A DNA stretch of 43,582 nucleotides from a bacterium (GTDB taxonomy: Bacteria; Bacillota; Clostridia; Lachnospirales; Lachnospiraceae). A program made the position numbers and the translations under genes. This document shows, piece after piece, positions 1 to 43,582 of this stretch (position 1 is its first letter; each line of letters opens with the position of its first letter). Location: assembly GCA_028727105.1 (NCBI GenBank), contig JAQYOU010000019.1:1-43582 (forward strand), written 5' to 3'. The notes under the pieces are model-generated. The model had not been told where the DNA came from and ran no database searches. It saw nothing but the letters and a program-made list of their open reading frames with translations.

Positions 1-342
1 GCACTTCCTTTGCACCCATTGTGATATAGAGGCAGTCCTTGTAGCCCAGCTCATAGACGGTTCCGTCCACCTTGATGCTTCCCTTGCCTCCAATGTTAAA
101 GATTCCGATCTCTCTTCTCTGTAAGATATAGTTGGTTCCGAAGTTTGCATAAACCTCAATACCATCATCCAAAGAAACTTCTCTGGTCACCGGCATACAG
201 CCGAAGGTAACCATACGGTCAACGTGTGAATATACCGCTACCACGCGGTCAGGCTGATACAGCCCGGTAATAAGAAATTCATCGCGCAGCTCCTGTGTGG
301 TATAGCGCTTTACGTCCTTCTGGTTTGCAGAGTATCGAATGT
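1..342 (-). CDS. kduI: 5-dehydro-4-deoxy-D-glucuronate isomerase KduI, N-terminal part (continues past the left edge)
   Basis: My translation of the reverse complement gives MDIRYSANQKDVKRYTTQELRDEFLITGLYQPDRVVAVYSHVDRMVTFGCMPVTREVSL...NFGTNYILQRREIGIFNIGGKGSIKVDGTVYELGYKDCLYITMGAKEV, which matches the KduI N-terminus (YSHxDR, RRExGxxNIGG). RBS AGGAGG lies upstream of the ATG. Confidence 0.88.
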
Positions 343-408
343 CCATCGATGTCGCCTCCTGTAAAGTAAAATGTATTTATCAACTAACATGTTACTTAAT
401 GTGGTTTC

Positions 409-437
409 ATCATAGCACCAATTATTGCCTATTGCAA
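409..437 (-). promoter_or_regulatory. Sigma-A type promoter for kduI (TTGCAA-17-TATGAT)
   Basis: On the minus strand TTGCAA and TATGAT are separated by exactly 17 nt, upstream of the kduI ATG. Confidence 0.7.
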
Positions 438-480
438 GACCGAAAAGTAGAAAAAAATGTGCAATATCACCCAATAAAGC

Positions 481-1095
481 TTAGATATCCTCCTTGTAGT
501 CCACATCCGCCAGCTCGCCTGCGGTCTCATACACGTACGCGTCATCTTCATGCCGCAAAAAGACCGGCTTTCCGCCCGTATCACCCTGAAGGGCCAAAAG
601 CTCCGGCTCCAGTCCTGCCTGAAACATGACCGGGTTTTTGAAGCGGCCGTTTTCCGCCATGCAGCCCACCGTCTTTTTGCTTTTTATGACTGCCTGCATA
701 AAATCCTTCAGGCTCTCTGCCTTCACGTAGGGCATGTCAGCCACAAGAAACGTGTCATATGCATCGGGATCCGCTGTTTCGGCTGCAAAAAGCCCGGCAC
801 GGATCGTGTAGGAAAGCCCCTTGGGACTGTCCGGGCTGTCTACCGCATAGACCCGCTGCTGTTTTTTCTCCAGTCCTTTTACATACGAATAGATATCTAA
901 ATGACAAGTGACCACATACAACTCATACGTGGTCACTTCTGCAACAAGCTCCAGCAGGTGGTCCAAAGTATGCCGGTACATGGGCTTGCATTCGCCCTTT
1001 ACGGTAAGCGGGTACAGCAGCTTGTTTTCTCCGAAACGGCTGCCGTCTCCGCCTGCCAGATAAAAGATCCGATTAGTTATTTTTATATTTTCCAC
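481..1095 (-). CDS. MocA/MobA-like nucleotidyltransferase (molybdopterin cofactor cytidylyl/guanylyl transferase family)
   Basis: N-terminal FYLAGGDGSRFGENKLLYPL (LAGGxGxRxGxxK NTP-transferase motif) and FLVADMPYV; overlaps the molybdenum hydroxylase ORF by 23 nt. Confidence 0.78.
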   Translation of the reverse strand: MENIKITNRIFYLAGGDGSRFGENKLLYPLTVKGECKPMYRHTLDHLLELVAEVTTYELYVVTCHLDIYSYVKGLEKKQQRVYAVDSPDSPKGLSYTIRAGLFAAETADPDAYDTFLVADMPYVKAESLKDFMQAVIKSKKTVGCMAENGRFKNPVMFQAGLEPELLALQGDTGGKPVFLRHEDDAYVYETAGELADVDYKEDI

Positions 1096-3394
1096 CCTGC
1101 TCGATCGCCTCCAGAATCTTTTCCGGTGTGAAGGGAAGCTCTGTCAACCAGACACCGGTTGCCTCATAGATCGCATGTGCAATGGCAGGAACCGGCGTGT
1201 CGATCACCAGCTCGCCAATGGATTTTGCTCCAAATGGGCCGCTGGACTCATAGCTGCTCTCAAACTCCACATCCAGTTTTCCGATGTCCATTCGTGACGG
1301 GATCTTATACTCCATCAGGGAATTCTCCGCGATGCTTCCGTCTGTCATGTAAGTGACGTTTTCGTAAAGAGCCATTCCAATGCCCTGAACGATTCCGCCC
1401 TCCAACTGGATACGCGCCAGATTTTCGTTGATGACCGTTCCGCAATCCGCAACGGCAACATAGTTTGCCACCTTCGCCTCTCCGGTTTCAATATCTATGT
1501 CCAGTTCTACCATACCTACCATATACGGCGGCGGAGAAGTGGGTGAAGAATGTGTCACGGTTGCCTGCATTGCCTGTGTGTTTCCACACATGGACTTCGT
1601 AGCAATATCCAACAGACTGACCGCTCTGCTTCCGTCTTCCGATCTGACTGAATCCGAGGTGAACACCACCTGTTCCCTCGAAAGCTCCATCATCTGAGCG
1701 CCCAGCCCGCAGATCTGATCCTGCAGCTCCAGACAGGCACGCTCTACTGCTTTTCCTGTCACATAAGTCGTTGACGATGCATAGGATCCGGAATCATAGG
1801 GCGAGAAGTCTGTGTCTGCGCTGTATACGGTCACATCACTGATCTCACATTCCATCACCTCTGCCACCATCTGTGCAAGGATCGTGTCACAACCGGTTCC
1901 CATGTCTGCTGCACCGATGACAAGCGCATATCCGCCATCCTCGGTCAGGCGTACCGTTGCACTTCCCACGTCCACGTTTGAGATACCGGAGCCCTGCATG
2001 GCGATTGCCATTCCTTTGGCACGCACGGTATGATCATCCAGCATCCTGCAGAGACTACTGTCATCCCAGCCGATCTTCTCCTTTGCACGGACCAGGCACC
2101 TGTCCAGTGCACAGCTGGTCGCCAGTTCTCCATAGTAGGAACGGATCACATTGCCTTCTCTTGTCATATTGATCTCACGGATCGCAATGGGGCTGATCCC
2201 CACCCTGTCCGCGATCTCATTCACCGCAGATTCCACTGCAAAAATACCCTGGGGCGCACCATAACCGCGAAAGGCTCCGGCCGCCTGCAGATTCGTGTAT
2301 ACCACGTCATAGTTGAAACGATACGCCTGCAGCTGATTAGCATACAGAGAAATGGATTTATGTCCGGAGAGGCCGACTGTGGTGGGGCCGTGCTCACTGT
2401 AGGCACCGCTGTTGGAAAGGGTGTACATATCCATGGCACGGATGTGTCCCTCCGCATCTGCGCCCACTTTCACGCGCACCTCCATCTCATGTCTGGGTGA
2501 AGCTGCGATCTGGCACTCTTCTCTTGTATAGACCAGCTTGGACGGACGCTTTGTCATCCAGGTCACAAAGGCCGGATAGATCTCTGCCACGACACTCTGC
2601 TTTGCTCCAAATCCGCCGCCAATACGGGGTTTTGTCACACGAATCTTTGATTTCGGTATTCCAAGGGCGTTGGAAACGATCCGGCGCACATGGAAAATGA
2701 TCTGGGTAGAGCTGATCACGTGCAGCCTGCCGTAGGTATCGATCTCGCAGTAGGTGCGGAAGGTCTCCATCATTGCCTGATTGTTCGCCTTGCAATGAAC
2801 GGTCTTTTCAACCACATGGGCACATTGTGCGAACACTGCATCCGGATCGCCCCAGGAATCCTCCTCATGCGCCACCAGATTGCGCCGGTTATCTGCTCCC
2901 ACCGGGCAGAGGGAACGCCAGTTGTCCTCCGGATGCACAAGAAGCTCGTTATCCTTTGCCGTGTGAAAATCCAGCACAGCCGGGAGCACCTCGTAGCTTA
3001 CCTTTACACGCGCCAGCATCAGATCTGCTGCTTCCCCGGTCTCCGCAGCAATGATCGCTACCGGATCACCCACAAAACGTACCCGCTGATCTAATAATAA
3101 TCTGTCATAAGCGCTTGGCTCCGGATACGTCTGTCCGGCCGTCGTGAACCGCTCCTGGCATACATCTTTATACGTATAAACAGCCACCGCACCCGGCACT
3201 GCCATTGCCTTTTCCGTTTCAATTTCCTTGATGAGTGCATGTGCATGCGGACTGCGGAGAAGCTTTACCACCAGACAGTCCTGGGGAGTCACATCATCCG
3301 TGTACACCGGCTGTCCGGTCAAAAGCTGCATCGCATCCAGCTTTCGGATGGGCTTTGTCACCACCCGGTATTCCTTCTGACTGAGCTTACTCAT
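1073..3394 (-). CDS. Molybdopterin-binding large subunit of a xanthine dehydrogenase/aldehyde oxidase family enzyme
   Basis: 773 aa; RVRFVGDPVAIIAAET, RIGGGFGAKQ, AGAFRGYGAPQGIFAVE, GIGMALYE and GAKSIGEL are typical of the family. Confidence 0.9.
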   Translation of the reverse strand: MSKLSQKEYRVVTKPIRKLDAMQLLTGQPVYTDDVTPQDCLVVKLLRSPHAHALIKEIETEKAMAVPGAVAVYTYKDVCQERFTTAGQTYPEPSAYDRLLLDQRVRFVGDPVAIIAAETGEAADLMLARVKVSYEVLPAVLDFHTAKDNELLVHPEDNWRSLCPVGADNRRNLVAHEEDSWGDPDAVFAQCAHVVEKTVHCKANNQAMMETFRTYCEIDTYGRLHVISSTQIIFHVRRIVSNALGIPKSKIRVTKPRIGGGFGAKQSVVAEIYPAFVTWMTKRPSKLVYTREECQIAASPRHEMEVRVKVGADAEGHIRAMDMYTLSNSGAYSEHGPTTVGLSGHKSISLYANQLQAYRFNYDVVYTNLQAAGAFRGYGAPQGIFAVESAVNEIADRVGISPIAIREINMTREGNVIRSYYGELATSCALDRCLVRAKEKIGWDDSSLCRMLDDHTVRAKGMAIAMQGSGISNVDVGSATVRLTEDGGYALVIGAADMGTGCDTILAQMVAEVMECEISDVTVYSADTDFSPYDSGSYASSTTYVTGKAVERACLELQDQICGLGAQMMELSREQVVFTSDSVRSEDGSRAVSLLDIATKSMCGNTQAMQATVTHSSPTSPPPYMVGMVELDIDIETGEAKVANYVAVADCGTVINENLARIQLEGGIVQGIGMALYENVTYMTDGSIAENSLMEYKIPSRMDIGKLDVEFESSYESSGPFGAKSIGELVIDTPVPAIAHAIYEATGVWLTELPFTPEKILEAIEQGGKYKNN

Positions 3395-3857
3395 GACACG
3401 CTTCCCCCTTTTTATAGTTTAGATAGGAACGGATCCCTCTCAGCTGGCCCTCGTAGCCGGAGCATCGGCACAGATTGCCTGCCAGATATTCCTTGATCTC
3501 ATCGTCGGTTGCATCGGGGTTTTCCCGATAGAGGGCGATCGCATTCATCATCAGTCCCGGATTGCAGAAGCCGCATTGCTCTGCACCCTCGTCTGCAATG
3601 TAGGCACCGTATGCCTCTGCCTCCTCACGAAGCCCCTCCAGCGTCACCACGTCATGCCCCTCCACACGGGCTGCCAGTGTACTGCAGCTGAGCACCGGTT
3701 TCCCGTCCACAAACACCGTGCAAAGGCCACAGTTTCCGGTCTCACAGCCACGCTTGACACTATAGCATTTCATACTGCGCAAAAGGTCCAAAAGAAGCGT
3801 ATCCGCAGAGATCGGGACGGTTCTTTCCACTCCATTCAAAGTAAATCTTACATCCAT
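3387..3857 (-). CDS. 2Fe-2S subunit of molybdenum hydroxylase
   Basis: Start trimmed to MDVRFTLNGVERTV. Cys motifs CETGNCGLCTVFVDG and CGFCNPGLMM...NLCRCSGYEG. Confidence 0.9.
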   Translation of the reverse strand: MDVRFTLNGVERTVPISADTLLLDLLRSMKCYSVKRGCETGNCGLCTVFVDGKPVLSCSTLAARVEGHDVVTLEGLREEAEAYGAYIADEGAEQCGFCNPGLMMNAIALYRENPDATDDEIKEYLAGNLCRCSGYEGQLRGIRSYLNYKKGEACHE

Positions 3858-3858
3858 C

Positions 3859-4680
3859 TTATCTCTGCCCTCCCTTTTCCTGTGCTGCCAGATCGAGCAC
3901 ATTTCTCTTTGTCAGCACCGCGATCATTTTCCTGCGGTAATCCGCGCTGGCGCGCACATTCGAACCGGTAGCAACCTGTTCGGACACCCATTTTCCAAAA
4001 ACGGCTGCCGTCTCCGGGGTGATGCCTTCCTTCAGGATACCCGTCAGATCTGCCGTGTAAGCAGCGCGCATCGGCCGGGCTCCTACGCTGACCCGGTAAA
4101 CACCGTCCACCTTCGCCGCGCAGCAGGTCAGCACTGGGAAATCCGTCTCAGAATTACGTACACTGCGATAGGCAGCAGCCTCCACGTGCTTCGGCAAAAT
4201 GACCGCCTCCAAAATATCGTTTTTTAGTTCCTTATCCAACGGCGCAGAGGACGCATATACAGACAGCGGCAGTTCTCCTGCTTGGTAGAACTTTACCTTC
4301 GCATCCAGCGCCAGAAACAGTGTCAGCACATCAGAAAATCCAAAGCGTCCGAAAATGCTTCCCCCGACCGTCGCCACATTACGGAACTGTACGCCAACAA
4401 TGTGGCGGAGACTTTCATGTAACGCTTCCCCTAAATATGCCCGCAGCCCTTCGTGCTGTTCCAGATCCCGCAGGGGCACCATCGCACCGATCGTAAACGC
4501 ATCTGCGGTCTCTGAAATGTGATCCAGTCCAAGATCAGAGAGATCGATCACGCCTCCGATCGTGCGGCGCTGCAGCTTCAGCCACAGCATGCCGCCCACT
4601 ACAACATTACTCTTTTTCTGATTCAATTCATATGCCTCTTCCAGGCTCTTTACCCGATAATACTGTTTAAACTTCAGCAT
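3859..4680 (-). CDS. FAD-binding subunit of molybdenum hydroxylase
   Basis: MLKFKQYYRVKSLEEAYEL...ATVGGSIFGRFGFSDVLTLFLALDAKV. RBS GGAGAA precedes ATG 4680; an alternative GTG start near 4725 has its own GGAGG. Confidence 0.85.
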   Translation of the reverse strand: MLKFKQYYRVKSLEEAYELNQKKSNVVVGGMLWLKLQRRTIGGVIDLSDLGLDHISETADAFTIGAMVPLRDLEQHEGLRAYLGEALHESLRHIVGVQFRNVATVGGSIFGRFGFSDVLTLFLALDAKVKFYQAGELPLSVYASSAPLDKELKNDILEAVILPKHVEAAAYRSVRNSETDFPVLTCCAAKVDGVYRVSVGARPMRAAYTADLTGILKEGITPETAAVFGKWVSEQVATGSNVRASADYRRKMIAVLTKRNVLDLAAQEKGGQR

Positions 4681-4870
4681 GGAATTCTCCTTATCCGGAA
4701 TCTTTTGTATTTTCTCTGCATCCACCGATCCTCCGAAAAACAATTTCAGCAGAAAAAAATCCCCATAAATATGCTTTATCATAGCATACTTACGGGAATT
4801 TTTAAAGGAGTAAACGGTACATGATCTTCCTTTATCGTCAAATGGTCGCGTGTAAAACCGTCCTCTTCGA

Positions 4871-6064
4871 TCATACATTTTCATGCAAAATATGATCCAG
4901 GATCCGGTGTGCAACCTGAAGCTTTGACATGATCGGCAGTTCTGTCATTCCATCCGGGCGTATCAGGGTCACTACGTTTGTCTCCGTACCAAATCCCGCA
5001 CCCTCCGTGCGAAGATTGTTTGCCGCGATCATATCCAGATTCTTTTTCCTGAGCTTCTGCGCTGAATTTTCCAGCAGATTCTCTGTCTCCATGGAAAAAC
5101 CGCAGATAAACTGGTCTGTACGCTTACGCACACCGAGTGTTCCAAGAATATCCGTTGTTCTGGCAAGCTCCAGCATGTTGTCGCCTGCTTTTTTCTTGAT
5201 CTTATGATCCACAAACTCTTTTGGTCTGTAATCCGCCACAGCTGCTGCCATGATAAGGATATCCGTCTCATCAAACCGGCTCTCCACTGCTTCGAACATA
5301 TCCTGCGCGCTGACAACAGGCACAACCTCCACGGATAAAGGCGGTTCCAGATTTGTCGGCGCACTGACCAGGGTCACCTGCGCCCCACGAAGCATGGCTG
5401 CCTTCGCCAGCGCATAGCCCATCTTTCCGGTAGAATGGTTGGTCAGATAACGTACCGGATCCAGCGCCTCCTGCGTCGCACCGGCAGTGACAAGCACTTT
5501 TTTCCCGGCAAGATCCTTTTCGCAGGCGATCTCAGCCTCAATATATGCAAATAATGTCTCCGGCTCCGGCATTTTTCCGGCTCCGGTATCGCCACAGGCA
5601 AGATATCCGTTTGCAGGTGCGATGACCTTCATGCCATAATTCTGCAGGATACGGATATTGTCCTGCACGATGGGATTTTCAAACATGTTTGTGTTCATGG
5701 CAGGCGATACGAGGATCGGCGCCTTGCAGGCCAAAAGTGTGGTGGTCAGCATGTCATCCGCGATCCCGTGGGCCATCTTTCCGATCACATTTGCACTTGC
5801 CGGTGCAACCAGCGCGATGTCCGCCCGTTTTGCAAGCGACACATGCTCCACCTGAAACTCAAAGTTCCGGTCAAAGGTATCCACCAGACACTTATTTCCG
5901 GTCAGTGTCTCAAAGGTGATCGGGTTGATAAAATTCGTTGCATTCTTTGTCATGATCACATGGACATCCGCATGCTGCTTGACAAGCATACTGGCAAGGC
6001 TTGCGATCTTGTATGCCGCGATACTTCCGGTCACACCCAAAAGAACAGTCTTATCCTTTAACAT
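4871..6064 (-). CDS. coaBC: Bifunctional phosphopantothenoylcysteine decarboxylase / phosphopantothenate-cysteine ligase
   Basis: KTVLLGVTGSIAAYKIASL, VAPASANVIGKMAHGIADDMLTTTLLA, SPAMNTNMFENP, LVTAGATQEALDPVRYLTNHSTGKMGYALAKAA. Confidence 0.95.
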   Translation of the reverse strand: MLKDKTVLLGVTGSIAAYKIASLASMLVKQHADVHVIMTKNATNFINPITFETLTGNKCLVDTFDRNFEFQVEHVSLAKRADIALVAPASANVIGKMAHGIADDMLTTTLLACKAPILVSPAMNTNMFENPIVQDNIRILQNYGMKVIAPANGYLACGDTGAGKMPEPETLFAYIEAEIACEKDLAGKKVLVTAGATQEALDPVRYLTNHSTGKMGYALAKAAMLRGAQVTLVSAPTNLEPPLSVEVVPVVSAQDMFEAVESRFDETDILIMAAAVADYRPKEFVDHKIKKKAGDNMLELARTTDILGTLGVRKRTDQFICGFSMETENLLENSAQKLRKKNLDMIAANNLRTEGAGFGTETNVVTLIRPDGMTELPIMSKLQVAHRILDHILHENV

Positions 6065-6463
6065 TTACGCCTCCTGCATGTCTTCCAGTCTGCCATGTTT
6101 CTCATAGCTTGTGATGCGCTCCACATGGTTGTTTTCATCCACAAAGACCACCGAGGGCTTGTGCGCTTTTGCCTCCTCCGGTGTCATCGTTGCATACGCC
6201 ATGATGATGATCTTATCGCCTGTTGACACGCAGCGCGCAGCTGCTCCGTTCAGACAGATCATTCCGCTACCGCGTTCACCGGCAATGGTGTAGGTCTCAA
6301 AGCGGCTGCCGTTGTTTACGTCAACGATCTGAACTTTTTCATATTCCAATATGCCGGATGCTTCCAGCAGCGCCTCATCCACCGTGATGCTACCCACATA
6401 GTCCAGCTCCGCCTGGATGACGGTTGCACGATGGATCTTTCCTTTCAGAAGTTCGATGTTCAT
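6065..6463 (-). CDS. panD: Aspartate 1-decarboxylase
   Basis: [39 protein letters not shown] retains the Gly-Ser self-cleavage site; also [19 protein letters not shown]. Confidence 0.95.
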
Positions 6464-6500
6464 ATTTTTGTCTCCATTTCTCTTCCACTACAACATCGCA

Positions 6501-6662
6501 GGACAACCCTATGGATCCATGCTTTCTCGACTTCCGTTGCACGAACCATTCCACTGAGCCTTGTAAAACACACACCGTGTTCAGCAATGGCTTCCACGGT
6601 GTCAAGTCTCAGTTCCATCGTGCAAAAGTCATTCGAGAAAGCATGAATCCTCTTGGTTGTCC
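6501..6662. repeat. Long imperfect inverted repeat (~162 nt hairpin) between panC and panD
   Basis: Left arm ggacaaccctatggatccatgctttctcga (6501-6530) pairs with tcgagaaagcatgaatcctcttggttgtcc (6633-6662). Inner arms ttgcacga...actgag..cttg / caagtctcagttcca tcgtgcaa and caccgtg/cacggtg continue the stem. Confidence 0.85.
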
Positions 6663-6676
6663 AGCCCATATGCTCG

Positions 6677-6836
6677 TTATATCATGTGCAAAAACAGCAC
6701 ATGATCAACATTCGTCGTTCGTCAATCATGCAAGCATGTTGACTCTCTTGCACTCATTATATCGTGACAAAACCAGTCACGATCAACATTCGTCACTCGT
6801 CAATCATGCAAGCATGTTGACTCGTTTGCACTCATG
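6677..6836. repeat. Two tandem ~78-80 bp repeats, each with two small palindromes
   Basis: Unit 1 ttatatcatgtgcaaaaacagcacatgatcaacattcgtcgttcgtcaatcatgcaagcatgttgactctcttgcactca; unit 2 ttatatcgtgacaaaaccagtcacgatcaacattcgtcactcgtcaatcatgcaagcatgttgactcgtttgcactca. Confidence 0.92.
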
Positions 6837-7674
6837 ATATCATAAAATTATCAATTAGACGGGTCTTGCCAATATATACTGCAAGTGCAACTAACATCGG
6901 CTCTTTCACGGATTCGATCTGCTGCATGGTGAGACCGTCTACGGCTTTGACGTAGTCGATGCGTGCCAGCGGCTCTTTTTCGATCAATGCGCTCATCTCG
7001 GATACGATCTTTTTCGCATTTGTTTCTCCTGCGGCTACCAGTTCCTGTCCAAGTTTTACCGCCTTTGACAGCACCAGTGCCGCCTGTCGCTCCTCTGCAG
7101 AGAGGTAGGTGTTGCGGGAGCTCTTTGCCAGGCCGTCCTCCTCACGCACGATGGGACATCCGATGATCTCCAGATCCATGTTCAGATCCTGTACCATCCG
7201 CTTGATGATCGCCAGCTGCTGTGCATCCTTTTGTCCAAAATATGCCCGGTCGGGCTGCACGATGTTGAACAGCTTATTGACAACCGTACACACGCCGCGG
7301 AAGTGTACCGGGCGTGATAATCCGCATAATTCCTCGGTCAACACAGACATATCCACATAAGAACAGAAGCCGTCTGTGTACATTTCTTCCGGTTCGGGGT
7401 GGAAGATCAGGTCTGCACCCAGAGACTCGCAGTATGCGCTGTCCTTGTCCAGGTCTCTGGGATAGCTCTCTAAATCCTCGCCCGGTCCAAACTGCATCGG
7501 GTTGACAAAAATACTGACAACGACCTTGTCATTCTCTGCGCGTGCACGGCTGATCAGGCTGCCGTGTCCCTCATGTAAATAGCCCATGGTCGGAACAAAT
7601 CCAACGCTTAAGCCCTCTTTTTTCCATGCTTTTACATTTGCTCTAACTTCATTTATTGTAGTTGCGATCTGCAT
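6832..7674 (-). CDS. panC: Pantothenate synthetase (pantoate-beta-alanine ligase)
   Basis: VGFVPTMGYLHEGHGSLISRARAENDKVVVSIFVNPMQFGPGEDLESYPRDLDKD and YFGQKDAQQLAIIKRMV. Confidence 0.96.
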   Translation of the reverse strand: MQIATTINEVRANVKAWKKEGLSVGFVPTMGYLHEGHGSLISRARAENDKVVVSIFVNPMQFGPGEDLESYPRDLDKDSAYCESLGADLIFHPEPEEMYTDGFCSYVDMSVLTEELCGLSRPVHFRGVCTVVNKLFNIVQPDRAYFGQKDAQQLAIIKRMVQDLNMDLEIIGCPIVREEDGLAKSSRNTYLSAEERQAALVLSKAVKLGQELVAAGETNAKKIVSEMSALIEKEPLARIDYVKAVDGLTMQQIESVKEPMLVALAVYIGKTRLIDNFMIS

Positions 7675-7686
7675 TGTTTTTCTCCT

Positions 7687-8514
7687 TTAATATAGTTTCT
7701 CCAGCACATCATCCGCGATGCCGTAGGTCTGCGCTTCCGTCGGGAATGTGCCGGCCTTTACCTCTGCGGTGTAATCCGCAAACGCGCCCTTCATGATCTC
7801 GCCAACCTCTGCGAAATGCTTCACAAACTTCGGCACATAGTCGGAAAACATGCCCAGCATATCCTGATAGACCAGAACCTGGCCGTCGCAGCCTGCCCCG
7901 GCACCGATACCGATCGTTGGGATAGAAACGCTCTCTGTGATCTTTGCCGCGATCGCCGCAGGCACACATTCCAAAACGACCATAGATGCACCGGCTTCCT
8001 CCACACGTTTTGCATCATCGATGAGCTTTTGCGCTGCCTCCACAGTTTTTCCCTGTACCTTAAATCCGCCAAATGCGTTCACAGACTGCGGTGTCAGTCC
8101 CAAATGGGCGCACACAGGAATAGACGCATCCACGATCGCCCGGATCTGCTGGCAAACGGTGGCTCCGCCCTCTAATTTTACGCCATTGGCACGGCCCTCT
8201 TTCATTAATCTTCCTGCATTGGTAACTGCATCATAAATCGATGCCTGATAAGACATAAACGGCATGTCTGCAAGAATAAAGGCATTCTTCGCGCCTCTTG
8301 CCACAGCCGCGGTGTGATGGATCATTTCGTCCATAGTGACAGACAGGGTATCCTCATAGCCGAGCATCACCTGTCCAAGTGAATCTCCGATCAACAGTAC
8401 GTTGATCCCCGCCTCGTCCATCAGCTTTGCCATGGAATAGTCGTAACAGGTCAGCATCGTGATCTTGTCTTGGCTTTCCTTCTGCTTACGAAGCGTCAAA
8501 ACGGTGTTCTTCAT
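7687..8514 (-). CDS. panB: 3-methyl-2-oxobutanoate hydroxymethyltransferase
   Basis: [52 protein letters not shown]. Start trimmed to [11 protein letters not shown], preceded by GGAGG. Confidence 0.95.
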
Positions 8515-8528
8515 TATGAAATTCCTCC

Positions 8529-8590
8529 AAAAAAGTGGTACAGTCCCGATGAACGGGTACCGTCCATCGGTCACTATACCACCATTTTTT
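8529..8590 (-). promoter_or_regulatory. Long hairpin/operator directly upstream of the panB RBS, overlapping a candidate promoter
   Basis: Minus strand AAAAAATGGTGGTATAGTGACCGATGGACGGTACCCGTTCATCGGGACTGTACCACTTTTTT. Candidate TTTACA-17-TATAGT promoter spans 8573-8601. Confidence 0.65.
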
Positions 8591-8648
8591 GGAATTGTAA
8601 ATATCATTCAGGCAACTGAAACACCATTTTGCCCAAATGCTTCTTTTC

Positions 8649-9560
8649 TTAACATTCACACTTTCTAAGAATGTCAACGGTGTGCGAGCTCGCTCCCAGC
8701 AGCTCCGGACGCTCACAGTTTTTCAGCTGATACTGCAGAAAGAGTTCAAAGGTCTCCTCATCCATCGCATTCAAGACCGGACGAATGTAGTCCGCCGGGC
8801 CATCCGGTGCGATGATCAGTTCGCGCTTCAATCCGACTGCCTCATTCAGCGCATTGATCTGCTCCAGCCGCACATAATCGTACAGTTCATTTTCATTATG
8901 GCGGATCTGAAATTCATCAGTCAATTCACCCTTTTGCATGCGCTCCGCGATATGGTTTTCCATAAAACCGTATTTGATGACGCTGTAATCGTTCATGACA
9001 TACGCCACCATGATGATACCACCCGGTCTGGTCACCCGCTTCGCCTCCGAGAGCGCCTGTAGCTGATCTGCGTCCGAGTGCAGATGATACATCGGTCCGA
9101 ACAAAAGCGTCAGATCAAAGCTGTTGTCCGCAAAACGCTTCAGCTTCAGCGCATTGCCCTGATAAGCCTTCACGTTCGCACCCTTCTGCTTTAAGATGCC
9201 GAGGTTATACTTCACCAACTCCACTGCAGTCACATCGTAGCCTTCCGCCGCAAGCGCCACACTGTAACGGCCGGTGCCCGCACCGATGTCGATCATACGG
9301 AGGGGCGACTCTTTGGAAGCCTCGTCGTGCACAGGCCCTGACTGAATTGTTTTCCCACCAGCCACTGCTGCAATCTGCGCACACACGCCTTCTCCGGCTA
9401 ACTCATTTATTTGTTTCTCATCTGCCTCGCGCTCTCGCTTCAATATCTCAAGGTAGCGATGAATATAGTGCATCGTCGTGTGGTACTCCACCTGTCCGTG
9501 TCGGCTCTGCAGCCGTTTTTCCTCATTAAATTTATTGTAATAGGCCACCAGATCCGTCAT
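8649..9560 (-). CDS. Class I SAM-dependent methyltransferase
   Basis: MIDIGAGTGRYSVALAAEGYDVTAVELVKYNLGILKQKG (motif I) and FDLTLLFGPMYHLHS. Start trimmed to MTDLVAYYNKF. Confidence 0.85.
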   Translation of the reverse strand: MTDLVAYYNKFNEEKRLQSRHGQVEYHTTMHYIHRYLEILKREREADEKQINELAGEGVCAQIAAVAGGKTIQSGPVHDEASKESPLRMIDIGAGTGRYSVALAAEGYDVTAVELVKYNLGILKQKGANVKAYQGNALKLKRFADNSFDLTLLFGPMYHLHSDADQLQALSEAKRVTRPGGIIMVAYVMNDYSVIKYGFMENHIAERMQKGELTDEFQIRHNENELYDYVRLEQINALNEAVGLKRELIIAPDGPADYIRPVLNAMDEETFELFLQYQLKNCERPELLGASSHTVDILRKCEC

Positions 9561-10171
9561 CCATTCTCCCTCGCACGCCCAAACAGATATCCGTAACATA
9601 GTGAACCCACCGTATTACCGGCGATCATCGCAAGATAATTCACGTAATTGCAATCCAAAAACAGCAGCATGGATGCGTTGGCAATGCAGTGCTTGAAGCC
9701 TGCCAAAATAAACACCATCACACAAAACAGTGTAATGACCGTCTCTGCCACCATGTTTTCTCTCCGGCAGGAAACCGTTGCCACCGTCATAAGCATGCCA
9801 CAGAAGATCGCGCCCAAAAAGCAGCTCGCAGCGCTCTGTGACGAGAGCGTCTGCGCCGTTTTTGCCATTTTTTCCGCAAAATCTGTGTTTGCGATCATGT
9901 ACAGCTTCACTACAAGCATCACACCGATAATATTGCAGATGATGCCCACAAACAGATTCAGGATCTCTTTTTTCTTATCCGGCGCGATCCAGACAATACC
10001 GATCTTTCCGGTGTAAAGATAAAATCCGTTATGCAAAATGCAAAGCAGACCAAGTCCGAATAATAATGCTCCCACCACACGGTTTTCGCACATTGCATTG
10101 ATCACATCTCCGATTCCGATCATGATGCCTGCCAGAAATGCCCGGCTAAAAAATGTCAGTTTTTGATTCAT
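9557..10171 (-). CDS. Formate/nitrite transporter (FNT) family membrane protein
   Basis: Six hydrophobic segments with FFSRAFLAGIMIGIGDV, AASCFLGAIFCGMLMTVA, AGFKHCIANASMLL and AGNTVGSLCYGYLFGRA. Confidence 0.78.
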   Translation of the reverse strand: MNQKLTFFSRAFLAGIMIGIGDVINAMCENRVVGALLFGLGLLCILHNGFYLYTGKIGIVWIAPDKKKEILNLFVGIICNIIGVMLVVKLYMIANTDFAEKMAKTAQTLSSQSAASCFLGAIFCGMLMTVATVSCRRENMVAETVITLFCVMVFILAGFKHCIANASMLLFLDCNYVNYLAMIAGNTVGSLCYGYLFGRARENG

Positions 10172-10228
10172 GTTTTCTCGTGCTCCTCATTCGTATTCTG
10201 ACGGGACAAGCATTCCTATCCGCACATG

Positions 10229-10726
10229 TCAGCCCTGGTAGATCAGATGATTGTTTGTCAGATAATCCAAAAACGCCGCACAGCCTTCCGACACATCCCG
10301 ATAGGTTGCATCAAAATCGCCCGTGTACCACGGATCTGCCACGTCATTGCCTTTTCCGGCAAAGGTGAGCAGCTTATAGATCTTCCCTTCTGGATCACTG
10401 CCGCCGGCGATCCGTGTCATGTTGCGGATATTGGCCGTGTCCATGCCAATGAGGTAATCATAATATAAGTAATCCTCGCGTGTCAACTGTCTGGCTCTGT
10501 GCGGGATTACCGGGATCCCCACCTGTGCAAGCTTATTCCTTGTCCCATAATGCGGCCCGTTTCCGATCTCCTCGCGACTCGTTGCCGCAGAATCGATCTC
10601 AAATTTTTCTTTTAATCCTGCCTGTTTTACCATGTATTCAAATACAGACTGACTCATCGTCGATCTGCAAATATTGCCATGGCACACAAAGCACACTTTT
10701 ATTTTTCCTTGCATATCTTCATACAA
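10229..10726 (-). CDS. Low molecular weight protein-tyrosine phosphatase
   Basis: KVCFVCHGNICRSTMSQSVFEYMV (CX5R active site); DPWYTGDFDATYRDVSEGCAAFLDYL. Confidence 0.9.
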   Translation of the reverse strand: MYEDMQGKIKVCFVCHGNICRSTMSQSVFEYMVKQAGLKEKFEIDSAATSREEIGNGPHYGTRNKLAQVGIPVIPHRARQLTREDYLYYDYLIGMDTANIRNMTRIAGGSDPEGKIYKLLTFAGKGNDVADPWYTGDFDATYRDVSEGCAAFLDYLTNNHLIYQG

Positions 10727-10808
10727 CCTCGTCTTTCCTTGTATTTACCAGGGTTCTAACCATTTTCTCATAAAACACTATTTCATGCAATTCATAAAGT
10801 GCTTCGTC

Positions 10809-10837
10809 TTGAAAAAATTCCCTTCAGGTTCTATAAT
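10809..10837 (+). promoter_or_regulatory. Promoter TTGAAA-17-TATAAT for the GGDEF/EAL gene
   Basis: Exact 17-nt spacing; ATG at 10876. Confidence 0.7.
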
Positions 10838-10875
10838 ATTCTCATAATTATCCTATACAATTCTAAGGATCCTGT

Positions 10876-13101
10876 ATGAACGAACACACGAAAAAAGTAA
10901 ATCGCAAGAAATTTATCATTATGCTGACTGCATTGCTGTCGATCGTTATAACCGTTCTGTCCAGCTCCTATGTTATCTTCAATGAACTTGAGGAACAGCT
11001 GCAGCAAAATCTGGAAGATGTTGCCACACAAAACGCTTTGGCGCTCCACAATAAGATCCATTCGAATTATGATCTGCTTCTAAGCCTTTCCAACAATATG
11101 CACGGGATGACCCCTGATACGATAGAAGAAACGCTGGCATCCTTCGAGATCTTCCTTGAAGAATACGATCTGAAGCGCTTTGCATATTGCTTTATGGACG
11201 GAACCAGCTACTCCACCGACGGCGGCGTGGCAAAGCTGGACTACCGGGAATTCTTTCAACAGGGAATCAGGGGCAAGGGATCGATCACAGGTATCTTAAC
11301 GGATGCGCTGGAAGAGCACCATGATCTCGTCAATGTTATGACCATTCCGATCTATGATGCCGACGGGCAGGTAGAGGGTGTGTTTGGCCTCACTTATAAT
11401 TCAGAAAATTTCAATGATGCCCTGCAGATCTCATCTTTCAATGGCCAGGGCTACAGCTGTGCGATCAACAGTGACGGGCAGATCTTAGTGGCTATGGGAA
11501 ATGATGTTCTGCAGCTGTCTGACAACCTCTTTACGGATGTATTAGATGCAGATCAGCGGAATCATCATGCCATCGCAGATCTGCAGCACTTAATGGAAAC
11601 CGGTTCCTCCGGCGGCGGCACCTTTTATCTTTCGGAAAAGAATTATTATCACTGCACGCCGGTAAAGCTGATGGGCGGTGATGCCATCTGGTATATGCTG
11701 ACGATCATACCCGCAAATGTTTTGGAAAGCAGAGCCGCTCCGGTTCAGAACAGTCTGTATCTGATGGCTTGTATCGTAGCAGTTTGTATCCTGATCGGTG
11801 TGACATTTGTGTTTCTCCTTTCCAGAGATCAGAAACGCATGTCCCTGCGCTATGCATACGAAGATCCCCTGACGAAAGGAGCGAACTTTGCAAAGTTCTG
11901 CGTAGATATGAACCGGAAGCGGGACACGCAGGGCTACATCATTTCCATGGATATCACAAATTTCAACAACATCAATATCGCCGCCGGAATATCAGCCGGA
12001 GACCGGATGATCAAAGACATCTGGCAGATCCTGACAGATGAACTGCAGGGAGATGAGCTTGCAAGCCATGTTCAGGAAGACGTCTTTAGTATCTTTTTAC
12101 ATGCAGAAAACAAAGCTCTGTTAATTGACCGGTTAAAACAGATCTCCGGTCGGATCAACAAGCGGGCCAGGAGTTCTCAGATCAAAGGGATTCACGCTCG
12201 ATGCGGTATTTACGAAATGAAGGAAAGTGAACAGCTGGAGGATGCTTACAGCAAAGCACAGCTCGCCAGGGAGCAGGCGCGTATGCAGGGTGAACGGCAT
12301 TATGTGTTCTATCACGAAATAGACCATGAGCGTCTGCAGCAGGATCAGCAGTTTGAGGAACGGTTTGAAGAGGCTCTTGCTGAAGAGGCTTTTGAAGTCT
12401 GGTACCAGCCGAAGTACAGTGCTTCATCCGGCGAGGTCGTTGGCAGCGAGGCGCTGGTGCGATGGAGAGACAAAGACGGAAGTATGATCCCTCCCGGCAG
12501 ATTTATCCCGCTGTTTGAACAAAACGGTATGATCGCCAAGCTGGATGAGTACATGTTCCGCGCGGTATGCAGGCAGCAGATGCAATGGCTCTCGCAAGGC
12601 CAGCGGATCTTTCCCGTATCCATCAATCTAAGCCGCGCTTCCCTGTATTATGTGGATATTGTTGAGAAATACAGAGCGATCATACAGGAATATGCCATCA
12701 ATCCTGACTACATACAACTGGAGATCACAGAAAGTGCACTGGAGGGAACGTCAAATATCCAGGAATTGCTCGAACAGTTCCGGGATATGGGCATCCGGAT
12801 CCTCATGGACGACTTCGGCACCGGTTATTCCTCTCTTGCCACCCTCAACATGCAGTGTTTTGATACGTTGAAGCTGGACAAAAGCCTGATCGATCATATT
12901 GGAGACAAAAATGGCGAGACGTTATTGTACTATGTCATCAGCATGGGGCAAAAGCTTGGGCTTCATATCACTGCTGAGGGTGTAGAAAACAATACGCAGC
13001 TGGAGTTTTTGAAAGCGAATCACTGTGATGATATCCAGGGCTTCCTGTTTGCAAAGCCCATGCCATCCACACAATTTGAACAGATCCTGTCACATTCTTA
13101 A
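10876..13101 (+). CDS. Membrane-anchored Cache-like sensor with degenerate GGDEF and EAL c-di-GMP phosphodiesterase domain
   Basis: Two TM segments flank an extracytoplasmic region. The GGDEF signature position reads VQEDVFSIF (degenerate). EAL motifs are intact: GSEALVRW, PVSINLS, LEITES, MDDFGTGYSSL, TAEGVE. Confidence 0.9.
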   Translation: MNEHTKKVNRKKFIIMLTALLSIVITVLSSSYVIFNELEEQLQQNLEDVATQNALALHNKIHSNYDLLLSLSNNMHGMTPDTIEETLASFEIFLEEYDLKRFAYCFMDGTSYSTDGGVAKLDYREFFQQGIRGKGSITGILTDALEEHHDLVNVMTIPIYDADGQVEGVFGLTYNSENFNDALQISSFNGQGYSCAINSDGQILVAMGNDVLQLSDNLFTDVLDADQRNHHAIADLQHLMETGSSGGGTFYLSEKNYYHCTPVKLMGGDAIWYMLTIIPANVLESRAAPVQNSLYLMACIVAVCILIGVTFVFLLSRDQKRMSLRYAYEDPLTKGANFAKFCVDMNRKRDTQGYIISMDITNFNNINIAAGISAGDRMIKDIWQILTDELQGDELASHVQEDVFSIFLHAENKALLIDRLKQISGRINKRARSSQIKGIHARCGIYEMKESEQLEDAYSKAQLAREQARMQGERHYVFYHEIDHERLQQDQQFEERFEEALAEEAFEVWYQPKYSASSGEVVGSEALVRWRDKDGSMIPPGRFIPLFEQNGMIAKLDEYMFRAVCRQQMQWLSQGQRIFPVSINLSRASLYYVDIVEKYRAIIQEYAINPDYIQLEITESALEGTSNIQELLEQFRDMGIRILMDDFGTGYSSLATLNMQCFDTLKLDKSLIDHIGDKNGETLLYYVISMGQKLGLHITAEGVENNTQLEFLKANHCDDIQGFLFAKPMPSTQFEQILSHS

Positions 13102-13123
13102 AAAAGCGCCGTGAGATACGCAT

Positions 13124-13161
13124 AAAAAAGGTTGCCCGATCGATACTCAGGCAACCTTTTT
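13124..13161. terminator. Bidirectional rho-independent terminator
   Basis: aaaaaaggttgcc-cgatcgatactca-ggcaacctttttat between convergent genes. Confidence 0.88.
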
Positions 13162-13957
13162 ATATGTGAAGTCTGTCCGCCATGTTTTTTAAGAACTCGG
13201 CATTGGCAGGTCTGCCAAGTTCTTTATCATAATCAAATGGATAGTATCTGTGAAGATAACAGACATGCGCTCCTTTAAATGCCGACTCGATCGCATTACG
13301 GATCCCATGCTCCACACTTTCACGGGTTGTCTGATGTTTTTGTGCAATTGCTGCATAAACATCACCGGATACCTGCCTGCTGCCGTCATCTTCTCTGATC
13401 AGCAGATAGATTGCCTCCACGGTATAGCTGAATCCAACCTGTTTTCTGCGAAAGCCCATCTTCTCCAGTTCTTCTGCGATGTAACTTCTGACAATGCCTT
13501 CCTCATCCTTCTGCCGTTCCGGAACAATTGTCTGCGCCAGTCGTTTCATCCCTTTTTCGCCCGTCAGTTTATGATACGGATTCAGCTTATCGATCACACT
13601 GAGTACCCTAAACGGTGAATACAACCGGTTTGTTTTCTGATATACATAATCAACACCATGCGCCCTCATATACCCAAGCGTGGTATTGGATCCGGTATTT
13701 GTCACCACAACAATGAAAAGCTTTTCCCGTCTCTGCGCCTCCAGCTCATTCAAAAATGAAAGACCGTCTCCTTCTGCCAGCTCGATATCTAAAATAATCG
13801 CATCCACGTCATTTAATTTCAGGTAATTGAGTGCCTGAAGCTCACTATCCGTTTCATAAACCAGTGACATCTTTTTGTATTGTTCAAATGCACTGCGAAA
13901 TTCTACACATACCTCCGGTTCATCTTCCACCAGCATGATCTTTGTGAATTGTGCCAT
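13160..13957 (-). CDS. Response regulator with Spo0A-type C-terminal DNA-binding domain
   Basis: Receiver: KIMLVEDEPEV, DAIILDIEL, VVVTNTGS, YVYQKT. C-terminal GDVYAAIAQKHQTTRESVEHGIRNAIESAF...RPANAEFLKNMADRL parallels Spo0A TTASRVERAIRHAIEVAW...KPTNSEFIAMVADKL. Confidence 0.82.
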   Translation of the reverse strand: MAQFTKIMLVEDEPEVCVEFRSAFEQYKKMSLVYETDSELQALNYLKLNDVDAIILDIELAEGDGLSFLNELEAQRREKLFIVVVTNTGSNTTLGYMRAHGVDYVYQKTNRLYSPFRVLSVIDKLNPYHKLTGEKGMKRLAQTIVPERQKDEEGIVRSYIAEELEKMGFRRKQVGFSYTVEAIYLLIREDDGSRQVSGDVYAAIAQKHQTTRESVEHGIRNAIESAFKGAHVCYLHRYYPFDYDKELGRPANAEFLKNMADRLHI

Positions 13958-14170
13958 ATTTAAGCCTCCACCCTGATCTTTATGTCTTTTGAACTCATTA
14001 TAATCTGCCGAAATTGCTTTCCGCAAGATTACCAAAAGCACTTGCCGGCTCCGGCATCCACGCAATCCTCCATGTTTTACAACTGTCAATTATTTCCAAC
14101 TCAAGGGTCGGCTATAGTTTACTGGAAATTGTTACTATTTTTTCAGGCCAAATGACAGGAGGTACAAAAG

Positions 14171-14482
14171 ATGATTGATTCGATCGGCTCCCGGATCGCG
14201 CGATTACGTGAAAAGAGCGGCATGACTCAAACAGTCCTTGCCCAACGCCTGGGTATCACCCGTGCAAGTGTTCAGTCATGGGAATGCGGTGAAAATATGC
14301 CTTCTACCGAAAGACTGATCTCCATAGCAGATCTTTTTCATGTGTCTACAGATTATCTGCTTGATATCCACGCTGACAAAACACTTTGTCTGAATGACTA
14401 CTCCAGCGACGAGCAGGAACTGGTTTTTCGCTTTTTGCAGTATTGTGATGAGTCTGCTCAGGCATTGGACGAAAAAAAATAA
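14171..14482 (+). CDS. XRE/Cro-C1 family HTH regulator
   Basis: RIARLREKSGMTQTVLAQRLGITRASVQSWECGENMPSTERLISIADLFHVSTDYLL. Confidence 0.92.
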   Translation: MIDSIGSRIARLREKSGMTQTVLAQRLGITRASVQSWECGENMPSTERLISIADLFHVSTDYLLDIHADKTLCLNDYSSDEQELVFRFLQYCDESAQALDEKK

Positions 14483-14507
14483 CAGTGCATCCGCACTGTT
14501 ATTTTTT
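14479..14507 (+). terminator. Rho-independent terminator of the XRE gene
   Basis: ataacagtgc-atcc-gcactgttattttttc, overlapping the stop codon. Confidence 0.82.
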
Positions 14508-14547
14508 CGTAACTGTTCAGTACCTTCACAGTTACATTTTTTCTATA

Positions 14548-17304
14548 TCACTTTTTCTTAAACGTGAGCTTGATCTTCTGTTTCAATCCGTAAGGAAGTA
14601 CATATTTAAGCTTATCTTCGCTCTTTCGCATGACAGAACATTCCGGATGATCCCTGTGCAGATGGATGGCATCAAATTCGCACTTTGTCGTACACACACC
14701 ACATCCCACACAACGGTTCGCATCTACGATCGTTGCTCCGCAGCCTAAGCACCGGGCTGTCTCCGCCTTCACCTGTTCCTCGGTAAAGGTAAGCATCGGA
14801 TCACGGAAGGAAGTCTTTGCGTCGAGCTTGTCGTTTCTTCCAGGAATCTGACGACTGGAATTGTCATAGCTTTCAATATAGATATCTTCTTTATCCAGCT
14901 CCTTGTAGGACAGCTGGTTTCGCCCAATGGTCAACGAGCTGTTCGGCTGTACAAAACGATGGATGGAGATTGCCCCCTCTTTTCCGGCTGCAATGGCATC
15001 GATCGCAAATTTCGGCCCGGTGTATACATCGCCGCCCACAAAAATATCCGGTTCTGCAGTCTGGTAGGTCTTTGCATCTGCCACCGCACCGTTTCCACGG
15101 CCAAGCTCTACACGGGAGCCCTTTAACAGATCCCCCCATTCGATACTCTGACCAACAGACAGAAATACATGTCTGCAGGCAACCGTCTTTGTCTCATTCT
15201 CATCATAGGTCGGGTTGAATCTTCCGTCCGTATCAAATACGGAAAGACATTTTTTCAAAACAATTCCGCTTACATGACCGTCCTCTGTCAGGATCTCCTT
15301 CGGCCCCCATCCACAATTGATGACAACTGCTTCTTCCTCTGCCTCTGCAATCTCCTCATCGGATGCCGGCATGGTCTCTCTGGATTCCAGACAGTACATG
15401 GAAACACTTCCAGTTGTGCATCTTGTGCTGTTTCGCGCCACATCGATCGCTACGTTTCCGCCACCGATGACCACCACATCTCCCTCCAGCGGAAATGCTT
15501 CCTTTGTATTGACCTCACGCAGAAAATCAACGGCTGTCATCACGCCATCCGCATCCTCACCGGGGATTCCGGCCTTTCTTCCGCCCTGACAGCCAATGGC
15601 AAGATAGAAGGCCTGATAGCCCTGTGCACGCAGTTCATCCAATGAGATATCTTTTCCAACCTCAACGCCGGTTCGGATCTCCACACCCATCTGTTCGATG
15701 ATATCGATCTCTGCCTGAACGATCTCCTTTTCCAGCTTGAAAGAAGGTATTCCGTACACGAGCATTCCGCCACAGCGGTCATTCTTCTCAAAAATAGTCG
15801 GCCGGTAACCTTTTTCCGCCAAATAAAAGGCACAGGAAAGTCCCGCGGGTCCTCCGCCGATAATGGCGATCTTTGTATCCGCAAAGAAGTTGTCATCCAG
15901 TGATGGAATGACCTTCTTCGGTATGTAACGGTTCTTGGCATTCAGATCCTGCATCGCAATAAATTTCTTTACTTCATCGATAGCGATGGCCTCATCGATC
16001 GTTCCTCTGGTGCAGGCTTCCTCACATCGACGATTACAGATATGTCCACAGATCGCAGGAAGCGGGTTGTTTTTCTTGATCAGCGCCAGCGCATCCGTAT
16101 ATCTGCCCTGCGCAGCCAGCTTCAGATACCCCTGCACGGCAATATGTGCGGGGCAGGCAGTCTTACAGGGTGCCGTTCCGCTCTCATGTGTCTCGATCCG
16201 ATTCTTATCACGGTAATCCTCGGTCCACATGTGCGGTCCCCAGGGCTGTTCGGTAGGAAGGGGCTGCTTCGGATAAACAACCTCAGTTTTGTCCTTTTTG
16301 CACAGCTTCTGTCCAAGCTTCAATGCGCCTGCCGGACAGTGCTCCACACAGCGTCCGCAAGCCACACAGTTCTCGGTTGTCACATGCGCCACATACGCGG
16401 AGCGCGACATGTTCGGCGTGTTAAACAGCTGTGAGGTACGCAGCGCATAGCATACATTGACGTTACAGTTACAGATCGCAAAGATCTTATCCTCTCCGTC
16501 AATATTGGTGATCTGATGTACAAAACCGTTCTCCTCTGCCTTTTGAAAGATCGCGTATGCTTCCTCTTTTGTAATATAACGGCCGCCCTTTCCGGTCTCT
16601 ACCACGTAATCGGCCATATCACCGACTGCGATGCACCAGCCTTCCGGATCATCTGCACAGCCTTCATCATAGGTTTTTCTGGATCTGCGGCAGGAGCAGG
16701 GGCTCGCCGCATACTTTCCTTCATATTTATCCATCCAATGCGAAATGTGCTCTACAGAGGCTGTATTGTTTTCCATTTCAATCGCTTTTTCCACCGGAAT
16801 GACATGCATACCGATTCCTGCACCTCCAGGGGGCACCATCGGTGTCACCTTCTCCAGCGGAATCCGGCTCATCCGTTCAAAGAAGCGTCCCATTTCCGGA
16901 TGCTCCTCCAGCACCTTTGCATTCATGTTGGAAAACTCAGCACTTCCGGGCACAAACATAGGAAGAACCCACTGCTTTTCGTGCTGCGGATTCTCCCAGT
17001 TATACTCGATCAGTCCGTTGTAGGACATCTCCTCCAGCTGTTTTTCCAGATACGCCTCGTCTTTTCCGGTCAACCTGATCATATCTGCCATCGTGCGGGG
17101 CACGCGTTTCTTCATAAGAATGGCAATTTCAGCCTGTTCATCCGTACATAACGGCTCTAGACCAATATACTCCGGCGAGTCCTTTGTGATCTTTTCCTTA
17201 CCCAGTACCACAGGAATACGGTCAGTGATCACCTTTGCCAGCCTTGCCACAGGCTCACGAAAAGGTTTTCCGGGATTCGGATTGGGGAATAAGGGGTCTG
17301 ACAT
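14548..17304 (-). CDS. Large multidomain FAD/Fe-S oxidoreductase: N-terminal winged-helix-like and Cys-rich region, ferredoxin cluster, GltD-like FAD/NAD(P) module, C-terminal ferredoxin cluster
   Basis: CVACGRCVEHCPAG; CKTACPAHIAVQGYLKLAAQGRY (GltD-type N-terminus); AIIGGGPAGLSCAFYLAEKGY; VVVIGGGNVAIDVARNSTR; FVGGDVYTGPKFAIDAIAAGKEGAISI; CVGCGVCTTKCEFDAI. Confidence 0.85.
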   Translation of the reverse strand: MSDPLFPNPNPGKPFREPVARLAKVITDRIPVVLGKEKITKDSPEYIGLEPLCTDEQAEIAILMKKRVPRTMADMIRLTGKDEAYLEKQLEEMSYNGLIEYNWENPQHEKQWVLPMFVPGSAEFSNMNAKVLEEHPEMGRFFERMSRIPLEKVTPMVPPGGAGIGMHVIPVEKAIEMENNTASVEHISHWMDKYEGKYAASPCSCRRSRKTYDEGCADDPEGWCIAVGDMADYVVETGKGGRYITKEEAYAIFQKAEENGFVHQITNIDGEDKIFAICNCNVNVCYALRTSQLFNTPNMSRSAYVAHVTTENCVACGRCVEHCPAGALKLGQKLCKKDKTEVVYPKQPLPTEQPWGPHMWTEDYRDKNRIETHESGTAPCKTACPAHIAVQGYLKLAAQGRYTDALALIKKNNPLPAICGHICNRRCEEACTRGTIDEAIAIDEVKKFIAMQDLNAKNRYIPKKVIPSLDDNFFADTKIAIIGGGPAGLSCAFYLAEKGYRPTIFEKNDRCGGMLVYGIPSFKLEKEIVQAEIDIIEQMGVEIRTGVEVGKDISLDELRAQGYQAFYLAIGCQGGRKAGIPGEDADGVMTAVDFLREVNTKEAFPLEGDVVVIGGGNVAIDVARNSTRCTTGSVSMYCLESRETMPASDEEIAEAEEEAVVINCGWGPKEILTEDGHVSGIVLKKCLSVFDTDGRFNPTYDENETKTVACRHVFLSVGQSIEWGDLLKGSRVELGRGNGAVADAKTYQTAEPDIFVGGDVYTGPKFAIDAIAAGKEGAISIHRFVQPNSSLTIGRNQLSYKELDKEDIYIESYDNSSRQIPGRNDKLDAKTSFRDPMLTFTEEQVKAETARCLGCGATIVDANRCVGCGVCTTKCEFDAIHLHRDHPECSVMRKSEDKLKYVLPYGLKQKIKLTFKKK

Positions 17305-17426
17305 AACTTTCTCTCCTTTATGTGATGATTTTATGTCTAAATCTTACCATGAATTCTCTACAAAAGATAGACAAATTCCCCTTTTTCATTAGTTTTTTGT
17401 ACAATTTTATTCAATTGTCAAATGAT

Positions 17427-18128
17427 CTATTCCACTTTCATCATGCGGTATCCGACACCGATATGCGTCTGGATATATTGAGGTGAATCAGGCTCCTTCT
17501 CCAGCTTTTTCCGAAGCGTTGCCATAAATACCCGGAGGGATGCAACATCATTGTCCCAGCTTCTGCCCCAGATGTTCTGCGTGATATAAGTATGTGTCAG
17601 CACCTTCCCCACATTTTTTGAAAGCAGGCACAGCAGTTTGTATTCGATGGGTGTCAGATGCAGTTCCTGCCCATCCAGATATGCACAGCCGCCGGCGTAA
17701 TCCACACGAAGCTTGCCGTTTTCAAATACCGCGCTCTGCGTGGTGACCTCGGTAGTCATATAAGCAAGCCGGCGCTGCGTCACACGCAGCCGCGCCAAAA
17801 GCTCCTCCACGGAGAAAGGCTTAGTCAGATAATCGTCGGCACCCGCGTCCAACGCTTCTATCTTGTCTGAATCCTCACTTCTTGCGCTGATCACAATGAT
17901 CGGCATGTTTGACCATGAACGGATCTTTTCGATCACCTGCACGCCATCCATATCCGGAAGGCCCAGATCCAGCAGCACAATATCCGGATTGTGCGAGGAA
18001 GCTTCCAGGATCGCAGCCTCGCCATTTGCCGCAACCAGAAATCTGTAATCATTTGTTTTTAAGGTTGTTGTCATCAGATTCCTGACAGGCGCATCGTCCT
18101 CTACCACAAGAATCAGCGGTTTATTCAT
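17427..18128 (-). CDS. kdpE: OmpR-family response regulator, KdpE-like
   Basis: PLILVVEDDAPVRNLMTTTLKTNDYRFLVAANGEAA..PDIVLLDLGLPDMDGVQVIEKIRSWS..ALDAGADDYLTKPFSVEELLARLR...LTPIEYKLLCLLSKNVGKVLTHTYI. Confidence 0.85.
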   Translation of the reverse strand: MNKPLILVVEDDAPVRNLMTTTLKTNDYRFLVAANGEAAILEASSHNPDIVLLDLGLPDMDGVQVIEKIRSWSNMPIIVISARSEDSDKIEALDAGADDYLTKPFSVEELLARLRVTQRRLAYMTTEVTTQSAVFENGKLRVDYAGGCAYLDGQELHLTPIEYKLLCLLSKNVGKVLTHTYITQNIWGRSWDNDVASLRVFMATLRKKLEKEPDSPQYIQTHIGVGYRMMKVE

Positions 18129-19686
18129 GAATTTCCACCTCCCCGACGGGTAATGTAAATGTAAATGTCGTTCCTTTTGGCTGATGATCCTTTACTTCGA
18201 TCGTTCCTCCATGTGCCGTGATGATCGATTTGCACAAGGACAGACCAAGCCCAAGACTTCTGCGGCTGTCAGCCACTTTATTTGCTCCGCTGTAAAACAT
18301 ATCAAAAATATGAGGCTTGTGCTCGTCCGGAATACCCGGTCCATTATCAGACACGGATACCTCCACCAAGGAGCCCCTCGAACGTGTGCAGATCTCGATC
18401 AGTGAGCCCTGAGGGGTATACTTGATCGCATTGTCCACGATGTTTATGAGTACCTGAACGATCAGCTTTGCATCGATCTGTGCCAGAATAAATTCCCGCT
18501 CGCTATGCACCCGGATGATATGATCTTTGCTTTTACGGTCCACATGCTTGAGTGCTTCCGCGATCACCTCATCCATCAGTTCCGCCGTGCGGTTAAAGCA
18601 TACTCTGCCCTCTTCGATCCGCGTCACTGCCAGCAGGTTTTCCACAAGATTGATCAGCCACATGGAATCATCGTAAATATCTGTAAAGATCTGTGTGCGC
18701 GACTCGTCATCCAGCACCTGATAATTCGACATCAGATTGCTGGCATTTCCGGAAATGGATGTGAGCGGTGTGCGAAGATCGTGGGAGATCGCACGCAAAA
18801 GGTTCGCCCGCAGCTGTTCATTCTTTGCCAGGATCGCAGCCTCCTCCTTTTCCTTTTCATTTTTTATATTCTCGATCGCCAGTGCACATTCTCCAAGGAT
18901 CGCCAGAAGAATGCTGTTTTCAAAGGAATCCAGCGGCCGTTCATTGATGAAGATCCCAACCACTCCATATACATGCTCATTTACACGGATCGCCAAATAT
19001 AAGCATTTGGCATCTGCACGAGTTTCAGTTGTCGCACCGGCGTGTTTATTATTGCGAAACGTCCATTCAGCGGTCATCCGCTCATTTTCCTCAAGCAGAA
19101 AATCTACGGTATCCTCGCCTGTCAGATACAGAACCGGCTCCTGAAGAACGCCTTTTTTTGCCGGATACATCACAATATCTTTTTTCAAGAGCTTTGTCAG
19201 CTGCCCGGCTGTAGCTGCAAAGATATCCTTTTCCTCACTCTCCTTTTGCAGCAGCTGATTCGTCTCAAGGAGTATCTTTGTACGGAACGCCGCCTGCGCG
19301 GATTGCGCCGCATTCTCCTTCAATCTGGACGCCAGTGTTCCCGTTAAGAATGAAGCAAAGAACATGATCAAAAACGTCACATAATAACCCGGATCAACAA
19401 AGCGAAATGTAAACCTTGGCACCGTAAAAAAGAAATTAAAAATGAGTACACTGGCCACCGATGCCACCAGACTGTAAAAGCGGTTGGTAGTGATCACCGA
19501 AAGGATCACGATCCCCAGGATATAGACCGTGATGATATTCGCTTCTGTAAAACCTACAATATAGAAAAGATAGCCAAGGAGCGTTGCAACGATCAGGACC
19601 AGAACACTCACACCAATATCCCAGACCGGTGTGAAGTGCTTTTCCTGCATGCGTGCTTCCCGTGCCATTGCATGCTTTTTGTTCAT
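18121..19686 (-). CDS. KdpD-like sensor histidine kinase lacking the N-terminal KdpD/Usp region
   Basis: DUF4118-type TM block (VLIVATLLGYLFYIVGFTEANIITVYILGIVILSVITTNR) and LLRAISHDLRTPLTSISGNASNLM; NIVDNAIKYTPQGS, DNGPGIP and LGLGLSLCKSII. Starts directly before the TM domain. Confidence 0.86.
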   Translation of the reverse strand: MNKKHAMAREARMQEKHFTPVWDIGVSVLVLIVATLLGYLFYIVGFTEANIITVYILGIVILSVITTNRFYSLVASVASVLIFNFFFTVPRFTFRFVDPGYYVTFLIMFFASFLTGTLASRLKENAAQSAQAAFRTKILLETNQLLQKESEEKDIFAATAGQLTKLLKKDIVMYPAKKGVLQEPVLYLTGEDTVDFLLEENERMTAEWTFRNNKHAGATTETRADAKCLYLAIRVNEHVYGVVGIFINERPLDSFENSILLAILGECALAIENIKNEKEKEEAAILAKNEQLRANLLRAISHDLRTPLTSISGNASNLMSNYQVLDDESRTQIFTDIYDDSMWLINLVENLLAVTRIEEGRVCFNRTAELMDEVIAEALKHVDRKSKDHIIRVHSEREFILAQIDAKLIVQVLINIVDNAIKYTPQGSLIEICTRSRGSLVEVSVSDNGPGIPDEHKPHIFDMFYSGANKVADSRRSLGLGLSLCKSIITAHGGTIEVKDHQPKGTTFTFTLPVGEVEIHE

Positions 19687-19719
19687 TTATTCTCACCTCC
19701 GGAACCACACCCTATCATA

Positions 19720-19863
19720 CTACTTTCCATCTTCCTTTTCCAGTTTTTCGTACCGGTCATCCGAGGTATGATTTTCATCAAGAAAGCGTCCCAGTGCACG
19801 CACTACAAAAAAGCTGAATACAAATGTTACGGCCAATGACAGGATCAATAGGATACTTAACAT
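19720..19863 (-). CDS. 47-aa single-pass small membrane protein (not in the supplied ORF track)
   Basis: My translation: MLSILLILSLAVTFVFSFFVVRALGRFLDENHTSDDRYEKLEKEDGK*. RBS AAAGGAGG lies 6-7 nt upstream; it sits between trkA and kdpD-like genes on the same strand. Confidence 0.75.
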   Translation of the reverse strand: MLSILLILSLAVTFVFSFFVVRALGRFLDENHTSDDRYEKLEKEDGK

Positions 19864-19890
19864 GTGTGAGCCTCCTTTATCTTCCGCTTC

Positions 19891-20538
19891 TTATATCCGA
19901 AAGCACTTCTGCAGCTCCTTATAGCGTCCCAGCACCAGCATCGTGCTTCCCTTCTCCAATACGGTTTCTGAGGTGAGCGACATATCCAGCTCTCCTTTTT
20001 TTCGGACCCCGATAATGTTAATATTGTATTTTTTCCGGATATCAACCTGACCGATGGTCCTGCCGATCCAGTTGTCCGGTATCTGAACCTCAAACATTGC
20101 ATGATCACCGTCCAGCTCGATATAATCCATGATGTGATCCGACGTATATCGGATAGCCATCCATTTCGCCAGCTGCTTTTCCGGATAGACCACCTCATCC
20201 GCACCGTTGCGCAGCAAAAACTTCGCCTGCACATCCCGCGCCGCCCGGGACACTACCAGTTTGGCCCCCAGCTCCTTTAACAGTGATGTCGTCTCTAATG
20301 AACCCTGAAAATTATTCCCAATCGCAACGATGCATACGTCAAAATTAGCAATCCCCAATGACTCTAAAAAACTGACATTGGTACTGTCTCCGATCTGGGC
20401 ACTTGTCACATAGGGAAGCATATCGTTGATCCGGTTCTCCTCTTTGTCAACGATCATCACCTCATGTCCGAGCATATTCAGATTCATGGCAATATGCTTT
20501 CCGAATCTTCCCATTCCGATCAAAAGTATTGATTTCAT
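19891..20538 (-). CDS. TrkA/KtrA-family potassium uptake regulatory protein (RCK_N + RCK_C)
   Basis: SILLIGMGRFGKHIAMNLNMLGHEVMIVDKEENRIND (Rossmann), DVCIVAIGNNFQGSLETTSLLKELGAK and the C-terminal MLVLGRYKELQKCF. Confidence 0.9.
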   Translation of the reverse strand: MKSILLIGMGRFGKHIAMNLNMLGHEVMIVDKEENRINDMLPYVTSAQIGDSTNVSFLESLGIANFDVCIVAIGNNFQGSLETTSLLKELGAKLVVSRAARDVQAKFLLRNGADEVVYPEKQLAKWMAIRYTSDHIMDYIELDGDHAMFEVQIPDNWIGRTIGQVDIRKKYNINIIGVRKKGELDMSLTSETVLEKGSTMLVLGRYKELQKCFRI

Positions 20539-20694
20539 GACACCATAGTATCTCCTTTATATCTCTTAATAGTATCTTTATCTTACGTGATGCTATGTAA
20601 AGAAATAGAAAAGAAATAAGGGTATATATTAAGATTATGTAAAGATTTTTCGGAAACTATTAAAAAAGTGTTCTGTATGTTATACTGAAAGCAA

Positions 20695-22038
20695 ATGAAA
20701 AAAGCGGGGATCTTATGTATGGATAGAAAAGGAAAACTCAGCCTAAATCGCAGTCTGCGGGGAAAAATACTTCTCCTTACGGTACTTCCTCTTGTTTTTC
20801 TGGCAGCCTTGTTAGGCCTGGTCAGTACGCGCTCCTTTACCCGGGCTATGCTTGACGAAGTAAAGGCCGGAATGGCGAATCAATGCCACATGATCGCAGA
20901 TATTTACGACCGGATGTATCCGGGTTCCTTCGATCTGGAGGTGTTGGATGAAACAAATTATAATCTTTATAAAGGACAGGTAGATATCACAAATGCCAGG
21001 CAGATCATCGACAGCATCCATGACTCATACGGTGTAGAGGTCAGCATTTTCCGGCGTGACTTGTGCGTTGTAACGACCTTGAAGGACGCCACCGGTGATC
21101 CCCTGACACTCACGAAGGCTTCTCCGGTGGTTGTATCCGAAGTATTGGAAACCGGCAAAGAACAATTCTATTCCGATGTTCTGCTGGATCAGGAAAAATA
21201 TTTTGCCTATTTTATGCCCATCCCAGGCAAGGACGGAGAGGAGCCCTTCGGCATGTACGCCATCTATCGACTGGCATCAGATGTCCGTGCACTTGCACTG
21301 CGCTCCGTTCTCCCGGTGATCCTGCTCTGTCTTTTGGCAACGATCGTGATCGGTCTCATCAGTATCTCCTACTCTCAGAAGATCGTGGGATATCTGCAGC
21401 AGATCCAGCGCTTTATGCATGCACTCTCCGGCGGCAGATTTGACGTTGCGCTTTCCCCGCAGGTTCTTGCACTGCAGGATGAGCTTGGGGATCTTGCTCA
21501 AAGCGGCCAGAGCATGCAGCGCTCCCTTCGTTTATTAGTCGAATACGATGCATTGACCGGCCTTTATAACCGCCGTTTGGGCGACCGGAAGCTGCGCCGC
21601 GTTGCAAAGCATGCCCAGGAGCAGGGAACGGATTACTGTGTTGGTATCTGTGATATTGACTTCTTTAAAAAAATAAATGACACCTACGGTCACGAGGCCG
21701 GAGATGTTGTCTTAAAGGCCGTTGCCCGCATATTAAAGCGCCATATGGCCGGCAAACAGATGACAGTCGCCCGCTGGGGCGGTGAGGAATTTCTGCTGAT
21801 CTTCGAAAACTACGAACTGGCCGATGCGCATTTGATCTTACAAAAGATCCACTCTCAGATCTACGAAACCGTAATATCCTACCACGAGCAGGAGATCCGG
21901 GTCACTATGAGTATGGGCCTCGTTCAGGCCGATCCGCATGCATCCGAAGACGCCATGCTGAAAGAAGCGGATACGTTGTTATATTTCTGCAAAGAAAATG
22001 GCAGAAATCAGATTCAGGTAAGAAATATGTCTAACTAA
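20695..22038 (+). CDS. Membrane-bound diguanylate cyclase (sensor-HAMP-GGDEF)
   Basis: Two TM segments; DALTGLYNRRLGDRKL, DIDFFKKINDTYGHEAGDVVL, and an intact RWGGEEFLLIFE active site. Confidence 0.92.
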   Translation: MKKAGILCMDRKGKLSLNRSLRGKILLLTVLPLVFLAALLGLVSTRSFTRAMLDEVKAGMANQCHMIADIYDRMYPGSFDLEVLDETNYNLYKGQVDITNARQIIDSIHDSYGVEVSIFRRDLCVVTTLKDATGDPLTLTKASPVVVSEVLETGKEQFYSDVLLDQEKYFAYFMPIPGKDGEEPFGMYAIYRLASDVRALALRSVLPVILLCLLATIVIGLISISYSQKIVGYLQQIQRFMHALSGGRFDVALSPQVLALQDELGDLAQSGQSMQRSLRLLVEYDALTGLYNRRLGDRKLRRVAKHAQEQGTDYCVGICDIDFFKKINDTYGHEAGDVVLKAVARILKRHMAGKQMTVARWGGEEFLLIFENYELADAHLILQKIHSQIYETVISYHEQEIRVTMSMGLVQADPHASEDAMLKEADTLLYFCKENGRNQIQVRNMSN

Positions 22039-22042
22039 AAAT

Positions 22043-22090
22043 ACCGGTATTCAAAGCTTGCTTTTGAACTCTTTGAATACCGGTCCTTTC
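22043..22090. terminator. Bidirectional rho-independent terminator
   Basis: accggtattcaaag-cttgcttttgaact-ctttgaataccggt between convergent genes. Confidence 0.85.
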
Positions 22091-22104
22091 TTTGCATTCT
22101 ATTT

Positions 22105-22479
22105 TTATGCCAGCTCTGCGATCACTTCGATCTCTGCCAGAACATTTTTAGGCAGTTCCTTTACTGCAACACAAGAACGTGCGGGCTTACTGGTAAAATA
22201 CGCACCGTACACTCCGTTGAACGCTGCAAAATCACTCATCTCCGCAAGAAAACAGGTGGTTTTTACAACAGAATCATACGTACAGCCTGCCTCCTTTAAC
22301 AGTTCTTTGATGTTTTCACAGATACAGGTTGTCTGCTCCTCGATCGTTGTTCCTTTCACTTCACCTGTTTCAGGATCAAGTGCGATCTGTCCGGAAAAGA
22401 ATACCAGATTTCCAACTACTTTTCCCTGTGAATAAGGTCCGATAGCAGCAGGTGCTTTTGTTGTTGCGATTGTCTTCAT
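22105..22479 (-). CDS. RidA family (YjgF/YER057c/UK114) enamine/imine deaminase
   Basis: MKTIATTKAPAAIGPYSQGKVVGNLVFFSGQIALDPETGEV and CTYDSVVKTTCFLAEMSDFAAFN. Confidence 0.93.
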   Translation of the reverse strand: MKTIATTKAPAAIGPYSQGKVVGNLVFFSGQIALDPETGEVKGTTIEEQTTCICENIKELLKEAGCTYDSVVKTTCFLAEMSDFAAFNGVYGAYFTSKPARSCVAVKELPKNVLAEIEVIAELA

Positions 22480-22491
22480 ATGCCTTACCTC

Positions 22492-23433
22492 CTATGCATT
22501 ACAACGTGTCAGTAATTCCTCCCAGCGGCGGTCTGTCTCTGCCTGGAACGCCTCGATCAGTTGCTCGTTGCCGGGCTTAAAAAGATGCTTGAAGCGTCCC
22601 TGTTTTCTCAGAAAATCCTCCAGCGGAAGCTTCTTTTTCGGTTCATAATTCAAGATCCATTTGCCCTCTACCACCTCAAAGAGCGGCCAGTAGCAGGTCT
22701 CCACGCCCAGCTTGCAGATCTCGATAATGTCCGGTGCATCATACTTCCAGCCACGGGGACAGGGAGCCATGATATTTAAGAATGCTGCTCCCGGTGTGTA
22801 GATGGCTTTTTCGGATTTCATATAAAGATCCTTCATGTTTCCGATGAATGTAGTCTGCGCCACATAAGGGATGTTGTGTGCTGCAATGATGGCTGCAAGA
22901 TCCTTGCGGCCCTGCGGCTTTCCATCGGATTTCACACCACTCGGTGTGGTTGTGGTATCTGCAAACTGCGGAGTTGCCGAGCTTCGCTGGATACCGGTAT
23001 TCATGTAAGCACCGTTATCGTAGCAGACATAGACGAGATCATGTCCGCGCTCCATTGCTCCGGAAAGTGACTGCAGACCGATATCATACGTTCCGCCGTC
23101 GCCGCCAAAGGTGATAAACTTATAATCTTCTTTGATCTTTCCACGTTTTTTCAGTGCATGATAAGCAGTTTCCACACCGGAAAGGGTTGCTCCTGCATTT
23201 TCAAAGGCATTGTGGATATAGCTGTCTTCGTATGCAGTATACGGATACATGTATGTGGATACTTCCAGACATCCGGTTGCATTTCCAATGACTGCCTGAT
23301 CTCCGGGATGCAATGCCTTTAAGACATTTCGAACTGCGATGGTTCCGCCGCAACCGGCACACATGCGATGCCCGGGTGCCAGGCGCTCCGGTCGTTGCTG
23401 TATTTCTTTATAATTAAATGTTTTCTGTTCCAT
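22492..23433 (-). CDS. 2-oxoacid (pyruvate):ferredoxin oxidoreductase beta subunit (TPP-binding)
   Basis: HRMCAGCGGTIAVRNVLKAL, FGGDGGTYDIGLQSLSGAMERGHDLVYVCYDNGAYMNTG. Start trimmed to MEQKTFNYKEI. Confidence 0.9.
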   Translation of the reverse strand: MEQKTFNYKEIQQRPERLAPGHRMCAGCGGTIAVRNVLKALHPGDQAVIGNATGCLEVSTYMYPYTAYEDSYIHNAFENAGATLSGVETAYHALKKRGKIKEDYKFITFGGDGGTYDIGLQSLSGAMERGHDLVYVCYDNGAYMNTGIQRSSATPQFADTTTTPSGVKSDGKPQGRKDLAAIIAAHNIPYVAQTTFIGNMKDLYMKSEKAIYTPGAAFLNIMAPCPRGWKYDAPDIIEICKLGVETCYWPLFEVVEGKWILNYEPKKKLPLEDFLRKQGRFKHLFKPGNEQLIEAFQAETDRRWEELLTRCNA

Positions 23434-23441
23434 CCGATCAC

Positions 23442-24623
23442 CTACTCTCTGAGTCCAAGGTACGGACACGCTTCATCATATACCTTTTCACCGTCTCCGA
23501 GCTTTACAAGATTGTCAAATAACTGTTCCAGATCTTCCACGCGCACATCTCGTCCGGATAATCCGTACATGATGTTTACTACCTCTGCCTGAGACCTTGC
23601 ACGGTAAAGTGCAGCCGTCACTTCTGCGCCAAGAGGCCCACCCACTGCATTGTAGCCTTCCGAACGGTCCATGATCGCGATCGCCCGGCATCCTTTTAAT
23701 GCTTCGGCGATCTCCTCCGCAGGGAAGGGACGAAATACACGGATCTTTAGCAAGCCGGCACGAAGACCTTTCTCACGCATGGCATCAACCGCATCCTTTG
23801 CGGTTCCGCATACCGATCCGATGGCAACCAGCGCATATTCCGCATCCTCTAAACGATATCCCTCGAAAAATCCATAGGCTTGTCCGGTGATCGCTTCGAA
23901 TTCTTTTGCTACATCTAAAATGACCTTTTTCGCACGCTTCATTGCTTCCGCCTGCGCTTTCTTTGCTTCCATACAGTATCCGGAAGCGGCGTAAGGTCCG
24001 ACTGCCATCACTTCATCTTCTTTTAACAGATAATGCTCCGGCTCGTATTCGCCTACAAATTTTTTCATTTTATCATCATCCCACAGGGTGATGTTTTCTA
24101 CCGCATGACTGGTGATAAAACCATCCTGACAGATCATGATCGGCAGCTTCACATCCGGATGCTCTGCGATCCGGTATGCCTGAAGAAAATTATCATAGGC
24201 CTCCTGATTATTTTCCGCATAGATCTGCAGCCAGCCGGAATCCCGCGCACCCATACTGTCAGAATGTTCTGCATTAATGTTTAACGGTCCTGTCAGTCCT
24301 CTGTTTACCACTGCCATTGCAATGGGCAGACGATTGGACGCTGCCACATAAAGCACTTCCCACATGAAAGCCAGTCCGCAGGAAGAAGTTGCAGTCAGCG
24401 TGCGTGCACCGGCCGCTGAAGAACCGATGGCCGCACTCATGGAGCTGTGCTCACTCTCCACCGGAATAAATTCTGTATCAATTTCACCATTCGCGATCAT
24501 TGTCGCCACGAACTGGGGAATCTCAGTAGAAGGGGTAATTGGGAATGCAGGCATCACATCGGGATTGATCTGTTTGATCGCATGTGCTACTGCCTCGTTT
24601 CCGGACATACGTGTCTTTAACAT
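23442..24623 (-). CDS. 2-oxoacid (pyruvate):ferredoxin oxidoreductase alpha subunit
   Basis: MSGNEAVAHAIKQINPDVMPAFPITPSTEIPQ, EHSSMSAAIGSSAAGARTLTATSSCGLAFMWEVLYVAASNRLPI. Confidence 0.92.
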   Translation of the reverse strand: MLKTRMSGNEAVAHAIKQINPDVMPAFPITPSTEIPQFVATMIANGEIDTEFIPVESEHSSMSAAIGSSAAGARTLTATSSCGLAFMWEVLYVAASNRLPIAMAVVNRGLTGPLNINAEHSDSMGARDSGWLQIYAENNQEAYDNFLQAYRIAEHPDVKLPIMICQDGFITSHAVENITLWDDDKMKKFVGEYEPEHYLLKEDEVMAVGPYAASGYCMEAKKAQAEAMKRAKKVILDVAKEFEAITGQAYGFFEGYRLEDAEYALVAIGSVCGTAKDAVDAMREKGLRAGLLKIRVFRPFPAEEIAEALKGCRAIAIMDRSEGYNAVGGPLGAEVTAALYRARSQAEVVNIMYGLSGRDVRVEDLEQLFDNLVKLGDGEKVYDEACPYLGLRE

Positions 24624-24941
24624 TTATTTTCCCTCCTTCATAGAAATAGCTGTAAAAGGACATGCCTTAACACAAATTCCGCAGCCCTTGCAATGATCCA
24701 GGTCAAAATCCGTGCGTTTGCCATTCACGACAGGAATGGAGCTGTCCGGGCAATAAGGCACACAGAGTAGACATTGCTTGCATTTTGTCGTATCCCAGAC
24801 GGGAGTATTTGCACGCCACTCGCCGGTATGAAACTGCTTTGATGTGGCAGCCTCATAGATCTGCAGTCCGTCTGTCAGATCCTGCCACGGTGTTGCTTCA
24901 TTTATAAATTCTGCGCGTTCGCTTCTTTTCATCTCTGCCAT
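24624..24941 (-). CDS. 2-oxoacid:ferredoxin oxidoreductase delta (2x[4Fe-4S]) subunit
   Basis: CKQCLLCVPYCPDSSI and CKGCGICVKACPFTAI. Confidence 0.9.
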   Translation of the reverse strand: MAEMKRSERAEFINEATPWQDLTDGLQIYEAATSKQFHTGEWRANTPVWDTTKCKQCLLCVPYCPDSSIPVVNGKRTDFDLDHCKGCGICVKACPFTAISMKEGK

Positions 24942-25513
24942 CAGTGCACCTCCTCAAACGCCATACGAAGTGCCGCAAGGTTACCCGCCAGTACCTCGGG
25001 CTTTCTGGCAAATTTATGCTGCAGCGAGCCTTCCATCTCCTTTAAGAAAACATCCTTTTCCATGACCTCGGAGATCTTTACCATCGCTGCAAGCATCGGT
25101 GTGTTAGGGAAATATTTGCCCAAGGTCTTTGCACAGACCTTTCGGGCATCGATTACATATACCTTTCCCTTATAGCCGTTTAATAAAGGCAACACCTGTT
25201 CCTTTTTCATCTGTGTATTGATGAGGATTGCTCCATCCTCCTTCAGTCCCTTTGTCACATCTACGGAATGAAGCAGCGTGTCATCTACAACTGCAACAAA
25301 ATCAGGCTCGTAAATATTAGAATGTACACGGATTTCCTTCGCACTGATACGGTCATAGGCAGTGATGGGCGCACCCATACGCTCCGGGCCATATTCCGGG
25401 AAGCCCTGCACGTGCATGCCGATGTTAAAGGCAACGTCTGCCAGCAGAAGTGCAGCTGTTTTTGCACCCTGTCCGCCTCTGCCGTGCCAGCGGATCTCTG
25501 TCATTTGTCTCAT
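24941..25513 (-). CDS. 2-oxoacid:ferredoxin oxidoreductase gamma subunit
   Basis: MTEIRWHGRGGQGAKTAALLLADVAFNIGMHVQGFPEYGPERMGAPITAYDRI. Start trimmed to MRQMTEIRW. Confidence 0.9.
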   Translation of the reverse strand: MRQMTEIRWHGRGGQGAKTAALLLADVAFNIGMHVQGFPEYGPERMGAPITAYDRISAKEIRVHSNIYEPDFVAVVDDTLLHSVDVTKGLKEDGAILINTQMKKEQVLPLLNGYKGKVYVIDARKVCAKTLGKYFPNTPMLAAMVKISEVMEKDVFLKEMEGSLQHKFARKPEVLAGNLAALRMAFEEVH

Positions 25514-25617
25514 GATTTTTATCCTACCTTTTATGTATTCATATTGTTTGTATGATTCCTGTTTATGAGTGTGTCCAATAAAAACATGTGTTTGTTTGCG
25601 ATGGACATAACTTCCTA

Positions 25618-25646
25618 AGTATACGCTAAAATCGGGCATTTGTAAA
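25618..25646 (-). promoter_or_regulatory. Promoter of the oxidoreductase operon (TTTACA-17-TATACT)
   Basis: Minus strand TTTACAAATGCCCGATTTTAGCGTATACT, upstream of the gamma subunit gene. Confidence 0.72.
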
Positions 25647-25703
25647 GTTTTTTCACATGTTCCCCGCGTCTTTTTCCGGTTTCTTATGGCTGCTTTTCTT
25701 CCC

Positions 25704-26636
25704 TTATGATCGCATATCACAATTTGCAAACAAGACACGCATAGCCGCATCATATTCAGTCAGCCTATTTGATTTTTTTATTTTCTTTACATATTTCTCT
25801 GCATCAACAAATAACGGACCTAAATATACCCAGATTTCTTTCATCTTATATAATGTATTTCGATCTCCTCCTGACATCTCCGTGATATAGCGATCACATA
25901 AGTCTGTCAGAAAGCTTTGCAGACGGTCTTTGTCACGGGTGGGGGCTCCTTTGGTCAGTGTTTCCAAAAGCTCCGGGTCTGCGATCAGGCCGCGCCCGAT
26001 CATAAAACGGTCAATATCCGGATCTGCTTTTAGCGCTGCCTGCTGAGCTTCCGGCGATGTGATATCTCCGTTATAACAAAGCGGTACGCCAAGCCTTCGT
26101 GCCATCCGAAAAGTATGCGGGCGTGCAGGAAGCTTGTAAAAATCCTTTTGCAGCCTTGTGTGTATGATCAGCTCACTGATGGGATATTTTTCATAAATTT
26201 CAAGGATCGTATCCCATTCTGCTTCATCACTGATGCCAAGCCTCGTCTTAATGGATATCTTCAGTGGGCATTTTTCGAAGATCTCTGCCAAAAAAGCGTC
26301 CAGTTTATCCGGCACTGCCAAAAAACCGGAACCGCGATGCTTTGATACGACTGTCTGGGATGGACAACCTAAATTTAGATTTACTGTATCATAGCCATAA
26401 TCTTTTAATGCCTTTGTTATTTCGAGAAATTCGTCAGCACGATTCGATAATATCTGAGGGATCAGTGTTATTCCCTGATTATGTTCCGGTAACACTTCAT
26501 TCTTCTCACGCGCGCTTAAATGCATGCTTGCAAGAAACGGTGTGTAATACCGGCTGACCCCGCCATAATACTTTTCAAATGTACTTCGATAGATATAGGT
26601 CGTAATGCCTTCCATCGGTGCAAGATCGTAATTCAT
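25704..26636 (-). CDS. tRNA-dihydrouridine synthase
   Basis: LAPMEGITTYIYRSTFEKYYGG, VNLNLGCPSQTVVSKHRGSGFLA, SIKTRLGI, LIIHTR, YNGDI, MIGRGLIADPEL. Confidence 0.9.
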   Translation of the reverse strand: MNYDLAPMEGITTYIYRSTFEKYYGGVSRYYTPFLASMHLSAREKNEVLPEHNQGITLIPQILSNRADEFLEITKALKDYGYDTVNLNLGCPSQTVVSKHRGSGFLAVPDKLDAFLAEIFEKCPLKISIKTRLGISDEAEWDTILEIYEKYPISELIIHTRLQKDFYKLPARPHTFRMARRLGVPLCYNGDITSPEAQQAALKADPDIDRFMIGRGLIADPELLETLTKGAPTRDKDRLQSFLTDLCDRYITEMSGGDRNTLYKMKEIWVYLGPLFVDAEKYVKKIKKSNRLTEYDAAMRVLFANCDMRS

Positions 26637-26718
26637 TTATCTTAATCCTTTCGCACATTATTTCCAGTTCAGTATAAACTAATATTACATGAAATATCAA
26701 TATAAAGGAGGAATCCTT

Positions 26719-27204
26719 ATGTATAAAGAGGATCGCTGCAGCTGCCAGTGTCAAAAGTACGCGATGGCTCAGGTTCCCATGCAGCAATGGGGCGAGTTAT
26801 ATGACTGGCATACAGCACTTTGCGAAGGAACGATCTTCCCGGACCTGGACCTGGAGTTCTGGGCGTCAGCAAATATGTCCTGCACGCCAAAAAACTGCAC
26901 GTCCAAACAGGAAGCGTTAATGATGGAGATCAACCAGATCAGTTTTGCGGTGAATGATCTCACTCTTTATCTCGACACACATCCTGACTGCATGCAGGGG
27001 ATGGAATTATTCAGCAAGCTACAGGAACGACGACATGATCTGCTGAAGGAATTTGCCAGATTGTTCTATCCGCTGACAATCGATTCCATGTCAGGCAACG
27101 CGGTAGGCACTACAGGAGAATTTAGCTGGGGCGACTGCCCGGCACCTTGGGAAGGAGGTATGTGTAAATGTGGAACTATGAGAAACGCTTACAATTTCCG
27201 GTAA
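26719..27204 (+). CDS. Spore coat protein: apparent CotJA-CotJB fusion
   Basis: N-terminal MAQVPMQQWGELYDWHTALCEGTIFPDLDLEFW resembles CotJA. C-terminal KQEALMMEINQISFAVNDLTLYLDTHPDCMQGMELFSKLQERRHDLLKEFARLFYPLT resembles CotJB. AAAGGAGG upstream. Confidence 0.85.
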   Translation: MYKEDRCSCQCQKYAMAQVPMQQWGELYDWHTALCEGTIFPDLDLEFWASANMSCTPKNCTSKQEALMMEINQISFAVNDLTLYLDTHPDCMQGMELFSKLQERRHDLLKEFARLFYPLTIDSMSGNAVGTTGEFSWGDCPAPWEGGMCKCGTMRNAYNFR

Positions 27205-27779
27205 AGATCAGCAAATGTAACCCCAAGATCGCACAGCAGATTATCAGTCAATACGGCGGCCCGGACGGTGAAATGTCTGCTTCCATGCGTTATCTGGCGC
27301 AGCGTTACACCATGCCTGTAAAGAGAGTTGGTGGCCTTTTAACCGATATCGGCACCGAAGAATTGAACCACATGGAAATGATCTGTGCCATGGTGTATCA
27401 GCTGACAAGAAATCTCACCCCGGAGCAGGTGAAGGCTTCCGGTTTTGACGCCTATTATATCGACCACACCACCGGCCTTTGGCCGCAGGCGGCTAGCGAT
27501 CTTCCGCAAAACGCCATTGAATATCAGTCCAAAGGTGATGCATTGACCGATCTTTATGAGGATCTTGCTGCAGAGCAAAAAGCCCGTACCGTTTACGATA
27601 ATCTGCTTCGTATCATTGATGATCCGGATGTAAGAGAACCCTTAAAATTCCTTCGCACACGCGAGATCGTTCATTTCCAGCGCTTTGGCGAAGCTTTAGA
27701 GATGACAAAAGACAGTTTAAACTGCAAGAACTATTACTTCTTTAATCCTGAGTTCGATAAACAGATCACTGCCAAATAG
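27168..27779 (+). CDS. cotJC: Spore coat protein CotJC (manganese-catalase fold)
   Basis: MWNYEKRLQFPVKISKCNPKIAQQIISQYGGPDGEMSASMRYLAQRYTMP...GTEELNHMEMI. Confidence 0.92.
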   Translation: MWNYEKRLQFPVKISKCNPKIAQQIISQYGGPDGEMSASMRYLAQRYTMPVKRVGGLLTDIGTEELNHMEMICAMVYQLTRNLTPEQVKASGFDAYYIDHTTGLWPQAASDLPQNAIEYQSKGDALTDLYEDLAAEQKARTVYDNLLRIIDDPDVREPLKFLRTREIVHFQRFGEALEMTKDSLNCKNYYFFNPEFDKQITAK

Positions 27780-27813
27780 AAAAAGGCTTCCGCTGATGCG
27801 GAAGCCCTTTTTC
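27780..27813. terminator. Rho-independent terminator
   Basis: aaaaaggcttccgc-tgat-gcggaagcccttttt between convergent genes. Confidence 0.9.
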
Positions 27814-27831
27814 TTATATGATACGTATTGA

Positions 27832-29016
27832 TTAGTCATACAGGTTGGGAGCGATAGCATCGTCACCCATGTTGTCTGCATTGTACCAATATCCCTCGGT
27901 AGGAACATCGCCTACGGTCTCGCCGTTAGCAATTGCATACAGAGTCTGAACAGTTGTGATACCCATTGCTAAAGGAGACTGGGTAACTGCACCGTACATC
28001 TTGCCATCGTTGATAGCGCCCTTGATTACGGAACCAGCATCGAAACCAGCTGCTAATACAGAAGTCTCAGGATCAGTTCCTAATACGTTAAGGTTCTCGT
28101 TAGCGGTTAAGATACCCTCAGCTGCTACCTGGTTAGAACCGAACATACCGATTGTATCAGCCTTGTTCATGATAACAGATGCCTCAGTTGCACATAACTC
28201 TACAGTTGTCTGAGCGGGAACTGCAACCTCGATGATGATGTCTGCAGAAGCCTCGTCAACAGTCTCAGCCTTTGCATCGTTTACATACTTGTCATTTCCG
28301 ATAACTGCAACAGTCTTGCCATCAGCCTTAGCTAACTCAGCAAACTTGTCGATGAATCCAAGACCACGGTTGATGATAGACTCAGAAGTAGCCTCCTGGT
28401 TAACCTCACCGATACGTACAGGAGCGGTAGCTGCTGCGATCTTATCCTTTAATCCAGCGTAAAGGTTCTCAGCTGCGGTAGCACCAGCGCCATAGTTGTC
28501 AGTTGCAACAGTTGAGTAAACTGATCCAGCGGGAGCATCCGGAATACCAGAGTCGAAACATACTACAGGGATTCCCTTATCCATTGCGGTCTGTAAAGAA
28601 TCAAGACATGCAGACTGATCACAAGCTGCGATACCGATACCATCTACACCGTCAGCGTTGATCGCATTGTTCAGCATGTTAACCTGATCAGCGATATCAG
28701 ACTCAGCATTAGGACCTGTACAGTTAACGGTAACACCTAACTCACTAGCTGCCTGCTCAACACCCTTAACAGCTGCCTGCCAGTAAGAAGACTGGTAAGA
28801 CTTAACGATGATCTCGAAATGATAATCTTTTCCACCTTCTGCTGCTGCAGTATCCTCAGCGGGAGCTGCGTCCTCAGCAGGAGCTGCATCATCAGTCTTC
28901 TCCTCAGCTGCGGGAGCTGCCGGAGCGTCTGTAGCTGTATCCTTGGAACCACAACCAACTACCATTGTTGCAGCCATAGCTACACATAACAAGCTTGCTA
29001 AAACTTTCTTTTTCAT
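27832..29016 (-). CDS. Sugar-type ABC transporter substrate-binding lipoprotein (RbsB/periplasmic binding protein 1-like)
   Basis: Lipobox signal peptide MKKKVLASLLCVAMAATMVVGCGSK, then an acidic Ala/Pro linker; FEIIVKSYQSSYWQAAVKGVEQAASELGV. Confidence 0.92.
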   Translation of the reverse strand: MKKKVLASLLCVAMAATMVVGCGSKDTATDAPAAPAAEEKTDDAAPAEDAAPAEDTAAAEGGKDYHFEIIVKSYQSSYWQAAVKGVEQAASELGVTVNCTGPNAESDIADQVNMLNNAINADGVDGIGIAACDQSACLDSLQTAMDKGIPVVCFDSGIPDAPAGSVYSTVATDNYGAGATAAENLYAGLKDKIAAATAPVRIGEVNQEATSESIINRGLGFIDKFAELAKADGKTVAVIGNDKYVNDAKAETVDEASADIIIEVAVPAQTTVELCATEASVIMNKADTIGMFGSNQVAAEGILTANENLNVLGTDPETSVLAAGFDAGSVIKGAINDGKMYGAVTQSPLAMGITTVQTLYAIANGETVGDVPTEGYWYNADNMGDDAIAPNLYD

Positions 29017-29129
29017 TTCTTTGTCCTCCTTTTTTTACCATATAATTTTGGCATGTATATAAAACCTTCTCCTGGTCTTATATCGATATGTAATTATGTT
29101 TGCTATGCAATTCTATGAAAGCATAACTT

Positions 29130-29189
29130 TGTGTCTAAATTGTGAACATTGTGTCCAAATCGTAAACTACATTTCCAATTAGTGAACTT
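29130..29189 (-). repeat. Three degenerate 20-bp direct repeats upstream of the substrate-binding protein gene
   Basis: + strand: TTGTGTCTAAATTGTGAACA / TTGTGTCCAAATCGTAAACT / ACATTTCCAATTAGTGAACT, contiguous at 20-bp period; the last overlaps the end of the permease ORF. Confidence 0.7.
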
Positions 29190-30156
29190 CTGCTTTTTTC
29201 TTCTTGATGATATCTACCATTACCGCACCGATCAGTACAAGACCTGTAATGATCTGCTGCCAGTTTGCCTGAAGTCCGATGTAAGGAAGTCCGGTCTTTA
29301 ACAGACAGATAACGAATACACCGATCAGGGATCCCTCTACGGAACCAACACCACCACTTGCAGATACACCACCGATGATTGCTCCACCGATCGCTTCAAG
29401 CTCGAAGCCTGCTCCGGTACCGGGCTGAACGGTTGCGAATACTGCGGAGTAAGCAACTGCCGCCAATGCTGCAAAGAATCCGGAAATCACGTATGCCATG
29501 ATGTGGTAGAACTTTACATTAACACCGGATAATCTGGTTGCTTCTTTGTTACTTCCAATAGCGATCGTATAACGACCCATCTTTGTATGATTCAGTACGA
29601 ATGCCATCACGATCACGATCAGGATCATCCACAGAAAACCGATTGGAAGCTTTGTACCGCTTGCAGTTGTGATCTTAAAGATGTTACGGAACCAGCCGCC
29701 CTCAGATCCTGCTGCAGGCCATGAGATACCAAATCCTTTCGAGAAGATGGAACCAAGACCACGTGTGATCATACAGGTACAAAGTGTTGTTAAGAACGGA
29801 GGCAGCTCCATAACGGCAACCAGCACACCGTTTACAGTACCAATGATAATACCGATCAAAAGTGTAACGATCAGTCCTGCTGCTACCGGCCATCCCTTCT
29901 GGGTGATCAGATAGCCGCCTGCCAATGAGTAACAGATCAATCCTGTACCGATGGAAAGATCAACACCGCCTGTGATGAGCGGGAAGGTCACACCGATGGA
30001 CATCAATACGATGTAGTAGGAGTAATCCAAAATACTCATAATGGTTGAATACTGTCTGAAGTTTTCACTTACGATACTAAAAAATGCAAATAATACAATT
30101 ACTACCAGGAGTACGATGACCTTCTGACTTGCAAAAATAGATGATTTCTTTTTCAT
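29179..30156 (-). CDS. Sugar-type ABC transporter permease (RbsC/YjfF family)
   Basis: GVTFPLITGGVDLSIGTGLICYSLAGG, EALEAIGGAIIGGVSASGGVGSVEGSLIGVFVICLL. Confidence 0.92.
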   Translation of the reverse strand: MKKKSSIFASQKVIVLLVVIVLFAFFSIVSENFRQYSTIMSILDYSYYIVLMSIGVTFPLITGGVDLSIGTGLICYSLAGGYLITQKGWPVAAGLIVTLLIGIIIGTVNGVLVAVMELPPFLTTLCTCMITRGLGSIFSKGFGISWPAAGSEGGWFRNIFKITTASGTKLPIGFLWMILIVIVMAFVLNHTKMGRYTIAIGSNKEATRLSGVNVKFYHIMAYVISGFFAALAAVAYSAVFATVQPGTGAGFELEAIGGAIIGGVSASGGVGSVEGSLIGVFVICLLKTGLPYIGLQANWQQIITGLVLIGAVMVDIIKKKKAEVH

Positions 30157-30171
30157 TGTCCTCTCTCCTCC

Positions 30172-31668
30172 TTAACCAATCTCTCGTGTTGCCATATTCA
30201 TGATAACTTCCTGTGTTGCCTCTTCAATTCTGACCTCACCGGTCTTTCTGCCTTCACACATTACCACGATACGATCGCTCATTCGTAAAATCTCAGTCAT
30301 TTCAGAGGAGATCATGATGATGGACTTTCCTTCGCTTGCCAGCTTGTTCATCAATTTGTAGATCTCATTCTTTGCACCGACATCGATACCACGGGTCGGC
30401 TCATCGAAGATCAGGATATCACAGTCATTGATCAGCCACTTTGCAATAACGACCTTCTGCTGATTACCACCGGATAAGTTCACCACCAGCTGATCCACGC
30501 TCGGTGTCTTGGTTGCCAGAGACTCCACATACTCCTCTGATACCTTCTTCTCAGCCTTCTTATCAATGAACAATCCCTTTGTATAGTTTTCCAAACAAGC
30601 CATTGTAGAGTTCTCTGCAACAGTCTTCTGAACAACGATTCCGTAACGCTTGCGGTCCTCTGAAAGATATCCGATACCATGCTTAACAGCATCCTGCGGG
30701 CTGTTGATCGTTACCTTTTCGCCATTGATATAAATATCTCCGCTCTCCTTCGGATCAGCACCAAAAATCGCTCTTGCAGTCTCTGTACGTCCTGCACCCA
30801 TCAGTCCGGAGAAGCCTAAGATCTCGCCCTTTCGAAGCTCGAAGCTGACATCCTGAACCATTCTTCCTGCATTCAGATGATCAACCTTAAGGACAACCGG
30901 TGCATCTGCAGGAACCATACTCTGAGTCTTCGGATCCTCGTAGATCACACGGCCAACCATCATGTTGATGATGTCATCCTTTGTACACTCATTGGTGATC
31001 AGTGTACCCACGTAGGTACCATCTCTCATAACTGTTACGCGGTCTGTGATGACCTTGATCTCATCCATACGGTGTGAGATATATACGATACCAAGATCCT
31101 GTTCGCGAAGATCGCGGATGATCTTGAACAGCTCTTCGATCTCTGCCTCTGTCAGCGCTGCGGAAGGCTCGTCAAAGATGATCACCTTTGCTTCATGGGA
31201 AATCGCCTTTGCGATCTCGCACATCTGCTGTTTTCCTACCGTCAGGTCTGCCATGGTCTCTGTCGGATCAATGTCAATGTGAAGTCTGTCGAAAAGCTTC
31301 TTTGCTTCTTCGTTCATCTTCTTATCATCGATCTTAATGCCCTTCTTGAACTCGCGTCCAATGAAGATGTTCTGTGCAACGGTCAGATGACCGAGCATGT
31401 TCAGCTCCTGATGCACAATGACAACGCCTGCATCCTGAGCTTCTCTGGTATTATGGAACTCAATGTCCTTACCTTCATATGTAATGGTTCCGGAGTCCTT
31501 TGTATAGATACCTGTCAACACCTTCATCAATGTTGATTTTCCGGCTCCGTTCTCTCCCATAAGCGCATGTACTTCGCCGCGTCTTACTTCGAAGTTTACA
31601 TGGTCAAGCGCGTGTACACCAGGGAAAGATTTATCAATATCTTTCATCGTTAAGATTACTTCACCCAT
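30172..31668 (-). CDS. Sugar-type ABC transporter ATP-binding protein (two NBDs, RbsA/MglA family)
   Basis: MGENGAGKSTLMKVLTGIY, LTVGKQQMCEIAKAISHEAKVIIFDEPSAAL, NLSGGNQQKVVIAKWLINDCDILIFDEPTRGIDVGAK. Confidence 0.95.
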   Translation of the reverse strand: MGEVILTMKDIDKSFPGVHALDHVNFEVRRGEVHALMGENGAGKSTLMKVLTGIYTKDSGTITYEGKDIEFHNTREAQDAGVVIVHQELNMLGHLTVAQNIFIGREFKKGIKIDDKKMNEEAKKLFDRLHIDIDPTETMADLTVGKQQMCEIAKAISHEAKVIIFDEPSAALTEAEIEELFKIIRDLREQDLGIVYISHRMDEIKVITDRVTVMRDGTYVGTLITNECTKDDIINMMVGRVIYEDPKTQSMVPADAPVVLKVDHLNAGRMVQDVSFELRKGEILGFSGLMGAGRTETARAIFGADPKESGDIYINGEKVTINSPQDAVKHGIGYLSEDRKRYGIVVQKTVAENSTMACLENYTKGLFIDKKAEKKVSEEYVESLATKTPSVDQLVVNLSGGNQQKVVIAKWLINDCDILIFDEPTRGIDVGAKNEIYKLMNKLASEGKSIIMISSEMTEILRMSDRIVVMCEGRKTGEVRIEEATQEVIMNMATREIG

Positions 31669-31726
31669 TCTTCTCTCACCTTTTTCCTTTCCGAATCAAC
31701 AGTAGTTATTTGTTACCCGAGTTCAA

Positions 31727-32713
31727 CTAGTTCTTTCTGCGTCTTGCCACAACGTCTGCGTATACCGCTACGATAACGATCAGACCTGTGATAATCAGCT
31801 GATAGTTCTTGTTGATGCCCAGTGCCAGAATACCTTCCTGTAACAGTGAGATGATGAATACACCGATCACGGTTCCTCCGATGGATGCAAGACCACCTGC
31901 CATGGAAGTACCTCCCATTACGCAGCCTGCAATCGCTTCGTTGTTGTACTGATCGCCGTATCCGGGCTGTACGGTTGTATATGCGCCTACAAAGAAGATC
32001 GCTGCGATGCCGACCAGTGTTCCACAGATGACATATGCGAGCATCTCCCATTTCTTCACGTCTACACCGGAAAGTCGAACTGCCTCTTTATTGCTTCCAA
32101 GGCTTAAGATGTAGCGTCCTGCTCTGGTATTGTTCAAAAGCAGTGAACAGATGATAGCTGCTGCCAAAAAGATCACCAGACCTACCGGGAAGTTGCCAAC
32201 CTTTACGAGCTTACGGAACCATCCGGCTGCGTCTGCTGCCTGCGGCCAGCTGACGGACTGTGTCTTTGTAAAAACGGATGCAAGTCCTTTTGCGATGTTC
32301 ATACTTGCCATTGATACGATAAACGGAGGCACCGTCCAGTATGCTACGAGATATCCGTTGAAGCATCCGAACAGGAAGCCTACCAGAATACTGATCACCA
32401 GACAGAGCGCGGTAGGTAATCCGTAGCTTGTCAGGCAGTATCCTGAGATCAGAGCTGCACAGAACATTACCGGTCCGATGGAGAAATCAATTCCTCCGGT
32501 TGCGATAACGAATGTAACTCCAAGTGATAAAAAGCCCAGGAAATACACATAGTTTAATGCACTCAGGATACGGGGCAGTCCCGCAAATCCTTTTGCAGTC
32601 ACGCTAAACAGTATGTACATAAGAACGAGTACACAGCATAGCACGATTCTGTTAAATCCCACTTTTTTTACGATTGGATTTTGTTTGATCTTTTCCAATT
32701 TTCTTCCTCCCAA
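31727..32713 (-). CDS. Second sugar-type ABC transporter permease (RbsC/YtfT family)
   Basis: LSLGVTFVIATGGIDFSIGPVMFCAALISGYCLT, YNNEAIAGCVMGGTSMAGGLASIGGTVIGVFIISLLQ. Confidence 0.92.
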   Translation of the reverse strand: MGGRKLEKIKQNPIVKKVGFNRIVLCCVLVLMYILFSVTAKGFAGLPRILSALNYVYFLGFLSLGVTFVIATGGIDFSIGPVMFCAALISGYCLTSYGLPTALCLVISILVGFLFGCFNGYLVAYWTVPPFIVSMASMNIAKGLASVFTKTQSVSWPQAADAAGWFRKLVKVGNFPVGLVIFLAAAIICSLLLNNTRAGRYILSLGSNKEAVRLSGVDVKKWEMLAYVICGTLVGIAAIFFVGAYTTVQPGYGDQYNNEAIAGCVMGGTSMAGGLASIGGTVIGVFIISLLQEGILALGINKNYQLIITGLIVIVAVYADVVARRRKN

Positions 32714-32738
32714 CTATAGTTTTTTTGTTGGCGTATCA

Positions 32739-32798
32739 GGATGAACCGTTTCACCCCTCAAGTAACCTTATTATCCACCCAAAATCGTCACTTGTCAA
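32739..32798 (-). promoter_or_regulatory. ABC operon promoter (TTGACA-17-GATAAT) with downstream LacI-type operator GGTGAAACGGTTCATCC
   Basis: -35 at 32793-32798 and -10 at 32770-32775 (minus strand); near-perfect palindrome ggatgaaccgtttcacc at 32739-32755. Confidence 0.82.
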
Positions 32799-32858
32799 TT
32801 TATATAAATGGGACGTTTCGGGAAAAACGTGGTAAAATAGTCACTTGCGTCAGCTCCG

Positions 32859-33866
32859 TCACTTTCTCAATAACGGTTTGATCGAGTTGCCATCGCGAAG
32901 CGTTGTGCCCATACTCAGTTCGATGGGCGGTCGTTCCTCTTTGTTGTCGATCTGGCTCAGCACCAGCTCTACCGCTTTTTCGCACATTTCTTTCATGGGT
33001 TGTACGACCATACAAAGCTTTGGCTTCACCACGTGTGACATGATCAGATCATCGAAGCCCATCATGGAAATATCATCCGGACAGTCAAATTTTGACTCGT
33101 TTACTGCCATCACCGCACCCAGTGACGTCTCGTAATTTGTCATGAGTACAGCCGTCGGTGGCTGCTGCAGTTCTAACAGAGCCTGCATACTTTCATGTCC
33201 GAATTCTATCGTATGCGCTCCGATCCGGCAGTATTCCTCCGGAATCGGCAGACCTGCCTGCGACATTGCCTCCTGAAAGCCCTTATAACGCTCCCAGCCT
33301 GTATATTCCACACGGGAGGCGATGATCGCGATCTTCTTGTGTCCGCGCTCCAGCAGGTAGTTTGTTGCCCGCAGAGCCGCCGTTCGATTGTCAATCTTCA
33401 CACAGTCGAAATCAGATACCGCAAATGAGCGATCCATCAAAACAACCGGGATCTTTTTTTCACGTGTCGGCAAAAGGAAGTCCTCTTTCCACGATACCGG
33501 AATGACCAGCATTCCCTCCACCTTCTTATTAATAAGAAAGCGAACGTTATCTGCCTCGATCTTTTCATCGTTGCAGGAATCACACACAACCAGCGCATAG
33601 CCTGCCTTCCGAAGGAAATCCCCCACGTGCCTGATCAGCACCCCGGAAAACATACTCTCGATATCATAGACGATCATGCCGATCGTCTTTGTCTTATTTG
33701 TCACAAGCCCTCTTGCAATCTCATTCACCTCATAGTGAAGGTCACGGATCGCGGCTTCTATTTTTTCCCTGTTTTCAGGTAGCACATTTCCGCCATTCAG
33801 ATACTTTGAAATGGTGGCCAGTGACAATCCCGTCTGTGCTCTGATATCGCGTATAGTCGCTGCCAT
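32859..33866 (-). CDS. LacI-family transcriptional regulator
   Basis: MAATIRDIRAQTGLSLATISKYLNGGNVLPENREKIEAAIRDLHYEVNEIARGL HTH, then a sugar-binding domain (TIGMIVYDIES, GFDDLIMS). Confidence 0.93.
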   Translation of the reverse strand: MAATIRDIRAQTGLSLATISKYLNGGNVLPENREKIEAAIRDLHYEVNEIARGLVTNKTKTIGMIVYDIESMFSGVLIRHVGDFLRKAGYALVVCDSCNDEKIEADNVRFLINKKVEGMLVIPVSWKEDFLLPTREKKIPVVLMDRSFAVSDFDCVKIDNRTAALRATNYLLERGHKKIAIIASRVEYTGWERYKGFQEAMSQAGLPIPEEYCRIGAHTIEFGHESMQALLELQQPPTAVLMTNYETSLGAVMAVNESKFDCPDDISMMGFDDLIMSHVVKPKLCMVVQPMKEMCEKAVELVLSQIDNKEERPPIELSMGTTLRDGNSIKPLLRK

Positions 33867-33931
33867 GTTTAGTCCTTTCTGCCTCACGCGCCGAACGTGT
33901 TCGCGAAACGGTACGCCTTTGTTCGTTTTTT

Positions 33932-33970
33932 ATTATAACGATTGGAAAATGATTTGAACAGTGATATAAT
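33932..33970. promoter_or_regulatory. Overlapping divergent promoters: araC-type gene (+, TTGGAA-17-TATAAT) and lacI-type gene (-, TATAAT at 33932-33937)
   Basis: + strand -35 at 33942-33947 and -10 at 33965-33970; the minus-strand -35 candidate TGTTCA at 33955-33960 lies inside the + promoter. Confidence 0.6.
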
Positions 33971-34016
33971 AGTAAAAAATGTTGTAAAATATTCACCTAT
34001 TCACCAAGGAGCGATC

Positions 34017-34868
34017 ATGAAGTACATAGAGTATAAAGAACAGAGAAAGCACGGAACCTTTAACTTTCCCATCGCGTTTTACCATGAACAACCGCGAAGT
34101 CCGCGCTATCACATGACCTACCACTGGCACAGAGAGTACGAGATCATTCATATCTTATCCGGCAGTTTTCACCTGACAGTAAATAATGAAACAAATGTCT
34201 ATCATGCCGGTGATGTTATTTTTATTACAGACGGTGTCCTTCACGGCGGAACACCGGTGGACTGTGTTTATGATTGTGTTGTTTTTGATCTTCAGGTGCT
34301 GATGAAGGACAACCACGCCTGCGCAAAAGTCATCCAGGATATCACAGACCACAAGATCCTGATCCACAACCTGCTCTCCGCACATGACGATAGTATCTGT
34401 GATCTTGTTGACGGATTATGCGCAGCTCTCTCATCCCGGCATGCCGGTTATGAATTCAAGGTTCAGGGTTTCCTGTATCAGATACTGGGTACGATCGTAG
34501 AAAAGCACCTCTACGAACAAAACCACGATGACGCCGTTGCCAACGAGCGGCTGAACTCCATCAAGAATGTACTTGCCTATATCTCAGAGAATTATTATAA
34601 TAGCATCAAGCTGGAGCATCTTGCAAAGATCGCCGGCATGAACGAAAAATATTTCTGCCGCTATTTCCGCGGCATGACCGAACGCACGCCCATCGACTAT
34701 CTGAATTATTACCGCATCGAATGCGCCTGCGAAATGCTCTCCACAAAGGATATTTCCATCAAGGAGGTGGCATTGTCCTGCGGTTTTAACGACGAGAGTT
34801 ACTTTATTAAAACCTTTCACAAATACAAGGGCATCACTCCCAAGCAATTTGTGACATCTGAATTTTAA
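34017..34868 (+). CDS. AraC-family regulator with N-terminal cupin domain
   Basis: YHWHREYEIIHILSGSFHLTVNNETNVYHAGDVIFI cupin; two HTHs KLEHLAKIAGMNEKYFCRYFRGMTERTPIDYLNYYRI / SIKEVALSCGFNDESYFIKTFHKYKGITPKQF. Confidence 0.93.
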   Translation: MKYIEYKEQRKHGTFNFPIAFYHEQPRSPRYHMTYHWHREYEIIHILSGSFHLTVNNETNVYHAGDVIFITDGVLHGGTPVDCVYDCVVFDLQVLMKDNHACAKVIQDITDHKILIHNLLSAHDDSICDLVDGLCAALSSRHAGYEFKVQGFLYQILGTIVEKHLYEQNHDDAVANERLNSIKNVLAYISENYYNSIKLEHLAKIAGMNEKYFCRYFRGMTERTPIDYLNYYRIECACEMLSTKDISIKEVALSCGFNDESYFIKTFHKYKGITPKQFVTSEF

Positions 34869-34890
34869 CAGGATACAGGAGGATCTATTC

Positions 34891-35415
34891 ATGATAAATA
34901 AGAAATTCTATCGCATCTGCCTTGCGGTTTCTCTTCTCACAGCAGTACTTGCCGGATGTGGCAGCAAAGCAGATACGCTGGCCGAAGGATGTCCGTTTTC
35001 GGATCTGACATGGGAAAGCACTATCTCCGACATGGAAGAGAGCGAAGGAACCGATCACGAAACCTATGATTCCGTGTACGGTGGAACTACCTACACCTAT
35101 CCCAAGGAATATGCAGGTGTTTCGGGAACCATCAAATATATGTATGATGCAGACGAAAAGCTTGCAAGCATTGCATGGGCATACGGTTCCGATGATGCCG
35201 ATGAGCTCCGCAGGCTTTATGATGACATTCATTCCGATCTGGTAGCTGCACACGGCGACAGTGGTTACAATACCGATAAAGAAACAAATTATGGTGATGT
35301 CTGGTATCTCGAGAATGGCAATATCATCATCAGTGCAATGATCACAGACAGCCAGAAAGCACTGCAATACGCCTACATCAGCCCCACACACTCTACCGCA
35401 AAAGAAGAAAAGTAA
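34891..35415 (+). CDS. Uncharacterised secreted lipoprotein
   Basis: Lipobox ICLAVSLLTAVLAGCGSK; RBS AGGAGG; W..TISDMEE and acidic C-terminal domain. Confidence 0.72.
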   Translation: MINKKFYRICLAVSLLTAVLAGCGSKADTLAEGCPFSDLTWESTISDMEESEGTDHETYDSVYGGTTYTYPKEYAGVSGTIKYMYDADEKLASIAWAYGSDDADELRRLYDDIHSDLVAAHGDSGYNTDKETNYGDVWYLENGNIIISAMITDSQKALQYAYISPTHSTAKEEK

Positions 35416-35419
35416 ACAA

Positions 35420-35460
35420 AAACTCAGGCTCGCAAAAACTGCTGCCTGAGTTTTTATTTT
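35420..35460. terminator. Rho-independent terminator between convergent genes
   Basis: aaaactcaggc...gcctgagtttttattttt. Confidence 0.85.
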
Positions 35461-35462
35461 TG

Positions 35463-35972
35463 TTATTCAAACGCCTCTTTGATACTGTCATAATGAAGGA
35501 AGATGCCTTCTTTTGCAAATTCCCGGATCTGCTGCACATCCGCCAGCATCCAGCCATCGGTTTCTTCTGCCTGAAGCTTCAGGTCCTTCTCGGAAAAGTC
35601 ACCGGTAAACCGGTAAATATCTACAAAATAATTGTCCTTTTCTTCCGGATTATCCCTGCGATAGGAAAAGAGATAGCCGCCATCCCAGCCGGACACATCC
35701 AGCCCTGTTTCTTCACGTACCTCCCTAAGAACTGCGGTCATCGAATCCTCCCCGGCCATGACTCCACCACCGGAAACCTCCCACCAGCCCGGCGCCCATG
35801 ATTTTGTCATCACGCGCTTTGTGATCAGATAACGTCCGTCCGTATGGCGGATCACGCCGAGAACTGTCAGATGATAGTCACCGGGCTTCATGTTCCAGTC
35901 ATTGCGCTTCATCGTTCTGCCGGTAAGCTGTTTGTTTTCATCATAAATATCCCATAATTCGTCTTTCATCAC
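35463..35972 (-). CDS. NUDIX hydrolase (IPP isomerase-like NUDIX subgroup)
   Basis: ELWDIYDENKQLTGRTMKRNDWN...GGGVMAGEDSMTAVLREVREETGLDVSGWDG (Nudix box). Confidence 0.9.
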   Translation of the reverse strand: MMKDELWDIYDENKQLTGRTMKRNDWNMKPGDYHLTVLGVIRHTDGRYLITKRVMTKSWAPGWWEVSGGGVMAGEDSMTAVLREVREETGLDVSGWDGGYLFSYRRDNPEEKDNYFVDIYRFTGDFSEKDLKLQAEETDGWMLADVQQIREFAKEGIFLHYDSIKEAFE

Positions 35973-35985
35973 TCTTTATTCTCCA

Positions 35986-37911
35986 TTACATCCATTTCAT
36001 AAGTATTTCTTTCAGTCGTTCCAGTTCCAGAGGCTTCGTGATATAGCCATCCATCCCGGCGCGTTTTGCTGACTCCTTATCCTCCCCGGAAGACAGGGCT
36101 GTCATCGCAATGATCGGAAGCTGATTCACATCCTCACGCTTCATATTCCGGATCATTCGTGTTGCAATATAACCGTCCATGACAGGCATCTGAATGTCCA
36201 TCAGGATAAGGTCAAAATATCCTTCCGGTACTTCTGCCATGCGAAGAACCGCCTGCTGGCCGTTCTGTACGCGTTCTACCTCGATTCCCGTCATTCCCAG
36301 GACCTCTGCCGCGATCTCTCCGCTCAGCTCATGATCTTCTACAACAAGTACACGTTTATCCGAGTAATCCTCCTGACGGAAGTCCTCGATACGCACCTCA
36401 TTTTTTTCCATGCGGGTTGCAACACCTTCTGCACGCTTCTGCAATTTGAGATGAATGGTCACACTGAACTTTGTTCCTGCCTCCGGTTCGCTTTCCACAC
36501 GAACAGAGCCGGCCATCAATTCCGCCAGGTTTTTGACGATCGGAAGTCCCAGCCCGATCCCGCGGACTGCACTGGCACGCTCATCACCGGACGCCCGCTC
36601 AAAGGGTTCAAAGGCATGCTTTAACATATCCCCTGTCATTCCGATCCCGTTATCCTCAACGACAAATAGATATTTGCCTGCATACCGGATATCCGAAGGA
36701 AGCTCTGAGATCGTGACGCGGATCATTCCACCCTTCGGTGTATATTTTATGGCATTCTCGATCAGATTCACAATGATCGTCCGCACACGGGCCGATTCTC
36801 CGACCACATGCTCATGGAGCAACCGCTTCACTTCCAATGTCAGCTGATGCTGTCTGGACTTTGCAAGGGGCATAAGCTCCGAGATCGTGTCTTTGATCAG
36901 ATCTGCCAGTTGAAAATCCTCCTCTGTCAGATCAAGCCGCCCCGATTCGATCCGGCTCATATCCAAAACATCGTTAAACATCGCAAGCAGCTGCTTACTG
37001 GACGAATCTATTTTAGCAAGTGCATCCCTGACACGGGCTTCATCATGAATGTACGCCTCCGCGATCGCTGTCATTCCAATGATACCGTTCATCGGTGTAC
37101 GAATGTCATGTGACATACGGGATAAAAAGACCTTCTTGGCCGACATTGCCATTTCTGCGCGTTCCGTTTCCAGACCGAGCAACTGACGGTTCTCTTCCAG
37201 CAGGTTCTGTAAGCAATTCTGTTTCTCCTGGATCCTTGCCATGCATCCGCCCATTTGCTGTATTTCATCCAGATCAGACTTTCCGGTATCAAAGGATACA
37301 CCCGTCTCTCCGTCGGCAAATCTTGACACCTCATCACGCAGGCGAAGCAGCGGCCTCACAATATTGTCATTTGCATATCTGCTGATACCGAACCACAAAA
37401 GCACAAAAAACACAGCCACGCTAAGAGGCATTAGTATGGTAGGTGCACTCAGCGGCCGGTAGATCGCTCCCTGATCCTTCAACCGTCCGTAATACAACCC
37501 CTGATGCTCATAAAACACACTGAAATAAGACTCATTTCCAATTGAAACATGAAACCCGTAGCCGGATCTTTGATAATTCATCGGAGAAAAACCTAATTCT
37601 TCCAGCGTTTTTCCTTTATAACCATCCACAGTGGCACCAAGAACCGTTTCTGTTGATGCATCCGCGATCAACAGCGCAGACTCCTCATCCACCGAAGCAA
37701 GCGACAGCAGTTCCTGCCATACGTTTTCATCCCGGGATGCTGTCAGTCCCTCCCGTTCCGCGATCCTGGCAAGCTGGTCGGTGATGATCTCTGATTCCCG
37801 TGCCACCTCTCTTTGCAGCGAGAGCAGCTGGGTCACCTGCCCGAACAGCATATAGATCACAAATGACATGAGAAATGCTGTGGCCAGGCGTCTGTTCATC
37901 TTTTTTTTCAT
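35986..37911 (-). CDS. Hybrid sensor histidine kinase with C-terminal receiver
   Basis: KVFLSRMSHDIRTPMNGIIGMTAIAEAY, NLIENAIKYTPKGG, EDNGIGMTGDML, GIGLGLPIVKNL; receiver RVLVVEDHELSGEIAAEVL..LILMDIQMPVMDGY. Confidence 0.93.
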   Translation of the reverse strand: MKKKMNRRLATAFLMSFVIYMLFGQVTQLLSLQREVARESEIITDQLARIAEREGLTASRDENVWQELLSLASVDEESALLIADASTETVLGATVDGYKGKTLEELGFSPMNYQRSGYGFHVSIGNESYFSVFYEHQGLYYGRLKDQGAIYRPLSAPTILMPLSVAVFFVLLWFGISRYANDNIVRPLLRLRDEVSRFADGETGVSFDTGKSDLDEIQQMGGCMARIQEKQNCLQNLLEENRQLLGLETERAEMAMSAKKVFLSRMSHDIRTPMNGIIGMTAIAEAYIHDEARVRDALAKIDSSSKQLLAMFNDVLDMSRIESGRLDLTEEDFQLADLIKDTISELMPLAKSRQHQLTLEVKRLLHEHVVGESARVRTIIVNLIENAIKYTPKGGMIRVTISELPSDIRYAGKYLFVVEDNGIGMTGDMLKHAFEPFERASGDERASAVRGIGLGLPIVKNLAELMAGSVRVESEPEAGTKFSVTIHLKLQKRAEGVATRMEKNEVRIEDFRQEDYSDKRVLVVEDHELSGEIAAEVLGMTGIEVERVQNGQQAVLRMAEVPEGYFDLILMDIQMPVMDGYIATRMIRNMKREDVNQLPIIAMTALSSGEDKESAKRAGMDGYITKPLELERLKEILMKWM

Positions 37912-38084
37912 CTGTTCTACTCCACCTCACTCCCTTTAGATCTTCATCGCAATCTCGTAAGCACTCCAGAACATTGTAACATATTCCAAAATAATCTGCA
38001 CTATTTTCTGTTCAATATGGTACAATGAACAGCAGAATACTATTTTTTCAACTGACAATTACCGCCGGCACCAAAGGAGAACTC

Positions 38085-38717
38085 ATGGAAACAAAATTAT
38101 ATGATCTAAACGACCTTGTTCGCACAGACTGCCATGACTGTCACGACTGCAGCTCGTGTTGCCGTGAAATGGGCGATTCCATATTACTGGATCCCTATGA
38201 CGCATACCAATTTCAGAGAAAGGAGAAACCGTTGCCTGCCTTGTTGGAAAGCGGTGAAGCTGCACTTACCGTATGGAATGGAATGATTCTGCCGCATCTT
38301 CAAATGAATGAAGCAATCCGGGCATGCTCATTTTTAAGTGTTGACGGACGATGCGGCATTCACGATCACCGCCCTGGTATATGCCGTCTGTTTCCACTCG
38401 GGCGAAATTTTTCTGATGGAAAAATGAATTATTTTCTATTGGATCATGCTTGTAAAAACAATAGCCGCTCGAAGATCAAAGTCAGCAAATGGCTGGGCAT
38501 AGAACCCGCTGAGGCGTATCACAGCTTTGTGTTGGAATGGCATGATTTTCGCCGCGAAATGGTGAATATATTGGCGGATGGAGAAGAAGAACAGGCAAAA
38601 CAACTGAACCTTTATCTGCTTCGGACCTTCTTTTTGGCTCCCTACGATACAAGCGACGATTTTTTTTCACAATTCACACAACGCACCACACGTATTCGTG
38701 GGGCTTTCCACGAATAA
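38085..38717 (+). CDS. YkgJ-family (CxxCxxCC-type) cysteine cluster protein
   Basis: CHDCHDCSSCCREMGDSILLDPYDA...CSFLSVDGRCGIHDHRPGICRLFPLGR; AAAGGAG upstream of METKLYDL. Confidence 0.85.
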   Translation: METKLYDLNDLVRTDCHDCHDCSSCCREMGDSILLDPYDAYQFQRKEKPLPALLESGEAALTVWNGMILPHLQMNEAIRACSFLSVDGRCGIHDHRPGICRLFPLGRNFSDGKMNYFLLDHACKNNSRSKIKVSKWLGIEPAEAYHSFVLEWHDFRREMVNILADGEEEQAKQLNLYLLRTFFLAPYDTSDDFFSQFTQRTTRIRGAFHE

Positions 38718-38767
38718 CGCAACAGGAGGCTGTTTGTGCAGGAGATATGTTCTCTGTGCTGCAGCTG

Positions 38768-39307
38768 TCATGCACATGATCCCTGTATCCACTCAATGAC
38801 AGGTTCTGCATATTTTCGATCCGAGATATCATACGAGCTGCCGATCATTTTTGCCATCTCTTCTTCCTGCGGTGTCTTATCCTTCTTACCATCCAAAGTT
38901 TTTTTCAGCATCTTCATGAGCATTTTATTCGGCATAGACATGTGCTCATAGTTCAAGCCTCCCTGGCAGTAAAAATGTGCAACACCCTTCCACTGCTCTC
39001 CTGTGAATGTCTTTTTCAGAAATTCTGCGACAGTCTCCGAATCCTCAGGGCTTGCACCGACTGCAAATACCGCCAGATGTTTTCTTTTCCAGGCATTTAA
39101 ATACTGCTCGAACCATTGAAGCTTGCTTACAGTTCCTCCCATGACCCAGGCGCCATAGACGATCTTGTCATAGCTGTCAAAATACTTGAGGTCTTTCTTT
39201 TTCGCCTCTTTCAGCTCCATGCGGTCCGCACCTGTGGCATCTGCTATCCACTGTGCATACTGTGCCGTAAAACCGGTCTGTGAATTGTAAATGATCATCG
39301 TTTTCAT
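38768..39307 (-). CDS. Flavodoxin-domain protein
   Basis: MKTMIIYNSQTGFTAQYAQWIADATGADRMELKEAKKKDLKYFDSYDKIVYGAWVMGG. Confidence 0.85.
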   Translation of the reverse strand: MKTMIIYNSQTGFTAQYAQWIADATGADRMELKEAKKKDLKYFDSYDKIVYGAWVMGGTVSKLQWFEQYLNAWKRKHLAVFAVGASPEDSETVAEFLKKTFTGEQWKGVAHFYCQGGLNYEHMSMPNKMLMKMLKKTLDGKKDKTPQEEEMAKMIGSSYDISDRKYAEPVIEWIQGSCA

Positions 39308-39774
39308 AATGCTTTCAAATTCCTTTCCATGTGTAAAATTGTCTGAATCGTTACGTCCAGTTCTTCCTGAGGGATTCCCGAAAAGATCTTCCCCACGATC
39401 TGCTGTGACTGCGCGTCATGGCTGGCGCTGAACTCCCGCGCTTTCTCTGTCAGAAAAATGCGCTGCTTACGCCGATCCTTCGCATCCGTCTGCATCTCCA
39501 CAAAGCCTTTTTTCTCCAGCTTCAGCAGGATCTGTTTGACATTCTGGTGTGAGCTGCCCATAACCATCGAAAGCTCCCGCAGCGTAGGCGCTTCCCTACA
39601 CATATCGATGCACACGATCGCAAACACCTGCTTCCAGCTGAGCTCACCGAAAAATGCATCCGCAGCAGCCTGATAGCTGTTGTCGAAGGCACTCAGCAGC
39701 CCTAACAGAAAAAACGGCGCAGGGATACCCGAGAAATCCACCATCTCGCTCTCAAACAGTTCTCCGTAGTTCAT
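39304..39774 (-). CDS. MarR-family transcriptional regulator
   Basis: PTLRELSMVMGSSHQNVKQILLKLEKKGFVEMQTDAKDRRKQRIFLTEKA. Overlaps the flavodoxin gene by 4 nt. Confidence 0.88.
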   Translation of the reverse strand: MNYGELFESEMVDFSGIPAPFFLLGLLSAFDNSYQAAADAFFGELSWKQVFAIVCIDMCREAPTLRELSMVMGSSHQNVKQILLKLEKKGFVEMQTDAKDRRKQRIFLTEKAREFSASHDAQSQQIVGKIFSGIPQEELDVTIQTILHMERNLKAL

Positions 39775-39792
39775 TGTCATCATCTCCATTAG

Positions 39793-39840
39793 GTAATATA
39801 TTACTTTTTAAAACATAACATATTACCTTTTTATTGTCAA
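39793..39840 (-). promoter_or_regulatory. marR-type gene promoter (TTGACA-17-TATGTT) with nested palindromic operator
   Basis: -35 at 39835-39840 and -10 at 39812-39817 (minus). Perfect palindrome gtaatatattac at 39793-39804, and an outer inverted repeat aggtaatatatt...aacatattacct. Confidence 0.8.
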
Positions 39841-39906
39841 TCCATATTTCAGATTTCTGGTAACATTTCACCTGCTACCGACAGCTTCTTACAGATACCT
39901 GGCAGC

Positions 39907-39961
39907 AAAAAACCGATCCCCAAGACCAGACGCAGGATCTGACCATGGAAGATCGGTTTTC
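39907..39961 (-). terminator. Rho-independent terminator downstream of the AGCS symporter
   Basis: Minus strand AAAACCGATC...GATCGGTTTTTT. Confidence 0.75.
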
Positions 39962-39986
39962 GTTGCTCAGCTTTTCAATTGATTTC

Positions 39987-41528
39987 CTATTTTTCTTTTG
40001 CCCGCTCATCCCAGTATGTACAATCATCTCTGCCGATCGTCTGAGAGGTAAAAGGCGTTCCGTCATTCTTCTTATAATGCTTTGTGGCGCGCAATACATA
40101 TTTCGCACCTACATATACGATCGGAACGTTGAAATACACGATCATGATGTTTCCGAGATCTGAGAACGCCCACAGATTGCCCAGTTCCAGTCCTGCGATA
40201 TTACACAGGATTCCGAAAGCCGCTACAAAAAGGGCGATCACCCGGATCACATTGATAAAAGCTTTGTCCTTGCGGATACGATTTGCTGCGATCTCTGAGA
40301 AGCTGATCATTCCCAGTAGGCAGGTATAGGCGAACATGCAGAAACACAATGTTACAAGGAATGTTATGACTGCGTTCATCGCTGTTCCCGGTGTGAGCAC
40401 TGCAATGGATTCCGTAAACTTCGGAAGCTTGTCGAGTTCTGCCCACTGCGCTGCATTCGGACCGTCCCAGCAATGTGCCATGACAACTACAAACCCGGAA
40501 AGTGTACAGATAATGATCGTATCAAGGAATACACCGATAGACGCAAGAACACCCTGCTCACACGGATGCTTTGCATCTGCCGCTGCAGCAGACATGGTGA
40601 TCGTTCCCTGTCCGGCCTCATTGGACATCAGGCCTCTCTTCACACCCTGGGCCAAAACGGTACCAAATACGCCGCCGAAAAATGCTTCCGGCTGAAACGC
40701 TCCGGAGAACACTGCCCGGAAGAAATAAGGTACAAATCTGAAATTCAGCACGATCAGAACAAGAACCGTTGCCACATACAGCACAGCCATCACAGGAACC
40801 ATCTTATCTGTCCATTTAGTAACCTTCTTAATCCCACCAAATGCAACCAGTGCGGTGATCACAATAATGATCGCACCAACGATATAATAAAATGCGGAAT
40901 CCACGGCAATGGTTCGACCCGTCACGATCTCTGCCATTCTTCCGATGGAGGATACAACGTTAAAGCCCTGCGCCGGCAGACAGCACAATGCATAAAGGAT
41001 GTAGAGAAGGGATAAGAATACACCAATCCACACCTTGTTTTTCAACAGCTTTCTGCCATAGAAGGGCAGACCACCCACAAATTCATCGTCTTTTTTCTCC
41101 TTAAAGATCTGTGCAAGCACACTCTCCATGTAGGCAACGGACATTCCAAAAAACGCAGACACCCACATCCAGAATAATGCTCCGGGACCACCTACAGCAA
41201 TGGCGCCCGTGACACCCAGGATGTTGCCGGGTCCCACACGCATCGCCGAACTGAGCAGGAAAGCTGCCATCGGAGAAATACCGGTCTCTACCGTCCGCTT
41301 CTGCGTCATGACACTGATGCCCTTTTTGAAATGGGTCACCTGCATAAAACCGATCCGGAAGCTAAAGTATATTCCGGAACCCAGAAGTAAAATGATCGCA
41401 AATGAAAAATTGCCCAAAACCGGAATGGATGAATACCATTCAAAGTTCGTCGGAAAGTCCCACAAAAAATCGGAAAGCGGACCGACGAAAGAAAAAATGT
41501 TGTTGATCGCTTCAAAAATTCCCTGCAT
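39987..41528 (-). CDS. Alanine/glycine:cation symporter (AGCS family)
   Basis: MRVGPGNILGVTGAIAVGGPGALFWMWVSAFFGMSVAYMESVLAQIFKEK, GVKRGLMSNEAGQGTITMSAAAADAKHPCEQG. Start trimmed to MQGIFEAINN. Confidence 0.93.
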   Translation of the reverse strand: MQGIFEAINNIFSFVGPLSDFLWDFPTNFEWYSSIPVLGNFSFAIILLLGSGIYFSFRIGFMQVTHFKKGISVMTQKRTVETGISPMAAFLLSSAMRVGPGNILGVTGAIAVGGPGALFWMWVSAFFGMSVAYMESVLAQIFKEKKDDEFVGGLPFYGRKLLKNKVWIGVFLSLLYILYALCCLPAQGFNVVSSIGRMAEIVTGRTIAVDSAFYYIVGAIIIVITALVAFGGIKKVTKWTDKMVPVMAVLYVATVLVLIVLNFRFVPYFFRAVFSGAFQPEAFFGGVFGTVLAQGVKRGLMSNEAGQGTITMSAAAADAKHPCEQGVLASIGVFLDTIIICTLSGFVVVMAHCWDGPNAAQWAELDKLPKFTESIAVLTPGTAMNAVITFLVTLCFCMFAYTCLLGMISFSEIAANRIRKDKAFINVIRVIALFVAAFGILCNIAGLELGNLWAFSDLGNIMIVYFNVPIVYVGAKYVLRATKHYKKNDGTPFTSQTIGRDDCTYWDERAKEK

Positions 41529-41613
41529 AACAATTCCCTCCTCTATATCATCTATATGCAGCCAATTATAAAAGTTTCGTGACGAATATACAAGAAATAT
41601 CAAAAAAACTCAT

Positions 41614-41646
41614 TATAAAAACCTCCCGGAACAATGTCCGGGAGGT
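41614..41646 (-). terminator. Rho-independent terminator of the SDR gene
   Basis: acctcccgga-acaatg-tccgggaggt, followed by a T-run on the minus strand. Confidence 0.85.
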
Positions 41647-41663
41647 CTGATCATTCGTTCAAA

Positions 41664-42467
41664 CTACCATGTACGGGAATTAAGCTCTTTAAACTGTGCA
41701 ACGGTAGGAACGTGGGAATTCATGCCGCCGTCCACATTGATCACCTGTCCGCTCACATACTCGCTCTCATCGGATGCAAAATATACGCACATATGTCCGA
41801 TATCTTCGGGACAGCCATAACGGTTTACCATGATATTGCTCAGGAAGATATCCTTCAGTGCCTGAGGTACATGCGCTTCATTCTGCGGTGTAACGATCAA
41901 TCCCGGACGCACACAGTTGCAGCGGATGTTCTTCTTTCCATACTGAAGTGCAACCGCTTTTGTCAGCATATCCACGCCTGCCTTTGCACATGCGTATGCG
42001 GTAGATCCAAGATCTCCTCCGCAGGAAGCCATAGAGCCGATATTGATGATGGAACCGCCCTTCTCGTTCTTCTCCAGATAAGGAAGTGCACATTTTGTTG
42101 TATAGAATGTGCCTCGCATATCACTCTCGAAAATGCCATCCCACATCTCGATGGTCAGCTCGTCCACGCGTCCATCCTTGAGCGCAACATTTGCTGCATT
42201 GTTGACCAGGACATCGATCTTGCCATATGTCTCAGCAGTGTCAGCCATGAGCTTCTCAATACTTTCTGCATCTGTGATATCCATAAAATGATAAGAAGCC
42301 TCTCCGCCCTCTTTCACGATATCGTCCACAACAGCCTGTCCCTTCTCCGCTCTGCGTCCGCAGATCACAACCTTTGCACCCTCAGCTGCAAAAAGCTTAG
42401 CAATTCCGATTCCGATTCCACTGGTTGAACCGGTAACGATTGCTACTTTACCCTTTAATCTGTCCAT
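41664..42467 (-). CDS. Short-chain dehydrogenase/reductase (SDR) family oxidoreductase
   Basis: KVAIVTGSTSGIGIGIAKLFAAEGAKVVICGRR, VLVNNAANV, YACAKAGVDMLTKAVALQYGKKNIRCNCVRPG. Confidence 0.93.
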   Translation of the reverse strand: MDRLKGKVAIVTGSTSGIGIGIAKLFAAEGAKVVICGRRAEKGQAVVDDIVKEGGEASYHFMDITDAESIEKLMADTAETYGKIDVLVNNAANVALKDGRVDELTIEMWDGIFESDMRGTFYTTKCALPYLEKNEKGGSIINIGSMASCGGDLGSTAYACAKAGVDMLTKAVALQYGKKNIRCNCVRPGLIVTPQNEAHVPQALKDIFLSNIMVNRYGCPEDIGHMCVYFASDESEYVSGQVINVDGGMNSHVPTVAQFKELNSRTW

Positions 42468-42499
42468 GATAAGAACCCCCTTGTGTTTATTTGATTTTG

Positions 42500-42528
42500 A
42501 TTATAACATCTTTTACTTACATGGGCAA
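42500..42528 (-). promoter_or_regulatory. Promoter of the SDR gene (TTGCCC-17-TATAAT)
   Basis: Exact 17-nt spacing on the minus strand, upstream of GGGGG and ATG. Confidence 0.7.
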
Positions 42529-42737
42529 ATCATATTTTTACATCCGTTCTTCCAACTAATGATCATTCAGCACCTTTCAGAGTATGTTTATACTTTTTTG
42601 AGTATGTTTCTCTTGTAATACAAATTTTTGCATGTTATGATATCATCAAAATTCGAAATCGACGAGGCCCGGAAAATCATCTTGGAGCACTCAGATATAA
42701 GAGACTTGCACCAGTAGCTTTGAAAGGAGTGTTTACT

Positions 42738-43280
42738 ATGCCATTACCGCAAGAACATATTTATACGACAGATGATATTTATGCATTACCGGATGGACAA
42801 CGCGCGGAGCTGATAGATGGTCAAATTTACTACATGGCACCGCCCAGCCGCACCCACCAGCGCATTATTCTTGCCCTCAGCAGAATCATTGCAGAATATA
42901 TCGAATCGAACAATGGATCCTGTGAAGTCGATATTGCCCCATTCGCCGTATTTTTGAATGAGGACGATAAAAACTATGTTGAGCCGGATATAAGCGTTAT
43001 TTGCGACAAACGCAAGCTCACAGACAAAGGTTGTACTGGCGCACCGGACTGGATCATAGAAATTGTATCTCCCGGCAGCAGACGCATGGATTACAGTGTA
43101 AAGCTTTTTAAGTACCGTACCGCCGGAGTTCGTGAATACTGGATCGTGGACCCGGAAAAGAACCGGATCACTGTCTATGATCTGGAACATGACGATATGA
43201 ACGAATACGCTTTTACCGATATTGTAAAGGCCGGCATATATCCGGATTTATTCATCAACTTTAGTTCTTTGAACATATAA
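42738..43280 (+). CDS. Uma2 family (DUF820, PD-(D/E)XK fold) putative endonuclease
   Basis: ELIDGQIYYMAPPSRTHQRI...VEPDISVICDK...PDWIIEIVSPGSRRMDYSVKLFKYRTAGVREYWIVDPEKNRI; AAAGGAG upstream. Confidence 0.92.
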   Translation: MPLPQEHIYTTDDIYALPDGQRAELIDGQIYYMAPPSRTHQRIILALSRIIAEYIESNNGSCEVDIAPFAVFLNEDDKNYVEPDISVICDKRKLTDKGCTGAPDWIIEIVSPGSRRMDYSVKLFKYRTAGVREYWIVDPEKNRITVYDLEHDDMNEYAFTDIVKAGIYPDLFINFSSLNI

Positions 43281-43285
43281 TCTTC

Positions 43286-43320
43286 TCCCCCCGGGATGTT
43301 TCCCGGGGGATTTCTTTTTT
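43286..43320 (+). terminator. Rho-independent terminator of the Uma2 gene
   Basis: tccccccggga-tgt-ttcccgggggatttctttttt. Confidence 0.88.
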
Positions 43321-43337
43321 CAATTTTGAGCATAAAG

Positions 43338-43369
43338 AAAACCCCGGAAAACCTTGATTTTCCGGGGTT
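43338..43369 (-). terminator. Rho-independent terminator for minus-strand transcription entering from the right
   Basis: aaccccggaaaa-ccttga-ttttccggggtt, followed on the minus strand by TTTTCTTT. Confidence 0.78.
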
Positions 43370-43399
43370 GTAAACCTTTTGACAGATCCCGCCAGCAGA

Positions 43400-43582
43400 T
43401 TAACGCTTGCTGAACTGGGGTGCGCGACGTGCAGCCTTTAAGCCGTACTTCAATCGTCTGAGCGATGATTTTCCTTGATATTCCGGGCTTTTTTGAGCCT
43501 CGGCCCCTCGGTTGTCCTATTCCTTAACCAAAAAACAGGCCACTTTTACGAGGGGACAGCTTGATGAAATGCAGAATTTACT
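43400..43582 (-). other. Minus-strand segment of a possible dispersed repeat, ncRNA or broken gene with basic tail ...RRLKYGLKAARRAPQFSKR*
   Basis: In-frame translation reads SKFCISSSCPLVKVACFLVKE*DNRGAEAQKSPEYQGKSSLRRLKYGLKAARRAPQFSKR*, with a TAG at 43517-43519. ccccTCG/CGAgggg inverted arms within. Confidence 0.35.

Follow-up and report, generated by a model that had tools for sequence, protein, structure and literature searches.

ERIC elements of enterobacteria and Correia/NEMIS elements of Neisseria are MITEs that are short, mostly intergenic, palindromic, multi-copy and non-autonomous, and that may lie within transcripts (PMC10969869). REP/BIME repeats, which are mobilized by RAYT tyrosine transposases, are intergenic DNA hairpins that occur as inverted doublets (PMC3733652). 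Quasipalindrome correction, or template switching, produces hairpins in which one arm has been copied into the other, with perfect stems and without wobble intermediates (PMC8794818, PMC8604942). The element analyzed here, from the panC-panD intergenic region of a 43,582-nt stretch of a Lachnospiraceae genome (the window), resembles each of these systems in the features given. It differs from ERIC and Correia/NEMIS in that one core is common to elements whose terminal repeats are of two unrelated kinds and whose duplications differ in length, in that the arms match within but not between copies, and in its Lachnospiraceae hosts. It departs from REP/BIME, whose hairpins measure 20-40 nt, in having a core of ~98 nt and in the terminal repeats with duplications borne in two lineages; and whereas quasipalindrome correction has been described for individual sites, as a mutational process, here it would operate over a dispersed family with a core that retains mismatches. 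Searches of open-access (PMC) papers for bacterial palindromic and MITE-like repeats did not find the family, and two relevant papers, searched by word, yielded no mention of these bacteria; subscription journals lay outside that scope, and an earlier description is possible.

The palindromic element, arms plus core, occupies positions 6501-6662 on the minus strand, on the evidence of arm search, RNA folding, and single-stranded DNA folding. The upstream gene is panC (6832-7674, minus strand), and the start codon of panD (6065-6463, minus strand) is 37 nt downstream of the hairpin. In the minus-strand sense, the 5′ outer arm spans 6633-6662, a sequence absent from other copies, and the 3′ outer arm spans 6501-6530; measured over 6498-6530 and 6633-6665, the arms are 82% complementary across 33 nt, with 102 nt intervening. 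The conserved core (6530-6634, minus strand) matches covariance model R1 at 111 bits, the window copy being one of the sequences from which that model was built, and contains stacked helices, an A.G mismatch, the internal loop AUGGA/GGAAUG, and an apical GUGGAAGCCAUUGCUGAACAC. The minus-strand RNA of 6501-6662 folds at −83.7 kcal/mol, compared with −43.4 ± 3.8 kcal/mol for shuffled sequences (z −10.6, none of 200 as stable), which together with the arm complementarity confirms the ~160-nt imperfect hairpin between panC and panD proposed by the first-pass annotation; the inner pairing and the caccgtg/cacggtg tip are as first described, and the wider minus-strand span 6464-6836, suggested there for folding, is stable as well (z −9.6). 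The plus strand folds at −74.4 kcal/mol (z −9.8) and the single-stranded DNA at −49 kcal/mol (z −12). A wobble on the minus strand had also been claimed, and the window copy, with its arms aligned from an anchor, does show two G-U pairs and no A-C on that strand, but the strand preference is weak because the plus strand is nearly as stable.

Two 78-nt tandem units on the minus strand (6686-6763 and 6764-6841; 85% mutual identity) adjoin the hairpin, and the panC stop codon lies at the edge of this repeat. The units are outside the palindromic element and belong to a separate dispersed repeat family, which occurs without the hairpin elsewhere in the same genome; the hairpin and repeats, first taken as a single ~340-nt insert, are adjacent and distinct. 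The 78-nt unit has about a dozen strong matches in its own genome and is in tandem at several sites (window 6686-6841; L257, L258, L259).

Between panC and panD the window has 368 nt, as against ~13 nt in G006 and G008. Among nine genomes of the same genus, the hairpin is missing between panC and panD in seven, namely the two just named, G002, G004, G005, and G009, which also have short spacers, and G001, where the spacer holds only 78-nt repeats, about three units. The G003 spacer keeps ~23 nt of the 3′ outer arm alone (L081), without the core, and for G007 the panD search gave no match, so that its spacer could not be read. On these sequence comparisons, the panC-panD spacer copy is confined to this lineage. 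A second vacant site is provided by the copies at 3704 and 3939 of C161, both of which are present in G001 and missing in G008 and G003; a vacant orthologous site in relatives is one of the marks of a MITE.

With the hairpin as query, 19 matches were obtained in the window's own genome, ~16 of which are other copies of the inner ~98-nt core, some partial; the outer arms of the window copy found no match elsewhere in that genome. An operon-specific cis-acting RNA regulator of panD-coaBC would fit the stable minus-strand fold and the location 37 nt ahead of panD, where the core strand has the same sense as the operon, but the ~16 further copies lie at unrelated genes, sister species lack the element in the same spacer, the plus strand is nearly as stable, and Rfam yields no match, and we regard such a regulator as very improbable. 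The comparison of panC-panD spacing, proposed by the first-pass annotation as a check, thus went against a pan-specific reading. Across 22 nt, the conserved core strand is 86% complementary to panD codons close to the start (window 6417-6438 and 6611-6632), probably by chance since the core motif is common to all copies.

A degenerate core pattern was found in at least 111 GTDB genome stretches, nearly all of them Lachnospiraceae by record title; the few outlier matches are ascribed to chance because a profile search found no core in them. A covariance model scan of 200 Lachnospiraceae genomes, a sample with almost one genome per genus, detected the core in 12, one of them the window's own; the matches listed amount to 1 to 19 copies per genome. 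In 300 Firmicutes genomes, where at most 13 candidates per genome were scored by covariance model and weak copies may escape, the core was found only in the window's own genome. Zero core-pattern matches were obtained in 2.9 million viral contigs and no blastn match to the element in plasmid records, and a viral or plasmid origin was dropped on these grounds. By simple ORF calls, without annotation, none of 114 GTDB copies lies within an ORF longer than 150 aa, and no transposase was seen to recur beside them; a shared neighboring gene was likewise discarded, the families that recur being just common ones, ABC transporters for example. Multiple dispersed non-coding copies are a further mark of a MITE.

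In several genera, the hairpin is central in a ~235-bp element with ends GATTMGGGTGTCAAAAGCC, and the flanks of these elements have 7 bp in common (z 5.6 at length 7, neighboring lengths being without comparable signal). TA was the initial guess for the target-site duplication and was discarded after the 7-bp signal. Core-less 72-bp derivatives are also flanked by perfect 7-bp pairs. In G520, the same core is found in ~280-bp elements with ends TAGGYAATTGCGAAACTC and ~12-bp duplications (z 6.2 at length 12), and core-less palindromes occur there too. The presence of one core inside two terminal-repeat types indicates that two transposition systems moved elements built around it, and since core-less derivatives also multiply, the core is dispensable for transposition of those MITEs. 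Neither terminal-repeat type was found at the window copy, which has no demonstrated duplication, so its mode of insertion is deduced from relatives; we take the window hairpin to be an older family member and the ends in its genus to be of a third type. In G520 we also observed a 330-bp type-2 MITE class (L394-L398) in which ~50 nt of other sequence replaces the 5′ half of the core; two of its members, L394 and L395, are near-identical, flanks included.

The early suggestion of a MITE-like element is supported by the many copies at unrelated loci, the vacant orthologous sites, and the terminal inverted repeats and target-site duplications in relatives. Many identical copies with duplications at unrelated loci had been named as the observation that would count against a pan-specific regulator, and this is in substance what was found, the copies being similar and not identical. 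That the family is a dispersed mobile palindromic DNA repeat is held with high confidence, and confidence in any named enzyme as its mover is low. No autonomous transposon was detected near the copies or when seven genomes were scanned for TIRs; in G544, a TIR pair of 1.8 kb was considered and rejected, as no transposase-like ORF was evident by eye. A Y1/RAYT transposase partner was also rejected, since L254 and L255, where the own genome's two Y1 transposases lie, contain no core. REP copies flank a RAYT gene, whereas the RAYT-like gene of the window's genome has no core beside it. REP hairpins have GTAG (or CGTC) at the foot; on informal inspection, several copies in the window's genus show GTAG near the 3′ foot (for example window TGTTGTAGTGG), which was not seen as constant in other lineages. 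A RAYT-like tyrosine transposase gene (Y1_Tnp, 264 aa) is located at L253 1090-1884 (G000:C102), and immediately downstream there is a short direct repeat, perhaps the REP that belongs to it.

When the core was aligned in 45 copies, 21 of its 28 pairs had two-sided changes and the unpaired positions were nearly invariant. In 38 copies, two-sided changes were present in 20 of the 28 pairs, with a covariation score of 0.424, compared with 0.157 for shuffled and at most 0.096 for slid pairing. RNA that is selected for pairing is expected to tolerate G-U on its own strand far above A-C. Among copies that are related and hence not independent, the core pairs comprised 1222 Watson-Crick, 14 G-U, and 12 A-C, and orientation relative to co-directional flanking genes was sense in 50 and antisense in 47. 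Applied as a control to the large SRP RNA from 27 related genomes, the same method gave 1397 Watson-Crick, 349 G-U, and 15 A-C. Because G-U is hardly commoner than A-C in the core, unlike in SRP RNA, the structure is read as kept at the DNA level, and the sequence data suggest that the pairing is conserved as folded DNA and not for an RNA switch in the pan operon. Arm-to-arm copying would itself erase wobble intermediates, so what carries the argument for DNA is that the residual mismatches are symmetric.

A dispersed structured RNA family, acting with sense-strand function in transcripts of many operons, would be consistent with the strong covariation and invariant loops, and with the window's genus, where the outer arms have 24 G.T against 8 A.C (p 0.007) and 17 copies are sense and 8 antisense, a non-significant excess (p 0.11). 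Set against this are the lack of a G-U excess over A-C in the core, compared with ~23 to 1 in SRP RNA, and the even orientation overall, and we consider a family of this kind unlikely. No curated Rfam model matches the element, and tolerance of G-U far above A-C, the property looked for in a structured RNA, is absent from the core. The function as RNA envisaged initially was therefore not upheld, there being neither G-U tolerance in the core nor sense-strand bias, and with the lineage-specific presence added, differential expression of panD-coaBC is unsupported. The case warns against taking covariation together with a stable fold as proof of RNA.

The G.T excess in the arms and the sense excess in the window's genus may leave room for a local RNA effect. 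Compatible with a mobile element would be an incidental consequence of the insertion, such as RNase III cutting of the inserted palindrome or another uncoupling of panC and panD, as any panC-panD read-through RNA would carry a long near-perfect outer duplex; RNase III cutting or an uncoupling effect has been reported for Correia elements in Neisseria (PMC10969869). We consider such an effect at this locus possible but not probable.

The outer arms pair within each copy and mostly do not pair between copies. In G452, twelve copies have stems of 86-116 nt that are 91-100% paired, six of them at 100%. Between G452 copies, identity is 0.65 for the arms (0.43 for shuffled) and 0.86 for the cores, values from fixed windows in which the arm windows are offset and within-copy pairing is understated, the stem lengths and pairing having been measured separately. 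The match within copies and divergence between them indicate copying from one arm to the other, for which template switching is a known route (PMC8794818); homogenization of inverted-repeat arms has likewise been reported (PMC8604942). We infer that this copying takes place at replication or at transposition, and renewal of the arms by fold-back is somewhat favored. Arms are less perfect in the window's genus, as expected of older copies.

If the arms instead arose at each insertion by inverted copying of the flanking host DNA, they would differ in nearly every copy, as they do, and a single arm without a core might be met, as in the G003 spacer. In type-1 MITEs, internal deletion also leaves remnants with a single arm (L363-L365), and the arms of different G452 copies are alike above chance, which makes the arms there element-derived; an origin by inverted duplication of host flanks was rejected on this evidence and is quite unlikely. 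Given core-less forms that retain part of one arm, internal deletion is the simplest reading of the G003 remnant, which may alternatively be a half-built ancestor.

Our preferred interpretation, with a probability of roughly three in four, is a non-autonomous MITE-like palindromic DNA repeat with a core of folded DNA between arms that fold-back copying renews. The core would act as folded single-stranded DNA, in hairpin or cruciform form, its invariant loops held by a putative cis function; the arms would be kept alike or renewed via fold-back template switching in replication or transposition, and mobility would be supplied in trans by transposases reading the outer repeats. Any effect on panD, by transcript cleavage or altered coupling to panC, would be incidental. 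The family joins two traits that are usually separate, an RNA-like covarying core, assigned to DNA by the G-U test, and co-changing arms. A more speculative idea, to which we give a low probability, is that the core, as a transferable module of folded DNA, nucleates the fold-back copying of adjacent DNA. Such a module, placed beside an insertion-sequence end, would copy that end across and give rise to a new MITE whose terminal repeats match, which would explain one core with unrelated ends, the differing duplication lengths, and the long, perfect, copy-specific arms. Should arm renewal or MITE formation turn out to be driven by the core, the origin of MITEs would become directly testable.

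Close core pairs tend to be head to head: of the 11 pairs no more than 2.5 kb apart, 8 have the order −+ (L002, L003, L007, L067, L143, L154, L196, L247). Near copies of the core, we observed a sub-threshold match to Clostridiales-1 RNA and a clear lysine riboswitch (L196 4591-4714; L324 1331-1541). A third repeat of ~120 nt (L042 8410-8529, G000:C161) is present at more than 10 sites in the window's genome and in several relatives.
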